Below, in pieces: positions 1-57,872 of a DNA stretch of 57,872 bases (the first letter of the stretch is position 1; every line of letters starts with the position of its first letter). The DNA lies in contig JAPPLN010000097.1 of assembly GCA_028874175.1 (NCBI GenBank), positions 1 through 57,872 on the forward strand, read 5' to 3'. Under the pieces are notes generated by a model. It ran no database searches. It worked only from the letters and a program-made list of their open reading frames with translations, and had not been told where the DNA came from. Both the position numbers and the translations under genes were made by a program. This stretch comes from Chloroflexota bacterium (lineage in GTDB: Bacteria > Chloroflexota > UBA11872).

Positions 1-278
1 GGCAACCGGCTGGTCGTCACCATGCGCCGCCCGCCCCGGTTTTGCAAAGGTCTCATATAGCGAAACGGAAAGGCATGCAGAACGATGCTTAAACCGGAGA
101 TTGCAAGCCCGGTGAAGGTAGCCCAAGCGAGATAGTTGTCCGATTCTCCGGAGGCCCGAACGACAAATGTCGTGAGTAGAACGACGCTAATCGTATTCGG
201 AACGAAGATCAGGAGAGCCGCGCCGAGCGCCTGGCGGGGTGGGCACTTTTCGGCCGGCTCGTAGCGCATGCTTTTCAT
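1..278 (-). CDS. Nucleobase permease-like protein, N-terminal fragment cut by the left edge
   Basis: An open minus-strand frame enters from the edge; the first in-frame ATG is at 278, with another at 269. The translation has a short polar start (MRYEPAEKCPP) followed by two hydrophobic segments, LLIFVPNTISVVLLTTFVV and YLAWATFTGLAISGLSIVLHAF. This arrangement, with an RASG.S..YL.WA stretch between the segments, recalls the N-terminus of uracil/xanthine permeases (NCS2/SLC23, inner membrane purine or pyrimidine uptake). The last 25 residues before the edge no longer look like that family, so the contig end may be poor or the gene may be broken. The frame stays open upstream of the ATG but has no other start. 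The DNA is less GC-rich than the neighbouring operon. Family call is from memory and moderate at best. Confidence 0.45.
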   Translation of the reverse strand, partial: MKSMRYEPAEKCPPRQALGAALLIFVPNTISVVLLTTFVVRASGESDNYLAWATFTGLAISGLSIVLHAFPFRYMRPLQNRGGRRMVTTSRL

Positions 279-424
279 CCAGCTTTGTGCGTCGGGGGCA
301 TTGCCGATGGTGAAGCTTAGCGACGTTCCCCGAATTCCGGCGCATGTTAGCAGCGTCCAAATGACGCTTCCCGGCCACGATTCGAGATGCGGGATGTTGC
401 AGCGGTCCGTGACCGGTGCGGGCG

Positions 425-1450
425 CTAGCGCCAGTCGAGGGCGACGCCCCAGTACTCGTTGGGTTTGTTGAGGAGGCCGTCGTAGGCGGCGGCGATCTGG
501 TTGGCAGGGAGGCGATGGGAAATGAGTTCGGCCAGGCGGAGGCGTCCGGACGACACGAGGTTGAGGATGATGCGGGCGTTGCCGGCGATGGATCGGGGAT
601 GTCCCCGGGTGGTCGGGTTGATGGGCAGGCGGTGTTCGAGCGCGCCCTTGATGGCGACCCAGGATTTGTGGACGGGCTGGAGGAACTCGTTGAGGTCGGC
701 GGTGACGGGCGCGCGGGGGGAGCCGAGGAGGATGAGTTCGCCGAAGGGCGCGGCGGCGTGGATGGCGGTTTCAGCGACGCCGGCGTGGCCGACGGCTTCG
801 ACGACCGTCTGAGCGCCGCCTCCAGTTATGTCACGTACTTGCGAAGCGATGTCAGTCATGTCGTCGCCGATGACGCGCTGGATGCCGACGCGGTGGGCCA
901 GTTGGCGGCGAGCCGGCACGGGGTCGACGCCTATGACGCGCGCGCCATCGAGCTGAAATAGCTGGGCGGCGAGGTTGCCGACGAGGCCGAGTCCGAATAC
1001 GACAACCCAGTCGTTGACGTTGTTGTCGGCGACCTGGGGGGCGGTGATGGCGACCATGCCCATGCGGACGGCGGCGGCGAGGTCGCTGGGGACGTCAGCG
1101 GGCACGGGGACGACCATGGTGTCGGGGTCGTCCACGGCAACGAGATGGTGGGAGACGTGCTTGCGCTGGGTGAAGACGCGGTCGCCGACGGCCAGAGATT
1201 CGACGTCTGAGCCGAGCTCAATCACGCGGCCGCAGTTGGCGTAGCCGGGGCGGGCGGGGAAGTGGTTCCAACTGCCAGGAACGTTGACGCCGGGGTCGAG
1301 GCCGGTGAAGTTGGCGAGTTCGGTGCCGGCGCTGATGAAGGTGCACTCGGTTTGGACGAGGACTTCGTTGGGGCCGATGGGGCCGGGGATCGGGATTTCT
1401 TCGATGTGGACGACGTTGGCTGCGGGGACGACGGCGGCGCGGCCGGTCAT
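425..1450 (-). CDS. Zinc-type alcohol dehydrogenase-like (MDR) oxidoreductase
   Basis: Medium-chain dehydrogenase/reductase of 341 residues. The N-terminal catalytic fold carries the SAGTE motif (about residues 41-45) and PGYANCGRV. The Rossmann domain shows the NAD(P) motif GLGLVG near residue 155, followed by an acidic residue at the end of strand 2 (VIGVDP), which suggests NAD preference. The usual structural-zinc cysteine cluster is absent. This SAGTE subgroup often sits beside, or is fused to, a Gfo/Idh dehydrogenase. Here its ATG overlaps the stop of the upstream Gfo/Idh gene by four bases (ATGA), so the two are probably co-translated and act on the same sugar or polyol. The substrate cannot be read from sequence. 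Confidence 0.8.
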   Translation of the reverse strand: MTGRAAVVPAANVVHIEEIPIPGPIGPNEVLVQTECTFISAGTELANFTGLDPGVNVPGSWNHFPARPGYANCGRVIELGSDVESLAVGDRVFTQRKHVSHHLVAVDDPDTMVVPVPADVPSDLAAAVRMGMVAITAPQVADNNVNDWVVVFGLGLVGNLAAQLFQLDGARVIGVDPVPARRQLAHRVGIQRVIGDDMTDIASQVRDITGGGAQTVVEAVGHAGVAETAIHAAAPFGELILLGSPRAPVTADLNEFLQPVHKSWVAIKGALEHRLPINPTTRGHPRSIAGNARIILNLVSSGRLRLAELISHRLPANQIAAAYDGLLNKPNEYWGVALDWR

Positions 1451-2637
1451 GGGGTCGCGCCGAGCTCGGCCAGGGTGAGGCGCCGGCCGCCGCGGGACAC
1501 GGATTCTTCGGCGGCGATGCCGAGGACGGCGGCCCAGTAGGCGGCGTCGAGTCCGGCCACTGGATCGCCTTCGCCGCGGAAGACGGCGAGGGCGTCGGCC
1601 AGCAGGCGGGTGTCGCCGCCGCCGTGGCCGCCGCGGGCTACCTCGACGGGGCGTTCTTCGTCGCGCTCGTCACGGCGGCCGGTGAGCCGGAAGGCATCCT
1701 GGCCGTCGCGGCCTTCGACCTTGCCGCCTTCGCCCCAGACGCCGATTTCGCGGGTTGTGTAGGAGGCGAAGAGGCAGAGGCTGTAGGAGACGCGCTTGCC
1801 GCCTTCGTACTCAATGCTGGCGCTGGCGTGGTCGACGGTGTCCTTTTCGGAGTTAAAGACGCAGGTGTCGAAGATGTAGCCGCTGGTGGCTTCGGCGTCG
1901 TGGTAAAGCTCCCTGAGGCGGCCCTGGGTGATGTCGACGTATTCGGGGCAGGTGTCGGCAGCGTCGCAAGTGAGGCAGCGCTCGCCGGCCCAGTCCTTCG
2001 GAGTGAAGACGGCGACGCCGCCGGTGGCGCTGACGCTGACGGGGCGGGCACCGAGCATCCAGCCGGCGATGTCGAGAGCGTGGCAGCTCTTGTGGACAAG
2101 AAGGCCGCCGGAGTTGGCTCGCAGACGGTGCCAGCGGCGGAAGTAGCCGGCACCGTCGCGATTGTCGGTCATCTGGACGAGGCGCGGGTCGCCGATTTCG
2201 CCGTTGACGATGGCGTGGTGCATGCGGTCGTAGAAGGGAACGTAGCGGAGGACGAAGCCGGTCATAAAGCCGCCCGGAGACCGGCGGGCCGTGTCACGGA
2301 TGCGGTTGCAGTCGTCGATGGTGGTGGCGATGGGCTTTTCGCAGATGACGTGCTTGCCGGCCTCAAGGGCGGCGACCGCGTAGTTTGCGTGGGTGGCATC
2401 GGGGGTGGTGATGACGACGACGTCAACTTCCGGGTTATCGAGGACGACTGACGGGTCGGTGTCGGTGCGATCGACCTCGAAGTGTTTGGCGCCCAAGGCG
2501 AGGCGGACGGGGTCCATGTCGCTGAGGGCGACGATGTCGGCCTGGTGGGGGAAGTCGTTTCGAAGGCCGCGGGCGAATGACCCGAGGCCGCGGCCGCCGG
2601 TGCCGATGATTCCGAAGCGGAGGCGGTCGGTAGCCAT
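1447..2637 (-). CDS. Gfo/Idh/MocA family oxidoreductase
   Basis: NAD(P)-dependent sugar or cyclitol dehydrogenase of 396 residues. The N-terminal Rossmann fold begins LRFGIIGTGGRGLGSFARG, and the catalytic EKP motif is in HVICEKPIATT. A cysteine-rich insertion (CLTCDAADTCPEY, around residue 228) is typical of one Gfo/Idh subfamily and may bind a metal structurally. The ATG shares its A with the last base of the hisG stop (TAATG), and its own stop overlaps the MDR start (ATGA), so the three genes form one minus-strand unit. Substrate unknown; pairing with an MDR enzyme suggests successive oxidation of a sugar or inositol-like compound. Confidence 0.85.
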   Translation of the reverse strand: MATDRLRFGIIGTGGRGLGSFARGLRNDFPHQADIVALSDMDPVRLALGAKHFEVDRTDTDPSVVLDNPEVDVVVITTPDATHANYAVAALEAGKHVICEKPIATTIDDCNRIRDTARRSPGGFMTGFVLRYVPFYDRMHHAIVNGEIGDPRLVQMTDNRDGAGYFRRWHRLRANSGGLLVHKSCHALDIAGWMLGARPVSVSATGGVAVFTPKDWAGERCLTCDAADTCPEYVDITQGRLRELYHDAEATSGYIFDTCVFNSEKDTVDHASASIEYEGGKRVSYSLCLFASYTTREIGVWGEGGKVEGRDGQDAFRLTGRRDERDEERPVEVARGGHGGGDTRLLADALAVFRGEGDPVAGLDAAYWAAVLGIAAEESVSRGGRRLTLAELGATP

Positions 2638-3509
2638 TAGAGGAACTTGTTGAGGGGGAACTCGATGATGCCCTCCGCGCCGGCCTTGACCAAACGGGGC
2701 ATCAGCTCGCGAACCTGCCGTTCCTGGACGACGATCTCGACGCTGGCCCAGGGCTGGCCGTAGAGGTCGGCGACGGTGGGGGCGGTGACGCTGGGGACGA
2801 GGGCAATGATTCTGTCCAGGCTGTCCTTCGGCACGTTCATCTTGAGCGCGACGCGGGATTGGGCGTCCAGGGCGGCCTTGAGCATGGTGGCGACCTGGTC
2901 GATCTTGGCCCTCTTGACCGGATCGGCATAGGCGGCCTTGTTGGCGATGACCTGGGGGCAGGAGGTGAGCATGGTTTCGATTTCGCGGAGGCCGTGGGCG
3001 CGGAGGGTGGAGCCGGTTTCGGTGGTTTCGACGATGGCGTCGGCCAAGCCGCCGGCGACCTTGGCCTCGGTTGCGCCCCAGGAGAACTCGACGTTGGCGC
3101 TGATTCCACGCTCGGCGAGGTAGCAGCGGGTGAAGTTGACCATTTCGGCGGCGATGGTGGCGCCTTCGAGGTCCTGGACGGTCTGGATCGGGGAGTCCTC
3201 GCGCACGGCCAGGACCGCGCGAGTGGGCCGGTTGCTGCGGCGGGAGTAGGGGAGGACCTGGATGACTTCAACGTCGGACTGGTTTTCGAGGGTCCAGTCC
3301 TTGCCGGTGATGCCGGCGTCGAAGGTGCCGTGCTCAACGTAGCGGGACATTTCCTGGGCGCGCATGAGGGTGAGGCGCAGGTCGTCGTCGTCGACTTCGG
3401 GGAAGTAGTTCCGGGAGGCGATGACGATATGCCAGCCGGCGCGCCGAAAGAGTTCGATCGTCGCGTCTTGCAGGCTGCCGGCCGGGATCCCGAAGTCGAG
3501 CGGTGCCAT
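2637..3509 (-). CDS. hisG: ATP phosphoribosyltransferase, long form
   Basis: First enzyme of histidine synthesis: joins ATP and PRPP to give phosphoribosyl-ATP. The product is 290 residues, the length of the long, self-sufficient HisG_L form. The N-terminal domain shows FGIPAGSLQDATIELFRRAGW and AGITGKDW. The nucleotide/PRPP region includes EMVNFTRCYLAE and ADAIVETTETGSTL. A C-terminal ACT-like regulatory domain follows (about residues 215-290). The ATG at 3509 is preferred to a longer open frame reaching 3995: conservation starts here, a GGAGGG ribosome site lies 12 bases upstream, and the extension is proline-rich repeat DNA. No other his gene is in view; it heads a coupled run with two sugar dehydrogenases. 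Confidence 0.92.
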   Translation of the reverse strand: MAPLDFGIPAGSLQDATIELFRRAGWHIVIASRNYFPEVDDDDLRLTLMRAQEMSRYVEHGTFDAGITGKDWTLENQSDVEVIQVLPYSRRSNRPTRAVLAVREDSPIQTVQDLEGATIAAEMVNFTRCYLAERGISANVEFSWGATEAKVAGGLADAIVETTETGSTLRAHGLREIETMLTSCPQVIANKAAYADPVKRAKIDQVATMLKAALDAQSRVALKMNVPKDSLDRIIALVPSVTAPTVADLYGQPWASVEIVVQERQVRELMPRLVKAGAEGIIEFPLNKFL

Positions 3510-3723
3510 GAGCTTCTGTGCCCTCCACAAATAACCGCCCAGCTGGGCGGCGGGTTCAGGATATCGGGTTGAGGGGTTTGGGTGGATGGTGGAGCGAGTC
3601 GGCGAGGGCGCCAATCGGGGGTCTCGCGCGCAATAAGAGTTTTTTCCAAAAAACTCTTGAGGCGGCGGGGAGTAGTTTCCGGCGAGTTTCCGGTGGCTCG
3701 GAGGACGAGGACTGGATCCCCCC

Positions 3724-3766
3724 TTCGACAGGCTCAGGGCCGGCTCTTCGGCAAGCTCAGGGCAGG
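3724..3766 (+). repeat. Two adjacent TTCGACA-type intergenic repeats
   Basis: Copies start at 3724 (TTCGACAGGCTCAGGGCCGG) and 3747 (TTCGGCAAGCTCAGGGCAGG), followed by a GGACGCCGGGATGACGG tail. Related copies lie at 4806, 5003 and 8763, always between genes and in the same orientation. They look like a dispersed short intergenic repeat family. Confidence 0.75.
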
Positions 3767-3908
3767 CTCTTTGCGGACGCCGGGATGACGGAGCGGGCGG
3801 GGCGGGGCGCTTTTTGGCTGAATCGGGGACGCGGCAGGCCCGCCCCGGCGACGGACGGGCGGGGGACCGGCGCAGGAGGGCAGCGGGGCGTGGGTGGGCG
3901 AGGTCTTC

Positions 3909-3937
3909 GGGGGGGGGGGGGGGGGGGGGGGGGGGGG
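3909..3937 (+). repeat. Homopolymer run of 29 G
   Basis: An uninterrupted run of 29 G, followed by further G-rich runs to about 3973. Such a tract could form G-quadruplexes, but it could equally be a sequencing or assembly artefact. It lies in non-coding DNA. Confidence 0.9.
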
Positions 3938-3973
3938 TGGCGGCGGGGGGGTCTGGGGGGGGGGTTACGGGGG

Positions 3974-4030
3974 AGCTATCCCTCGCCCCCCCCAACCCCC
4001 TCTGGGGGTTCGGGCTGGCGAGAGATAGCT
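3974..4030. repeat. Long nested hairpin
   Basis: Outer arms AGCTATC (3974-3980) with GATAGCT (4024-4030) and CTCGCC (3982-3987) with GGCGAG (4017-4022) enclose an inner perfect hairpin AACCCCC-TCT-GGGGGTT (3994-4010). A run of T follows at about 4038. No gene ends nearby on the plus strand, so a REP/MITE-like palindrome is more likely than a terminator. Confidence 0.65.
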
Positions 4031-4390
4031 TGGGCCGATTTTTTTGGCGGGTCGGTGACGAAGGTTGGGGGTGTGAGGGGACGGGAGGACGGCGCGAGGA
4101 ACGTTGGGTACGCGGACGTGGCGGGGAGTTGGGGCGGAGAGTAGAGACCGGAAGACGTTGGTGTGCGACCGGCCTCTGCGCACGGTGAGGAACAGGCGCG
4201 GGCGGCGCCGGGACGCCAAGGGGGCAAGGCGTCGGAAGAGGCGGGCGAGCATGGGGGTTCCGGGATGGACATGGGATAGGGCGTCTCTATTGTACACGAA
4301 ATGATTACGATGGGCAAGGAAGACAGGGAAATATTGAGTCTTTTGATGTCCCCATGCGGCCTGGGTGGGGGTTAGACCTCGACCGGCGGA

Positions 4391-4452
4391 CCCCTCAACG
4401 AATTCCGGCGCGGACGCCGGAGTCTGCCTCTCCCCTCGGAGAGGGTGAAGAG
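4391..4452 (+). repeat. Palindromic repeat element, copy A
   Basis: About 62 bases made of two hairpins: a CCGGCG...CGCCGG stem, then CTCTCC...GGAGAG, ending in GGTGAAGA. A homologous copy lies at 10002-10062 where the first stem has different but still paired bases (CGGCCG). Conserved pairing with changed sequence points to a structured mobile element. Confidence 0.7.
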
Positions 4453-4678
4453 CCGCGGCCCCGGAGGTTGTTGATGCCTCGGGTGGTGGGTGCTACTGGG
4501 TCCTCGCCCCGGATCGGGTCCCCCGAATCTCGTCCGGGGCAGGCTGAGGCAGGCTCGGGACAGGTACTCCGGGGACGCCGGGATGTGGTTCGACTCGGTC
4601 CTCCGACGGACTCCAGACCGGCTCACCATGAACGGTTGGGGATGGGCGCCCGGAGGGTGGGGGAGCGCGGCTGGGGAT

Positions 4679-4777
4679 GTGTTCAGTCGATCGGGGCAAT
4701 GTGTTCAGTTTCGGGGTCAATGTGTTCACTTTCCGGACGAATGTGTTCACTTCTGAGGGTCAGGTGTTCAGTTTCGG
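4679..4777 (+). repeat. Five-unit array with 21-22 base period (GTGTTCA type)
   Basis: The core GTGTTCA(G/C)T begins at 4679, 4701, 4722, 4743 and 4764, giving spacings of 22, 21, 21 and 21 bases. Between cores are G-rich spacers such as TTTCGGGGTCAA. The spacing is two helical turns, so all cores face the same side of DNA, as expected for a multi-site protein-binding region or transposon-end repeats. No coding function is implied. Confidence 0.8.
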
Positions 4778-4805
4778 GCGGCGCACGTCCCCTCTCACGG
4801 CCTCC

Positions 4806-4825
4806 TTCGACAGGCTCAGAGCAGG
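4806..4825 (+). repeat. TTCGACA-type intergenic repeat
   Basis: TTCGACAGGCTCAGAGCAGG, member of the family seen at 3724, 3747, 5003 and 8763. It sits between the two 21-22 base period arrays. Confidence 0.7.
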
Positions 4826-4853
4826 TTTTCCGGGGAGGCCGGGTGACGGGGAT

Positions 4854-4952
4854 GTGTCCACTCTGTCAGGCCGATGTGTCCAGTTTTTGGCCCGATGTGT
4901 CAACTTTTCGGCCGAATGTGTCCAGTTTTAGGGGCAATGTGTCCAGTTTTGG
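4854..4952 (+). repeat. Five-unit array with 21-22 base period (GTGTCCA type)
   Basis: The core GTGTCCA(G/C)TTTT (one unit GTGTCAACTTTT) begins at 4854, 4876, 4897, 4918 and 4939, with spacings of 22, 21, 21 and 21 bases, exactly the spacing pattern of the array at 4679. The two arrays differ mainly by T versus C at the fifth core base. Each is followed by GGCGG(C/T)GC(A/G)C and then, after 30-60 bases, by a TTCGACA-type repeat, so the whole module appears duplicated and diverged. Confidence 0.8.
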
Positions 4953-5002
4953 CGGTGCGCCTTGGTTGGGGACGGGGCACGGAAGGATGGCGAGATTCCC
5001 CA

Positions 5003-5022
5003 TTCGACAAGCTCAGGAGAGG
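5003..5022 (+). repeat. TTCGACA-type intergenic repeat
   Basis: TTCGACAAGCTCAGGAGAGG, the copy that follows the second short-period array. Confidence 0.7.
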
Positions 5023-5198
5023 TTCTGGGGGGACGCCGGGCCGTAGTTGGTGGGAAGCGGGAATGACTGGCAACGCGGGTGGGTGTTGGCCTAACTAGGT
5101 CGGGGTGTGAACCGGCGACGGGGATGGGGGATGCCGGCAATGATGGCAATGCAATCAAAGCAGGCAACGCTGGCGGGGATAGCGTTGTCAGCGATGCG

Positions 5199-5414
5199 CG
5201 GGTGGAGTGGGTGGATGAGCCGGTGGCGGGGTATCCAGAGCGGGCTGTGCCGCATCGGGAGCTTGGGCCTCGGACGCTTACAAATCTGTATAACGAGCGG
5301 CCGCAGTGGTTGGAGGACGCACATGCCGCCCTCGATGGCACCGTAGCGGCCGCATACGGCTGGGATGCCGATAAATCCGACGACTACGCGCTGCGAAAAT
5401 TGCTCGAGCTAAAT
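5199..5414 (+). pseudogene. Remnant of an MmeI-like DNA methyltransferase C-terminus
   Basis: The plus-strand frame reads VEWVDEPVAGYPERAVP and then RTLTNLYNERPQWLEDAHAALD, VAAAYGWDAD, YALRKLLELN. From memory, this run is the conserved C-terminal signature of large class I SAM-dependent DNA methyltransferases of the MmeI/type IIG kind: TLTNLYN.RP.WL, then AYGW, then LL.LN. Only about 70 residues remain of a protein normally near 900. Upstream sequence is repeat DNA, and downstream the frame runs into unrelated sequence. No methylase motif (NPPY or SAM-binding) is present, so it is inactive debris of a restriction-modification gene. Confidence 0.7.
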
Positions 5415-5479
5415 ATCGCGGTCAACTACAGCGAACAATCCACTATTGTCAATCCCCCTCGCAGTAATCCACTGCGACC

Positions 5480-6352
5480 TCACGGGGTTCCAAGCAATAT
5501 TCCATATGCACTGTTAATCTCTACCATCCAAAAGCTCTCTTGCCATATACGCATTTGAAACACCGCCGGATCAGAAAACAAAATACCACGATCTCTTGCC
5601 CGTTTTTTGATGTCAGGAAAGTCGTCAATGATCTTCTCTTGCATTCGATCTGCCCAGTGCAAACACATGTCAGCTCGTCTAACGTCGAGAACATTCTCTC
5701 CAGACGAAACGGCCCCTCCGCCGATGGGAAGATATGCAACTCCATTTTCAATCTCAACGAACAAATTGACATTTACTTTCCGCAGGTCCTTTATTTCTTC
5801 GTCTGTAACCCTGTCTCCTACAACCCCTCTGACCCGATATCGGTCTATGAGCGCCGGCCAATTCTCATGGATGGTCTTGACTAGCTCCTGCTTGGCCCAC
5901 GAGCCATGTGGAAGGACGGCGACGAAATAGGCATGTCCTTTCTCAAATCTGCAATACAGAAGCATGTCGGTCCGCTCTACAAAACCGTCCCGCTCAATAC
6001 GTGCACCTAGATGAAGGTGGTGAATTCCCCAATCATTGAGCATGGCGTCATTGTAGTTCACTTTCTTGATATTCTTGCTAAGGTATGGAGTGATGTCGCC
6101 ACCTTTATGAATGATCTGCTCGATTTGAGCAAGGGCATCGTGATGCTTGGGACAGTATGAGAAGCTCTTGGACTTTATAATCCGGCGGGGCATCGGTAGT
6201 ACCAAGCGTCGACATACTCCGAAGTAAGCTCGCAGTAACTCGTCATCTCCAGAAAGGCCGCATACGTCATATCCCAGTCGAGCTAGCTCAGCACGATGAA
6301 TTTCCACGAAATCTCGACGTAGATCTATGTCGACGGTTGCTGATGCTGTCAT
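5480..6352 (-). CDS. Unknown 290-residue protein, AT-richer accessory gene
   Basis: Not recognised. The product is soluble, without a signal peptide or membrane segment. It has an N-terminal helical part, a motif NDWGIHHLHLG (about residues 107-117), and alternating strands with GHAYFVAVLPHGSW and NVNLFVEIENGVAYLPIGGGA. The His-x-His pair after a Trp-Gly could be a metal or catalytic site, but this is a guess. Base composition is clearly lower in GC than the rest of the window (by eye 45-50 percent), with codon choice to match, which suggests recent transfer. It lies between a methyltransferase remnant and an ATPase/DUF4276-like pair, so a role in phage defence or another mobile function is plausible but not shown. 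The ATG at 6352 is the only strong start. Confidence 0.7.
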   Translation of the reverse strand: MTASATVDIDLRRDFVEIHRAELARLGYDVCGLSGDDELLRAYFGVCRRLVLPMPRRIIKSKSFSYCPKHHDALAQIEQIIHKGGDITPYLSKNIKKVNYNDAMLNDWGIHHLHLGARIERDGFVERTDMLLYCRFEKGHAYFVAVLPHGSWAKQELVKTIHENWPALIDRYRVRGVVGDRVTDEEIKDLRKVNVNLFVEIENGVAYLPIGGGAVSSGENVLDVRRADMCLHWADRMQEKIIDDFPDIKKRARDRGILFSDPAVFQMRIWQESFWMVEINSAYGILLGTP

Positions 6353-6657
6353 ACTGCGAGTTCGGCTAAATGTGCCTGAGCGTCTTGCATTGCTATTGTC
6401 TCACTGCAAGTCTGCCTCAGGTTGTCGCTAAGATTCGGCAAATCGGCTTACTTGCGCCGAATTCCGCTAACGATGCCACCAAGGCCGATCAGCGCGCCCT
6501 GAATGGTTCTTACCAGATTGATTGGATCAGCCAGGCGCGGTGGCAGAGAGCCACTGCGTGGCAGGACAAGGGCGTGGCTGCTGGGGCCTGTCGAGAGCCT
6601 CTGGAGGGGATCTGAAGAAGGGTTGACGGCGGAGCGGGCCTGGGAGCGAACATCTGC
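6353..6657. other. Intergenic stretch, no gene seen
   Basis: About 300 bases between the unknown accessory gene and the DUF4276-like gene. Short open frames exist on both strands but none has a ribosome site with a plausible product. No hairpin or repeat stands out. Confidence 0.5.
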
Positions 6658-7257
6658 TCAGGAGAGATCGCGCAGGGCTTGGACGAATCTCCTGGCGTGG
6701 GGGGATGCGGCTATGACTTTGGCCGGGTCCAGGCTGGCCAAGATTTCGAAGCTGTGCGCTCCCTTATCGTAGGCGCCTTTTGGAGTAGGTCGGGATGCCT
6801 GTCTTAGGCGGTTGAGCACGTCCTGTTTCGGGATCTGTTCGATGTTCGGGTTTCCCGGTAGCGCCTGAGATCGGAAGTGCTGGCCGTAGAACTCCTGGAG
6901 TGCTGGGCGGTCGGCAAGGAACCAGGATTCCATGATCTGGACCATGAGGTGGCATTGGTCGTTGGTTGCACCTGATGGGCAAGTCCAGCCGTCGCGCGTG
7001 TTCAGATGTGTCCACGGGTCCCGAGCTGTGACCGGGGCTTCGGCGTCGACCAGGAGTACAGCGACCTGATCTCCTCTTTCGTGCGCTGACTTGAAGGCGT
7101 CGTACGCCTGCTGGCGGCCGCCGGCAGCCTCGATGCTGGGCAACTTGCCGGCGAGACCGGCTTTGCCGAGGAATTTCGCGAACTCTCGACGGAATGCCTG
7201 GTTGAGATACTTCGATTTTCTGTCGCCACCGCCCTCGATGATGAGCTTTACGCTCAC
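6658..7257 (-). CDS. DUF4276-like, TOPRIM-type partner of the adjacent ATPase
   Basis: 199 residues. The start reads KLIIEGGGD (Glu8, Asp12) and a second acidic motif is VAVLLVDAEAP (Asp71, Glu73), which fits a TOPRIM-like metal-binding fold. CHLMVQIMESWFLADRPAL (about residues 102-120) is the signature I associate with DUF4276. The GTG start overlaps the ATPase stop by four bases (GTGA), so the two are co-translated at a fixed ratio. Pairs of a RecF/OLD-like ATPase and a small TOPRIM-like protein are known in anti-phage systems such as PARIS (AriA-AriB) and in AbiLi/AbiLii or RloA/RloB pairs. By analogy this would be the effector nuclease. Family call is from memory. Confidence 0.7.
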   Translation of the reverse strand: MSVKLIIEGGGDRKSKYLNQAFRREFAKFLGKAGLAGKLPSIEAAGGRQQAYDAFKSAHERGDQVAVLLVDAEAPVTARDPWTHLNTRDGWTCPSGATNDQCHLMVQIMESWFLADRPALQEFYGQHFRSQALPGNPNIEQIPKQDVLNRLRQASRPTPKGAYDKGAHSFEILASLDPAKVIAASPHARRFVQALRDLS

Positions 7258-8447
7258 CAGCGGTTGCCGCCGATGTGGCCGCTGGTCCAGAGGTCGCCGA
7301 GCCGGTATTTCTCAAGCCAGGGTTTGAGTTCCTGGGCGTCGAGTCGTTGGAGTTGCGTGGCGCCGTTGGATTTTTCGCAGACGATTATGGATTCGGGGAT
7401 ATGGGAAAGGGCGTCGACAAGGATGTCGGAATGGGTAGTGACGAAGAGTTGGGTGCGAGTGGAGGCTTCGACCAGGAGCTTGGCGACTTGTGGGATGATG
7501 TCGGGATGGAGGCCGAGTTCGGGTTCCTCGATGCAGGTGACGGGTGGCGGCTCGGGATGGCAGAGGATCGCGAGTAGGCACAGGTAGCGGAGGGTGCCGT
7601 CGGAGATACGAGTGGCTGGCAAGGGATGGCGTAGGCTTGTTTCGTGAAAATATAGCTGGACTCTTTGGCCCCTTATACTGGAAACAATATCCTCGACGAA
7701 TGAATTGAATACTTGGAATCGATCCAGAATCCGTCTCTTTACTCCAGGACGATTTGAAAGATAGTTCATTACCAATGCGAGATTAGATGCGTCCTCCAGC
7801 AAGTATTCTTGTTCAAGGTCGACATCCTGAGGCTGGCGAGCCAGAGTATTAGGGCCAAGATCCCATTCACGGTAGAACGTGATGACGTCAAATTGATCTC
7901 CGAGGTAGGTCAACTCTGGGTACGTATCTGGATCGCTTCGTTGCGACAGAATCGACCGATTGCGCCTTAGACCCCGAAGACGTCGCCTGGATCTCAATTT
8001 CTTACCCTCAGTGACAGCACTGATCGATGCTTTACCTTCCTTATATAGGTAATATGAGAATGACTCTTCATTGCTATCCGTGCATGGCTGATCTTCGAGT
8101 AATTCTTCTTGCAGATCAAAGCTCGTATCCGTCTCAGTAAAGGACAGAAGATATCTGAGTGGCAAGGATCCCTCGGGGCTCTTGACCGTCACCGCCAAGC
8201 TTGCTGTTCCGAGTTGACCAGCGCCTTTCCAGAGCCATTCGTGAATTCCACCGCCCTTGCGGATAGTTTCTTGCAGGTTCCGGGGCGCAGCAGCTAGTAG
8301 TGAGAGGGCCTCGATTAGATTGGATTTGCCGGAGGCGTTGGGGCCGATGAGGACGTTGAGGGGTTCGAGCGGGAGTTCGGGGGTGTCGGGGCCGAAGGAG
8401 AGGATGTTCTGGAGGCGGATGGAGTGAAGGAAGCGCTTGCCGTCCAT
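7254..8447 (-). CDS. AAA_21/OLD-like ATPase of a two-gene putative defence module
   Basis: 397-residue ABC/SMC-type ATPase. Walker A is GPNASGKS (residues 35-42), the signature-like SDGTLR is at 283-288, Walker B VTCIEEP at 304-310 followed by ELGLHP, and the H-loop histidine is in TTHSD (residue 340). The middle part (about 90-275) is an insertion with coil-forming and basic stretches (KKLRSRRRLRGLRRNR). There is no membrane segment or C-terminal nuclease; the overlapping downstream DUF4276-like gene would supply it. Base composition is mosaic: both ends are GC-rich like the host, while about 7640-8300 is visibly AT-richer. Possibly a sensor ATPase holding the effector inactive until infection; inferred from analogous systems only. 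Confidence 0.75.
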   Translation of the reverse strand: MDGKRFLHSIRLQNILSFGPDTPELPLEPLNVLIGPNASGKSNLIEALSLLAAAPRNLQETIRKGGGIHEWLWKGAGQLGTASLAVTVKSPEGSLPLRYLLSFTETDTSFDLQEELLEDQPCTDSNEESFSYYLYKEGKASISAVTEGKKLRSRRRLRGLRRNRSILSQRSDPDTYPELTYLGDQFDVITFYREWDLGPNTLARQPQDVDLEQEYLLEDASNLALVMNYLSNRPGVKRRILDRFQVFNSFVEDIVSSIRGQRVQLYFHETSLRHPLPATRISDGTLRYLCLLAILCHPEPPPVTCIEEPELGLHPDIIPQVAKLLVEASTRTQLFVTTHSDILVDALSHIPESIIVCEKSNGATQLQRLDAQELKPWLEKYRLGDLWTSGHIGGNRW

Positions 8448-8762
8448 TGGTTAGTCCAGCCGGGGTAGCGGTCGCGGGGCGAGTGGGCGACGCGACGGTG
8501 TAAGTGTCCCGGATCGGGCGTGAGGCACGAGTAGCGACAGTCCGAACGCTGGTTGCGCCTGTGTCTTCAGGTGCGTGTTGCGACGGCTGGGAATTTTCCA
8601 AGCCTCGGTGTGCCGGCTCCGCATTCTAGGGGGCGGCCGGGAGGTGTCGGGGTCCACGGCGACCAGTTGGAGTCAGTTGGACCGTGGGCTGGCGAACGGG
8701 CAGGCATAGATGGGGTAGGGGTGGCGGTTGCCCCGAAGAGGCCGGTCAGAGACCGGCCCCCA

Positions 8763-8782
8763 TTCGGCAAGCTCGAGGCAGG
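8763..8782 (+). repeat. TTCGACA-type intergenic repeat
   Basis: TTCGGCAAGCTCGAGGCAGG followed by CTCTACGGGGGACGGGCG, the fifth copy of the family seen between 3.7 and 5.0 kb. Confidence 0.65.
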
Positions 8783-8851
8783 CTCTACGGGGGACGGGCG
8801 CGCCACGAACGGGTTTCGTGGGATTGGAACAGGTGCTTCCCTCGGTGGCGT

Positions 8852-8880
8852 GGTGCCCCTGGGTACCCACAAGGGGCACC
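8852..8880. repeat. Perfect 9-bp hairpin downstream of mqnD
   Basis: Arms GGTGCCCCT (8852-8860) and AGGGGCACC (8872-8880) enclose an 11-base loop that contains the palindrome GGGTACCC. There is no T run on either side, so it is either a non-canonical terminator for mqnD, whose stop is about 150 bases away, or another palindromic intergenic repeat. Confidence 0.6.
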
Positions 8881-9029
8881 CCTCCAGGAACGGACGCGCC
8901 TGCGGGTGACGGGGCCGGAGCTCCTTCAACGGGCGTGTGATCGCAGGGTGCTCGGAAGACGGGCGAGTCAGAGACGCCGCCCCTACGGCGGATCGGACTC
9001 GGACGGCAGGATTACGGGCGGGGTTTGGG

Positions 9030-9869
9030 TCAGGGGGCGGGGACGATGTCTAGGGGGACGGGGTGGGAGGTGGGGATGGGGGAGCGTTGGTAGAGGGCGG
9101 TGAGGGCGGCGTGGCCTTGCGGGCCCATGTTGCGGGTGAGGTTGGTGACGTACATGGCGGTGAAGCGGGTGGCGATGGCTTCGTCGAGGTCGCCGCCGAC
9201 GGCTCGGGCGTGTTGGAGGGCACCAGCCGGGTTGGCGCGGGCGTAGTCGATGGAGGCGGCCAGGGACGCGGCGATGGCGTGGCACCAGGCGTCGCCAAGG
9301 TCGCGGCGGACGATGTTGATGCCGAGGGGGAGCGGAAGGCCGGTGTCGCTGAACCAGGCTTCGCCGAGGTCGAGGACCTTGGAGAATCCGGCGGCGGCGT
9401 AGGTGAGCTGGCCTTCGTGGATGACGACGGCGGCGTGGGCGCGACCGTCATCTACAGCGTCGAAGGCCTGGTCGAAGGGGACCTGGACAGGCTGGAAGTC
9501 GGGGAGGTACATGCGGGCGAGGCTGAAGGCGGTGGTGTGGGGGCCGGGGACGGCGATGCGGCAACCGGCCAGATCTTTCGGGGCGATGGGATGGGGAGCG
9601 ACGACGACGGGGCCGTAGTTTTCGCCCATGGAGGATCCGCAGGCGGTGATGCGGTAGCGATCGGCAACCTCGGGGTAGGCAGCGGCGGAGATCTGGGAGA
9701 TGTCGAGTTCGGCGGATTGGGCGCGTTCGTTGAGGGATTGGATGTCGTCGTGGACGGCCGTGATTTCGGCGGGTTCGGGTCCGTTGAGGGGGACGAGGCC
9801 GGCGGTGAGGGCGTAGAACATGAAGGCGTCGTCGGCATCAGGGCTGTGGCCGATGGTTAGATGGCGCAT
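9030..9869 (-). CDS. mqnD: 1,4-dihydroxy-6-naphthoate synthase (menaquinone, futalosine route)
   Basis: 279 residues, periplasmic-binding-protein-like fold. It converts cyclic dehypoxanthinyl futalosine to 1,4-dihydroxy-6-naphthoate in the cytoplasm. The start SPDADDAFMFYAL and the later ISAAAYPEVADRY, GPHTTAFSLARMYL, HEGQLTYAAAGFSKVLDLGEAWF and GLPLPLGINIVRRDL blocks are those of MqnD. The ATG at 9869 gives the family length. It lies about 400 bases downstream of mqnC on the same strand, separated by a palindromic repeat cluster, so it may be the last gene of the mqnE-A-C unit or have its own promoter. Confidence 0.92.
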   Translation of the reverse strand: MRHLTIGHSPDADDAFMFYALTAGLVPLNGPEPAEITAVHDDIQSLNERAQSAELDISQISAAAYPEVADRYRITACGSSMGENYGPVVVAPHPIAPKDLAGCRIAVPGPHTTAFSLARMYLPDFQPVQVPFDQAFDAVDDGRAHAAVVIHEGQLTYAAAGFSKVLDLGEAWFSDTGLPLPLGINIVRRDLGDAWCHAIAASLAASIDYARANPAGALQHARAVGGDLDEAIATRFTAMYVTNLTRNMGPQGHAALTALYQRSPIPTSHPVPLDIVPAP

Positions 9870-9921
9870 GGGGTTGGGGGTTGTTCCTATGACGGGCTCA
9901 GGGAGGTCTTTGCTTAGCCGG

Positions 9922-10200
9922 CGTGGTTGCGCGAATGGCCCTCACCCCAACCTTCTCCCCACGGAAACCGTTGCGTAACCCGAGGCTGGTTGCCCGGAAG
10001 ACCCCTCACCGAATTCGGCCGAAGACGGCCGATTCTGCCTCTCCCCTTGGAGAGGGTGAAGAACGGCGTCCCCTTGATCTGATTGAAACCGAATACCGTT
10101 GCTTTTCCCCCAGGAACCGCGTTTGCGTGGCCCCGGGGTGGTTGCGCGGAAGACCCTCACCCCAACCCTCTCCCAGCGGGAGAGGGAGAAAGAGCGGCTG
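9922..10200 (+). repeat. Cluster of three related palindromic repeat units
   Basis: Three units, each opening with a GGTTGC(G/C)CG(G)AA(G/T) stretch and a CCCTCACC box, start near 9925, 9988 and 10138. The middle one (10002-10062) is a full copy of the element at 4391-4452, with stem CGGCCG...CGGCCG and the CTCTCC...GGAGAG hairpin. The third ends in CTCTCCC-AGC-GGGAGAG. The cluster fills the mqnC-mqnD gap. Confidence 0.7.
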
Positions 10201-10272
10201 CAAATTCGAGGAGCAGGGGGATTCGCAAAGGTCTCTCAGGGCGAACGGGCCGGGGGTAAAGCGGGGCAAGGG

Positions 10273-11373
10273 TTAGGCGGGGAGGGGGTGGGCGTGGAAG
10301 GTTTGGAGGATTTGGTAGTGGGTGTCGCGCTGGGCGGGGGTGAAGCCGGCTTCGCGGATCATGGTTCGCATTTCTTCGACGGAGGTGCGGACGTAGTGGC
10401 CGGCTTCCTGCATGACGTTTTCGTCGAAGAGGGTGCCGCCGAAGTCGTCGGCGCCGAAGTGGAGGGCGACCTGGCCGGTCTTCTTGCCTTCGCTGAACCA
10501 GGAGGCGTCAATGTGGTCGATGTTGTCGAAGTAGAGGCGGGCGGCGGCGAGGATGCGGAGGTAGTCATTGGCCTGGGCGCGGAGGCCGCCGAGCTTGCGG
10601 CCAAGGGGGGTGCCGCCGGGGGCGAAGCTCCAGGGGACGAAGGCGTAGAAGCCGCCGGTTTCGTCCTGCAGGTCGCGGACGCGCTGGAAGTGTTCGACGC
10701 GGCCGTCCACGGTCTCGCCGTGGCCGTACATCATGGTGGCGGTGCCGCGGAGGCCTACCTGCTGGGCGGCGCGAAGAACGGCGATCCACTCGTCGGCGTT
10801 CATCTTGAGGGGGCTGATGCGGTGGCGGTCCTCGTTGGTGAGGATTTCGGCGCCGCCGCCGGGGAGGGTGCGCTGGCCCGCGTCCCAGAGGGCTTGGCAG
10901 ACGCCGCGGTAGTCGAGGCCGGAGACCTTGGACATTTCGTATATCTCGGGGGCGGACCAGTAGTGGGGGGTCATGCCGGGGAAGCGTTCGCGGGTGGAGC
11001 GGACCATGTCGAGGTAGTACTCGAGGGGTAGCTCGGGGTTGAGGCCGCCCTGCATGAGGACGGTGGTGCAGCCCATGGCGGCGGCGGCGGCAACCTGGGT
11101 CATCATCTGGTCGACGGTGTGGGTGTAGGCGTCGTCGGCCTTGCTGGTGTGGGGGCGGTAGAAGGCGCAAAAGGAGCAGTAGGCGTCGCAGAGGTTGGTG
11201 TAGTTGAGGTTGGTGTCGACGACGTAGGTGACGACGTCGCCGGGGTGACGGCGGTGGCGGACCTCGTCGGCCAGGGCGCCAACTTCGAGCAGGGGGGCGT
11301 CGGACAGGAGGTAGCGGGCGTCGGCCGGGGTGAGGCGGTCGCCGGCGTCGATCTTCTGGACGATGTGGTCCAT
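10273..11373 (-). CDS. mqnC: Cyclic dehypoxanthinyl futalosine synthase (radical SAM)
   Basis: 366-residue radical SAM enzyme that cyclises dehypoxanthine futalosine, step three of the futalosine menaquinone pathway. The cluster motif CxxxCxxC is CDAYCSFC, within NLNYTNLCDAYCSFCAFYR. Other family blocks are MQGGLNPELPLEYY, LPGGGAEIL and ATMMYGHGET. The start is ATG at 11373, overlapping the mqnA stop by one base (TGATG); a longer frame upstream reads through mqnA out of register and is a shadow. It stands after mqnE and mqnA in a compact minus-strand operon. Confidence 0.93.
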   Translation of the reverse strand: MDHIVQKIDAGDRLTPADARYLLSDAPLLEVGALADEVRHRRHPGDVVTYVVDTNLNYTNLCDAYCSFCAFYRPHTSKADDAYTHTVDQMMTQVAAAAAMGCTTVLMQGGLNPELPLEYYLDMVRSTRERFPGMTPHYWSAPEIYEMSKVSGLDYRGVCQALWDAGQRTLPGGGAEILTNEDRHRISPLKMNADEWIAVLRAAQQVGLRGTATMMYGHGETVDGRVEHFQRVRDLQDETGGFYAFVPWSFAPGGTPLGRKLGGLRAQANDYLRILAAARLYFDNIDHIDASWFSEGKKTGQVALHFGADDFGGTLFDENVMQEAGHYVRTSVEEMRTMIREAGFTPAQRDTHYQILQTFHAHPLPA

Positions 11374-12134
11374 CACGCTACGCGCTCCACGGCGGTGAGG
11401 CGGGCGTCGAGTTCCTGGAAGTGGTCCAGGCCGGCCCAGGCGGAGTCGTCGAATCGGTAGAGGAAGGTCTGGAGGTAGGTCGCGACGGCTTGAGCGGAGA
11501 GGCCGAGATCGGGGCGGCGGCGGTGGATGGCGGTTGGATCGGCGAGGTTGGCGTCGAGGTTGGCGCTGAAGTAGTTCGCGGCGGCGGCGGCGGCGGCGGG
11601 CGGCACGTCTCGGTGGGCCATCCAGGCGGCGAAGACGAAAGGTAGGCCGGTCCAGGCGTGCCACTCGGCGGCGAGGTCGAGTTCGTAAGGGTGAGTGTGC
11701 GGGTTGCGGCTTTTCAGGAGGGCTTTGTCGCCGATGAGGAGGGCGGCGTCAGCCGGCTGGTCGAGGCCGACGAAGGTGGTGTGGCCGACATCGAAGCGGA
11801 ATTGCAGAAGGACCTTGAGGAGACGGACGGAGGTGGCGGTTTCGTCGATGACGCCGATGCATGAGCCTGAGAGATCCTCGATGGGAACCTGCGAGCGCAG
11901 AAAGACGCTGCGGGCGGCGCCGGCGGCGGCGATGCCCAGGCCGCCGACGGGGCGGAAGACGGCGGGGTGATCGAAGGCGGCGACGACGGGGAGGGGCGCG
12001 ATGTCGACCGCGCCAAGGCGAGCGAGGTCGATCATGCGGCTGGGCACCTCGACGACGGCGTTGGCCCGGACTTCGTCGTCTGCGAAGAAGGGCTCCGTGT
12101 TGAGGTACGGAATGCGGCCGAGCCTAGGCGTCAT
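11373..12134 (-). CDS. mqnA: Chorismate dehydratase (menaquinone, futalosine route)
   Basis: 253 residues, periplasmic-binding-protein-like fold. It dehydrates chorismate to 3-enolpyruvoylbenzoate, the entry step of the futalosine pathway. Diagnostic blocks are RLGRIPYLNTEPFF at the start, VEVPSRMIDLARLGAVDIAPLPVVAA, ETATSVRLLKVLL, and LIGDKALL followed by YELDLAAEWHAWTGLPFVFAAW. The ATG at 12134 lies inside the end of mqnE (11-base overlap), so translation is coupled. A longer upstream open frame is the mqnE shadow. Confidence 0.93.
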   Translation of the reverse strand: MTPRLGRIPYLNTEPFFADDEVRANAVVEVPSRMIDLARLGAVDIAPLPVVAAFDHPAVFRPVGGLGIAAAGAARSVFLRSQVPIEDLSGSCIGVIDETATSVRLLKVLLQFRFDVGHTTFVGLDQPADAALLIGDKALLKSRNPHTHPYELDLAAEWHAWTGLPFVFAAWMAHRDVPPAAAAAAANYFSANLDANLADPTAIHRRRPDLGLSAQAVATYLQTFLYRFDDSAWAGLDHFQELDARLTAVERVA

Positions 12135-13230
12135 ACACCTTCTGCACGTCGTAGGTGGCGTTGCGTTCGACGGGGATCTTGTCGGCAGAGCGGATGAGGC
12201 GAACCATGCGGTCACGCTCAAGGCCCAGCGGGCTGGCCGCGAGGGCGGCGTGGGCGATGCGCTCGGTGCCGATGGTGCCGTCGAGGTCGTCGGCACCAAA
12301 GTTGAGGCCGATGGAGGCGGTTTGCTCGCCGCTCATGACCCAATAGGACTTGATGTGGGGGAAGTTGTCGAGCATGAGGCGGGAGGTGGCAAGGGTTCGG
12401 AGGTCGTCGATGGGGGAGGCCTGGCGGTCGACGAGGAGGGTGGTGCCGAGTTGGTATTCGAGGGGGATGAAGCAGAGCCAGCCGCCGGATTCGTCCTGGG
12501 CCTCGCGGAGGCGCATGAGGTGGCGGACGCGCTCGCGGTGGGTCTCGATGTGGCCGTAGAGCAGGGTGGCGTTGGTGTGGATGCCCATGGAGTGGGCGAG
12601 GTGGTGGATCTCAAGCCAGCGGTCGGCGCCGGCTTTGCCGCGGAAGAGCTCGCGGCGGACGCGCTCGGAGAAGACCTCGGCGCCGCCGCCGGGCATGGAG
12701 TCGAGGCCGGCGTCGAAGAGGCGTTCCAGGACTTCCCGGTCGGGGATCTTGAAGCGCTTGTGGAAGTAGTCGATCTCGGCGGCGGTGAAGGCCTTGATCT
12801 GGACGGTTGGGCGCTCGGCCTTGATGGCGCGGAGGAGGTCCTCGTACCACTCGAACGGAATGGTTGGGTGGTGGCCGCCGACGATGTGGACTTCGTGAAC
12901 GTCGGGATGGATCTGGCCGATGATCTCGTCGATGGAGTACTCGTAGGCGTGGTCGTCGCCAACCCTGGCGGCGAAGTCGCAGAACTTGCAGGAGAGAACG
13001 CAGATGTTGGTGGGATTGACGTGGACGTTGAAGGTGAAATAGACGCGGTCGCCTGAGACGCGGCGGGCCGCGGCGTCGGCGATGCGGCCGAGGCCGGTGA
13101 GGTCGCGTGTGGAGAGGCAGGTGAGGCCGTCGTGCTCCGAGAGGCGTTCGCCGCGCTGGGACTTGTCCCAGATCGGCTCGAGGGCGGGGTCGCGAAAGCG
13201 GATGGCGGGAGCGGCGGGGGCTTCAAGCAT
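12124..13230 (-). CDS. mqnE: Aminodeoxyfutalosine synthase (radical SAM)
   Basis: 368-residue radical SAM enzyme joining 3-enolpyruvoylbenzoate to the adenosyl group of SAM. The motif CxxxCxxC is CVLSCKFC, in NPTNICVLSCKFCDFAA. Further blocks are EVHIVGGHHPTIPFEWYEDLL, KAFTAAEIDYFHKRF, DSMPGGGAEVF and ATLLYGHIET. It overlaps tetR by eight bases upstream and mqnA by eleven downstream, so regulator and three menaquinone genes form one transcript. The enzymes that split off the base (MqnB or a deaminase) are not in this window. Confidence 0.93.
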   Translation of the reverse strand: MLEAPAAPAIRFRDPALEPIWDKSQRGERLSEHDGLTCLSTRDLTGLGRIADAAARRVSGDRVYFTFNVHVNPTNICVLSCKFCDFAARVGDDHAYEYSIDEIIGQIHPDVHEVHIVGGHHPTIPFEWYEDLLRAIKAERPTVQIKAFTAAEIDYFHKRFKIPDREVLERLFDAGLDSMPGGGAEVFSERVRRELFRGKAGADRWLEIHHLAHSMGIHTNATLLYGHIETHRERVRHLMRLREAQDESGGWLCFIPLEYQLGTTLLVDRQASPIDDLRTLATSRLMLDNFPHIKSYWVMSGEQTASIGLNFGADDLDGTIGTERIAHAALAASPLGLERDRMVRLIRSADKIPVERNATYDVQKVYDA

Positions 13231-13867
13231 GGAGGGGCACGCGATCTACCTCCGCGGGGCTGAAGCCCACGCTCTGGAGGAGCAGCTGGCGAAGGCTGGG
13301 GTAGGAGGCGTGCAGCGATCCGGCGTCGGGATCGTGCAGCCAGTGGACGGCGACTTCGTTGAGGGCTCCGAACCAGGCGGTGGCGATGAGGTGGGTGTCA
13401 CAGGGCGGGATGGCGCCGATCTCGACGGCGCGGTCGAGCTCGCGCTCGATCAGGTCGGCGAACTGGCGGCGCACGAAGATCAGGTCGTCGCTGAAGGCGC
13501 GGCCGGCACCGGCGACCTCGATGAGCACGATTCGGGCGAGGGCGCGGTGCCGGACGAAGACGTCGATGAGACCCAGGAGGGCGGCGTCGAGGCGCTCGGC
13601 GGGCGAGTCCACGTCGTCCATCTTGCGCTGGATGGAGTTGACCAGCTGGTTGGCCAGTTCGCGCACGAGGGCGCGGAAGATGGCGGCCTTGCTGGGGAAG
13701 TGGAAGTAGGCGGCGCCCTTGGAACGTCCGGCACGGTCGACGATGTCGTCGACGGCGGCTCCGTGGTAGCCCTTTTCGCCGAAGACGTTGAGGGCGGCCT
13801 CCAGGAGGGCGAGGCGGGTCGCATCTTTGCGGCCATTGGACGCGCGGCGGGGGAGACGAAGGCTCAT
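13223..13867 (-). CDS. TetR-family repressor heading the menaquinone operon
   Basis: 214 residues. The N-terminal helix-turn-helix domain (about residues 14-58) reads ATRLALLEAALNVFGEKGYHGAAVDDIVDRAGRSKGAAYFHFPSKAAIFRAL, a typical TetR DNA-binding domain. The C-terminal helical ligand domain is of the TetR_C type but its ligand is unknown. I chose ATG 13867 over a longer frame (to 13924) because the longer form would run across the palindrome at 13877-13898. Its end overlaps mqnE by eight bases, so it is co-transcribed with mqnE-A-C. Autoregulation through the palindrome 10 bases upstream is likely. Confidence 0.88.
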   Translation of the reverse strand: MSLRLPRRASNGRKDATRLALLEAALNVFGEKGYHGAAVDDIVDRAGRSKGAAYFHFPSKAAIFRALVRELANQLVNSIQRKMDDVDSPAERLDAALLGLIDVFVRHRALARIVLIEVAGAGRAFSDDLIFVRRQFADLIERELDRAVEIGAIPPCDTHLIATAWFGALNEVAVHWLHDPDAGSLHASYPSLRQLLLQSVGFSPAEVDRVPLHA

Positions 13868-13876
13868 GGGATCAAC

Positions 13877-13898
13877 AAACCGACTGGTCAGTCGGTTT
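13877..13898. promoter_or_regulatory. Probable TetR operator (perfect 10-bp palindrome)
   Basis: Arms AAACCGACTG and CAGTCGGTTT are separated by two bases, giving a 22-bp perfect inverted repeat of the ACCGACTGGTCGGT class often bound by TetR regulators. It ends 10 bases before the tetR ATG, where it would overlap the promoter or leader. A few T follow on both sides, so a weak terminator for the gene at 13943-14665 is the alternative reading. Confidence 0.75.
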
Positions 13899-13942
13899 TT
13901 ACCGAAGCCCGAACCGGCTGTCAAGCGGGCGCGGGAGAGAGG

Positions 13943-14665
13943 CTAGACGCGGACCTTGGCGAAGCTGAGGCGGAGCTGCTGGAAGTTCTCAGCGGTGAGG
14001 GCCACGGTGGCGGGCATTTCCGTGTCCTTGGTGACAGGCACGGCCCAAGCCCCGAAGCGGTCGCCGACCGTCAATGCGCGGGTGGTCACCCACACGGTTG
14101 GCACGGGAGCGTTGGAGGCGAGCAAGGCTCCGGCGAGGCGCTCCGGTCCAGCCAGGCCGGCGGAGAAGATCAGCGAGACGTGGGCACCGGAGACGGTCTC
14201 GAAGCAGACGTCCCAAAGGGTGCGCATGAAGTTCTGCTCAACCATGCGGGTGGCGGCGGTGCGGTGATCGCCCTGCGGCGCGCCCTGCTGGAGCAGTTGG
14301 GCCTCGGTGGCTGAGATCATGACGTCGCGAGACTGCTCAAACTGTGGGCGAATGGCGTCGAGGCGACGCTTGTAGGCCTCGAAGGGGTCGTGGTTGAGAA
14401 CCGTAATGAGCGCGGCGGGAATGGCGCGCGGGTCGACGGCGAGCAGGGTGGAGACGCGATAGATCGGACCCTGGGATGGATCGGGCGCAGGGGCGGCTTC
14501 GGATTCCGGGGCGTCGGGGGCCGTTGGAGCTTCAGGCGCGGTCGGCGCTTCGGGCGCGGCAGGTTGCGGCGCCGGCTCGGCGGCCGGCATCGGCATGGGG
14601 CCGAGCGGCTCGCCGCCCGGACCGAGAAGCTGGGGGATTCCCTCGTCTTGGTCGTCTGTTGTCAT
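13943..14665 (-). CDS. Unknown protein with Pro/Ala-rich N-terminus
   Basis: 240 residues, not recognised. Residues 20-65 are low-complexity with repeated APEAPTAPEAPTAPDAPE units, probably a flexible linker. The rest (about 68-240) looks folded, with an alpha/beta pattern: YRVSTLLAVDPRAIPAALITVL, a helical stretch FEAYKRRLDAIRPQFEQSRDVM, and a C-terminal strand-rich part. There is no signal peptide. It follows a small membrane protein by 16 bases on the same strand, suggesting a two-gene unit. It precedes tetR by about 75 bases, with the palindrome between. Confidence 0.75.
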   Translation of the reverse strand: MTTDDQDEGIPQLLGPGGEPLGPMPMPAAEPAPQPAAPEAPTAPEAPTAPDAPESEAAPAPDPSQGPIYRVSTLLAVDPRAIPAALITVLNHDPFEAYKRRLDAIRPQFEQSRDVMISATEAQLLQQGAPQGDHRTAATRMVEQNFMRTLWDVCFETVSGAHVSLIFSAGLAGPERLAGALLASNAPVPTVWVTTRALTVGDRFGAWAVPVTKDTEMPATVALTAENFQQLRLSFAKVRV

Positions 14666-14681
14666 GTAGGTCAGGCTGCGG

Positions 14682-14870
14682 TCAGAAGCCGCGGACGATC
14701 CAGCGGACCGCGAAGTACAACGGCCAAAACATGAACACGATGATGAGGATCAGCGACCAGGATGGGAAGGGAAACCCGTCGACAACATCCAGTGCGAAGA
14801 AAAAGGCCGAGATGACGAGCCAGCTGACGGTGGAGCTTCGGATACGCCCCCAGAGGCCCAGGGTCATCAT
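14682..14870 (-). CDS. Small membrane protein, two transmembrane segments
   Basis: 62 residues. Two hydrophobic helices, VSWLVISAFFFALDVV (about 15-30) and SLILIIVFMFWPLYFAVRWI (about 39-58), are joined by a short loop FPFPSW, and the ends are basic. Composition is convincingly membrane-like rather than a GC shadow. It lies 16 bases upstream of the unknown Pro/Ala-rich gene and just after nagA on the same strand. Function unknown. Confidence 0.65.
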   Translation of the reverse strand: MMTLGLWGRIRSSTVSWLVISAFFFALDVVDGFPFPSWSLILIIVFMFWPLYFAVRWIVRGF

Positions 14871-14945
14871 AGAGCGCGAGTCCTTGTTGCGATGGCAGGT
14901 TGGCCGTTTTGCTCAATCTGCCGCAGATGCGGCGTTGGCGCAATG

Positions 14946-16088
14946 TTACGTGGCGGTGCGTTGCCAGCGTACGACGCCGCCAATGAGGGTCATGCGCGGG
15001 TGCAGGTGCGGATCGAGGAGGATGAGATCGGCCGCGGAGCCGGTTCGGAGGCCGCCCGGATCCAGTCCGATCGAGGCCCGTGGGGCTTCGGAGGCCATGT
15101 AGAGCGCAGCGGCGGGTTCAACACCAAGCCAGTCGACGGCTCGGCGCACGGCGGCGTCCAGGGTGAGGGCGCTGCCGGCCAGGCGACCGTTGGACAAGCG
15201 GATCGAGTTACCGTCCACGCGGAGACGCCGGCCGGCCCAGGTGTAGTCGCCGGGTGGGCAGCCGGCAGGGGGCACGCTGTCCGAGACGAGGACGATGCTT
15301 CCGCTAGTGCGGGTGACGGCGAGAATGCGGGCGGGCGGCGCGGCGACGTGGAGGCCGTCCAGGATGAGTTCGGCGTCGATGTGACCGCGTTCGAGCAGGG
15401 CGCCGACGGCGCCGGGAGCGCGGTGGTGGAAGCCGGTCATGGCGTTAAAGGCGTGGGTGACGCGTGTGACGCCCGCATCGAAAGCAGCCGCCGCCTGCTC
15501 ATAGGTCGCGCCTGTGTGGCCGAGGCTGAGGGTGACGCCGTCGGCATGGAGCTGGTCGATCTGCGCACGTGCGAGGCGTTCGGCGGCGACGGTCATGAGA
15601 CGGATAGGTGAGACGGCTGCGGCAAGCATGTCGAGCCAGAGCGCCGGGTCGTAGGGGCGGAACGCGTCCGGCGGGAACATGCCGGGCTGTTCGGGGGAGA
15701 GGAAGGGGCCTTCGGCGTGGACACCGAAGACACGGGCGCCACAACCATCGCCGCGGACGGCCGAGAGGGACGCCAAGATGTCGTTCGAGGGTGTCGCCAC
15801 AATTGTCGGTAGGAAGCCGGTGACGCCCTGTTTCAAGACTTCGACCGATAAGGGCCCGACATCGCCGGGACGCATGACGTCAAAGCCGCGACGACCATGT
15901 ATGTGAGTGTCGACAAGTCCCTGCGCGAGAATGCCGGGGCCGTTGACGATGAGCGCGCCAGCCGGTGTTTCGATCGGTGTCGGGCTTACCGTGGTGACAC
16001 GGCCGTTCGCCACCAGCACGTGGCGATCGCGAAGCATGCGGCCGCCGCTGGCAACGTCCACGTGACGGAAGTGGATGGGCGTCGACAT
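14946..16088 (-). CDS. nagA: N-acetylglucosamine-6-phosphate deacetylase
   Basis: 380-residue amidohydrolase that removes acetyl from GlcNAc-6-phosphate in amino-sugar and cell-wall recycling, cytoplasmic. Metal and active-site features are visible: DTHIHG (His-x-His), VHAEGPFL (metal-ligand Glu), LGHTGA and THAFNAM (metal His residues), and LVSDSVPPAG where the catalytic Asp sits. The length is typical. No nagB or PTS gene is nearby. The divergent neighbour is the aldolase fba, sharing a 127-base intergenic region. Confidence 0.9.
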   Translation of the reverse strand: MSTPIHFRHVDVASGGRMLRDRHVLVANGRVTTVSPTPIETPAGALIVNGPGILAQGLVDTHIHGRRGFDVMRPGDVGPLSVEVLKQGVTGFLPTIVATPSNDILASLSAVRGDGCGARVFGVHAEGPFLSPEQPGMFPPDAFRPYDPALWLDMLAAAVSPIRLMTVAAERLARAQIDQLHADGVTLSLGHTGATYEQAAAAFDAGVTRVTHAFNAMTGFHHRAPGAVGALLERGHIDAELILDGLHVAAPPARILAVTRTSGSIVLVSDSVPPAGCPPGDYTWAGRRLRVDGNSIRLSNGRLAGSALTLDAAVRRAVDWLGVEPAAALYMASEAPRASIGLDPGGLRTGSAADLILLDPHLHPRMTLIGGVVRWQRTAT

Positions 16089-16215
16089 AGAGGGATGGTG
16101 AGTGGCGCTGGGTTCACGCGCAACTCACGGCATGCACCATCCGGCTCGATAGGAGTATCCTGAGAGTTACCCCTTTCGTTCGGATCGGCCATTTGGGACC
16201 GGGAGCTTTACTGGC

Positions 16216-17280
16216 GTGCCGCTGATTCCCCTGCGCGTGTTGCTGGACCACGCCGCCGAAAACGATTACGGCGTGGCGGCCTTCAACGTGAACAACATGG
16301 AGCAGGTCCAGGCCGTGATGTCGGCGGCGAGCCGGACGGATTCGCCCGTAATCATCCAGGCCAGCCGGGGCGCGCGGGCATATGCGAACGAGGCGTACCT
16401 GCGGCACCTGATCCTGGCGGCCCTTGAGCTCAACCCAAACACTCCGGTGGTCATGCACCAGGACCATGGGAATAGCCCGGAAACCTGCCTGAGCGCGATG
16501 GACCAGGGGTATACGAGCGTGATGATGGACGGCTCACTGCTCGAAGACGGCTCAACGCCGTCCGACTACGACTACAACGTGGCCGTTACCCGCGAGGTCG
16601 TTGAGTTGGCCCACGAACGCGGCGTAAGCGTGGAGGGCGAGCTGGGCGTGCTGGGCAGCCTGGAGACCGGGATGGGCGACCAAGAGGACGGGCACGGCGC
16701 GGAGGGCGTGCTGGATCGCGAACAACTGATTACCGATCCGGAGCAGGCCGAGGACTTCGTGGCTCGTACGGGCGTGGACGCGCTCGCGGTGGCGATCGGG
16801 ACCAGCCACGGCGCCTATAAGTTCAGCCACAAACCGGACGCGGGCGTGCTGGTGATGGAGTGCATCCGGGAGATTCATCGGCGCTTACCGAACACGCACA
16901 TCGTCATGCACGGAAGTTCATCCGTTCCGCAACGACTACAGGACATCTTCAACGCCTACGGCGGGGAGATGCGGCAGACGTGGGGCGTGCCGGTGGAAGA
17001 GATCCAGGAAGGGATCCGGCACGGGGTGCGCAAGATCAACGTGGACACCGACAACCGGCTGGCGATGACCGGCGCGGTGCGGCGGGTGCTGACGGAACAG
17101 CGCGGCGAGTTCGACCCACGGCAATACCTAACGCCTGCACGCGAGGCGATGGCGGACGTCTGCGCCGCCCGGATGGAAGCATTCGGGATGGTGGGCCAGG
17201 CGGGCGGCGTGCCGGTGGTATCGGTGGACGAGATGGCGCACCGATACGCGGAGAGGCAGCCCGTAGGCAGCCGCCTCTAG
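16216..17280 (+). CDS. fba: Fructose-bisphosphate aldolase, class II (Calvin-cycle type)
   Basis: 354 residues, zinc-dependent. It cleaves fructose-1,6-bisphosphate to DHAP and GAP in glycolysis/gluconeogenesis. Zinc and substrate residues are in [17 protein letters not shown] and IVMHGSSS. The insert [18 protein letters not shown] and the end blocks [19 protein letters not shown] and [17 protein letters not shown] match the longer Calvin-type subgroup from memory. Starts with GTG at 16216. Convergent with the leuB-like gene, with an 18-base gap. No RuBisCO or other Calvin-cycle gene is visible here. Confidence 0.93.
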
Positions 17281-17298
17281 TCCGGCGTCGGCGGGCGG

Positions 17299-18354
17299 TT
17301 AGACGAGCGAGGCGACCAGGTCGCCGACTTCGGCGGTGCCCATGCCCATGCGGCCGGCGCTCATGGACTTGATCTTGCCGCTCTGGAGGGCACTGACCAG
17401 GGCGCCCTCGACGCGCGCGGAGCCGGTGGATTCGCCCAGGTGGTCCAGCAACATGTGCATGGCGTTGATGGCGGCCAGTGGGTTGATGACGCCCTGGCCG
17501 GTGTACTTGGGCGCGGATCCGCCGATCGGCTCGAACATGGAGACGCCCTCGGGGTTAATGTTGCCGCCAGCGGCGATGCCGAGGCCTCCGGAGATGATGG
17601 CGCCGATGTCGGTGATGATGTCGCCAAAGAGATTCTCGGTCACGACGACGTCAAACCACTCGGGGTTCTTCACGAACCACATGGCGGCGGCGTCGACATG
17701 GGCGTACTCCCGGGTGACGTCGGGGTAATCCTCATCGCCGATCTCGTTGAACGCGCGCCACCAGGTGCCGCCGACGTTCGTGAGCACGTTGGTCTTCGCC
17801 ACCAAGTGCAGTTGCTTGCGTTCGTTGCGACGGCGAGTGAGTTCGAAGGCGTAGCGAACGGCGCGGGCCGCGCCGCGCCAGGTGGTGCAGTGAATCTGGG
17901 TGGAGACCTCGTGGTCGGTTCCTTCGTACTGCACGCCGCCCATGCCGGTGTACATGCCTTCGGTGTTTTCGCGGACGACCACGAAGTCGATCTCGTCCGG
18001 GCCCTTGTCCTTGAGCGGCGTCTCGACGTTGGGGTAGAGCTTGACCGGGCGAAGGTTGATGTATTGGTCCAGCTCGAAACGGGCCTTGAGCAGGATGCCC
18101 TTTTCGAGGATGCCGGGGGCGACGTCCGGGTGCCCTATGGCGCCGAGGAAGATGCCGTCGAAGCCGCGCAAGTCATCGAGGGCCGAGTCGGGCAGGGTCT
18201 CGCCGGTGCGGAGGTAGCGCTCGCCTCCGAAGTCGAGTTCCGTCAGGTCGTAGGTGAAGCCTTCGGCGGCCGCAGCAGCCTCCAGGACCTTGAGAGCTTC
18301 AGCGGTGACTTCGGGTCCGGTTCCGTCGCCGGCAATAACAGCTATGCGATGCAC
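17299..18354 (-). CDS. leuB: 3-isopropylmalate dehydrogenase-like decarboxylating dehydrogenase
   Basis: 351 residues of the isocitrate/isopropylmalate dehydrogenase family: NAD(P)-dependent oxidation and decarboxylation of a 2-hydroxyacid, probably 3-isopropylmalate in leucine synthesis. Blocks seen are IAVIAGDGTGPEV, LGAIGHPDVAPGILEKGILL, YINLRPVKLYP, VVVRENTEGMYTG, VAKTNVLT, VTENLFGDIITDIGAIISGGLG and the nucleotide-site FEPIGGSAPKYTGQG. Tartrate or homoisocitrate dehydrogenase paralogues are possible because no leuACD is adjacent. The sequence starts cleanly with MHRIAVIAGDGTGPE. Confidence 0.85.
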   Translation of the reverse strand: MHRIAVIAGDGTGPEVTAEALKVLEAAAAAEGFTYDLTELDFGGERYLRTGETLPDSALDDLRGFDGIFLGAIGHPDVAPGILEKGILLKARFELDQYINLRPVKLYPNVETPLKDKGPDEIDFVVVRENTEGMYTGMGGVQYEGTDHEVSTQIHCTTWRGAARAVRYAFELTRRRNERKQLHLVAKTNVLTNVGGTWWRAFNEIGDEDYPDVTREYAHVDAAAMWFVKNPEWFDVVVTENLFGDIITDIGAIISGGLGIAAGGNINPEGVSMFEPIGGSAPKYTGQGVINPLAAINAMHMLLDHLGESTGSARVEGALVSALQSGKIKSMSAGRMGMGTAEVGDLVASLV

Positions 18355-18442
18355 AGGGGCGCCCCGGCCGATTGCGGCCGCGTAGAGGTAGGCGGGCGAG
18401 GATACCGGAGACGGCGGTTGTTGCGGGTCTTAGACTCCTCGC

Positions 18443-19648
18443 ATGTCCAGAATCCTGGCCGCGCCAGACGTGACGGTGCGGCGTGTCACGCATCCGCCGG
18501 GGGACCATTTCTTCGGGTACTACGAGAAGACGCCGTGGTCGCCGTCGGGTTCGAAGCTGCTGGGGATGCGAGCGGGATTCAGGGACCGGCAGCCGATGCC
18601 CGACGATGAGATCGAGCTGGGACTGGTCGATCCGGAGGGTACGGAGCCGTTCGAGCCACTCGCGGCCACGAGTGCATGGTGCTGGCAGCAGGGGACGATG
18701 TTGCAGTGGGTGCCGGGTACGACCGAGAGCGTGGTCTACAACCGTCGGCGGGCCGGGCGTTTTGTCGGCATCGTGCATGACCTGGCGAGCGGGGACCGGC
18801 GGGAGTTGGAGCGGGCCGTGTATGCGGTGGATCCGGTGGGTCGCTACGCGATTGGACTGAACTTTGCGCGACTGGCGACGCAGCGGCCGGGGTATGGCTA
18901 CGAGGGGGTGGCGGATCCGTGGGCGAACGACGAAGCGCCGGCTGAGGACGGGGTGTGGCGGATCGACCTCGAGAGCGGCAGCGCCGAGCTTGTGCTGGCG
19001 CTGGCGGAGATCGTGGGCACGGACCCGGACGCGAGCATGGCCGGGCAGATTCACTGGCTGAATCATGCGCAGATCAACACGGATGGTTCGCGGGTGGCGG
19101 TGCTGCATCGGTGGCAGCCGTCGGAGGGGCCTCGGCAGACGCGGCTGGTCACGTTGGGTCCGGACGGGTCGGACGCACGCGTGATCTGGGCGGCGCGGCT
19201 GGTGTCGCACTACGACTGGCGGAGCGCGGACGAGATTCTCGTGTGGGGAGGCGCTCCGGTGGCGCCCAACGCGTTCTGGCGAGTGAGCGAAGTTGGGGCC
19301 GAGCCGCAGGCCCTTGCGCGGGACGTGCTGACTGAGGACGGGCACTGCTCCTATTCACCGGATCGAGCCTGGATTGCGAACGACACCTATCCCGACAGCC
19401 AAAACCTGCGGCGGCTGATGATCGTGCGGGCGGCGGACGGGCTGCGGGTGGACCTGGGGGCCTTTCACGCGCCGCCGGAGCTGGATGGCCCACTGCGGGT
19501 GGACTTGCATCCGCGCTGGAACCGGGACGGAACCGAGCTATCAATCGATTCCGTGCACGAGGGGACGCGGCAGATGTACACGGTGGACCTGCGGCCGGCG
19601 CTGGCGGCGGCGGAGGCGCTTCCCGTCGAGAGACCGGCCGACGCCTAG
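18443..19648 (+). CDS. Beta-propeller protein, TolB/oligogalacturonate-lyase-like
   Basis: 401 residues with repeated strand-rich blades and no signal peptide. The opening HPPGDHFFGYYEKTPWSPSGSKLL is a signature of an uncharacterised propeller family found near carbohydrate genes. Later blades contain SYDWRS-like and DGHCSYSPDRAWIANDTYP segments, and near the C-terminus HPRWNRDGTELSIDSVHEGTRQMYTVDL, the latter TolB-like. Enzymatic activity is not obvious. It is followed 42 bases later by a sugar isomerase on the same strand, so a role in sugar or uronate breakdown is likely by context. Confidence 0.75.
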   Translation: MSRILAAPDVTVRRVTHPPGDHFFGYYEKTPWSPSGSKLLGMRAGFRDRQPMPDDEIELGLVDPEGTEPFEPLAATSAWCWQQGTMLQWVPGTTESVVYNRRRAGRFVGIVHDLASGDRRELERAVYAVDPVGRYAIGLNFARLATQRPGYGYEGVADPWANDEAPAEDGVWRIDLESGSAELVLALAEIVGTDPDASMAGQIHWLNHAQINTDGSRVAVLHRWQPSEGPRQTRLVTLGPDGSDARVIWAARLVSHYDWRSADEILVWGGAPVAPNAFWRVSEVGAEPQALARDVLTEDGHCSYSPDRAWIANDTYPDSQNLRRLMIVRAADGLRVDLGAFHAPPELDGPLRVDLHPRWNRDGTELSIDSVHEGTRQMYTVDLRPALAAAEALPVERPADA

Positions 19649-19690
19649 AATGCGCGCCGGCGAGATCGCCGGAAGGTCAGGAGAACGTCC

Positions 19691-20557
19691 ATGAGCTGGG
19701 GCATGTCTGGGATGTGCGGGGAGATCGCCGAACCACTGGATGAGCAGATCGCCGGGCTGCGGGTGCTGGGGGTTCCCCGGGCCAACCTGACGAAGCTGCG
19801 CCTGACGGCGGACGGACCGGCGCATTCGATCGACGAGCTGAGCGACGAGCAACTGGCCGAATTACGCCGGCGGCTGGATGGGAGCGGGATCGGCTGTTAC
19901 TGCGTGACTTCGCCGGTCGCCAAGTACGCCGTAGACACGGACGAAGCCAAGGTCGAGCGGCAACTCACGCGATCGATCGAGGCGGCGAACGTGCTGGGCT
20001 CGCGGTGGATCCGGGTCTTTTCGTTCGCGCCACGCGACGGCTCGACGGCCGCAGAGGACCGGGACGCGGTGAAGGACGCCTTTGAGCGGCTGGTACGGCG
20101 GATTGAGACCGACGGGGACGGAGCGGTGGCGCTGCTGGAGAACAACTACCGGATGTACACATTGGACGGCGACAGGACGCTGGACATCCTGTCGGACTAC
20201 GACCCCGGGCAGGTGGCGCTGGCGTTCGACGCGCACGCCTACGTGGTGAGCGAGACACGGCCCTTCGACGAGGCGTGGTCCAAGGTCGAGCCGTGGGTGC
20301 GGGTGCTGCACCTGAAGGACTACGTGGCGGCGACGGGGACAGTGGTACCCGTGGGCAAGGGCGACGGGCAGTTGCGGGAGATCATGGCGGCGGCCGATCC
20401 GGACGTGATCGAGGACCTGGCGCTGGAGCCGCACCTGAACAACTCGGCCTATGGCGCGGGGCGCGACCACCTGGATCTCTTCCGCGAAGCGCGGAACGTG
20501 GTGCTGGCGATGCTGGACGCGACGGGCAAGCCGCGACCGGCAACGAGCGTGGCCTGA
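19691..20557 (+). CDS. Sugar phosphate isomerase/epimerase, TIM-barrel family
   Basis: 288 residues of the xylose-isomerase-like/AP endonuclease 2 fold. Expected metal-binding positions appear as ALLENNYRMYT (Glu), ALAFDAHAYV (Asp/His) and VLHLKDYVAA (His-x-Lys-Asp), with a final Glu in DLALEPHLNN. It probably interconverts keto-sugars or inosose-type compounds in the cytoplasm; the substrate is not decided by sequence. It forms a plus-strand pair with the beta-propeller gene and converges on an FAD oxidoreductase. ATG 19691 has an AGGAGAA-type ribosome site close upstream. Confidence 0.82.
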   Translation: MSWGMSGMCGEIAEPLDEQIAGLRVLGVPRANLTKLRLTADGPAHSIDELSDEQLAELRRRLDGSGIGCYCVTSPVAKYAVDTDEAKVERQLTRSIEAANVLGSRWIRVFSFAPRDGSTAAEDRDAVKDAFERLVRRIETDGDGAVALLENNYRMYTLDGDRTLDILSDYDPGQVALAFDAHAYVVSETRPFDEAWSKVEPWVRVLHLKDYVAATGTVVPVGKGDGQLREIMAAADPDVIEDLALEPHLNNSAYGAGRDHLDLFREARNVVLAMLDATGKPRPATSVA

Positions 20558-20570
20558 GGCGCGCCCAGCT

Positions 20571-21953
20571 CTAGTGGCTGGCCGCAGCTGAGGGGAGTTC
20601 CTCGGGCCGCAAAGCGTCGCCAACGGCGCGGACGTCGTCGGCACGCTGACCGATGATGGCGCCGTCGGCCAGGAGCCGCTGCTGAAGTTGGGTTATGTCA
20701 AGCTCGCGACTACCAAGGCCGCTGGCGGCCGAGATTGCCGCGGCGGTCCCGGCGGCCTGACCCATGCCCATGCAGGTGACGGTGACGCGGCTGGAGGCGA
20801 GCGCGGCCGACTCGGCGGAGTGACAGCGGCCGGCGACCCAGACGTTGGCGAGGCCCTGCGGCGTCAGCGTGCCGTAGGAGATGTCGTAGGGGCGGGTGAT
20901 GACGTGTTCGTGGTAGCCGGATGAATCGACGGGATGCCGGTCCAGCCACCAGGCGCCCAGGCTGACCGCGTCGTCGCAGGCAACCGCGTTCTGGATGTCG
21001 CTGGCAGTGAGGACACGGTCGCCGCGGATCCGACGGGTCTCGCGCACGCCGACGACGGGGCCCGAGGTGACGAAGTAGGCGTCCTTGAAGGCTGGGATGT
21101 GTTCCTTGAAGAGGTCGAACATGAGGCGGGCGTCCTTGCGGCCCTGGATTTCGGCGGCCGAGAGGTCGTTTGGATCGGTGCCGTTGCCGGCGAAGCGGGT
21201 GGCGTTGAAGTAGTAGTCGCGCTCGGCGTAGGGGGCCATCCAGGGACCGCCGTAGAGCTTGAGGCGACCGTCGGCGACGGCCTGCTTGAGCAAGGCACTG
21301 CAGTGGGCGCGTACCTCGGGGGTGGCGTCGAGGCCGCCGACGCGGAAGTGCAGGCTCATGGGCTGCTGGGCGTCCAGATCCTGGTCGTACGGGGCACCGC
21401 CGAAGGCGGCCACGTCGGCGTCGCCACTTGCGTCGACGATTGCCTTCGGTTGGATGACGCCGAGCCCGCCCTTGTTGGCGACCACAACGCCGGTGATTCG
21501 GTCGCCCTCGCGAAGGGCGTCGGCAACCACGGAGTGATAGAGCAGCTGGACGCCGGACTCCTGCATGAGACGGTCGGCTGCGAGTTTGAAACGCTCAATG
21601 TCGAAGTGGATGACGTGGCGGTCGAGGTTGGCCAGTGACTGGCCGACCTCGGCGTTGAAGCGGAAGCGGGTGGATGCAAGTTCCCCGCTGGCGGTGGTGT
21701 GGGCCGCGGCGCGGGCCAGGTCGAAGACGACGCCGCCGACGACGGGCAGGCCGGAGCGCAGGTCCACGAAGCCATCCAGCGAGGCGCCAACAACGCCGGT
21801 GATGTAGCCGCCAGCGAAGCCGCCGCGCTCGACGACCAGGGTCGAGGCGCCAGCGCGGGCGGCGGAGATGGCCGCGACGGTACCCGCACAGCCGGCGCCG
21901 ACGACGAGGACATCCGGCCTGGCGATGACATCGAGTGAGCGGCTGAACTGCAT
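20571..21953 (-). CDS. FAD-dependent oxidoreductase (FAD_oxidored family)
   Basis: 460 residues. The FAD-binding dinucleotide fold is PDVLVVGAGCAGTVAAISAARAGASTLVVERGGFAGG (GxGxxG, then the Glu). A second conserved block is AIVDASGDADVAAFGGAPYD, and the C-terminal block reads VWVAGRCHSAESAALASSRVTVTCMGMGQAAGTAAAIS. This layout belongs to the family often annotated as FAD-dependent oxidoreductase in carbohydrate or organic-acid catabolism gene sets. I place the start at ATG 21953 (MQFSRSL) rather than at the longer frame start 22001, because the extra 16 residues are not family-like. Substrate unknown. Confidence 0.83.
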   Translation of the reverse strand: MQFSRSLDVIARPDVLVVGAGCAGTVAAISAARAGASTLVVERGGFAGGYITGVVGASLDGFVDLRSGLPVVGGVVFDLARAAAHTTASGELASTRFRFNAEVGQSLANLDRHVIHFDIERFKLAADRLMQESGVQLLYHSVVADALREGDRITGVVVANKGGLGVIQPKAIVDASGDADVAAFGGAPYDQDLDAQQPMSLHFRVGGLDATPEVRAHCSALLKQAVADGRLKLYGGPWMAPYAERDYYFNATRFAGNGTDPNDLSAAEIQGRKDARLMFDLFKEHIPAFKDAYFVTSGPVVGVRETRRIRGDRVLTASDIQNAVACDDAVSLGAWWLDRHPVDSSGYHEHVITRPYDISYGTLTPQGLANVWVAGRCHSAESAALASSRVTVTCMGMGQAAGTAAAISAASGLGSRELDITQLQQRLLADGAIIGQRADDVRAVGDALRPEELPSAAASH

Positions 21954-22022
21954 CGGGCTGCGACCTTGGTTTCGGGGGCCGGGCGAGTCTACCGGTGTCA
22001 ACGTGCAGGAGTTCGGGCTGGA

Positions 22023-22379
22023 TCAGGTCCCGGGCTCAGCCTCGTCGTAGGGCCAGCCGTGCGCGGAGACCGTTACGCGAATGGCCCGCACATCGCCGGC
22101 CTCGAGACGGGCCGCGACGGCTTCGAGGATGTCCGGGACGTAGAAGCGCACGCGGAAGCCGGTAGCGTTATCCCGACACTCGAGCCGGGCCTCGGCGCCG
22201 ATGATTGAGCCGACGCGGCAGCGCCCGGCAACCGCAGGGCCGAGCAGCTCATCAAGGACTTCCCGCAGGGCGTCGGCCGCATCCAGGCGTCGCGCGCCGT
22301 AGCGCAGGTCGGGGCGGTTCGACAGCCCTTCAACGACTTCGCGAATGCTGCGGGGGCGGCCTTCGCGTCGATCAGCCAT
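22023..22379 (-). CDS. DUF721/DciA-like protein next to recF
   Basis: 118 residues. The N-terminal part (REGRPRSIREVVEGLSNRPD, then ADALREVLDELLGPAVAGRCRVGSII) and the strand-rich part with FRVRFYVPDILEAVAARLEAG follow the DUF721/DciA pattern. DciA proteins act as helicase-loading partners of DnaB in bacteria lacking DnaC, and this family commonly follows recF, as here. ATG 22379 overlaps the recF end by eight bases. A longer open frame to 22442 reads recF codons out of frame. Moderately sure of the family; function by analogy. Confidence 0.7.
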   Translation of the reverse strand: MADRREGRPRSIREVVEGLSNRPDLRYGARRLDAADALREVLDELLGPAVAGRCRVGSIIGAEARLECRDNATGFRVRFYVPDILEAVAARLEAGDVRAIRVTVSAHGWPYDEAEPGT

Positions 22380-23505
22380 GGATGCGCTCGACTTCACCAG
22401 CGACGACGCGATAGTGGGCCGCATGTCGGAGTTCCGTCTCATTCAGCAAGGCAGGATCAGCGGTCGTCACGAGGGCCTGGGCGTCGCCAGGCAGCTGGTC
22501 GATCAGCAGCCGGCGGTGCGCCGGATCGAGTTCGGCGGCGATGTCGTCCAGCAGCAGCACGGGGCGTTCGGTGCGTTGCTCGTGCGCCACATCGTGCTGG
22601 CCGAGCTTGAGCGCCAGGGCCGCCAGGCGGAGCTGGCCGCGCGAGCCGACGTGGGCCAGGGGGCGTCCGTCGAGACGAGCCTCCAGGTCGTCGCGGTGGG
22701 GCCCGAGGCCGGAGGCGCCGCGCTGGACGTCGCGGTTGCGTCGTTGTTGAAGTGCCACTCGGAATCCCTGGGCATCGAGGCCAAGGCCTGTAGCGCGGTA
22801 GGCGAGATCCAGCCGCGCGCCACCCTGCATGGCGAGGAAGCCGGCGCTGACGGGCGCGCGAACTCGGGCCACGTAGCCCGCGCGGGCGCGGGTGACCTCG
22901 ACGGCAGGCTCGGAGATTCGGTCATCCCAAAACTCGAGCTCGCGGGGGCGGCCGAGGCCGCCCTGGAGACGTCGCAGCAGGGCATTGCGGCGGGAGAGGA
23001 GACCCTCATAGGTGGTGAGATGGGCCGTATAGGTCGGGTCAACCTGGGCAACGGCCAGGTCCAACCAGCGCCGGCGGCCCGAGGGAGAACCGGTCCACAG
23101 GTTGAGGTCTGACGGCGCGAAGCTGACGGCCAGGAGGCGGCCGGCGAGATCAGCCAGGCGGGTGACCACGTCGTCGACCCGGGCGCGACGGCGCACGCCC
23201 GAGGCTTCACCGTCTTGGGGGCGAGTGCGGGCGACGACCATTTCGACCTCGGACGGGCCGGACTCGGAGTCGACTTGAGCCCGGAGGCGTGCAAAACCCT
23301 CGGCCGACGGGGCGCCAAAGCGCACCCAGGCGGCCTCGGGTCCGGGTCGCAGGCTCTGGGCGGACGCGAGGATGTGCAGAGCGTCCAGCAGGTTGGTCTT
23401 GCCCTGGCCGTTGCCGCCGACGATCACGCTGGGACCGGGGGGCAAATCCAGCGTCAGACGCCGGTAGTTGCGGAAGTTGGCGAGTTGGAGTTGAGCGACG
23501 CGCAC
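22372..23505 (-). CDS. recF: DNA replication and repair protein RecF
   Basis: 377-residue SMC-like ATPase that loads RecA at gapped DNA with RecOR. The N-terminus RVAQLQLANFRNYRRLTLDLPPG is typical. Walker A is GGNGQGKT (residues 30-37), followed by NLLDALHILASAQSLR. The C-terminal part has GPHRDDLEARLDG, the signature SRGQLRLAALALKLGQ, and Walker B PVLLLDDIAAELD. I start it at GTG 23505; the open frame continues upstream to 23724 but those residues are not RecF-like. dnaA and dnaN are not adjacent, so this is not a classical origin cluster. Confidence 0.93.
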   Translation of the reverse strand: MRVAQLQLANFRNYRRLTLDLPPGPSVIVGGNGQGKTNLLDALHILASAQSLRPGPEAAWVRFGAPSAEGFARLRAQVDSESGPSEVEMVVARTRPQDGEASGVRRRARVDDVVTRLADLAGRLLAVSFAPSDLNLWTGSPSGRRRWLDLAVAQVDPTYTAHLTTYEGLLSRRNALLRRLQGGLGRPRELEFWDDRISEPAVEVTRARAGYVARVRAPVSAGFLAMQGGARLDLAYRATGLGLDAQGFRVALQQRRNRDVQRGASGLGPHRDDLEARLDGRPLAHVGSRGQLRLAALALKLGQHDVAHEQRTERPVLLLDDIAAELDPAHRRLLIDQLPGDAQALVTTADPALLNETELRHAAHYRVVAGEVERIHG

Positions 23506-23587
23506 TGGGATCTGCCGGCATTGTCGCACCGGTAGGGCCGAGGTTTGGGACGTGTGCGGGAGGCTCGAACGGCCGTCGATTCGAGGA

Positions 23588-23851
23588 CTAGAGGCGCGAA
23601 TGCGCTTCGCTATCGATCCAGTCCAAGCGAAGCGCCGTGAGCTTCTGGCGATTCCACACGAGGTAGCCCAGCAGACCGACGGCCAGCAGCGTGACGACGG
23701 CGCCATAGAGCACGAACGCCGCAACCAGGACCCATGAGAGCCAGGTCCAGAACACCACCAGCAGCACCAACCCCAGGATCGCGCCGATCGCCACTCCCAG
23801 AAGGGCCGCCAGGATTTTGCCCTTGAGAGTGCGCGGGATTATTCTCGCCAC
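23588..23851 (-). CDS. Small membrane protein, two transmembrane segments
   Basis: 87 residues. The basic N-terminus MARIIPRTLKGK is followed by two long hydrophobic stretches: ILAALLGVAIGAILGLVLLVVFWTWLSW (about 13-40) and VLVAAFVLYGAVVTLLAVGLLGYLVW (about 41-66). A polar C-terminal tail ends it. It is not recognised. It lies between recF and the divergent degV-like gene and could share a promoter region with the latter. Confidence 0.65.
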   Translation of the reverse strand: MARIIPRTLKGKILAALLGVAIGAILGLVLLVVFWTWLSWVLVAAFVLYGAVVTLLAVGLLGYLVWNRQKLTALRLDWIDSEAHSRL

Positions 23852-23883
23852 GTCAATCGCCGTGACTGGAAGCTGCTAAGAAC

Positions 23884-24726
23884 ATGTCAATCCAAGTCGT
23901 TACCGACAGCACTGCGTCACTGCCCCCCGAACTTGCAGCGGAACTGGGCATTACCGTCATCCCCACCCACGTGAGTTTCGGGACCACGAGCTACCGCGAC
24001 GGCGTGGACCTGGATGTCGACGAATTCTATCGGCTGCTGGAAACGTCCCCGGATCATCCGACGACCTCGCAGCCGAACCCGGCGGAGTTTGCGCAGGTGT
24101 ATGGGGAAGTCGAGGGTGACGATCCGATCGTTTCGATCCACGTGTCGACGGACCTGAGCAAGACGGTCGAGTCGGCCCGGCAGGGCGCGGCCCAGGTGGA
24201 CCGCGAGATCCTGGTGCTGGACTCGCGGCTGGTAGGCCCGGCGATGGCGTTCAGCGTGATAGCCGCCGCGCGCGCCGGACGCGATGGGGCCAGCCTGGAG
24301 GACATCCAGGGCATCGTGGCCGACCACGCGGAGCGAGGGCATCTCATCTTCGTGGTGCAAACGCTGGAGTACTTGAAGCGTGGCGGACGCATCGGCGGCG
24401 CGCAGGCTTTCCTGGGGTCGTTGCTGAACGTGAAGCCGGTGCTTGAAGTGGCCGACGGCCTGGTGGCGCCGGTGACGCGGGTTCGCACGATGCGAAAGGC
24501 CCACGCGGCGATTGCGGAGCGGGTGAGCGAGCAGGCGCCGAACGGCGTGTCCAGCTGGGCCATCCTGCACGCGAACAATCAAGCCGAACATGACCGCCTG
24601 AAGCGCGACCTGGCCGATGGCCTGAACGCCGACGGCGACACGATCCCCAACCTGGCCATCAGCCCGGTGGTCGGGACGCATACGGGACCCGGCGCGTTCG
24701 GGTTCGCGTTCCTGGCGCGGGCCTAG
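23884..24726 (+). CDS. DegV family fatty-acid-binding protein
   Basis: 280 residues. DegV/FakB proteins bind a fatty acid and, with FakA, present it for phosphorylation. Family marks are IQVVTDSTASLP at the start, PTTSQPNPAEF, VSIHVSTDLSKTVESARQGA (the Ser/Thr-rich ligand loop), LDSRLVGPAMAF, QTLEYLKRGGRIGGAQAFLGSLLNVKPVL, and the final VVGTHTGPGAFGFAFL. A FakA kinase gene is not in the window. Its stop overlaps the convergent polysaccharide deacetylase by four bases. Confidence 0.9.
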   Translation: MSIQVVTDSTASLPPELAAELGITVIPTHVSFGTTSYRDGVDLDVDEFYRLLETSPDHPTTSQPNPAEFAQVYGEVEGDDPIVSIHVSTDLSKTVESARQGAAQVDREILVLDSRLVGPAMAFSVIAAARAGRDGASLEDIQGIVADHAERGHLIFVVQTLEYLKRGGRIGGAQAFLGSLLNVKPVLEVADGLVAPVTRVRTMRKAHAAIAERVSEQAPNGVSSWAILHANNQAEHDRLKRDLADGLNADGDTIPNLAISPVVGTHTGPGAFGFAFLARA

Positions 24727-25931
24727 ACCGGCGAGGGAACTCCGTCCACTGCGGCGGCCTGGCGGATCTTCTGCACGACGTCTGCCAGCGGCCACCAGGT
24801 CTCGAGGCCGACGCGGCGGAGTTCGAACAGGCGTTCGAGGTTGTGCACGATGCCCGGAACGGTAGAGACGGCCGCCCGGTATTCGGCGGCGGCGACGAGC
24901 GCCATGACGTCGGGGTCGAAACGGCCCAGGGGATAGGCGAAGTAGTCGACGCCGTCAACGTCGGCCTCCAGCCACTGGCGGGACTCGACGACTTCGGCCT
25001 GGGCGGCGCCGAGATTGGTTCGGTACAGCGGCGGCAGGTCGGCGTGGTTGATGGTGTGCGAGCCGACCGTGACGCCTGACGCGCGAACGGTCTGGATGTC
25101 GGCCAGCGTCATGTGACCCTGGCCGTGGCGGTCGAAGCCGGGCAAAACAAAGAAGACGGCCGGCACGCGTAGGTCCTGAAGCACCGGCAGCGCCCCGTCG
25201 ACCTGGTCCAGCCAGCCGTCGTCGAATGAGACGACGAACGGCTTGTCGGGCAGTTCAGCCCAGCCTTCGATGGCCGCCACCAGGCGTTCGAAGGAGACGG
25301 GGGTGAGGCCGGCGTCCATCAGACCTTCGAGTTGTGCCTGGAGAGCCGCCGGACCGGCGATGCGGTGGTACGTGAGAATCGGGGCCTGGACCTCAGGCGG
25401 CGGATCTGCGGTCAGGCGTCGGACCGGCGCCGGACCGGCCGCGCCGCGTGTGCGCTCAGCGTCGTCAAGCGTGACGAAGAGGTCGCCCAGATGCCCGGGA
25501 TGGGGTCGTGCGTCCACGGGCGAGCGGTCCAGCATTCGGACCAGGTCGCGCTCGTAGAGGCGGATGCGCCAGCCGCGCCAGTCGAAGGGCGCGCTGGCGG
25601 GCGGTCCGGCGCGGTCGCGGCGCGACTCGTCGGTCCAGGGATCGGCGAAGGGGCCGTCGGAGCCCCCGGCAGGCGGCGCCTGTAGCGCCCAGGCCATGGC
25701 CTGGCCAAGGTCCGCGAGGCGCGGCACGCCGACCTGACGGACGCTCGAACGGCCGGGCACGTCCAGCCGTCCATGATTGAAGTACTGCTGTAAGGCGTCG
25801 CCAGCAAACAGGCCGGGGGTGATGGGGTAGCCGAGGACCGCGGGTCCACCCAGCGCTTCGACCGCGCGAAGGAACGGGGCTTCAACCGGAATACCCGACA
25901 CTTCGCGCCAGCGGGAGCGTCGATCAGCCAT
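24723..25931 (-). CDS. Polysaccharide deacetylase (NodB domain) with N-terminal extension
   Basis: 402 residues. The N-terminal 130 residues carry a LGFP-like, surface-binding-style stretch (LGGPAVLGYPITPGLFAGDALQQYFNHGRLDV). The NodB-type catalytic domain (about 175-390) shows PILTYHRIAG, the motif-1 metal and base residues SFDDGW, motif 2 GSHTINHADL, and FAYPLGRFDPDVM. It would remove N- or O-acetyl groups from a cell-surface polysaccharide. No clear signal peptide is seen, so export is uncertain. The partner polysaccharide is unknown. Convergent with the degV-like gene. Confidence 0.85.
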   Translation of the reverse strand: MADRRSRWREVSGIPVEAPFLRAVEALGGPAVLGYPITPGLFAGDALQQYFNHGRLDVPGRSSVRQVGVPRLADLGQAMAWALQAPPAGGSDGPFADPWTDESRRDRAGPPASAPFDWRGWRIRLYERDLVRMLDRSPVDARPHPGHLGDLFVTLDDAERTRGAAGPAPVRRLTADPPPEVQAPILTYHRIAGPAALQAQLEGLMDAGLTPVSFERLVAAIEGWAELPDKPFVVSFDDGWLDQVDGALPVLQDLRVPAVFFVLPGFDRHGQGHMTLADIQTVRASGVTVGSHTINHADLPPLYRTNLGAAQAEVVESRQWLEADVDGVDYFAYPLGRFDPDVMALVAAAEYRAAVSTVPGIVHNLERLFELRRVGLETWWPLADVVQKIRQAAAVDGVPSPV

Positions 25932-26035
25932 AGAGGCGATTGTCCTCGGAGCGGCGCATCAAGCCGGGAACTCCCAGTCGCAGCCTTGTCGCCGCCTGTT
26001 GCGACCGCCCAGGGAGGGGCAGCGGGTACCGTCGC

Positions 26036-27205
26036 CTACAGGCTGAGGGCTGGTCCGGAGGAGGCTGCCGCGCTCTGCTTGGCGACGTCCAGGCGGTACT
26101 CGTGGGCCATGTTCCTGGGATCCGTGACCGATGGGTCGCCCTGGAACTCGCCGCGGGCGGCGGCCGGGACAGCCATCAGATTGGCGTTGGTGACCTGGGG
26201 CGGGACGGCGCACTCGGGGGCGATGATGTCGATGCCGGCGGAGACGATGTCCTCAACCTCAAAGGCGACATCCTCGGGCCGGCCGCTGAGCAGCGTGACG
26301 AAGTTGCTGACGTTGCCGACGAGCTTGAAGTCGCCGACGACGGCCTTGGCCTCGTGCGGATCGTTTTCGGTGGCGAAGTGGAAGGCCTCGAAGCCGGCGT
26401 CCTTGATGTACTGCATGCGGTCGAGCGTCTTGCCGCAGCAGTGGAGGATCACAGGCGAGTTGATCTGAGGCGTGATCTTCTGGTGGACCGGCATGAGAAA
26501 GTCGCGGTACGTCTCGGCGCGTACGAGGTCGCCGGTGGAGTGGTCAGCCAGGCAGATCGCGTCGGCCCCGGCCTCGATCTGAGCATTGGCGAACTCGATG
26601 GAGGCCGGCATAAGCCGGTCGAGGCAGGCGTGCACGTAGTCGGGATCGAGGATGACGTTGATCAGGAATTCCTGCGGCCCGAACATGTGGTAGGAGAGCG
26701 TCCACGGACCCATGACTTTGCCAATGACGGCGGCGTCGGGGTGACGTTCGCGGAGCATTCTGATGGAGTCGATGACGGCCTTGGTCTCGCGTCGTTCCAG
26801 GAAGTCGTCAGGGATGACGATCTCGTCCGGCGTCGTCCAGGGGTTGGGCGGGCTGACGGCCGGCATGCGGGGGCCGGAAATGATCTTGCCGGAGCCCTTG
26901 TCGAACTCCCAAGGGTCCTCTCCCCATTCGATGTCGGCGCCCAGGGCGGCGGCGCCGAGGATGATGCTGAAGTAGGGCATGATCGAGTCGTAGCCATGCT
27001 CGGTGTAGCTGCGCTCGGCCAGTAGGGCAATGGGCGCGGCTTCGTAGTGGGCGTCCGGCCATTCGATGCCAAGGCGGCGCATTTCCTCATACGTCGCCAG
27101 GGACGTGGGGCTGCCGACGCAGATCCGGTCCACCGGCTTGCCCTGGAGCGCGTTGAGGTAGCGCTCGCGTCCAGTCATCGAGCCGTTTGTTTCCGTTGTA
27201 CTCAC
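26036..27205 (-). CDS. Uroporphyrinogen-decarboxylase-fold methyltransferase, MtaA/CmuA-like
   Basis: 389 residues with the HemE-like TIM barrel. The start TGRERYLNALQGKPVDRICVG, GKVMGPWTLSYHMFG, AGADAICLADHSTGDLV and the zinc-site block VILHCCGKTLDRMQYIKDAGFEAFHF place it with MtaA/CmuA corrinoid methyltransferases rather than true HemE, which lacks the HxC zinc site. Such enzymes move methyl groups from a methyl-corrinoid protein to a thiol or tetrahydrofolate. No corrinoid protein is adjacent, but a RACE-type reactivator for corrinoid proteins is encoded at 42.7 kb. Substrate unknown. Confidence 0.8.
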   Translation of the reverse strand: MSTTETNGSMTGRERYLNALQGKPVDRICVGSPTSLATYEEMRRLGIEWPDAHYEAAPIALLAERSYTEHGYDSIMPYFSIILGAAALGADIEWGEDPWEFDKGSGKIISGPRMPAVSPPNPWTTPDEIVIPDDFLERRETKAVIDSIRMLRERHPDAAVIGKVMGPWTLSYHMFGPQEFLINVILDPDYVHACLDRLMPASIEFANAQIEAGADAICLADHSTGDLVRAETYRDFLMPVHQKITPQINSPVILHCCGKTLDRMQYIKDAGFEAFHFATENDPHEAKAVVGDFKLVGNVSNFVTLLSGRPEDVAFEVEDIVSAGIDIIAPECAVPPQVTNANLMAVPAAARGEFQGDPSVTDPRNMAHEYRLDVAKQSAAASSGPALSL

Positions 27206-27403
27206 GCGAACACTCCAAGGCGGGCACCGTCAGGCGAAGTATAAGCCGAGCACGACTCGCGGCTGATGAGCGGCCGGTCTTTGACCGCGATTTGGGCTGC
27301 CGAGTAGCATCGTGCCGCGGCAGCGTCGCGTGGCGCCGCCGAGCAAGTTCCTCAATGCGACTCATTCGATTGTTCGTACAACACACCCTTCTGGAGGCCA
27401 TCC

Positions 27404-28954
27404 GTGGAAGCCCTATTGGCGATCGTCGCCGGCCTGGCGGCGCTCGTAGTAGGGCTCGTGGCGGGCTACTTCTACCAGGTCCGGCTATCCCAGGCGCGCG
27501 GGCGCGAATTCGCGCGCCGGGTGGAGCAAGAGTTGGCAGAAGCCGAAGCCCGACAACGAGCCAGTATCAAAGAAACCAACACGAAGATTCGCGACGAGCG
27601 CGCGAGTGCGGAACGCGAGACGCGCGAGCGCCGTCGAGAGCTTCGCCAGCAGGAGCGGCGTCTCCAGCAGCGTGAACAGACGCTGGACAAGCGTTCGGAG
27701 CGTCTTGACGACCTGGAACGCGAGTTCCTGAAGCGCGACGACTCACTGGATAACCGCAAACGCGGGCTTGACCAACGCGAGACCGAGTTGGAGGACTTGC
27801 GGGAGCAGCAGGTCGCGGCGCTGGAAACCGTGGCCAGTCTGACCCGGGACGAGGCCAAGGCCGAACTGTTGGCGTCGGTCGAACGCGAGGTGCGCGAGCT
27901 TTGCGATCAGCGCGTACGTGAGATTACGGCCGCGGCCGAGGAAACCGCGGAGACGCGGGCGCGCTGGCTGGTCGGGCTGTCGCTGCAGCGGGTGGCCGCT
28001 GTGCATACAACTGAGATCACCACATCGGTCGTCGATCTCAAGAGCGACGATATGAAAGGCCGCATCATCGGCCGGGAAGGCCGCAACATTCGCGCCCTGG
28101 AAGCGGCCACGGGCATTGACATCATCATCGACGACACGCCGGAAACGGTGGTGCTGTCGGGCTTCGACCCGGTGCGGCGGGAAGTGGCGCGAGTGGCGCT
28201 GCAGCGGCTGACGGAAGACGGCCGCATCCATCCGGCGCGGATCGAGGACACGGTGACCAAGGCGCGGTCCGAGGTCGAGGAGATCATCGAGCGAGAGGGC
28301 GAGCAAGCGGCCTACGACGCGGGAACACCGGCGCTGCCACGCGACATTCTGCGCTACATGGGGCGTCTGCGGTTCCGCACGAGCTATGGCCAGAACGTGC
28401 TGAGTCACTCCGTGGAGGTTTCGCTGCTGGCCGCGACCATGGCGGCTGAAATCGGTGGCGACGTGGAGGTTGCGCGCCGAGCCGGATTCGTGCATGACAT
28501 TGGCAAGGCGATCGACCATGAAATCGAAGGGCCGCATGCGTTGATCGGCGGGGCATTGCTTCGGCGGTCGGGGCTCTCGGAGGACGTGGCGCACGCTGCG
28601 GAGGCGCATCACTTTGAAGTGGAACTGCGCAGCTTTGAGGCGTTTGCGGTGGCCGCCGCCGACGCGATCTCAGCGTCACGCCCCGGGGCGCGGCGAGAGA
28701 CAGTCACACGGTACCTACAGCGTCTGGAGAAGCTCGAAGAGATTGCGCGGTCGTTCGACGGCGTCGACAACTGCTACGCAATCCAGGCCGGCCGCGAGCT
28801 GCGTGTCCTGATCCGGCCCGACCAGGTGGACGAGGCCGGCGTGCAGCGGTTGGCCAACGACATCGCCAAGCGCATCCAGGAGTCGATGGAGTACCCGGGT
28901 CAGATCAAGATCACGACTATCCGTGAGACGCGCGCGGTGGAGTACGCGCGCTAG
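27404..28954 (+). CDS. rny: Ribonuclease Y
   Basis: 516 residues, membrane-anchored endoribonuclease that starts mRNA decay. The N-terminal transmembrane helix is LLAIVAGLAALVVGLVAGYFY (about 3-23). A long charged coiled coil follows (about 30-180, with ERETRERRRELRQQERRLQQREQ). The KH domain is SDDMKGRIIGREGRNIRALEAATGID. The HD domain has its metal residues in LSHSVEVSLLA, FVHDIGKAIDHE and AHHFEVE. The C-terminus VIRETRAVEYAR-like end is standard (here TIRETRAVEYAR). GTG 27404 follows a GGAGG site. It precedes the arsR-ino1 operon by about 120 bases. Confidence 0.95.
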   Translation: MEALLAIVAGLAALVVGLVAGYFYQVRLSQARGREFARRVEQELAEAEARQRASIKETNTKIRDERASAERETRERRRELRQQERRLQQREQTLDKRSERLDDLEREFLKRDDSLDNRKRGLDQRETELEDLREQQVAALETVASLTRDEAKAELLASVEREVRELCDQRVREITAAAEETAETRARWLVGLSLQRVAAVHTTEITTSVVDLKSDDMKGRIIGREGRNIRALEAATGIDIIIDDTPETVVLSGFDPVRREVARVALQRLTEDGRIHPARIEDTVTKARSEVEEIIEREGEQAAYDAGTPALPRDILRYMGRLRFRTSYGQNVLSHSVEVSLLAATMAAEIGGDVEVARRAGFVHDIGKAIDHEIEGPHALIGGALLRRSGLSEDVAHAAEAHHFEVELRSFEAFAVAAADAISASRPGARRETVTRYLQRLEKLEEIARSFDGVDNCYAIQAGRELRVLIRPDQVDEAGVQRLANDIAKRIQESMEYPGQIKITTIRETRAVEYAR

Positions 28955-29032
28955 ACCAAGCGGCGGCGAAGGCCGCCTGACCATCACGCACAGGTCAGAT
29001 CCGACTCGGACGGGGGGCCGCCGAGCTGTGCT

Positions 29033-29054
29033 AAAGTTTTATTTATCAAACTTT
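29033..29054. promoter_or_regulatory. Inverted repeat upstream of arsR, possible operator
   Basis: AAAGTTT and AAACTTT form a perfect 7-bp inverted repeat with an 8-base AT-rich spacer, ending 19 bases before the arsR GTG. It stands out as an AT-rich island in GC-rich DNA and would overlap the promoter of the arsR-ino1 operon, so autoregulation by the ArsR protein is plausible. Confidence 0.6.
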
Positions 29055-29073
29055 GGTTTATGTGTGAGGCAGT

Positions 29074-29418
29074 GTGAACGCGGATCTGGCCGCTATGCGC
29101 GCGTATACGCGTGCGCTGGCATCAAGGACACGGCTGCTGACGCTCGACGAGCTGGCTTCGACCGACGAAGTTGACGTCAGCGAGTTGTCGCGACGCGTCG
29201 GGGTCAGCCAGCCACTCATGTCGTGGCACCTTCGCCGCTTGCGGCGAGCTGGGCTGGTTCGGGCGCGGCGGCAAGGTCGGCGCGTACTTTATTCGCTGGA
29301 CCGACCGACCCTGGGCGCCCGCCACGCGGCGCTCACCAGTCTGATTGACGATCTGACGGCAACCGGCACGCGTCGGTCGGACGCCGAGTCTCCCGAGCCG
29401 GCCCAGGCGCTGGCGTAG
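29074..29418 (+). CDS. ArsR-family winged-helix regulator
   Basis: 114 residues. The DNA-binding domain runs from about residue 12 to 80: ALASRTRLLTLDELASTDEVDVSELSRRVGVSQPLMSWHLRRLRRAGLVRARRQGRRVLYSL, with the recognition helix SQPLMSWHLRRL. There is no CVC or other cysteine metal site, so it probably senses something other than a soft metal. The start is GTG 29074. It is 18 bases from ino1 on the same strand and headed by an AT-rich inverted repeat, so it may control the inositol lipid genes that follow. Confidence 0.87.
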   Translation: MNADLAAMRAYTRALASRTRLLTLDELASTDEVDVSELSRRVGVSQPLMSWHLRRLRRAGLVRARRQGRRVLYSLDRPTLGARHAALTSLIDDLTATGTRRSDAESPEPAQALA

Positions 29419-29436
29419 GCGTGTAGGAGGACGAGT

Positions 29437-30537
29437 GTGTCGAAAGTTCGTGTAGGGATTATCGGCGTAGGCAACTGCGCCTCGTCGCTGGTTCAGGGCG
29501 TGAGCTTTTATCGGGACGCCGCAGCCGACGAGTTTATTCCGGGGCTCATGCACGCACAGCTCGGTCCGTACCACGTGGGTGACGTGGAGTTCACGGCGGC
29601 CATCGACATAGATCGGGGCAAAGTGGGCAAGGACCTATCCGAGGCGCTGGTCGCACCGCCGAACAACACTCCACAATTCGCTGACGTCGGCTATTTGGGC
29701 GTACCGGTGGTTCGGGGTATGACGCACGACGGCATCGGCGCCTATATGGCGGACACTGTGTACAAGGCGGAAGGCGCGACGGACAACATTGTGGAGCTCT
29801 TGCGGGATACGCACACCGACGTGGTGGTGAACTTTCTGCCGGTAGGCAGCGAAGAGGCCACCAAGTGGTACGTGGAGCAGATTCTCAACGCCGGCTGCGC
29901 CATGGTGAACTGCATGCCCGTCTTCATCGCGCGCGAGGAGTACTGGCAGGGGCGGTTCCAGTACGCCGGGGTGCCGATCATCGGTGACGACGTGAAGTCC
30001 CAGGTGGGCGCAACCATTACCCATCGCGTGCTGACCCGGCTCTTTCGGGAGCGGGGCGTCAAGGTTCTGCGCACATACCAGTTGAATGTGGGTGGGAACT
30101 CCGACTTCAAGAACATGCTGGAGCGGTCGCGGCTGGAGTCCAAGAAGATTTCCAAGACCGACGCCGTGACCAGCCAGCTCGAGTACGACATCGGCGCCGA
30201 GAACGTGCACATCGGTCCGAGCGACTTCGTGCCGTGGCTCGGCGACCGCAAGTGGGCCTACATTCGGATGGAAGGCGTGTCGTTCGGCGGGCAGCCGCTG
30301 AACGCCGAGCTGAAGCTGGAAGTGGTGGACTCGCCGAACTCGGCCGGCGTGGTGATTGACGCGCTGCGCTGCTGCAAGATCGCCATGGACCGCGGCCTGA
30401 GCGGCGCGGTGGAAGGGCCGTCGGCGTACCTGATGAAGTCGCCGCCGATCCAGTACTCGGACGAAGAAGCGCGGGTGATGACGGACGAGTTCATCCGCAC
30501 GGCGACGATCGCCGCCGGCACCAGGAGCGATGCATAG
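29437..30537 (+). CDS. ino1: Inositol-3-phosphate synthase (mycobacterial/archaeal type)
   Basis: 366 residues. It converts glucose-6-phosphate to 1L-myo-inositol-1-phosphate using NAD. The NAD motif is [16 protein letters not shown]. Catalytic and fold blocks are [77 protein letters not shown], and [10 protein letters not shown]. The GTG start at 29437 has a TAGGAGG ribosome site. This short form (about 360 residues) is that of Actinobacteria and Archaea. It is the first enzyme gene of a four-gene lipid run. Confidence 0.93.
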
Positions 30538-30540
30538 CGA

Positions 30541-31407
30541 GTGATCACCCTAGTTGCTCTCGTGGCTCGCGCCGAACGGTGGGCGCCCCGCCCGCTGAAG
30601 TTCGGCCTGGCCCGGCTGTTCGGGATGCTGGTGTACTGGCTGGTTCCGCGTATCCGGCGGAACACCACGGCCAATATGTCCGTGGTCCTGGGCCTTCCAC
30701 CTACCGATCCGCGAGTTCGCGCGCTGGCCATGCGGTCCGTGGTCAATTACGGCGAGTACATGGTGGATTTCCTGAGGACTTACCGGATGACGCAGGAGGA
30801 ACTCCTGCGTCACACGGTTGCCATCGAGGGGCTGCACCATTTGCGGGCGTTCAAGAACATGGGATGCGGCGGCATCATGATCACCGCGCACTTCGGCAGC
30901 TGGGACTGCTGCGGCGGCCTGGTGTCGGTGGATCAGCCCACGCATGTCGTGGCGGAGACGTTCGGCAGCCGGTCGGCAACCGCGCTGCTGGACAACGTGC
31001 GAGCGCGCAAGAATCTTCGAACAATCCAGTTGGGAAACGCGGCGCGCGGGATTCTGCGTACGTTGCGGCGCGGCGAGTTCGTGGCGTTGTTGGCCGACCG
31101 GCCGACTCCGGGCAAAGGCGTGCAGGTGATGTTCTTCGACCGGCCGGTGTGGGTTCCGGAGGGCGCGGCGGTGCTTGCCCGGCACACCGGAAGCCCGTTG
31201 CTGGTTGGCGGGATGATCCGCTATCCCGACGGTACGTACTCGGCGCATGGCATGCCGCCAATCGTGATCGATAAGGACCAGCCAGCGGCGGAGGCGGTGC
31301 AGGCGGCGATGCAGCAAGTGATGTGGGACCTGGAAAAGCTGATTCGCAAGGCGCCGGCGCAGTGGTACATGTTCCGCCCGATGTGGCCGGAGGCGCTTGA
31401 CGCGTGA
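30541..31407 (+). CDS. Lysophospholipid/PIM acyltransferase (LpxL/PatA-like)
   Basis: 288 residues of the LpxL/HtrB-like acyltransferase superfamily. The catalytic HX4D motif is HFGSWD in GIMITAHFGSWDCCGG, and the second conserved block is VALLADRPTPGKGVQVMFFDRPVWVPEGAAVLARHTGSPLLVG. The N-terminal hydrophobic region LARLFGMLVYWLVPRIR suggests inner-membrane association. In mycobacteria the homologous gene (PatA) acylates phosphatidylinositol mannosides, and sits, as here, next to a PimA-like GT4 and a CDP-alcohol phosphatidyltransferase. GTG start three bases after the ino1 stop; the end overlaps the GT4 start by four bases. Confidence 0.85.
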   Translation: MITLVALVARAERWAPRPLKFGLARLFGMLVYWLVPRIRRNTTANMSVVLGLPPTDPRVRALAMRSVVNYGEYMVDFLRTYRMTQEELLRHTVAIEGLHHLRAFKNMGCGGIMITAHFGSWDCCGGLVSVDQPTHVVAETFGSRSATALLDNVRARKNLRTIQLGNAARGILRTLRRGEFVALLADRPTPGKGVQVMFFDRPVWVPEGAAVLARHTGSPLLVGGMIRYPDGTYSAHGMPPIVIDKDQPAAEAVQAAMQQVMWDLEKLIRKAPAQWYMFRPMWPEALDA

Positions 31408-32591
31408 GGATTCTGCAGGTCTCGCCGTATGACTTCCCTTACCCCGGAGGCGTGACCCAGCACATATTGAACCTGGAGCGTGAGTTGCGGGCGCGGGGCC
31501 ACGAGGTGGCCATCATGGCGCCGAGTACTGACAACCAGGTTGAAGAAAAGTTTCCGGGGTTCGTGCGCATCGGGTCGCGCGTGGTGCCGTTGCCAGTCAA
31601 CCAGTCGCGGGCGCGGCTGACCCTGTCGCCACAGTTGGTGCCGCGGGTACGCCGCTACCTGCGGCAGCAGCGGTTCGACATCGTGCATTTGCAGGAGCCG
31701 CTGGTTCCGGCGCTGCCGTTGACCGTTCTGCAGTACTCGACGAGCGTGAATGTCGGCACGTTTCACGCCGCGCGCAATTCGGCGCTCTTCTACCGGACCA
31801 CCCGACCGCTGATCCGGCGCTTGCAGCGCCGCCTGCACGGGAAGATCGCGGTTTCGGAAGCGGCGAGGGAACTGGTGTTTCGCTCGTACAAGGGCGCCTA
31901 CCGAATAATCCCGAACGGCATAGACGTCGACTTTTACGGAGCGCCTCAACCGCCGGCGGGCGACGTGCAGGACGGCAAGCTGAATGTCGTGTTCGTGGGC
32001 CGGTTGGAGAAGCGCAAGGGCCTGGACTACCTGCTGCGGGCCATGGCGCTGGTGTGCCAGTTGCGACCGCAGGCCCGGCTGATCGTGATCGGCGCGTTTC
32101 GACCGGGCCAGCGCCGCGCTTACTTGCGACAGATTCAACAGTTCGGCCTGCGGCACGTGGTGTTCAAAGGCTTTGTCTCGGACGAAGAGAAGCGGCAGTA
32201 CCTGCAGACCGCCGACGTCTTCTGCTGGCCGGCCCTGGGCGGCGAAAGCCAGGGCATCACGCTGTTGGAAGCCATGGCCGCCGGAACCCCGGTGGTGGCC
32301 TCAGACATTCCCGCCTCGCGAACCATGCTGACCGACCAGGAGGCGGCAATCCTGGTGCCGCCCAAAGATCATGTCGCGCTGGCGCGGGCCCTGATGCGGG
32401 TAGCCGACAACCCGGACAAAGCCCAGCGGATGGCGGAGGCCGGGCGTCGGCGCGCCCGCGACTTCACGTGGAGCACCATTGCCGATCGCGTATTGGCCTA
32501 CTACGAGGAGCTTCTCAACGAGGACGAGCTTGGCGGGGCCTACTGGTCCGCCGATGCGGACCTCGTGCGGGCCGGGGGCTCGCCATCGTGA
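31404..32591 (+). CDS. GT4 glycosyltransferase, PimA-like
   Basis: 395 residues, GT-B fold, retaining glycosyltransferase family 4. N-terminal domain: MRILQVSPYDFPYPGGVTQHILNLERELRARGHEV (the glycine loop of acceptor-side binding). C-terminal donor domain: LNVVFVGRLEKRKGLDYLLRA and the EX7E region ESQGITLLEAMAAGTPVVASDI. It probably moves mannose or another hexose from a GDP/UDP donor to phosphatidylinositol on the cytoplasmic side. The operon partner genes support a PimA role. GTG 31404 overlaps the acyltransferase stop (GTGA) and its own stop overlaps the next start (GTGA). Confidence 0.87.
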   Translation: MRILQVSPYDFPYPGGVTQHILNLERELRARGHEVAIMAPSTDNQVEEKFPGFVRIGSRVVPLPVNQSRARLTLSPQLVPRVRRYLRQQRFDIVHLQEPLVPALPLTVLQYSTSVNVGTFHAARNSALFYRTTRPLIRRLQRRLHGKIAVSEAARELVFRSYKGAYRIIPNGIDVDFYGAPQPPAGDVQDGKLNVVFVGRLEKRKGLDYLLRAMALVCQLRPQARLIVIGAFRPGQRRAYLRQIQQFGLRHVVFKGFVSDEEKRQYLQTADVFCWPALGGESQGITLLEAMAAGTPVVASDIPASRTMLTDQEAAILVPPKDHVALARALMRVADNPDKAQRMAEAGRRRARDFTWSTIADRVLAYYEELLNEDELGGAYWSADADLVRAGGSPS

Positions 32592-33208
32592 ATAAGGCGC
32601 ATATCGAGGCCAGTACGCGCCGGACGGTTGAGCGGTTGGTGACTCCGCTGGCGCGGACCGGGATCGATCCGAATGCGCTGACGGTTGCGGGGTTAATGGT
32701 CAGCGCGGTGACCGCAGTCTGCATTGGTTTCGGTTGGACGCTGGCTGGTGGACTGCTGGTGCTGGTGACCGGTGGCTTCGACATGCTCGACGGGGCCGTG
32801 GCACGGGTTGGCGGAAACGGCTCGAAGTTCGGCGCGTTTCTCGACTCGACGCTGGACCGATGGGCCGAGGGCCTGATATTCACCGGCCTGGTCTGGTATT
32901 TCGTGGCGCAGGACGCGCGGATCGAGGTGGTGCTGGCCGTGACCACGATGGTGGGCTCGATGCTGATCAGCTACACGCGCGCACGCGCCGAGGGTTTGGG
33001 CGTGGACTGCGAAGTCGGGGTTTTTCAGCGGCCGGAGCGACTGCTCGTGCTGGGGATCTCGCTCCTTGGTCCGGCCTGGCTGTTGAGCGCCGGCTTATGG
33101 CTGCTGAGCGTGGTGACGCAGATCACCGCGGTCCAGCGCATCCTGCACGTACACGGCGAACTCGAGCGGCAGAAGGGCTCGGCCGACGACGACGGGCTAA
33201 CCGAATAG
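32588..33208 (+). CDS. CDP-alcohol phosphatidyltransferase, candidate phosphatidylinositol-phosphate synthase
   Basis: 206 residues, multi-spanning membrane enzyme. The full family signature D-x2-DG-x2-AR-x8-G-x3-D-x3-D is present as DMLDGAVARVGGNGSKFGAFLDSTLD. It joins a CDP-diacylglycerol (or CDP-lipid) to an alcohol; with ino1 in the operon, inositol-1-phosphate is the likely acceptor, giving phosphatidylinositol phosphate as in Actinobacteria. A basic pocket residue set is hinted by ISYTRARAEGLGV. I use GTG 32588, which overlaps the GT4 stop by four bases; a longer frame reaching 32054 is a shadow of the GT4 gene. Confidence 0.87.
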   Translation: MNKAHIEASTRRTVERLVTPLARTGIDPNALTVAGLMVSAVTAVCIGFGWTLAGGLLVLVTGGFDMLDGAVARVGGNGSKFGAFLDSTLDRWAEGLIFTGLVWYFVAQDARIEVVLAVTTMVGSMLISYTRARAEGLGVDCEVGVFQRPERLLVLGISLLGPAWLLSAGLWLLSVVTQITAVQRILHVHGELERQKGSADDDGLTE

Positions 33209-33215
33209 TTCGGAC

Positions 33216-34343
33216 TCAGTCCAGGGGCAGTGCCACGGGCTGACCGCTGAAGTAGGAGGCGTAGCCGGCGAGCAGGGTTTCTACCTGGGCGACGCCGGCT
33301 TCAGCGTTGTTGAGAGTCTCCCGGCCTTCGTCGATGCAGACGATGAATTCGTCGATCAGCGCCTCGATGCCGCCGGAGTCCATGGCGTCGACGCGGGTCG
33401 CTCCCTTGCCATCGTCACCGGGTCTGCCATAGGCCATGGCGGTGGGCGGTGAGCCGTCGGCCACGATCGAGCCGCGGGCGCCAACCACCGACACTTTGTC
33501 CACGCCGCTGCCGGGGTCGGTCTCGCGTCCGTAGCGGCCGGTGGTGATGGTGGACGTGACGCCGTTCTCGAAGGTCATGTGCATGATGGCGAAGTCTTCG
33601 AGGCCGCGCTCGGCGTGGGTGCCCAGCCAGTATTGGCCGAGCTGCGCGTAGACCGTGCGCACCGGCGAATCGGCAAGGTATTGCACTTGTCCCACCGGGT
33701 AGAGACCGATTTCGTGAAGCTCGCGCTTGGCCCAGACGTCGTGGCCGGAGCCCGAGGGATCGGCGTTTTCCGCGCGGTAGGTGAAGCGGGACAGGTCCCT
33801 CGATATGGCGGTTGACCAGTCATCAGGGACGCTGCCAGCCTGGCCCTTGGCGAAGATCAGGTCCCAGTGGATGGTCTTGAGTTCGCCGATGGAGCCCGCG
33901 TCCAACTCGCGCTTGATCTGCCGCATCATCGTCGACAGGTGGCGCCCGTAGATCACGGTGCGGACGTCACGCGCGCGGGCAGCGTCCGCGATGGCACGCG
34001 CTTCGGCCACGGTAATGGCGTTCGGTTTGTCCATGAACAGGTGCTTGCCGGCATCCGCCAGGCGGGCCGACACCCCGCCCCGGCGCTCGAGTTGGGGACA
34101 GACGCTGACGATATCAATGGTGGGATCGTTCGCCACGGCGTCGATGCTCTCGATGTACGGCACGCCGTAGAGGTCGGCCTCGGAGCGGTTGGTTTCGACG
34201 ACGTAGTCGTCGATCTCATTGGGGTCGTCCGCGACGCAGACGACCTCGGTGCGCGGGTGATTGGCGAACGTTGGGGCGTATTGCTGCGGCTGGTGCATGG
34301 CGCAACTCACCAGCGCGACTTTATAGGTCGGCTTGTTGCCCAC
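33216..34343 (-). CDS. Gfo/Idh/MocA family oxidoreductase
   Basis: 375 residues from a GTG at 34343, which has an AGGAG site 8 bases upstream; an ATG at 34385 in the same frame lacks one. The Rossmann start is YKVALVSCAMHQPQQYAPTF, a divergent version without the usual GxGxxG. The conserved lysine region reads HLFMDKPNAITVAEA (DKP instead of EKP). The C-terminal domain has YLADSPVRTVYAQLGQYWLGTHAERGLEDFAIMHMTFENGVTSTITTGRYG. It is convergent with the lipid operon. Substrate unknown, probably a sugar. Confidence 0.8.
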   Translation of the reverse strand: MGNKPTYKVALVSCAMHQPQQYAPTFANHPRTEVVCVADDPNEIDDYVVETNRSEADLYGVPYIESIDAVANDPTIDIVSVCPQLERRGGVSARLADAGKHLFMDKPNAITVAEARAIADAARARDVRTVIYGRHLSTMMRQIKRELDAGSIGELKTIHWDLIFAKGQAGSVPDDWSTAISRDLSRFTYRAENADPSGSGHDVWAKRELHEIGLYPVGQVQYLADSPVRTVYAQLGQYWLGTHAERGLEDFAIMHMTFENGVTSTITTGRYGRETDPGSGVDKVSVVGARGSIVADGSPPTAMAYGRPGDDGKGATRVDAMDSGGIEALIDEFIVCIDEGRETLNNAEAGVAQVETLLAGYASYFSGQPVALPLD

Positions 34344-34449
34344 GGGAGGTGCTCCTACGACGGCGTATCCACCCCAGCGTGACAAGCCCGCGGCCTAGTC
34401 GGCAAATCGGCCTGCCTGGGAGCGACCTCCAGGTGGAGGCTACGGCGCT

Positions 34450-35241
34450 CTAGCCGGGGCTTCGCAGGGGCATGCCCCAGCCGAGTTCGCGTCCGCCCAT
34501 GTAGGAAAGTTCCACGCCTGTGGCCGGGGCCATGTACTCGTATACGACGCCGCGTCGCCCATTGGGCGAGGTGTTGGGCGCGGAGTAATGCCAGGTCAGG
34601 CAATGGAACAGCAGGGCGCCGCCAGCTTCGAACTCGGCGGCCACGGTTTCGGAAGGATCGATCCGCCACTCGTGCAGCGGGTCTTCGAAGAGTCCGCGGC
34701 GATGACTGCCGGGAACGACCTGGATGCAGCCGTTTTCGAGCGTCGAGTCGTCCAGGTAGTACTGGATGGCAATGATGGGCACCTGCTCGGGCTGCAGATC
34801 GGTTCCCCAGGGACGCAGGCGGTCGGCTTCCTCGTGCGTGATGAAGCCTTCCGGCAGGTCCTGGTGCCAGGGCTTGAGGGAACCCTCGAACGGCGGTTTG
34901 ACCATCATCTTGGAGTGATGGAAGCGGATGTCGGGACCCATGAGGTCTTCCATGATGTCCAGAACTTCGTCGCGGCGCATCAGTTCGTCCCAGATCACCC
35001 CACCGTTGAGGTGGATGTGGCTGATCTTGCGGATGGCCACGCGGTCGGTGTGAAGGGCGTTCGGTTCGCGTTGAACGTCCGGATGCTCGTGGGTCTGGAC
35101 CCAACGATCCATGGCATCCATGCTCGCGCTCAGGGTGGCGACGTCGTCGTCGCTGAGGAAGTTGGGCAGAGCCAGGTAGCCGTCGCGCCAGAAGGCATCG
35201 ACCTGGGCCGGCGTCAGGCGAGCGAGCGTTTGGGTAGCCAT
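34450..35241 (-). CDS. Phytanoyl-CoA dioxygenase (PhyH) family protein
   Basis: 263 residues, Fe(II)/2-oxoglutarate-dependent dioxygenase. Opens with LTPAQVDAFWRDGYLALPNFLSDDDV. The iron triad reads HQD (KPWHQDLPEGF) plus a distal His in PGSHRRGLFEDP, with the oxoglutarate Arg expected in the C-terminal HYSAPNTSPNGRRGVVYEY part. The ATG at 35241 has an AAGGGGG ribosome site; the frame extends to 35607 but the extension is a shadow. PhyH enzymes are abundant in marine Chloroflexota; substrate not predictable. It is divergent from the 35360 gene, sharing a 118-base region. Confidence 0.87.
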   Translation of the reverse strand: MATQTLARLTPAQVDAFWRDGYLALPNFLSDDDVATLSASMDAMDRWVQTHEHPDVQREPNALHTDRVAIRKISHIHLNGGVIWDELMRRDEVLDIMEDLMGPDIRFHHSKMMVKPPFEGSLKPWHQDLPEGFITHEEADRLRPWGTDLQPEQVPIIAIQYYLDDSTLENGCIQVVPGSHRRGLFEDPLHEWRIDPSETVAAEFEAGGALLFHCLTWHYSAPNTSPNGRRGVVYEYMAPATGVELSYMGGRELGWGMPLRSPG

Positions 35242-35359
35242 AGTGTTTCCCCCTTTGGCGGCATGGCGTCCGATGGGCCAACGGACGACATGGACCCTCC
35301 AGCTAGACTGATTCTCCCATGCCTTCGCGACACTTCCACGCAGCCGAGCGGGCCCCGTC

Positions 35360-36235
35360 GTGAATTCCGACGCGTCGACCATCGATCTGGGGACGGATCC
35401 GCTGGGCTTCGCAATCGAGGCGCTGAACGACCACACAACGCCTGGCGCTTCCGAGCGGGTAGCAGCCGCTCGGCGCGCCTGGGCGGTTCTGGACATTGCG
35501 TCGTTCCCGAAGGCGTCGGTGGACGCTGCGCGGAGGTTGGCGCTGGGCGTACGGGCATTGGTGTGGGGCGGGCAGCCGGTCGCGCTGGGCGTTGCGCTTG
35601 AAGCCATCGAGGCCGCGGAGCGCTGGTTGGAAAGCGCCCGGCCAGCCGAGGAGTCGTCGCGAGCGGACGCGCAGGAAGCGCGGGGCGTCGCGCGACGCCT
35701 GGCAGCAGGGTCTGGCGGCGAGCCGGACGCTCGGATGCTGGAAGCGGCGGCGATGGACTTGCTGGCGGCTGCGCAGTACCGGCAGCAGGTGGGAGATGCC
35801 GAAGCGGCGGCGCGGACCGACCTCGAAATCGCCGAAGCGTTCGCGGTCTATCCGGCCGATGACCGCGCCCCGCTGATCGAACGAGCGGTGGGGCACGCGC
35901 GGCGCGCGGCGGCAACGTTGACTGCGGCCGTGGACGCCACGGCGCACGCCCGCTGCCAGCTGCTTCTGAGCGGGCTGCTGTTGGATCATCCAAAGACCGA
36001 TCCCAAGCAGTTTGCGCACGCGGCCGTGGGCCTGGCGGACTCGGCGCTCAAGATCGTGGACGCTGAGCGAGCGCCGTTTGTTGCCGCGAGGGCGTGGCGG
36101 GCGCGGGCTCGCGCCCTGGAGCTCAGCGGAAGCACGAACCACAGCGCCGCGTACGCCCGGGCGGCCGATCTGCTATCCGCCGCCGGGCTTGGAGCCGAGA
36201 GTCGACGTCTACGCCGGCGACACCTCTGCGCGTGA
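35360..36235 (+). CDS. Alanine-rich helical-repeat protein coupled to the halogenase
   Basis: 291 residues, nearly all alpha-helical, rich in Ala, Arg and Glu. The pattern of paired helices (for example AAMDLLAAAQYRQQVGDAEAAARTDLEIAEAFAVY and AHARCQLLLSGLLLDHPKTDP) resembles TPR-like solenoids. There is no signal peptide, membrane segment or catalytic motif. The start is GTG 35360. Its stop overlaps the halogenase GTG by four bases (GTGA), so the two are translated together. A scaffold or binding partner of the halogenase is a reasonable guess, not more. Confidence 0.72.
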   Translation: MNSDASTIDLGTDPLGFAIEALNDHTTPGASERVAAARRAWAVLDIASFPKASVDAARRLALGVRALVWGGQPVALGVALEAIEAAERWLESARPAEESSRADAQEARGVARRLAAGSGGEPDARMLEAAAMDLLAAAQYRQQVGDAEAAARTDLEIAEAFAVYPADDRAPLIERAVGHARRAAATLTAAVDATAHARCQLLLSGLLLDHPKTDPKQFAHAAVGLADSALKIVDAERAPFVAARAWRARARALELSGSTNHSAAYARAADLLSAAGLGAESRRLRRRHLCA

Positions 36236-37920
36236 ATAACGGATACGACGCGCTGATCCTGGGCGGAGGCCCGGCGGGATCCACGCTGGCCACGCTGCTG
36301 GCGCAGGACGGGATGCGGGTGGCGCTGGTTGAACGCGAGCACATGCCACGGCCGCACGTGGGCGAGTCGCTGATCCCGGGGGTGCTGCCGGCGCTGGACG
36401 CAAGTGGAGCGCTGCCGTTGGTGCAAGAGGCCGGGTTCACGCAGAAGTTCGGCGCGACGTATATCTGGGGACGGACGCGAGAGCCCTGGACGGTGAAGTT
36501 CAGCGAGGTGTATCCGGATCAGGCCTTCGCCTGGCAGGTGGACCGGGCGAGGTTCGACAAGCTGCTGCTGGACCACGCGGCCGCGGAGGGCGTGGAGGTT
36601 CGGCAAGGCGTCACGGCGCTGGGGCCGCTGGGCTCTGTTGACGACGTGCAGGGGACGCGGGTCCGCGCCGAGGACGGGCGAGAGAGCGCGCTGGCTGCCG
36701 ACTTGACCATCGACGCGACGGGACAGGACGCGCTGTTCGGGCGGGTGTTTCGGACGCGCCAATACAACACGGCGCTGCGGCACGTGGCCTTCTACGGACA
36801 CTGGAGTGGCGGGCGCGCCCTGGATGACGTGCTTGGATCCGATGACACCAAGGACGCAGGGAACATCCTGATTGTCACCGTGCCGGACGGGTGGATCTGG
36901 CACATCCCGATTGCGGACACGATGCGCAGCGTGGGGCTGGTGACGGACCCGGACGCGGTGGCCACCCTCAGCGCGGCCAACCGCACGGACTACTACCTGG
37001 AACAGGTGCGAGCGTGCCCGGAGATGGCCGCACTGCTGGAGGGCGGCACGTGGCTGAGCGAGCGGGTTGAGGCGTTGAGCGACTGGTCGTTCTTTTGTTC
37101 GCGATTCACGGGTCCCGGCTATATGCAGGTGGGCGACGCGGCGTGCTTCATCGACCCGATTTTGTCGACGGGCGTGACACTGGCAGTGAATGGAGCGCTA
37201 CGAGCCGCACGGGCGATACGCACGGGACGGGCGGCACCGTGGCTGCGGGGGCTGGCGATGGACTGGTACGAGACGGAGTACCGCAGTATCGCCACGGACT
37301 TCGCCGACCTGGCGGAGCACTGGTACGGAGGGCACGCGGACACCGACGCCTGGTTCTGGCGGGCCAAGAAGCTGGCCGATCCGACGCAGAACTTCTCGAT
37401 CAGGCAAGCGTTCATCCACCTGTCGGCGGGCGTGACGGGGACCCACGGGGCAGGCGGAAAGTTGCGGTCAGCGGGCGGCTATAGCCCTCGACAGCTGGAA
37501 TTGATCTACGAGAACCTCTCGACGGACCTGGACGCCGAGAGCCAGACCTCAATCAGCGAAGAAGAGGCGAGTTTCGGAACGTCGCCTGTGCGAGCGCATT
37601 CGGCCACGAGCGTGCTGCTTGGACGCCCGCGACTACGCGACGCGATCAGTTTCCGCCCGCACATGGCCGAACATGACGAAATCCTGCGCCCGATCACGCG
37701 GGTGACGCGGGTTCACCCCAACGCCGGTCCGGAGCACATCGAGTTGCCGATCGCGGCGCTGCCGGTACTGGAGCGGCTGGACGGCCGTCGCAGTGGCCTG
37801 GACATCGCGGCCGACCTGCGGGAGCGCTACGCGGGCACACCGATCGAGGCCGACCTGCGCGACCTGGTCGCCACAACGCTCACGCGCCTGGCCGAGACCG
37901 GCGCGGTCGACATCGCGTAG
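36232..37920 (+). CDS. Flavin-dependent halogenase with C-terminal PqqD-like domain
   Basis: 562 residues from GTG 36232; the frame extends upstream to 36094 as a shadow of the preceding gene. FAD motif GGGPAGS (11-17). PRPHVGESLIP (39-49), Lys72 in QKFGATYIWG at the position of the catalytic lysine of CmlS-type halogenases, and DGWIWHIP (219-226) matching the halogenase WxWxIP motif separate it from ordinary monooxygenases. GDAACFIDPILSTGV closes the flavin domain. The last 60 residues (LPIAALPVLERLDGRRSGLDIAADLRERYAG...) resemble a PqqD-type winged helix, the fold that binds leader peptides of RiPPs. A flavin reductase is not nearby. It would chlorinate or brominate an electron-rich substrate, perhaps peptide-bound. 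Confidence 0.82.
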   Translation: MNNGYDALILGGGPAGSTLATLLAQDGMRVALVEREHMPRPHVGESLIPGVLPALDASGALPLVQEAGFTQKFGATYIWGRTREPWTVKFSEVYPDQAFAWQVDRARFDKLLLDHAAAEGVEVRQGVTALGPLGSVDDVQGTRVRAEDGRESALAADLTIDATGQDALFGRVFRTRQYNTALRHVAFYGHWSGGRALDDVLGSDDTKDAGNILIVTVPDGWIWHIPIADTMRSVGLVTDPDAVATLSAANRTDYYLEQVRACPEMAALLEGGTWLSERVEALSDWSFFCSRFTGPGYMQVGDAACFIDPILSTGVTLAVNGALRAARAIRTGRAAPWLRGLAMDWYETEYRSIATDFADLAEHWYGGHADTDAWFWRAKKLADPTQNFSIRQAFIHLSAGVTGTHGAGGKLRSAGGYSPRQLELIYENLSTDLDAESQTSISEEEASFGTSPVRAHSATSVLLGRPRLRDAISFRPHMAEHDEILRPITRVTRVHPNAGPEHIELPIAALPVLERLDGRRSGLDIAADLRERYAGTPIEADLRDLVATTLTRLAETGAVDIA

Positions 37921-37934
37921 ACCGACGGCCAGTC

Positions 37935-38759
37935 TCAGCCGCTGCGCTTCAGGCGACCGTGGCGCAGGGCGTAGCGTTCGGCCCAGCCGAAGACCCAGAC
38001 GCCGACGGGCATGGTGACGGCGGTGATGAGCATCAGGGGACCGAAGTGGGGCAGCAGGTCGACCAGGGTGACGCCGTCGAGCACGGCGGCGCGCATGGCG
38101 TTGAGGACGTAGGTGGCGGGCGAGATCACGGAGAACCACTCCAGCCAGTCGGGCAGGACCTCGACGGGGTAGTACACGCCGGAGACGAGCAGCAGCGAGG
38201 CCTGGACGACCACAGTCATCTGCGAGCCGCGTTCCAGGAACAGCAGCGGCAGCGCGGCCGCCATGATGCCGATGCCAAGCAGCCCCAGGCTGCCGATCGC
38301 CAGCACGGCAAAGGCGCCGACCCAGTTGGCCGCGGCCAGGTCCAGACTGAAGAACAGGGCCACGACGACCAGGATCACGACGGCGCGGGCGAACGAGTAG
38401 AGCACGGCGAAGGCGGAGCTGCCGGCGATGAACGTGACGCGGCGGATGGGGGCCATGAAGGTGCTTTCGATCGTGCCTTCCCAGCGCTCCCACGAGACCA
38501 TGAAGGCCACCGAATCGAAGACGCTGTCGAGGTAGGCCCAGACCACGGTGCCGACGACCAGGAACAGGATCAGGCGGTCGGCATCGAACTGCTGGCCGGC
38601 CACAACCACGCCGCCGGGCGCGATGTAAGCGACGGTGAGCGCGCTGACGATTGAGTGAAAGAGGAATACGACCTCCCAACCCCAGTAGCGGCGCACGGCG
38701 CGGAAGTTGCGTTCGACGAAGGCGTATGAGGCGCCCAGTTCACGTCTCAACGGAACCAT
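37935..38759 (-). CDS. ABC-2 type transporter permease
   Basis: 274 residues with about six transmembrane helices: VVFLFHSIVSALTVAYIA, LILFLVVGTVVWAYL, AVVILVVVALFFSL, VGAFAVLAIGSLGLLGIGIMAAALPLL, VVVQASLLLVSGVYYPVEVLPDWL (the usual ABC-2 gating stretch) and LMLITAVTMPVGVWVFGW. ATG 38759 has a GGAGGAGG site that lies in the end of the ATPase gene; the longer frame to 38888 is a shadow. Together with the ATPase it forms a two-gene exporter. It converges on the halogenase gene with a 14-base gap. Confidence 0.87.
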   Translation of the reverse strand: MVPLRRELGASYAFVERNFRAVRRYWGWEVVFLFHSIVSALTVAYIAPGGVVVAGQQFDADRLILFLVVGTVVWAYLDSVFDSVAFMVSWERWEGTIESTFMAPIRRVTFIAGSSAFAVLYSFARAVVILVVVALFFSLDLAAANWVGAFAVLAIGSLGLLGIGIMAAALPLLFLERGSQMTVVVQASLLLVSGVYYPVEVLPDWLEWFSVISPATYVLNAMRAAVLDGVTLVDLLPHFGPLMLITAVTMPVGVWVFGWAERYALRHGRLKRSG

Positions 38760-38763
38760 CAGG

Positions 38764-39591
38764 TCAACCTCCTCCGCCGGCGGCGGTTTCGTCGGGTTCA
38801 TGAACTTCGACGGCGTGGCCGGTGAGCCGGATGAAGGCGTCTTCCAGGGTCTCGCCCTCGCGGCGGAGGGCGCTGGGTTTGTCTTCAACCAGGATTCGGC
38901 CTTTTTCGATCACGGCCAGGCGGTTGCAAAGCTGCTCGGCCTCGTCCATGTCGTGGGTCATCAGAATCACGGTGGCGTCGTGGGTGTCTCGGACCTCGCG
39001 AATGAAGTCCTGGACTTCGCGCTTGGAGCGTGGATCGAGGCCCGTGGTGGGTTCGTCAAGAATCAGGAGCACGGGCGAGGTGAGCAGGGCGCGGGCCACG
39101 GCGACCTTTTGCTGCTGGCCGCGGGACATCTGGTCCATGGGGCGGCGGATCGCCTTCTCCTCGATGTCCAGGCGCTTGAGGATTTCGAAGATCTGCTGGT
39201 GAGCCTCAGCGGCCGGGAGTCCGTAGATGCGGGCGGTGAAGGTCAGGTTCTCGAGCGGGCTGAGTTTCTTGAAGAACGACGCCTCGACGGAGACGCGGTT
39301 CATGAAGCGACGCACGGTGCGGGCCTCGCGGACGACGTCGTGACCGAAGACCCGGACCGAGCCCGAGTCCGGGAGCAACAGGGTGGCGATGACGCGGGCC
39401 AGGGTGGACTTGCCCGATCCGTTGGACCCGACGATGCCGTAGACCTCGCCGCGCCGGACCTGGACGCTGATGGCGTCGAGCGCCACGATCGGATCCTTGA
39501 GCGGCCGGCCCAGGGCGCGCCGCCACGCGCCGCCAACGCCGGCGGGGTCGAAACGTTTGACCAGGTGGTCGATGGATACAGCGGGTTGCAT
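38764..39591 (-). CDS. ABC transporter ATP-binding protein
   Basis: 275 residues. Walker A GSNGSGKS, signature MSRGQQQKVAVARALL (degenerate LSGGQ, with SRGQQ), Walker B VLLILDEPTTGLDPRSK and H-loop LMTHDMDEAEQL. The insertion around residues 15-35 before the strand leading to Walker A is typical of ATPases paired with ABC-2 permeases for polysaccharide, drug or lipid export. It is followed by the permease gene four bases later. Cargo unknown; the facing halogenase makes a small natural product a candidate, but by context only. Confidence 0.9.
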   Translation of the reverse strand: MQPAVSIDHLVKRFDPAGVGGAWRRALGRPLKDPIVALDAISVQVRRGEVYGIVGSNGSGKSTLARVIATLLLPDSGSVRVFGHDVVREARTVRRFMNRVSVEASFFKKLSPLENLTFTARIYGLPAAEAHQQIFEILKRLDIEEKAIRRPMDQMSRGQQQKVAVARALLTSPVLLILDEPTTGLDPRSKREVQDFIREVRDTHDATVILMTHDMDEAEQLCNRLAVIEKGRILVEDKPSALRREGETLEDAFIRLTGHAVEVHEPDETAAGGGG

Positions 39592-39620
39592 GGCCTCAAT
39601 TTCCGAAAGGTCGCGACAAA

Positions 39621-39665
39621 CAAAAAACCGCGGATCGCCCGGTGAGTTCGGCGCCTGATCCGCGG
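39621..39665 (-). terminator. Rho-independent terminator after the MATE-like gene
   Basis: Perfect 9-bp arms CCGCGGATC (39628-39636) and GATCCGCGG (39657-39665), read on the minus strand, are followed by six T. It lies about 170 bases past the transporter stop and 30 bases before the ABC ATPase start, separating the two minus-strand units. Confidence 0.82.
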
Positions 39666-39833
39666 CGGCGTCGTGCGACGGACGCGGGTCAGGGCACGGC
39701 AGAACTCTGCTGGCTCCGGCCGGGCATGGCCGGGGTGTTCAGGTGGCGGAAGCGCATTGGGGGTTGTTCGCGAGTGGTCTGGGCCGGAGCAATCCTCGGG
39801 CCGAACCCGAGGATATGCCAGCGCTTGCGTCTG

Positions 39834-41201
39834 TCAAAAGGAAAATGGCGGTTGCCACCCGCGTTCGAGTTGGCGCTGCGCGCCACGGCCCAGGGCGACG
39901 GTTGCGATCGCTTCGATGACGAGCGCACCGCCGATTGCCGTAATGCCAATCACTCCACCGGACAGGTCGGTGGCGTTGACGCCGATGAGCAGGATGGCAA
40001 CGAGCCCGACGAGCCGGATCGCGTTGACGTATACGAGGAGGTGGGCACGCCGTACGCGCAGGATGGCGCTGGTGAAGATGGCTTCCTGTACAAAGATCGG
40101 CGGCAGCAGGGCCAGGATGCGCAGGCCGGATTCGGTCATCTCCTGGAGCCGGCCGGTGGCTCCGAGCCAATCGTGGACGACGAGGCTGGTCAGCGGAGGA
40201 ATGAATGCGACGACCGCGGACGGACCCACGGTGATGAGTCCCACGATGTTGGCGTAGCGGCGGGCGGCCGCGGGGTTCTCGCCGCGGGCCATGAGTGCCA
40301 GCAGGGTTGGCTGCACGCCCCAGAGGGCGATCAGGAAAATCTGGTTGACGCCGAAGGTCAGTGACACGGCGGCCACGCTGGCCTCGGGCTCGGGAGCTCG
40401 CGTAAGGATGGCGTTGATGACGGGCTGGGTGACGGCGGGCAGGAAGGCGGCCACGAGCAGCGGCCCGAAAAAGCGGAGCAGGGCGCCGTAGGTGGGCGGC
40501 GAGCCCGCTGACGGTGCAAGGTCACGGCGCAACGGTCCAGTGGTGCCCGCGACGAGAACGAGGGTCTCCACGCCGGCCCCGGCGGTCACCGCAATGGCGG
40601 CGATGGCTGCACCTGCCGACGGGTCGAGCCAGAGCACGAGGGCGGCGACGGCAATGACGGCCACCGCACCGGCGCCCGTGCCGATCCAGACCAGGCGGGG
40701 GCGGCCGATGCGCAGCGCCACGCCGTACAGGTGGGTTCGCACGATGGCCAGGACCGGGAAGGGCGCGAGGGCGACCAGGGCGGCGGCGGATTCCGCACGC
40801 AGCGCGCCGGTGGTGGCGAAGACGCCGTCCAGCAGCAAGTCGAGCACGGGGGTGAAGGCCACGACGGCGGCCACGAGACCGCTGAGCAGTGCGAAGAGCG
40901 CGACGAAGCGCCGCAGCCGGCTCAGCGAGCCCTGGTCGTCCAGGAAAACCAGGGTCAGCTGCTGGATTCGCATCTGCGGAAGCGCGACCAGGCCCATCAC
41001 GCCCATGGCGATGGCGTAGCCGCCAATGGCGGCTTCCGGCTCGACGCTGCGTGCCATCAGTCCGTTGAGCGCTGGCGCGAGGACGTGGGTGATGCCGAGA
41101 TTCAGTGAGGCCGGAAGAAGGAGGGTGGTCGCGCGTCTATTGAATGAAGGCGACGGGCTGTCCCCACCGGACGCCGCGGGGTTCGCGGCCGTGGCGGTCA
41201 A
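39834..41201 (-). CDS. MATE/Wzx-like multi-spanning transporter
   Basis: 455 residues with 12-14 hydrophobic helices and little between them, in the arrangement of MOP-superfamily flippases or MATE exporters (starts with RRATTLLLPASLNLGITHVLAPALNGLMAR; the second half repeats with TYGALLRFFGPLLVAAFLPAVTQPVINAIL). Substrate may be a lipid-linked sugar, drug or metabolite. I start it at TTG 41201, which overlaps the stop of the upstream PHP gene (TTGA); the longer ATG frame to 41366 reads PHP codons out of frame. A clear terminator follows at 39621-39665. Confidence 0.78.
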   Translation of the reverse strand: MTATAANPAASGGDSPSPSFNRRATTLLLPASLNLGITHVLAPALNGLMARSVEPEAAIGGYAIAMGVMGLVALPQMRIQQLTLVFLDDQGSLSRLRRFVALFALLSGLVAAVVAFTPVLDLLLDGVFATTGALRAESAAALVALAPFPVLAIVRTHLYGVALRIGRPRLVWIGTGAGAVAVIAVAALVLWLDPSAGAAIAAIAVTAGAGVETLVLVAGTTGPLRRDLAPSAGSPPTYGALLRFFGPLLVAAFLPAVTQPVINAILTRAPEPEASVAAVSLTFGVNQIFLIALWGVQPTLLALMARGENPAAARRYANIVGLITVGPSAVVAFIPPLTSLVVHDWLGATGRLQEMTESGLRILALLPPIFVQEAIFTSAILRVRRAHLLVYVNAIRLVGLVAILLIGVNATDLSGGVIGITAIGGALVIEAIATVALGRGAQRQLERGWQPPFSF

Positions 41202-41869
41202 GCCCGGGTCAGGCGTCGAAGCCGTCGCTCGACCTTGGCGGCGTAGGCGTGCAGTGAGCTGCCGAGATGGACCCAGGCGGGGGCCAGGGAGGCGTGTAGC
41301 TCGGCGTCGCGCAGGGAATCCAGGAAGTCCCGCGGGCTGTCCCAGGGATGCATGGACTGGCAGCAATGGCCGATCTCGGCGGCGAGGTGGGAGTCGGAGC
41401 CGACGGACTTGATGAGGCCGTGTTCATCGGCGTAGCGGTCGGCGGCGTCGTTGTCGCGGCGGCGGAGGGTGCGGCCGTTGAAGACCTCGATGATGTCGAT
41501 GTCTTCGACGATGGAGTCGACGGCCTCGCGTCCGAGAGCCGAGCGCCGCAGGCCGTCGAACGGGTGGGGAAGCAGGACGAGACCGTCTTGTTCGCGGATG
41601 GCGGCCACCGTCTCAGCAGGTGACATGTCACGGGGGATTTCGTGCGAGAGGAAGAGGCCGATGATGTCGCCTTCGGTGCTCTTGATTTCTTCGCCGAGGA
41701 TGACGGGAAAGGGGAGGCGCTCGGCCATCTCGAAGGCGCCGGCCATGGTGTTGTGGTCGGTCACGGCCACGACATCAATGCCGCGCTCGCGGTTGACGCG
41801 GGTAATCGTCTCAGCCGAGAGGCGCGAGTCCGGGGACGCGTGGGTATGCGAATGAAGCTCGACGCGCAG
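41198..41869 (-). CDS. PHP-domain phosphoesterase, start codon unusual
   Basis: About 223 residues. The PHP metal site begins with RVELHSHTHASPDSRLS (HxHxH type) and continues with VVAVTDHNTMAG, GEEIKSTEGDIIGLF, VLLPHPFDG and SVGSDSHLA. The first in-frame ATG (41770) would delete the essential HxHxH, so the real start must be upstream. No ATG, GTG or TTG occurs in that frame back to the stop inside nuoB; CTG codons at 41869 and further up are the only candidates, and I use 41869. Such domains hydrolyse phosphodiesters or phosphates of nucleotides or sugars. Its end overlaps the transporter start. Confidence 0.75.
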   Translation of the reverse strand: MRVELHSHTHASPDSRLSAETITRVNRERGIDVVAVTDHNTMAGAFEMAERLPFPVILGEEIKSTEGDIIGLFLSHEIPRDMSPAETVAAIREQDGLVLLPHPFDGLRRSALGREAVDSIVEDIDIIEVFNGRTLRRRDNDAADRYADEHGLIKSVGSDSHLAAEIGHCCQSMHPWDSPRDFLDSLRDAELHASLAPAWVHLGSSLHAYAAKVERRLRRLTRA

Positions 41870-41910
41870 GCAACTGGGCGGCGAGGCCTTGGCCTCGCTT
41901 GCGGGAGGTG

Positions 41911-42537
<627 letters not shown>

Positions 42538-42665
42538 GGCGTGCCTCTCCTGGGTCCATTGCGTGGACCGTTCATTGTACCCATGCGTGCCGGCGGCATT
42601 GGTTCGCGCCGGTGGCGTGCGAAGATCAGGACCATCCTTCGCTTGCGCCGTCCCGGCGAGATTCC

Positions 42666-44519
42666 TTGATCGACCTCGACCCCATCGTCCGTTCACGCTT
42701 TCTGCCAGAGGACCGCGAGATCGCCGCGTCCGAGGGTGTCACGATCCTGGACGCCGCCCAGGCCAACGACATTCCAGTGGAGACGGTCTGCTCGGGCAAG
42801 GGCTCGTGCGGCACCTGCCGGGTGCTGATTCGCGAGACCGAGCCGCCCCTGCCGAACGCGCACGACCGTCGCCGGCTGTCGGACCAGCAATTGGCGCACG
42901 GCTGGCGGCTGGCGTGCCAGCATCCGGTGGCGGAGGACGCGGTCTACACGCACCCGGTCGGGGTGCGGGCCGTTCGGGTGGTCGAGAGTTCGGGTCTGGG
43001 TCGAATTCGGCTGGATCCGGACGTGCAGAAGATTTATGTCAAGCCAGCCGATCCGACGCTGCACGATCAGAGCGCCGACTGGTCGCGAATCCAGGACGAA
43101 CTGGCGGCAGTGGCAGGCGACCTGGATCCGTCGCTGGAGGCGCTGCGCCGACTGGCGGCGATTGGCGAGGACATCGGCCAGGGGATCACCGTCGTCATCG
43201 CCGGGAACCGGATCGTCTCAGTGGAACCCGGCGACACGACCGAACGCGGCTTTGGGCTGGCGTTCGACATTGGCACCACCACCGTGGTGGGCGCGCTGAT
43301 GAACCTGGTGACGGGCGAAGAGGTCGCAGTGGCGTCCGGTTTGAACGGGCAGCACATCTACGGCGGCGACGTGATCAGCCGGATGAGCGTGACGATGCGC
43401 GGGCCCGAGTGGGTCGGGCGTCTGACGCAAGCGGTGCGATCCACGATTGGCGACATCATCGAACGATGTCTGGACGCCAGCGGCGTGGACCGGCATGAGG
43501 TCTACGAACTCACCTTCGTCGGCAATACGGTCATGGAGCACCTGCTGGTGGGCGCGGACCCTTCACGCATCTCGTATTCGCCGTTCGTGCCGACCATGGT
43601 CGACCCGATCACGGCTACGGCGGCCGAGGTTGGACTTGACGTGTTGCCGTCGGCCTCCGTGTGGGTCTCACCTAACGTGGCCAGCTACGTGGGCGGCGAC
43701 ATCGTGGGAATGATGCTCAGCGCGAACCTCGGGCGGCGTCGCGGCAATGTGCTGGCGATCGACGTTGGCACCAACGGCGAGATTGTGTTGCAAAAAGGCC
43801 GGGAGCTTTTTGCTACGGCAGCGCCGGCGGGACCGGCGTTTGAAGGCGCTGAGATCTCGCAAGGCATGCGGGCGGCGCCCGGCGCGATCGAGCGCGTGCG
43901 CATAGAGGATGACGCGATAGAGGTAGACGCGATCGACAACGCCGAGCCCGTCGGGATCTGCGGGTCGGGGTTGGTCGACGCCGTGGCCGAGTTGGTGCGA
44001 ACCGGACTTGTGACACCGAGTGGGCGCTTGCTCTGGCAGGAAGAGGCCGAGCAAGCCGTCCCGGCCCATGCCGACCGGATCATCCCGGACAAGACCGGCG
44101 GCGCGATCGTGCTGTACGGATCGGCCGACGACCCTGATTCGGCCATCAAGCTGCATGCGCAGGACATCCGGCAGCTGCAACTGGCCAAGGGGAGCATCCG
44201 CTGCGGCGTGAATGTGCTGATGCACCACGCCGGGCTGACGGCGGACGACCTTGACGAGGTGATCCTGGCGGGCGCCTTCGGCAGCTACATCGATCCGGCC
44301 GGGGCTATCGCGATCGGCCTGGTGCCCGACGTGGGTCCGGAGGCCATCCGCGCGGTGGGCAATGCGGCGGGACATGGGGCGCGGATGTGCCTGCTTTCGC
44401 TGACAGCGCGCGTTCGGGCCATGGATCTGCCGGCGCGGGTGTCGTACGTGGAACTGTCGGCGGTCCCGGATTTTCAGGACGAATTCGCGTTGGCGATGGG
44501 CTTTCCGGCGCCGTCGTGA
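42666..44519 (+). CDS. RACE-type corrinoid-activating protein (2Fe-2S plus ASKHA domains)
   Basis: About 617 residues. The N-terminal plant-type ferredoxin domain has ligands C-x5-C-x2-C then a distal C ([15 protein letters not shown] ... LACQHP). After a linker comes the ASKHA ATPase-like part: [66 protein letters not shown], and [23 protein letters not shown]. Proteins of this kind reduce inactive Co(II) corrinoid to Co(I) using ATP. It pairs logically with the MtaA/CmuA-like enzyme at 26.0 kb. Start uncertain: TTG 42666 is used; GTG 42612 in the same frame is possible. Overlaps the TPR gene by four bases. Confidence 0.87.
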
Positions 44520-46324
44520 CCGGCCGTCTGCCTGCCCGCATGCGGCGCCGCTGGGAAGCCACCGGCCTGCTGCTCGGGGGGGTGCTTCTGGCAGCCGCCG
44601 CGATGGCTTGCGGCGAGTCGCCCTCCGATCCGCCGCCCGTCACAGTGACGGCGGACACCCCATCGCCGGCGGCAGCGCCAATAACGCCGTCCGCTGCGCC
44701 AACGGCCCCGCAGTCGCCGGCGACGGACGCGCCGCCGCGGCTTCCGACAGTGAACCTGCGGGCCGGCGGTCCCATCGGCCGCGTCACGGCCACCCCAACC
44801 GCCAGCCCGGTGATTACGGCGCCGCCAGACTTTGCACCACCGCCCGCCGCTCCGGGTGCGGCCGCAGCGCCGGTATCGATTCAGGCCGACCTCGAGCGCG
44901 CGCTGGAGCTTTTGCGGGGCGGCGATCTCGAGGAGGCTCGGAAGGTATTCGAATCTGCGGCTACGGCGGCACCCGACGACCCGCGTCCCCTGATGGGGAT
45001 GGCGCTGGCGGATCAGTTCGCCGGCGACCTGGAAGGCGCGCTGGCCGAGGCGACGCGAGCCGTTGAGCTGGCGCCCGAGTTTCTACCCGCGCTCATCACG
45101 CGTGCCGACATTCACCTGGCGTTGGGAAACGCTGCCGCCGCCGCCGAGGACTACACGGCGGCCGTACGAATCGAGCCGCTTAACGCCTCGGCGCACCTCG
45201 GGCACGGACGGGCCCTGGCGGCGCAAGGCGATCTTGCCGGCGCCGTTGACGCCCTTACGCGTGCTATCGACATTTCCGGCAATAACACCGGCTATCTGAT
45301 CGAGCGCGCGCGCCTGTACATGGCGATGGAGGACATCGATGCCGCCATCAATGACCTGGAGCAGGCGAAGGCCGCTTCGCCCGACGATCCGCGGCCCGCA
45401 CTGGTTCTGGCGTTGACCTTGCAGGGGAACGGCGATTTGGAACGAGCGCTGGCCGAGGCAACGTATGCGGTGGAGATTGCTCCGGAATTCCTGCCGTCCC
45501 TCTTCACGCGCGGCGACATACGACTTGCGCTGGGCGACGCCATGGGCGCAGCCGAGGACTATGGCGCGGCCGCGCGTATCGATCCTCTCAATCCACTGGC
45601 GCATGCCGGGCAGGCGCAGTCACTCAGCGCACAGGGTGATGTGGAGGGCGCCATCGAGGCACTGACGCGTGCGCTGGACATTGCCGGCGACCACCCCGAC
45701 TACCTGGCCGAGCGGGCGCGCTTGTATCTCGACCTTCAGAACATCGAGCCGGCCCTGGCGGACCTGGAACGCGCAGTGGCGGCCGCGCCCGAGCGGTTGG
45801 GCGTGCGGCTTCTCTACGCCGACGTGCTGCGCTTCGCTGAGCGGCTGGACGATGCGCTGGCCGTGGTGAACGCGCTTATCGAGGACGAGCCCGGACTGCC
45901 CCTGGCCTATGAGTTGCGGGCCAGCATCCGCATGTCTCTCGGCGATGAGCCCGGTGCGCTGGAGGACCTGGCGGTTGCCATAGCGATAGACCCGAGCGAC
46001 GCGTCCGCCTACGCGGCGCGCGCCCTGCTGCACCACCAGGCCGAGCGCTACCAGGAGGCGATTGCCGACTACGACCGGTCGCTGGAACTGCGGCCAAATG
46101 ACGCGGGAATACTGAATAACCGGGCCGACGCGCGGATGTTGTTGGGCGATCTGGACCTGGCGCTGGAGGACATCGAGGCGGCGGTGGCGGCGAATCCCGA
46201 ACTGGGCATTGCGCACTACACCCGCGGGCAGATTCTGGATGAACTGGGACGCGCCGAAGAGGCGCAGGCCGCCTACGAGGAAGCGGCGCGATTAGGGTAC
46301 GAGCCGCCGGAGGATGTCGGATAG
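44516..46324 (+). CDS. TPR-repeat lipoprotein
   Basis: 602 residues from GTG 44516 (GTGA overlap with the RACE gene). A basic start MRRRWE, a hydrophobic stretch ATGLLLGGVLLAAAA and a cysteine in AMACGES indicate a lipoprotein signal. Residues about 35-120 are a Pro/Ala/Thr-rich spacer. The rest is a long run of 34-residue TPR units (for example GDLEGALAEATRAVELAPEFLPALITRADIHLALGN). Four TPRs (136 residues) are duplicated in tandem at 153-288 and 289-424. Probably an outward-facing protein-protein interaction scaffold; partner unknown. Confidence 0.85.
   Translation: MTGRLPARMRRRWEATGLLLGGVLLAAAAMACGESPSDPPPVTVTADTPSPAAAPITPSAAPTAPQSPATDAPPRLPTVNLRAGGPIGRVTATPTASPVITAPPDFAPPPAAPGAAAAPVSIQADLERALELLRGGDLEEARKVFESAATAAPDDPRPLMGMALADQFAGDLEGALAEATRAVELAPEFLPALITRADIHLALGNAAAAAEDYTAAVRIEPLNASAHLGHGRALAAQGDLAGAVDALTRAIDISGNNTGYLIERARLYMAMEDIDAAINDLEQAKAASPDDPRPALVLALTLQGNGDLERALAEATYAVEIAPEFLPSLFTRGDIRLALGDAMGAAEDYGAAARIDPLNPLAHAGQAQSLSAQGDVEGAIEALTRALDIAGDHPDYLAERARLYLDLQNIEPALADLERAVAAAPERLGVRLLYADVLRFAERLDDALAVVNALIEDEPGLPLAYELRASIRMSLGDEPGALEDLAVAIAIDPSDASAYAARALLHHQAERYQEAIADYDRSLELRPNDAGILNNRADARMLLGDLDLALEDIEAAVAANPELGIAHYTRGQILDELGRAEEAQAAYEEAARLGYEPPEDVG
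44972..45787 (+). repeat. Tandem 408-base duplication inside the TPR gene
   Basis: The protein segments starting PDDPRPLMG (44972) and PDDPRPALV (45380) match through four TPRs, including the pairs AVELAPEFLPALITR/AVEIAPEFLPSLFTR and DALTRAIDISG/EALTRALDIAG. The unit is 136 codons, exactly four 34-residue repeats. The two DNA copies have diverged. Confidence 0.85.
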
Positions 46325-46379
46325 GCCAGCAGCGCTACGGTCCAGTCTTGCGTTGGACACACCGGCGCACGAGTTTCCG

Positions 46380-46811
46380 TCAGCCTGCAGACGGCTGAGA
46401 CGAGACCGGTTCGACCCAGACCGCGCCATCCTGGAAGAACTCTTTTTTCCAGATAGGGACGCGGGTTTTGAGGGTGTCGATGATGAAGCGGCAGGCCTCG
46501 AAGGCCTCTGCGCGATGGGGTGCGCCGACGGCGATGGCGACGCTGGCCTCGCCGATCTGGAGTTCACCGGTGCGGTGGGACAGCGCCACTGCGTCCAGGC
46601 CCCAGCGCTGCATGGCCTCCTGGACGATCGCGCGCATCTGGGCGACGGCCATCGATTCGTATGCCTCGTAGCCCAACTTGACGACTGGCCGGCCTTCGGC
46701 GTTGTCCCGCACGACGCCCAGGAACGTGCAGATCCCGCCGTTGGACGGTTTGTTGACGTGGGCGATCAGCCGTGGGACGTCGATGGGTTCGGACGTGAGT
46801 TCGACAATCAT
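46380..46811 (-). CDS. moaE: Molybdopterin synthase catalytic subunit
   Basis: 143 residues. It converts precursor Z to molybdopterin with sulfur from MoaD. Family blocks are NGGICTFLGVVRDNAEGRPV, LGYEAYESMAVAQM, LSHRTGELQIGEASVAIAVGAPHRAEAFEACRFIID and the active-site lysine region LKTRVPIWKKEFF. ATG 46811 overlaps the moaD stop by four bases (ATGA), giving coupled synthesis of the two subunits. The last 15 residues are a non-conserved tail. Confidence 0.93.
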   Translation of the reverse strand: MIVELTSEPIDVPRLIAHVNKPSNGGICTFLGVVRDNAEGRPVVKLGYEAYESMAVAQMRAIVQEAMQRWGLDAVALSHRTGELQIGEASVAIAVGAPHRAEAFEACRFIIDTLKTRVPIWKKEFFQDGAVWVEPVSSQPSAG

Positions 46812-47107
46812 CCGCCGGAGACCGGAGGGATCAGTGCCAGTTCGTCGCCGTCCGACAAGGGAGTGTCCGCCCCTACGAAGGCTTCGTTCACGGCGAACGA
46901 TACGTGCGGGACACGCGAGGCGAAGTCGGGTGCACTCTGCGCTAATTCGCGAAGGGCGTCGGAGACCGTGGCGTGTGCAGCAAGGGCGAGGCTCCGTTGC
47001 CTGCCACCCATCAGGTCGGCCAGCGAGGCAAAAAACAAGACGCGCACGTTGATCGTGGCCGGAGCCCCTGTTGGCTCCGTCGGCGGCGTGAGCTTGGTTT
47101 CAGGCAT
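46808..47107 (-). CDS. moaD: Molybdopterin synthase sulfur-carrier subunit
   Basis: 99 residues, beta-grasp fold. Ends in PPVSGG, the C-terminal double glycine that is adenylated and turned into a thiocarboxylate. The core reads INVRVLFFASLADLMGGRQRSLAL, then VSDALRELAQSAPDF, FAVNEAFVGADTPLSDGDELALIPPVSGG. The first 18 residues (MPETKLTPPTEPTGAPAT) are an unusual Pro/Thr-rich extension. ATG 47107 is used; the frame continues to 47158 without similarity. Divergent from the mogA-like gene. Confidence 0.9.
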   Translation of the reverse strand: MPETKLTPPTEPTGAPATINVRVLFFASLADLMGGRQRSLALAAHATVSDALRELAQSAPDFASRVPHVSFAVNEAFVGADTPLSDGDELALIPPVSGG

Positions 47108-47174
47108 AGTTCGAGCGTACCAGTGGGCAGGAATCCGCTGGGTATGATTTCGGATCAAACCCCTCGGCCAAAGA

Positions 47175-47720
47175 GTGAGTCGCGTGAGTCACGACCAAAC
47201 GCACGACGCATCCGCATCGACTCAGGAGCACCGGCACGAGGCCGAGCAGATTGGCGCCGTGCCCTGTGCCGTGATTGTGATTAGCGATAGCCGTACCGAA
47301 CGGACCGACCGGTCCGGGCGCACGGCGGCTACCCTGATCCAGGCTGGCGGCCACGAGGTGATTCACGAGGCCCTGATCCGCAACGAGGCCGACGACATCC
47401 GAGCCGCGGTGGGCGCCGCCATTGACGCCGGCAGCCGGTTCGTCTTCTGCACGGGCGGGACCGGGCTGGGCGATCGGGACATCACGGTGGACACGGTGAC
47501 GCCGATGCTGGAGAAGGTGCTGGACGGCTACGGGGAGTGGTTCCGGCGTGCCAGCTGGGACCAGATCGGCGCGGCTTCGATCTTGTCGCGAGCGGTGGCC
47601 GGCAAGTTCCGGCGGGCCCTGGTGGTATGCGGGCCGGGATCTACAGCGGCGGTGGAACTGGCGCTGGGCGATCTGCTGGTGCCAGAGCTTCGCCACTTCA
47701 TCCGCGAGGTGTCTCGCTAG
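47175..47720 (+). CDS. mog: Molybdenum cofactor protein MogA/MoaB
   Basis: 181 residues. It adenylates molybdopterin before metal insertion. Blocks are CAVIVISDSRTERTDRSGRTAATLIQAGGHEV and FVFCTGGTGLGDRDITVDTVTPMLEK (the MPT-binding TGGTG loop), then GYGEWFRRASW and ASILSRAVAGKFRRALVVCGPGSTAAVELALGDLLVPELRHFIRE. The first 30 residues are a His- and Gln-rich extension. GTG 47175 chosen, GTG 47184 also possible. It is divergent from moaD-moaE, so the three cofactor genes share one 67-base control region. Confidence 0.9.
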   Translation: MSRVSHDQTHDASASTQEHRHEAEQIGAVPCAVIVISDSRTERTDRSGRTAATLIQAGGHEVIHEALIRNEADDIRAAVGAAIDAGSRFVFCTGGTGLGDRDITVDTVTPMLEKVLDGYGEWFRRASWDQIGAASILSRAVAGKFRRALVVCGPGSTAAVELALGDLLVPELRHFIREVSR

Positions 47721-47722
47721 GC

Positions 47723-48268
47723 CTACGTGTCTTCCTGGTCTGCGTCCTCCTCGGCAGGCGCCGGAACCCACTCAAGACCGTCCGGCGGAATCTGTTCAAG
47801 TTCGTCCAGGGAGTCCAGATGGTCGACGAAGAGCACGCCGTTCAGGTGATCGATCTCGTGCTGCAGGGCCTGCGCCAGCAATCCGTGAGCGTCAAGCCGG
47901 GCGGACCGGCCATCGAGGCCCGTGTAGGTAACCGTCGCCGTGTGCGCGCGCTCCACCATCGCGCGAAAGCCAGGGAGGGACAGGCATCCCTCGCTCATGC
48001 TCTCGCGCTCACCCAGCCGGCGCAGCTCGGGGTTGATGAGGACGTATCGCATGCCGGCTTGCGGGTCCTTCTCGTTGGGCGGGAGTTCGATCACGACCAG
48101 CCGCAGGAGTTCCCCCACCTGGGGCGCGGCGAGCCCAATGCCCAGGTTGGCGTGCATGGTGGCGAACATGTCGTCGACCAACGCCTCGACTTCGGGCGTG
48201 ACCGTGGGTACCGGGTCCGCGACCTCGCGCAACACGGGATCGGGGAGTTCAAGGATTCGGCGCAGCAC
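47723..48268 (-). CDS. def: Peptide deformylase
   Basis: 181 residues. It removes the formyl group from new N-terminal methionines. The three family motifs are GIGLAAPQVG, EGCLSLPGF (metal Cys) and QHEIDHLNGVLFVD (HEXXH metal site). The C-terminal 20 residues are acidic and not conserved. No fmt is adjacent. It converges on the mogA-like gene with a two-base gap and is divergent from the GNAT pair. Confidence 0.95.
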   Translation of the reverse strand: MLRRILELPDPVLREVADPVPTVTPEVEALVDDMFATMHANLGIGLAAPQVGELLRLVVIELPPNEKDPQAGMRYVLINPELRRLGERESMSEGCLSLPGFRAMVERAHTATVTYTGLDGRSARLDAHGLLAQALQHEIDHLNGVLFVDHLDSLDELEQIPPDGLEWVPAPAEEDADQEDT

Positions 48269-48353
48269 AGGCCGATGCTAGCAGCGGCCCGAACATGCAT
48301 TTATGCGTCAGACTGGTACGTGCTCGCAGACCTGCCTACGACCGGAGGACGCG

Positions 48354-48932
48354 TTGGGCGACGCTGACGCAGCCCGGATGCCAAAGCTGGCGGCGGCCAT
48401 TCGGACGCCTCGCCTGACGCTGCGCCGGGTGCGCCTGGAGGACGCGGACGACGTCTTCAGTTTCGCGTGCGAGGACATCTGGATGCGGCTGCTGCCGGAC
48501 GCGCGGCAGCCCTACCAGCGACGTGACGCGGAGCGCTGGGTTGCCCGGCGCTTCCTGGCGCATTGGCGAACCGAGCCGACGTGGGCCATTGAGATCGATG
48601 GCCGGATAGTCGGCTGGGTCGGACTGAACATCGAGCCCGAGCACGGGCAGGCCGAACTGAGCTACGCGATGCGACCGGACCTTCGAGGCCAGGGCCTGGC
48701 GACGGAGGCAGTCCGCGCGGTGGTGGACCGAGTGTTCCTGGACACGCAGCTCGGGCGGGTCTGGGGTCGCGTCGATCCGCTCAACGTCGCGTCGGTTCGG
48801 GTGCTGGAAAAGGTTGGGATGCAGCGGGAGGCGGTGATGCGCCGCGCCTTTGTGCGCCGGGGCGAACTGATTGACCTGGCGGTCTACGGAATGCTGCGAA
48901 CCGACTGGACGCCGCGGGCGCTCGACTCATGA
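48354..48932 (+). CDS. GNAT acetyltransferase, RimJ-like
   Basis: 192 residues from TTG 48354, which follows GGAGG with a five-base gap; ATG 48378 is an alternative. The order of blocks is RTPRLTLRRVRLEDADDVFSF, IDGRIVGWVGLNIEPEHGQAELSYAMRPDLRGQGLATEAVRAVVDRVF (acetyl-CoA-binding R-G-Q-G-L-A) and NVASVRVLEKVGMQREAV. This is the ribosomal-protein/RimJ-RimL subfamily; the true substrate may be a protein N-terminus or an antibiotic. Overlaps the next GNAT by four bases. Confidence 0.85.
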   Translation: MGDADAARMPKLAAAIRTPRLTLRRVRLEDADDVFSFACEDIWMRLLPDARQPYQRRDAERWVARRFLAHWRTEPTWAIEIDGRIVGWVGLNIEPEHGQAELSYAMRPDLRGQGLATEAVRAVVDRVFLDTQLGRVWGRVDPLNVASVRVLEKVGMQREAVMRRAFVRRGELIDLAVYGMLRTDWTPRALDS

Positions 48933-49522
48933 GCGACGTGCCGCTGTTGCCGGAGCGAATTGAGACGGCGAGGCTGGTCCTGCGCCGGTGGACGCTGGCG
49001 GATGCGGAGGACGTGCTGGCGTATGCCGCCGATCCGGAGTGGTCGCGATTTCTGCCCGTTCCCGAGCCGTACGAGCGGCGTCACGCCGAGGAGGCGGTGG
49101 CGCGGTGGGTCCTGGAGGACTGGTCGACCCACCCAGATTGGTCGATCGAGGTTGCCGGACGCGCGTCTGGTGGGATTAATCTGCGGCTCGATCACCAGCA
49201 TCGGCGAGGCGAACTCGGGTATGCGCTGGCCCGGCGTCACTGGGGCAACGGCTACATGACGGAGGCGGTGAGGGCCGTGATCGACGCGGCGTTCGCGACG
49301 TTACCGGAACTGGCGCGGGTGCAGGCGGGTGCGAACAGCAGGAATCGGGCCTCGATTCGCGTCATGGAGAGACTCGGCATGACCCACGAGGGGACGATTC
49401 CTCACGCGCCCAGAGGGGAAAAGCTCGAGACCCGCGAAGCCGGTGTCATCTACGCGGTCCTGCGGGAGGAGTGGGACGAGATCCGCTCAAGGGCTCCTGG
49501 CGGCTTTACCGACGAAATCTAG
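48929..49522 (+). CDS. GNAT acetyltransferase, RimJ-like (second copy)
   Basis: 197 residues. It is a paralogue of the previous gene: ETARLVLRRWTLADAEDVLAY, DHQHRRGELGYALARRHWGNGYMTEAVRAVIDAAF (acetyl-CoA loop W-G-N-G-Y) and NRASIRVMERLGMTHEGT. ATG 48929 overlaps the upstream stop (ATGA). The two genes look like an old tandem duplication. Convergent with the ccdA-like gene, four-base overlap at the 3' ends. Confidence 0.87.
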   Translation: MSDVPLLPERIETARLVLRRWTLADAEDVLAYAADPEWSRFLPVPEPYERRHAEEAVARWVLEDWSTHPDWSIEVAGRASGGINLRLDHQHRRGELGYALARRHWGNGYMTEAVRAVIDAAFATLPELARVQAGANSRNRASIRVMERLGMTHEGTIPHAPRGEKLETREAGVIYAVLREEWDEIRSRAPGGFTDEI

Positions 49523-50364
49523 AGATTCAGCCCGGCGAAGAAGACCCAGTAGTAGATGAGATAGCCGCCGGCGCCGACCAGAAAGAGTGAGCTGGCGCGG
49601 TGGACGTGCGGAAGGGCGCCGCGCAGGAAGCGGGCGACGGCGTCCCGAAAGACGGCGGCGCCGACGGTGACGGCGATCACGACCACGCCCATGCCGAGGG
49701 CGAAGGCGAGGAACTGGCTGAAGGAGGCGAGGAAGCCGGCCGCGCCCAGCGCCCCGCCGACGACGACCAGGAAGATCGGCAGGGTGCAGCTGAGCGACCC
49801 GACCGCGTAGCCGAGTCCAAACACGAAGGCGTTGCCGAGGTTGCGCTGTGGCGTGACCTGGATGCGGCTGGCAGCCAGCACGCCGATGTAGCGGTGGGTG
49901 ACGAGCAGGTAGGCGCCGAAGATGACCATGAGAACGCCGACCGACAGACCAAGGAACGGGAAGATGCGGCCGAGAAATGTCCCGCCGGCCGCGATGACCG
50001 CCCCGACCGCGGCAAAAATGAGCACGAAACCGAGCGTGGCCATCAGCCCCACGGCCAAAGCCCGCGACACCCGTCGGAATCCGGACAGCTGGTCGTATCC
50101 GGCTTCCTGCGTTCCGAGCTGGTAGGCGACGTAGCCGGGCAACATGAAGAAACCGCAGGGATTCACGCTGGCGACGACGCCGGCGGCGGCGGCGAAACCG
50201 ATTGGCAGCGCGCCGGCGAATTCGGACACGGCAGCCTCGGCGTTGGCCTGGAGCGAGATCAGCACACCGATCAGAACGACTACCGCCAGCCCCGGCAGGC
50301 CGTAGCTGAGCGCCGCGCTGAGCCAGGGGCCGCGGGTCGACCGGGAACCCGGAACGACGCTCAT
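49519..50364 (-). CDS. CcdA/DsbD-type thiol-disulfide transmembrane protein
   Basis: 281 residues with seven to eight transmembrane helices. The two redox cysteines sit at the usual places, ASVNPCGFFMLPGYVAY and VGSLSCTLPIFLVVVGG. Such proteins carry electrons from cytoplasmic thioredoxin across the membrane to outer thioredoxin-like proteins for cytochrome c maturation or disulfide repair. The upstream gene on the same strand is a TlpA-like thioredoxin lipoprotein and another sits divergently, so the three probably form one relay. Confidence 0.88.
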   Translation of the reverse strand: MSVVPGSRSTRGPWLSAALSYGLPGLAVVVLIGVLISLQANAEAAVSEFAGALPIGFAAAAGVVASVNPCGFFMLPGYVAYQLGTQEAGYDQLSGFRRVSRALAVGLMATLGFVLIFAAVGAVIAAGGTFLGRIFPFLGLSVGVLMVIFGAYLLVTHRYIGVLAASRIQVTPQRNLGNAFVFGLGYAVGSLSCTLPIFLVVVGGALGAAGFLASFSQFLAFALGMGVVVIAVTVGAAVFRDAVARFLRGALPHVHRASSLFLVGAGGYLIYYWVFFAGLNL

Positions 50365-50376
50365 GGCGCAGTCACC

Positions 50377-51027
50377 TCAGCCTCCTGACGCCTGGACCAA
50401 CTCGTTCATGAATTCGGTGGTGGCGGCCTGGTCCAGGATGCCAGTCCATTGACGGTGGATCTGGGACTGGGTCGTGATGAAGAGGGTGGAAGGCATGCCC
50501 AGGACCTGGTAACGCTGCATGACGGTGGCGTCCGATGTGGTGCCCACGGGATAGGTTACGCCCAACTCCTCGGCAAGCGCCTGGCCTTCCGCGCGAGTGC
50601 CGAGGTTTATGAGGGGACCTACATCCAGGCCCAGCAGCAACACGCGGTCTTTGGCGGCCTGCCACGCGTGATCGAATTCCGGCATTTCCACCCGGCAGGG
50701 CGGACACTGGGCGGCCCAGAAATTCAGGACCACGGGTTTGCCGGCCGCGAGGATCTGGCTGAACTGGACGGTTTCGCCGCCAACCAGATCCGCGCCCTGG
50801 TAGGTCTCGAACGTGAAGTCGGACGCGGGGCGTGTCTCGCCGGCGGGAAAGCCCGAGACGTCGGTGGAAGCCGCAGTGGTCGGCGCCGGCGTGGATTCGG
50901 AAACGGCCGTCTCGCCGCAGGCCGCAACCAGCACCCCCGCGCCGATTCCGGCGAATACCCGACGTCGCCCGAATTCTCTTCCGCGTAGGCGCATCCAGTT
51001 CCGCCCCGATTGCTGCCTGAAGGCCAT
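50377..51027 (-). CDS. TlpA/ResA-like thioredoxin lipoprotein
   Basis: 216 residues. N-terminal Arg-rich stretch, hydrophobic FAGIGAGVLVAAC with a lipobox-like LVAAC, then a Thr/Ala-rich linker. The thioredoxin domain (about 75-214) has the active site NFWAAQCPPCRVEMPEFDHAW (CPPC) and the cis-Pro region LGMPSTLFITTQ. Membrane-anchored on the outside, it would reduce apocytochrome or other cysteines. ATG 51027 is used; ATG 50994 is in frame. Lies 12 bases upstream of the ccdA-like gene. Confidence 0.88.
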   Translation of the reverse strand: MAFRQQSGRNWMRLRGREFGRRRVFAGIGAGVLVAACGETAVSESTPAPTTAASTDVSGFPAGETRPASDFTFETYQGADLVGGETVQFSQILAAGKPVVLNFWAAQCPPCRVEMPEFDHAWQAAKDRVLLLGLDVGPLINLGTRAEGQALAEELGVTYPVGTTSDATVMQRYQVLGMPSTLFITTQSQIHRQWTGILDQAATTEFMNELVQASGG

Positions 51028-51159
51028 TATCCAAGCATTCTGCGGGACAACGCGAGTCGGCGGTGGTGAGATCGCCTACATAAGCGGCCGGACAGCGGCG
51101 CGGCTATGCTCGAATTCGCCGATTGTCGGCATCGATCGCGTTTCAGGAGCAGCCATCCC

Positions 51160-51750
51160 ATGGACGCTTCCCAGCCTCAGCGACTAACGGCGCCGCAACT
51201 GGTGGCGGCGATCGCCGGCATCGCGACGCTGGTAGCGTTGATCGTGGTGATCGGGCTGGTGATGCGGGGCGGAAACGAGCGCAGCGGCCTGGGAATCATC
51301 TCGATCGGCCGAGCCACGGACGTCCGCCCGCGCCCGGCGCCCGACTTTGTGCTGACGTCGTTTGACGGGCAGCGGATTCAGCTTTCGGACTATCGCGGAC
51401 GGATCGTCGTATTGAATTTCTGGGCCACGTGGTGTCCGCCCTGCCGCCTGGAAGCGCCGGTGCTGCAACGCGCGGCCGTGCGGCTGGAATCCGCCGGCGT
51501 GACCATCCTGGGCATTGACGTCTGGGACGACCAGTCAGCGGCCATGGAGTTTCTGAACGAGACGGGCGTGACCTACCCGAACGCCGAAGACACCACGCGG
51601 CTGATTCCGGTCGAGTTCGGCGTGACCGGCTTACCCGAGACCTTTGTGATTGACCCCCAGGGCGTGCTGGTTCGCCGCTGGGTGGGCCCGCTCAGCGACG
51701 ACGATCTGGACGAGTTGCTCGCGCCCTTGCTGGCAGCCACGCCCGCCTAG
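51160..51750 (+). CDS. TlpA/CcmG-like membrane-anchored thioredoxin
   Basis: 196 residues. The transmembrane anchor is LVAAIAGIATLVALIVVIGLVM (about 13-34). The thioredoxin domain has IVVLNFWATWCPPCRLEAPVLQRAA (CPPC) and FGVTGLPETFVIDPQGVLVRRWVG (cis-Pro in LPETF), the CcmG/DsbE pattern. ATG 51160 follows an AGGAG site. Divergent from the other TlpA-like gene with a 132-base shared region, and convergent with the IscA-like gene. Confidence 0.88.
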   Translation: MDASQPQRLTAPQLVAAIAGIATLVALIVVIGLVMRGGNERSGLGIISIGRATDVRPRPAPDFVLTSFDGQRIQLSDYRGRIVVLNFWATWCPPCRLEAPVLQRAAVRLESAGVTILGIDVWDDQSAAMEFLNETGVTYPNAEDTTRLIPVEFGVTGLPETFVIDPQGVLVRRWVGPLSDDDLDELLAPLLAATPA

Positions 51751-52097
51751 GTCGCCGAGTCTTGCGTGGGCCGCAGTGCGAACGACGACCGGCCACCAGC
51801 GGTCTGAATGGCCAGCGTGCGTCCGCCCAGGGCGTCGGCCACTTCGGGCTCGGCGACCAGGATGATTCGACCGTCGAACACGACTTTGCGATCGCCCTTC
51901 CAGATGTCGCTTACGGACAGGCGCATGCGGTTGGACGTGTCGAGCGAGATACGAATGGCGCGGGTCTGCTCGTCGCTCCCGTTCGCATCCTGCAGCGCCG
52001 TGTGAAGGGCGAGGGCGGCCTCCGGCGTGACGGTAAGTTCGGCGGCGGCGGTTGAGGGCTGGTCCGCCGGTTCAGGCGTAGAGATCGCTGACCTCAA
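51747..52097 (-). CDS. Small protein with IscA/HesB-like fold but no cysteines
   Basis: 116 residues. From residue 20 the sequence ELTVTPEAALALHTALQD ... IRISL ... MRLSVSD ... FDGRIILVAEPEVADALGGRTLAIQTAGGRSSFAL follows the helix-strand order of A-type Fe-S carriers (IscA, ErpA, HesB), yet all three cluster cysteines are missing and there is no Cys at all. It may bind something else or be a structural relative. The start overlaps the end of the Gfo/Idh gene by 26 bases. Fold assignment is by eye and uncertain. Confidence 0.65.
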   Translation of the reverse strand: MRSAISTPEPADQPSTAAAELTVTPEAALALHTALQDANGSDEQTRAIRISLDTSNRMRLSVSDIWKGDRKVVFDGRIILVAEPEVADALGGRTLAIQTAGGRSSFALRPTQDSAT

Positions 52098-53142
52098 TCA
52101 TGCGGCCGGCGTTCTCGGCCGAGCGGTAGGCGGCGTCCAGCAGCTCAACGGAACGATGCCCGAACTCGGCCGGCGAACCATTGGACTCGCGGCCCAGGCA
52201 GACGTCCACCAGGTTGGCTGCCGTCGCGAAGCGGGGGTAGGAATCGTCCGCCGGCAACTGGTCGCGCTCGATGGACCCGTCGCGGCGGTGGATCTCCAGA
52301 GAGCCGGAGATCGCGTCCAGCAGCACATAGCCGTGCTCGCAATAGGCGCGGATATCCAGCTGGCCGGCGTCGCCCACGGGCACGTTGCCGGTGCTGGACA
52401 CGACGCCCAGCGCACCACCTTCGAACTCCACGGTCATGACGTCTACCAGGTCAACGGGGAGGTCGAACGAGTTCATCAGCGCGCCGACGCGCCGGGCGCG
52501 CAATCCGGTGACGAAGAACATCAGGCCCGAAGAGTGGGTGATTTGCAGGTGTCCCTGGCCGCCGCCGGAGAGTTCCGGGCGCGCATAGACGTCGCCGGGA
52601 CCGGCGACGGTCCATTCGAAGACCGGCTGATAGGCGGCGTCGTTGCCGCGGTAGAACTCGACCACCATGGACGAAAACGTGCAGACGACATGCTGGATGG
52701 CGCCGAGCTCGCCCGAATCCAGGACCTCGCGGGCCCGGATGGCGGTGCGCGTGAAGTGCCAGGGGTAGCCAATGATGAGCTCGACGCCCTGGGCGTCGGC
52801 GCGGCGAACCAGGTCGGCGGCATGGCTGGCCGTCAGCACCATGGGTTTTTCCAGCATCACGTTCAGGCCGGCGTCCAGGCAGCGAGTCGCGACGTCATAG
52901 TGCGCCGCGTGGGGCACGGCAATGACCACGCCGTCAAGCTCGGTTTCGGCAAGCATGGTTTCCAGGTCCACGTAGGCGGCCGGGCCGGGGAAGGCCGTGG
53001 TGGCGCGTTCGCAGGCCTCCTCGCTGCGGTCGCAGATGGCGGCCAAGTGCGCGTGGGGGTTCTCGATTAGTCCCGGAATGTGCGTGTAGGTAGACCACCA
53101 GCCGGCGCCAATGACGCCGATGCGAGCCTGGCGAGCGGACAT
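52072..53142 (-). CDS. Gfo/Idh/MocA family oxidoreductase
   Basis: 356 residues. Rossmann motif ARIGVIGAGWWSTYTHIPGL, catalytic NVMLEKPMVLTASHA, and C-terminal barrel with HFTRTAIRAREVLDSGELGAIQHVVCTFSS. A GGGQGHLQITHSSGLMFFVTG block is as in enzymes acting on sugar-like substrates. Third or fourth member of this superfamily in the window; the substrate cannot be named. It is followed by the IscA-like gene in the same direction. Confidence 0.87.
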   Translation of the reverse strand: MSARQARIGVIGAGWWSTYTHIPGLIENPHAHLAAICDRSEEACERATTAFPGPAAYVDLETMLAETELDGVVIAVPHAAHYDVATRCLDAGLNVMLEKPMVLTASHAADLVRRADAQGVELIIGYPWHFTRTAIRAREVLDSGELGAIQHVVCTFSSMVVEFYRGNDAAYQPVFEWTVAGPGDVYARPELSGGGQGHLQITHSSGLMFFVTGLRARRVGALMNSFDLPVDLVDVMTVEFEGGALGVVSSTGNVPVGDAGQLDIRAYCEHGYVLLDAISGSLEIHRRDGSIERDQLPADDSYPRFATAANLVDVCLGRESNGSPAEFGHRSVELLDAAYRSAENAGRMIEVSDLYA

Positions 53143-53215
53143 GAGCTTCGATCCCGTCAGATCAGCGCGGCCGTTGATGGTACGCCGGATCGCCGCAGCG
53201 CGCCGACTGCGACGG

Positions 53216-54265
53216 TTACGGCCGGTAGCCGGTCAGTTCCACGTAGCCCAGGCCGGTTTCGCCGCCGTCGCCGCTGACGTGCACGGCGCCTTCCCAGTAC
53301 ACGACGCCGGTGCTGGCGCGGGTGTCCAGCTCCTGGTCTCGGAGGAACGGTTCCAGGCGCAAACGCAGGCCTTCATCCGGAACCGAGATCGTCCAGCCCG
53401 ACGGATACACAACACCCGTGTGCGGACTGGTCCAACTGCCGGTGGCTCGAACCTCCAGTTCGTCAGCCCGCAGGTGCCGCGTCTCGCCGGCGGGGCCGAC
53501 CAACGTGCCGTACCGGAGCACCGTGGCGCCCGTTTCGTCGCGGACGACGGAGGCGGTGAAGTCCCGGCCGTCATCCAGGTGGACGCTGTACCAGTCCCAA
53601 CCGCCGGAGGTGACTGAGATGAAGTCGCCCCATTGGTGGTCGATCCAGGCAGTGCCGGTCACCGGCCGCGGCAGGCCCTGGTCCAGCAGCACGCCGCGTA
53701 CGGCGGCGCGCGTATAGGAGTAGTAATAGCTCCAGCCGAATGGGGAGAAATCCAGGATGCCGGTTTCGTTGTGGATGGCGGCCGGCTTAGTCGGGATGAG
53801 CTCCACCTGGAGAGCCACGGTGTCGAGACCCGCGGAGATGGAAAAGCCTCCGGGCACATCGCGCAGGGTCCAGCCCTCCACAGACAGGTCGAGACCCGCT
53901 GGCTGGCCTGACGGTCCCGCGTACGGGTCGGCCACCTCGGTGCGCTCGCCGTAGTGGAAGCGCTGGCGGCCGATGTCGGTCACGGCGAAGTGGGCGGCGT
54001 AGCCGGGCGGGGCAGCCCCACGGATTGATTGGAACAGTGCGAACTCGAAGCCGAAGGGATCACCTTCGGCCGTCTGCAAATGGCCGCTGACGTACCACCA
54101 CTCGGTCAGGTTGGCGTGCGGTGCATCGTCTCGGGGCAGCTCGATGGGGGGCAGCGAGGAGGCATCGAATCGGTCGGTCGGCGCGTCAAGCAGCGGCGGC
54201 GCAACTGCTCCGCAGGCGGCCAGCAGGACGGTGGCCAGGGCCAGGCACAGCGCGCGCCGAATCAC
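53216..54265 (-). CDS. AttH/CrtC-like lipocalin-fold lipoprotein
   Basis: 349 residues. Signal RRALCLALATVLLAAC with lipobox LLAAC. The mature part has the AttH/hydroxyneurosporene-hydratase-like marks: HANLTEWWYVSGHLQTAEGDPFGFEFALFQ at the start, LDFSPFGWSYYYSYTR, GTAWIDHQWGDF and GWDWYSVHLDDG. Members bind or modify hydrophobic molecules such as carotenoids. GTG 54265 overlaps the MMPL exporter stop by four bases (GTGA), so the two probably work together on a lipid. Confidence 0.85.
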   Translation of the reverse strand: MIRRALCLALATVLLAACGAVAPPLLDAPTDRFDASSLPPIELPRDDAPHANLTEWWYVSGHLQTAEGDPFGFEFALFQSIRGAAPPGYAAHFAVTDIGRQRFHYGERTEVADPYAGPSGQPAGLDLSVEGWTLRDVPGGFSISAGLDTVALQVELIPTKPAAIHNETGILDFSPFGWSYYYSYTRAAVRGVLLDQGLPRPVTGTAWIDHQWGDFISVTSGGWDWYSVHLDDGRDFTASVVRDETGATVLRYGTLVGPAGETRHLRADELEVRATGSWTSPHTGVVYPSGWTISVPDEGLRLRLEPFLRDQELDTRASTGVVYWEGAVHVSGDGGETGLGYVELTGYRP

Positions 54266-56433
54266 GTGGCGCGCCTAAGCCGCGGCCAGCGCAGCGAGGG
54301 CGCCCACCAGTTCCAGCGCCCCAGCAGGTGCATGGTGGCCGGCACCAGAAGGGCGCGCACGATGGCGGCGTCCACAAAGACGGCAATGGCCGCGCCCAGG
54401 CCCAATGCCTTGATCAGCACGATGTCGGCCGTCACGAAGGCCAGGCAGACGGCGATGACCACCAGGGCCGCACTAGTGACCACGCGGCCGCTCCGTTCCA
54501 TGCCGATCGCCACGCTCTCGGTATTGGACCGGCCTTCATCGTGCGCTTCCTTGACCCGGGAGAGCAGAAAGACCTCGTAGTCCATGCTCAGGCCGAAGAG
54601 CATGGCGAAGAGAACGACGGGCAACAGGGAATCGATGTAGCCCAGCGGCTCGAAGCGCAGCACGTTTGAGAGCCAGCCGTCCTGGAACACCAGCACCAGC
54701 GCGCCGAAGCTGGCCAGCAGGCTCAGCACGTTCAGCAGCACGGCCTTCAGCGGCAGCACGACCGACCGGAAGAGCACGGCCAGCACCACGTAGGTGATCA
54801 CCAGGATCAGCAGCACGGCCTTGGGGAAGTCGGTGTAGAGCCGGTCGACAAAGTCCTTCAGTCCGGCCGCACCGCCACCGACGAGCAAGTCGAGCCCGTT
54901 GGCGTCGCGGTAGGCGCGGATGGCCTCGACCAGGCCTTCGGCTTCCGGCGACGTTGAGGGCACGCTGGGCTCAACCAGCAGGAAGGCGGCGTTCTCGCGC
55001 GTGAATGTCTCGGCCAGCGCCCTGGCCCACGGGTCTCCAATCCCAGGCGCGTAGCTGTACAGCAACTGGTATTGCTCAAGTGTGATTCGCGGGTCGAGGG
55101 CGGTGATGCCGCCGACCCTGGCGACGCGCGGATCGGCTTCCAGCGCGCGGGTCAGTGCGTGCTGCGCGGCTACAGCGTCGGGGGCCAGCGCACCGCCGGG
55201 GTAGCGGGACACGAGGAACAACGGCGTCTGGTGGCCTTCGCCGAACTCGTCCCGCAGAAACTCGTAGGCCACGCGGGACGGCGAGTCCGGCGTGAGCACC
55301 CTGGCGTCGGGCGCGTTGAGGCGGACGTGCAGAAACGGAAGACCCAGCACCACGAGGAACAAAGAAACGCTGAGGAAGATTGGCAACGGCCGCCGCATGA
55401 CGGCACGCGCCAGCCGCGCCCAGCCATTCTGGGGACCGACGCGCGGCCGCCACACGCGCCATCGGTTGACGCGCGGACCCAGCACGGCCAGCAGGGCCGG
55501 CACAAAGGTCGTGGCGGCCGCGACAGCAATCAGCACGACCAGCGCGCCGCCGGCGCCGATGGAGCGAAGCATCATGAACTCGAACACCATCAGCGACGCC
55601 AGCCCGGTCAGAACCGCCGCGCCCGAGAACACCACGGCCTTTCCGGCCGTGCCGACCGTGCGGGGCACCGCGTCCTCGGTGGTGCGACCCGCCGCCAACT
55701 CCTCGCGGAAGCGGCTCACCAGGATGAGGGAGTAGTCGGCGCCCAGCCCCAGCCCCACCAGCGTCACCACGTTCAGCGCGAAGATCGAGAAGCCGACCTG
55801 CTGGCCGAACAGCCACAGCAGCGCCAGCCCGACAACCACGCTCGCGCCGCCCGCCAGCACGGGAATGCCGGCCGCGACCACCGACCCGAAGACCAGCACC
55901 AGCACGATCAGCGCGAACGGCAGACCCACGGTCTCCGCTCGCTGCAGGTCGGACTCGCTCAGCGTCTGAATGTCGGAGTAGTAGACGGGGGAGCCGGCGA
56001 TGTGTACGTCGAGTTCCGACGGTGCCAGCCGCCCGCGAAGCTCGGGCACGACGCGGTGGGCCACGTCGGGGTGCAGGTCGAAGAACAGGGTGGCGTAGGC
56101 CGTGTGGCCGCCGGGCGCGATCTGGGTCGGGTTGTCCTGGTAAGTCGAGACCCGCATGACGTCCGGCAGGGCCGCCAACGGGGCCAGCACGCGAGCCGCC
56201 TCGGCCGCGAAGGCCTCGTCCGTGACTCGCCATTCGTCGTGGTGAAAGGCGATCTGAATGGGCGAGCCGACGGCGCCGAAGTCCTGTTCGTAGCGCTCGA
56301 AGGCTTCTTCAGCTTCGATGCCCTCGGCGGAGAATCCACCGGCCCGCAGGATCGAACCGACCTGCGGGAGCGCCAGTAACGAAAGGGACGCGGCGAGCAG
56401 CCAGGCCGCAATGATCGGCCAGCGCCACCGCAC
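54262..56433 (-). CDS. MMPL/HpnN-like RND transporter
   Basis: 723 residues with two copies of the RND half: large extracytoplasmic loops after helix 1 and helix 7, and membrane bundles. The typical proton-relay stretches are VGLGLGADYSLILVSRFREELAAGR (helix 4 region) and MLFGLSMDYEVFLLSRVKEAHDEGR (helix 10). MMPL proteins export lipids, hopanoids or glycolipids. The start is GTG 56433; the upstream frame EALGRFT looks family-like but has no ATG, so a CTG start a few codons earlier cannot be ruled out. Translationally coupled to the AttH/CrtC-like lipoprotein. Confidence 0.9.
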   Translation of the reverse strand: MRWRWPIIAAWLLAASLSLLALPQVGSILRAGGFSAEGIEAEEAFERYEQDFGAVGSPIQIAFHHDEWRVTDEAFAAEAARVLAPLAALPDVMRVSTYQDNPTQIAPGGHTAYATLFFDLHPDVAHRVVPELRGRLAPSELDVHIAGSPVYYSDIQTLSESDLQRAETVGLPFALIVLVLVFGSVVAAGIPVLAGGASVVVGLALLWLFGQQVGFSIFALNVVTLVGLGLGADYSLILVSRFREELAAGRTTEDAVPRTVGTAGKAVVFSGAAVLTGLASLMVFEFMMLRSIGAGGALVVLIAVAAATTFVPALLAVLGPRVNRWRVWRPRVGPQNGWARLARAVMRRPLPIFLSVSLFLVVLGLPFLHVRLNAPDARVLTPDSPSRVAYEFLRDEFGEGHQTPLFLVSRYPGGALAPDAVAAQHALTRALEADPRVARVGGITALDPRITLEQYQLLYSYAPGIGDPWARALAETFTRENAAFLLVEPSVPSTSPEAEGLVEAIRAYRDANGLDLLVGGGAAGLKDFVDRLYTDFPKAVLLILVITYVVLAVLFRSVVLPLKAVLLNVLSLLASFGALVLVFQDGWLSNVLRFEPLGYIDSLLPVVLFAMLFGLSMDYEVFLLSRVKEAHDEGRSNTESVAIGMERSGRVVTSAALVVIAVCLAFVTADIVLIKALGLGAAIAVFVDAAIVRALLVPATMHLLGRWNWWAPSLRWPRLRRAT

Positions 56434-56659
56434 CGTGAACCGGCCCAGTGCCTCCAGCGCGTAACTCCCGCGGCGTCGCGACGCTCTGCCTGGATTCTAG
56501 GCGGACGGCGGCCGCCGGCGGACCGTCAGCGTGAGCTTCGCTACCGTCGAAATCCACCAGCCGGAATCGGCCTCGTCGAGCACCTGACCGTGGGGGCTGC
56601 TACGGTTCGCGCGCTCAACGCGGTCGGCGCCGGAGTGACGGCGACGACGGAGACCGGAC

Positions 56660-57872
56660 TTGAGAAGCGCGGTAACCAGCCAGGCGGCTGATCCCTCGGC
56701 GCGACTTGGTTCGCGCCGCTTCGTCACGCTGATCGCGATCATGGGGTTGGGCGTGGCCGGCTGGCTGCCGGTGGTGAATTTCCTGTCGCTGTTCGTGCGG
56801 GACGACCTTGGACGCGGCGTCGCGGGAGCGGGCGTGCTGCTGGTGGCCATGCACGGAGCGCGGGCCGTGCTGGGGATTTTTGCCTCGGTGCCCATCGCCC
56901 GGTTCGGCAGCCAGCGAACGTACGCGCTGGGTCTGGCCGGTCTGGCCGTGCTAGTGGCCGTGATGATCGTCACACCGGACCTCGGGTTGTTCATCGTCGC
57001 GGCCCCCTTCGGCGGCCTGGCGCTGGGGTTGCATTGGTCGGCCTCCCAGACCTATGCCATGCAGGTGGCGCCGGCGGCGCGACGGGGACTGGCGTCGTCG
57101 CTGGTCAGTTTCACCGTCGGGGTGGCGCCCGGCGTCGGCGGGCTGGCGCTGGGGGTGCTGGCTAACGCGTTCGGGTTTCGAGTCTTTGCGCTGGTCGCTG
57201 CCCTGATTATCGGCGCGGCGGCGCTGGCGGCGCTCACGCTGCTGCCGGCTGTGCCGGTGGCGCCGCGCGCCGGCGAAGTCAAGATCCGCGAGCTGCTGCA
57301 ACTGACGCGTGTGCCGGCGATTCGGATCCTGGCGTTCATCCGCGCCTGCACCACCGTGACGTACGGCGCCTTCATCATCCTGGCCGGGCCGAAACTGGTG
57401 GACGCGGGCGGCGACCTGACGGCTGTGGGGTGGCTGGTGTTTCTCTCAGCCGTCGGCGGGGCCAGTGCGCAGGTGGCGGTGGGGGCGCTCTCGGACCGCT
57501 GGGGTCGCCGCGGGGCATTGGCCGTGGCGCTGGCGGTCGGGGCGGTGAATACGGCGGTCTACGGGCAGATCGACGCGTTTGGCGCGTTGCTGGCGCTGTG
57601 GGTGCCGTACGCGTTCACGCAGAGCGTGTTCCAGGGGCTGATCGTGGCGCTGGCGGCGGACGTGACGCCGCACGGGCGTCTGGGCCAGGCCATGGCCATC
57701 GACTCGACCGCATATTCGATCGGGGTGGCGCTGGCGGCGCTGCTGGCCATTGCCGCCGGTGACGCCGCGCCCCCCCCGGTGTTGTGGGGGGGGGCGGCGG
57801 GCGGCGGGGCGGCCCGGGTGGGGAGCAGCCGGCGGTGGGGGCGGGGCGCGGGTGAGTCGTGGATAAAAACCA
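56660..57872 (+). CDS. MFS transporter, truncated at the right edge
   Basis: The plus-strand frame from TTG 56660 stays open to the window end, about 404 residues. It shows a helix-rich MFS pattern: FVTLIAIMGLGVAGWLPVVNFLSLF, GAGVLLVAMHGARAVLGIFASVPIARFGSQRTYALGLAG (the conserved loop 2-3 type motif), FIVAAPFGGLALGLHWSASQTYAMQVAPAARRGLASSL, and the second half starting RILAFIRACTTVTYGAFIILAGPKL with ALSDRWGRRGALAVALA. Eleven or so helices are visible. From about 57765 the DNA turns into G and C runs and the protein pattern fails, so the last 100 bases are probably bad sequence. Substrate unknown. Confidence 0.85.
   Translation, partial: MRSAVTSQAADPSARLGSRRFVTLIAIMGLGVAGWLPVVNFLSLFVRDDLGRGVAGAGVLLVAMHGARAVLGIFASVPIARFGSQRTYALGLAGLAVLVAVMIVTPDLGLFIVAAPFGGLALGLHWSASQTYAMQVAPAARRGLASSLVSFTVGVAPGVGGLALGVLANAFGFRVFALVAALIIGAAALAALTLLPAVPVAPRAGEVKIRELLQLTRVPAIRILAFIRACTTVTYGAFIILAGPKLVDAGGDLTAVGWLVFLSAVGGASAQVAVGALSDRWGRRGALAVALAVGAVNTAVYGQIDAFGALLALWVPYAFTQSVFQGLIVALAADVTPHGRLGQAMAIDSTAYSIGVALAALLAIAAGDAAPPPVLWGGAAGGGAARVGSSRRWGRGAGESWIKT

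Follow-up and report, generated by a model that had tools for sequence, protein, structure and literature searches.

A likely flavin-dependent halogenase with a PqqD/RRE-like winged-helix tail and a translationally coupled, probably repeat-derived partner in a genus of Chloroflexota

The halogenases FasV, CndH and CmlS are enzymes of small-molecule pathways. Flavin-dependent halogenases have been searched for by three regions, namely the GxGxxG FAD site, a Lys and WxWxIP, as given in the part of PMC5945002 cited here. From sponge microbiomes, SrpI has been described as a flavin halogenase modifying a ribosomal peptide, and the passages of PMC10858898 referred to here report it as having no embedded RRE and needing no trans-acting one. 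The ammosamide cluster, as presented in the relevant portion of PMC12424672, unites the halogenase Amm3, the TPR protein AmmC2 and the RRE-like Amm10. The peptidyl Trp dihydroxylase QhpG belongs to the same flavoprotein superfamily and acts on protein-borne Trp (excerpts of PMC7876137).

In this study, we analyzed a halogenase locus (locus A) of a Chloroflexota bacterium within a contig of 57,872 nucleotides, the whole of which is called the window. Its features are as follows:

34450..35281, minus strand: PhyH-type dioxygenase, divergent neighbour in the same block, with at most a possible link to the halogenase (Pfam and gene-order comparison)
35360..36235, plus strand: Ala-rich partner protein of 291 aa, sharing 4 bp at its stop with the start of the halogenase gene
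36232..37920, plus strand: putative FAD-dependent halogenase of 562 aa (paralogue A), with a GTG start at 36232
36445..36447, plus strand: codon of the catalytic-type Lys72 in a K-F-G-A-T context, aligning with the Lys of FasV, CndH and CmlS
36892..36909, plus strand: WxWxIP motif (W-I-W-H-I-P), residues 221-226, found in 36/36 aligned proteins
37147..37173, plus strand: FxxPxxSxG motif (F-I-D-P-I-L-S-T-G), residues 306-314, located by alignment
37594..37917, plus strand: C-terminal tail, residues 455-562, predicted PqqD/RRE-like winged helix (beta3-alpha3)
37935..38888, minus strand: ABC-2 permease, convergent to the halogenase, a neighbour outside the halogenase system
38764..39591, minus strand: ABC ATPase of the same exporter, likewise outside the halogenase system

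The 562-aa protein matched Trp_halogenase in Pfam (E 7.5e-36), and all characteristic regions of flavin-dependent halogenases, i.e., the GxGxxG FAD site, the catalytic Lys and WxWxIP, were present. Its nearest solved structures by sequence were halogenases, namely FasV (8zop, E 2e-73), CndH (3e1t, E 5e-67) and CmlS (3i3l, E 3e-52), and halogenases also ranked first in a Foldseek search with the predicted model, whose alignments gave 36%, 32% and 24% identity to these three enzymes, respectively. The Lys, WxWxIP and the F-x-D-P-x-x-S-x-G loop were aligned between paralogue A and all three. Both residue-level observations of the initial annotation, Lys72 in an FGAT context and WxWxIP, were confirmed, and K72 and W-x-W-H-I-P occurred in all 36 aligned proteins, the window's included; the Ser of FxxPxxSxG was present in 27 of the 36 and replaced by Ala in all nine aligned B paralogues (see below). 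A geranylgeranyl reductase reached only E 6e-15 in the PDB sequence comparison, against 2e-73 for FasV. Clustering with such reductases or with FAD monooxygenases, which the initial annotation had named as evidence against a halogenase, was not found, and both identities were ruled out by the PDB sequence ranks, Foldseek and the conserved motifs. We regard the protein as a likely flavin halogenase of the FasV/CndH/CmlS branch, to which its sequence would also assign halogenating activity. That the enzyme, instead of halogenating, oxygenates or matures a partner protein in the manner of QhpG (a peptidyl oxygenase) or LodB seems improbable: though QhpG was the second-best NCBIfam match (193 bits, cut-off 240) and LodB/GoxB also appeared among the matches, QhpG is much further from paralogue A in sequence than the halogenases (E 6e-9 compared with 2e-73 among PDB sequences), and Lys72 and WxWxIP were invariant across the 36 aligned proteins.

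The sequence alignments with FasV, CndH and CmlS ended near residue 402 of 562, and none of the three was among the 50 listed matches of a fold search with the C-terminal tail. A distant likeness between the C-terminal domains of CmlS and paralogue A is possible, since the Foldseek alignment of CmlS with the full model was long (583 columns), though at 9.7 A rmsd. The tail had been proposed to be a PqqD-type winged helix of 60 residues; its fold was borne out by model and profiles, while its size had to be corrected to about 100 residues (about 460-562). The tail model (pLDDT 95) revealed a beta3-alpha3 fold with strands at 18-27, 30-39 and 47-52, helices at 53-59, 68-78 and 83-101, and short extras at both ends. 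Pfam PqqD scored 18.3 bits with the whole protein and 21.7 with the tail alone, both below the cut-off of 23.4, and NCBIfam PQQ_PqqD scored 20.5 with the tail against a cut-off of 46. A search of the tail profile against all PDB sequences placed three PqqD entries on top (E 0.0025, 0.013 and 0.016). With Foldseek, the lasso RRE TbiB1 was found at rank 7 (E 0.01, probability 1.00), so that the disproof envisaged at the outset, a tail unlike PqqD/RRE in structure, did not materialize, modest as the match is. Above TbiB1 ranked 8hkr, a protein lysine methyltransferase, and carbamoyltransferase (GdmN) chains, and no match reached E 0.001. The predicted structure supports assignment of the tail as a PqqD/RRE-like winged helix. 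This fold makes a role in RiPP biosynthesis no more than a possibility, because C-terminal domains of protein lysine methyltransferases match as well, and non-RiPP enzymes were at least as near in the Foldseek ranking as RREs.

Alignment A2, which underlies the tail profile, the tail model and the tail fold search, included four Dehalococcoidia halogenases among its rows. When the profile was built without them, the tails of the Dehalococcoidia halogenases (L108-L114) gave no significant match, the best E value (0.14) belonging to another ORF and the L114 halogenase reaching 0.28; we therefore do not claim the tail for these proteins.

The partner protein of the window contains 26% Ala, and its TGA overlaps the GTG of the halogenase by 4 bp. 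Pairwise comparisons (five for each gene) indicated purifying selection on both, with dN/dS of 0.22-0.27 for the partner and 0.10-0.13 for the halogenase. The initial annotation had described it as an alanine-rich helical protein coupled to the halogenase; the composition and the coupling stand, and the description is revised to that of a repeat-family member, based on a 46-residue period and a profile link. The mean over partner sequences (six A, three B, six C) was highest at a shift of 46 residues, a period that was clear in single B and C partners and weak in single A partners; for the window's partner alone the best shift was 68, and 13 of 300 shuffles reached its value at 46. The B and C partners are homologous (E about 1e-30), and the A partner was joined to them by profile (E 4e-5, 69% probability). 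TPRs proper have 34 residues. In Pfam, the best TPR match of a C partner was TPR_2 with 20.8 bits (cut-off 27), and one B and three A partners had no TPR match. On this moderate evidence, the window's partner probably belongs, in degenerate form, to a family with 46-residue, TPR-like repeats, which would make it helical.

The same genome harbors three old halogenase paralogues, A, B and C, which are 43-48% identical, all carry the tail and each have a repeat-protein partner. Their tails all had PqqD-type best matches in NCBIfam, all under the cut-off, and for the C tail the methyltransferase winged helix (PF21782) ranked above PqqD in Pfam, also sub-threshold. A, B and C were monophyletic in the halogenase tree, from which only this grouping was used, given the long branches of its outgroups and an L115 row left untrimmed at the start. 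Paralogues A and C were found in all 13 genomes of the genus, coupled to their partners throughout. The overlap of 4 bp between partner and halogenase occurred at 13/13 A and 11/13 C loci, counts in which start codons were picked by rule and small gaps hinge on that rule. Twelve of the 13 genomes had both a B halogenase, intact or fragmented, and a B-type partner, and the thirteenth, G003, whose assembly is only 76% complete, had neither; B adjoined its partner at four of nine loci, and otherwise the partner lay elsewhere. The halogenase of G020 possessed the tail, with no repeat partner within its stretch.

Downstream, the window and 11/12 congeners have a convergent ABC-2 exporter pair next to the halogenase, and together with the PqqD-like tail this could suggest a RiPP-like system for halogenated products that has an exporter of its own at locus A. 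Such a system is highly improbable: the exporter permease was present in all six sister-genus genomes without a halogenase, in the four that were fetched and examined in the same order with the ATPase, a PHP gene and NuoB, while G003 has the halogenase without the exporter and G020 carries the two on different contigs. Though the facing pair noted initially is real, it is not part of the halogenase system, because halogenase-free genomes of the sister genus keep it and one congener, G003, has the halogenase without it. The exporter is a long-standing neighbour that has evolved independently of the halogenase, and the comparison with the sister genus leaves no dedicated exporter at locus A. An adjoining exporter is easily misread as a cluster member, an error that this kind of comparison removes.

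Like the initial annotation, a screen of locus A for ORFs of 22-130 aa yielded no good candidate for a precursor; it was confined to gaps between listed genes, with 29074-33208 treated as occupied, and thus took in no ORFs within those genes or on the strand opposite them. Two small ORFs lay mostly outside listed genes, each matched in 3/12 congeners. The genome gave no match to YcaO, for which 5/14 control genomes were positive, and none to NHLP leaders, for which the control genomes also gave none, making this second negative uninformative. Three PP-binding matches indicated carrier proteins on C53 and C105, contigs other than those carrying the three paralogues; read by its ORF sequences, C53 appears to hold a type I PKS. 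No biosynthetic cluster was recognized at A, B or C based on ORF lists and, in part, Pfam. Two flavin reductases were matched in the genome.

Our preferred, still tentative reading is that of an FADH2-dependent halogenase whose substrate is an aromatic tethered to a protein, peptide or carrier and encoded elsewhere. With FADH2 delivered by a separate flavin reductase, FAD-OOH would oxidize chloride or bromide, and the hypohalite would travel to Lys72, whereupon an electron-rich aromatic group would be halogenated, a chemistry suggested by the conserved residues and the known relatives. The tail and the co-translated repeat partner may recruit or position the macromolecular substrate, be it a protein or peptide with an aromatic residue or a group bound to a carrier, whose gene would be located away from the locus, and modules A, B and C, each with its own partner, may handle different substrates. 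Nearly as likely, and a serious possibility, is that the enzyme halogenates a small phenol, indole or pyrrole in free form, with the tail as a structural or dimerisation module and the partner as a chaperone or regulator. This would fit the pathways of FasV, CndH and CmlS, the tail fold shared with the GdmN/NovN carbamoyltransferases and the outcome of the precursor and YcaO searches, but not the lack of a recognized biosynthetic cluster at A, B and C or a dedicated co-translated partner kept throughout the genus. Amm3, too, acts on a released small molecule, according to the cited portion of PMC12424672. Going beyond the tethered-substrate reading, the three modules of halogenase, RRE-like domain and repeat partner might constitute stand-alone protein or peptide halogenation with targets in trans outside any cluster, which we consider unlikely; if true, post-translational halogenation would be conserved through a bacterial genus.

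Judged by titles and the beginnings of abstracts, in a coverage mostly excluding subscription journals, the literature searched included no paper about a flavin halogenase fused to an RRE. The tail shares the beta3-alpha3 order with PqqD/RRE domains (PF05402; TbiB1, 5v1u; 5sxy), which were also its top sequence-profile matches, but differs from them in scoring below curated cut-offs and in having no known leader peptide. Its best fold match was the C-terminal winged helix of the protein lysine methyltransferase Rv2067c (8hkr, E 2.7e-3); there (PF21782) this domain is attached to a methyltransferase, in paralogue A to a halogenase. As to the parallel drawn initially to peptidyl halogenases of sponge microbiomes, paralogue A is not simply SrpI, because the cited passages of PMC10858898 describe SrpI itself without an RRE; a further difference is that the genome of paralogue A gave no match to YcaO. 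If the preferred reading is true, a tailed halogenase with a co-translated repeat partner would target halogenation in a novel manner, and the pair offers a concrete target for expression and pull-down. In the ammosamide system, as far as described in that portion of PMC12424672, halogenase, TPR and RRE-like proteins are separate, a scaffold peptide and PEARLs accompany them, and the halogenase Amm3 acts after release; paralogue A, for which no cluster was seen, differs in that the winged helix lies inside the halogenase.

33216-35281: Gfo/Idh/MocA oxidoreductase and PhyH dioxygenase genes, forming one block with the halogenase pair
35360-36235, forward strand: partner, 291 aa, whose TGA overlaps the halogenase start by 4 bp
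36232-37920, forward strand: flavoprotein (halogenase A), 562 aa, GTG start
37935-39591, reverse strand: ABC permease and ATPase pair (exporter), convergent with and downstream of halogenase A

In five congener comparisons, both genes of the pair revealed purifying selection, with dN/dS values of 0.10-0.13 for halogenase A and 0.22-0.27 for its partner. The adjoining Gfo/Idh/MocA and PhyH genes had matches in 12/12 congener loci.

The initial annotation had considered halogenation more likely than plain oxidation, and in sequence and fold class the halogenase assignment held. Halogenase A matched Pfam Trp_halogenase (E 7.5e-36), while in NCBIfam CmlS (218 bits) ranked before QhpG (193) and the geranylgeranyl reductase superfamily (112), each under its cut-off. 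Among PDB sequences, the ranking was 8zop (FasV, according to its title), CndH, CmlS, ChlB4, Mpy16, PltA, and RadH, followed by flavoprotein 3nix (E 3e-36) and Bmp2 entries. Far down the ranking came a geranylgeranyl reductase (E 6e-15) and, lower still, QhpG (E 6e-9), so that the clustering with reductases considered at the outset was not seen. Halogenases also ranked first in Foldseek using the full model, which was built from 9 sequences and has a mean pLDDT of 75, with low quality at residues 366-433. Lys72 aligned to a Lys in FasV, CndH, and, as the suggested alignment to CmlS revealed, in that enzyme as well. Together with W-x-W-H-I-P it was present in all 36 aligned proteins (13 A, 9 B, 13 C, and one from G020, a genome of the same order). 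The FxxPxxSxG loop was whole in 27 of these, Ala replacing its Ser in 9/9 B paralogues. Lys, WxWxIP, and GxGxxG are named as flavin halogenase marks in PMC5945002.

The genome harbors three genes of this type, namely A (window), B (contig C24), and C (contig C17), and a tail profile run over it at E 1 matched only there. Within the genus, A and C were found in 13/13 genomes and B in 12/13, each forming one clade (support 99-100%). B was whole in nine, cut by contig ends in G010 and G012, and represented in G008 by a piece at a contig end (74% identical to B); it was not found in G003 (76% complete). In the sister genus, 0/6 genomes carried this halogenase, and in the same order 1/5 (G020, 45% identical). 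A separate Dehalococcoidia/Chloroflexi halogenase group (L108-L114, L118; 35-41% identical) has its own C-terminal extension, with a gene for a 547-aa enzyme upstream of the halogenase in L111, L112, and L113. In Methylothermaceae (L119, L120, L122), an ORF that by eye looks ketosynthase-type lies upstream of a tandem of two related flavoproteins.

The C-terminal tail revealed pLDDT values of mostly 84-95 from residue 461 in the full model (one dip to 70) and of 95 when modelled alone (19 rows). Its predicted order (E18-27, E30-39, E47-52, H53-59, H68-78, H83-101) matches the strict RRE definition given in PMC12710340. As a single query, the window tail had no PDB sequence match at E 10; the top three matches of a 19-tail profile were PqqD entries (E 0.0025, 0.013, 0.016), followed by a protein lysine methyltransferase (E 0.42). 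The best NCBIfam matches were PQQ_PqqD for the A and B tails and PqqD_rel_X for the C tail, all under cut-off. Pfam PqqD was likewise below cut-off in 5/7 scanned tails, outranked in C by the methyltransferase winged helix PKMT_2nd; of the other two, L043 gave no family and L111 different ones. The proposed structure comparison did recover an RRE, lasso TbiB1 (E 0.01), behind the Rv2067c methyltransferase (E 2.7e-3) and GdmN (7e-3), and no PDB fold beat E 0.001. Since profiles place PqqD first and the nearest folds include these enzymes, the tail appears RRE-like in predicted fold and sequence, yet also a general winged helix of non-RiPP enzymes. The PqqD-type annotation agrees with fold order and top profile matches, while scores remain sub-cut-off and non-RiPP folds are at least as near.

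Partner and halogenase overlap by 4 bp in 13/13 A loci and 11/13 C loci, the other two having gaps of 11 and 20 bp (starts as called). Near B, a repeat protein was found in 4/9 loci, once with an intervening gene. B-type partners occur in 12/13 genus genomes: near the B halogenase in four, on another contig in seven, and in G012 on the contig carrying the start of B. In our genome, a decayed repeat-protein remnant with three stops lies near B (C24:6114-6404), and an intact B-type copy is on contig C21 (L123:2758-4476). The arrangement in L055, with partner, membrane protein, and halogenase in succession, seems to have come apart in several genomes. The stretch surrounding the G020 halogenase yielded no partner of this kind. 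B and C partners match each other at E about 1e-30, and A is tied to them by profile comparison (E 4e-5, probability 69%). Mean self-similarity peaks at a 46-residue shift in each family (six A, three B, six C sequences); in single sequences this period is clear in B and C, some of which peak at twice the shift, and weak in A, the window's own partner peaking at 68. Pfam TPR models match the C partner below cut-off and none of the A and B partners scanned. For these reasons, we infer a TPR-like partner, on good grounds for B and C and moderate ones for A; the lock-step translation claimed for the partner fits the 4-bp overlap at all A loci.

The exporter had been counted as part of the system, which neighbourhood comparison contradicts. 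Permease matches (E 1e-30) occurred in 12/13 genus genomes, in 3/5 of the same order, and in 6/6 sister-genus genomes lacking the halogenase. All four of the latter loci that were retrieved, out of six, had permease and ATPase in window order with a PHP gene and NuoB, and in none of these stretches was a halogenase, partner, or PhyH found. G020 has its exporter flanked by a GT/CDP-alcohol transferase pair and a PHP gene, on a different contig from the halogenase. Therefore, the exporter occurs apart from the halogenase block, as do its links, to PHP/NuoB on one flank in the sister genus and to GT/CDP-alcohol transferase on the opposite flank in G020. G003, without permease match, keeps Gfo/Idh, PhyH, partner, and halogenase. 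Either an insertion brought this block into the genus, or other lineages lost it, and the exporter is no evidence for a secreted product. One congener's permease match (G008:C196:11111-12058) contains one TGA.

Regarding a precursor, only two small ORFs (22-130 aa; each matched in only 3/12 congeners) emerged from the locus A gaps screened, a limited screen since 29074-33208 was treated as filled and ORFs within or opposite genes were omitted. No YcaO was found in the genome. Three PP-binding matches lie on contigs C53 and C105; C53, with two of them, also carries a large ORF resembling a type I polyketide synthase and, by eye, a possible phosphopantetheinyl transferase (L131). C loci contain a START-domain protein and, judged from sequence by eye, a nucleoside hydrolase. 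The START/Polyketide_cyc2 protein adjoins the C partner (L007:9683-10153) and matched in 12/12 congener C loci, at L068 only for a third, near the contig end; the G020 stretch gave no match. Gene contexts of B differ between loci, and besides the partner no biosynthetic gene common to the A, B, and C loci was recognised, which makes a classical cluster less likely and is compatible with a substrate encoded in trans as well as with a free metabolite.

Altogether, sequence and models point to a flavin halogenase, conserved in three copies, that ends in a PqqD/RRE-like tail and has a repeat partner translated together with it. In our working model, tail and partner would recruit an aromatic substrate that is tethered or macromolecular; a substrate in the form of a free small molecule is almost as likely. 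Among the sponge-microbiome peptide halogenases named as a parallel, the peptide brominase SrpI is described in PMC10858898 as having no RRE. The literature searched on flavin halogenases with RRE, PqqD, or TPR did not describe a built-in winged helix of this kind. In the ammosamide cluster (PMC12424672), TPR protein, RRE-like protein, and flavin halogenase occur together but each as a protein of its own, while here the winged helix is built into the halogenase itself.
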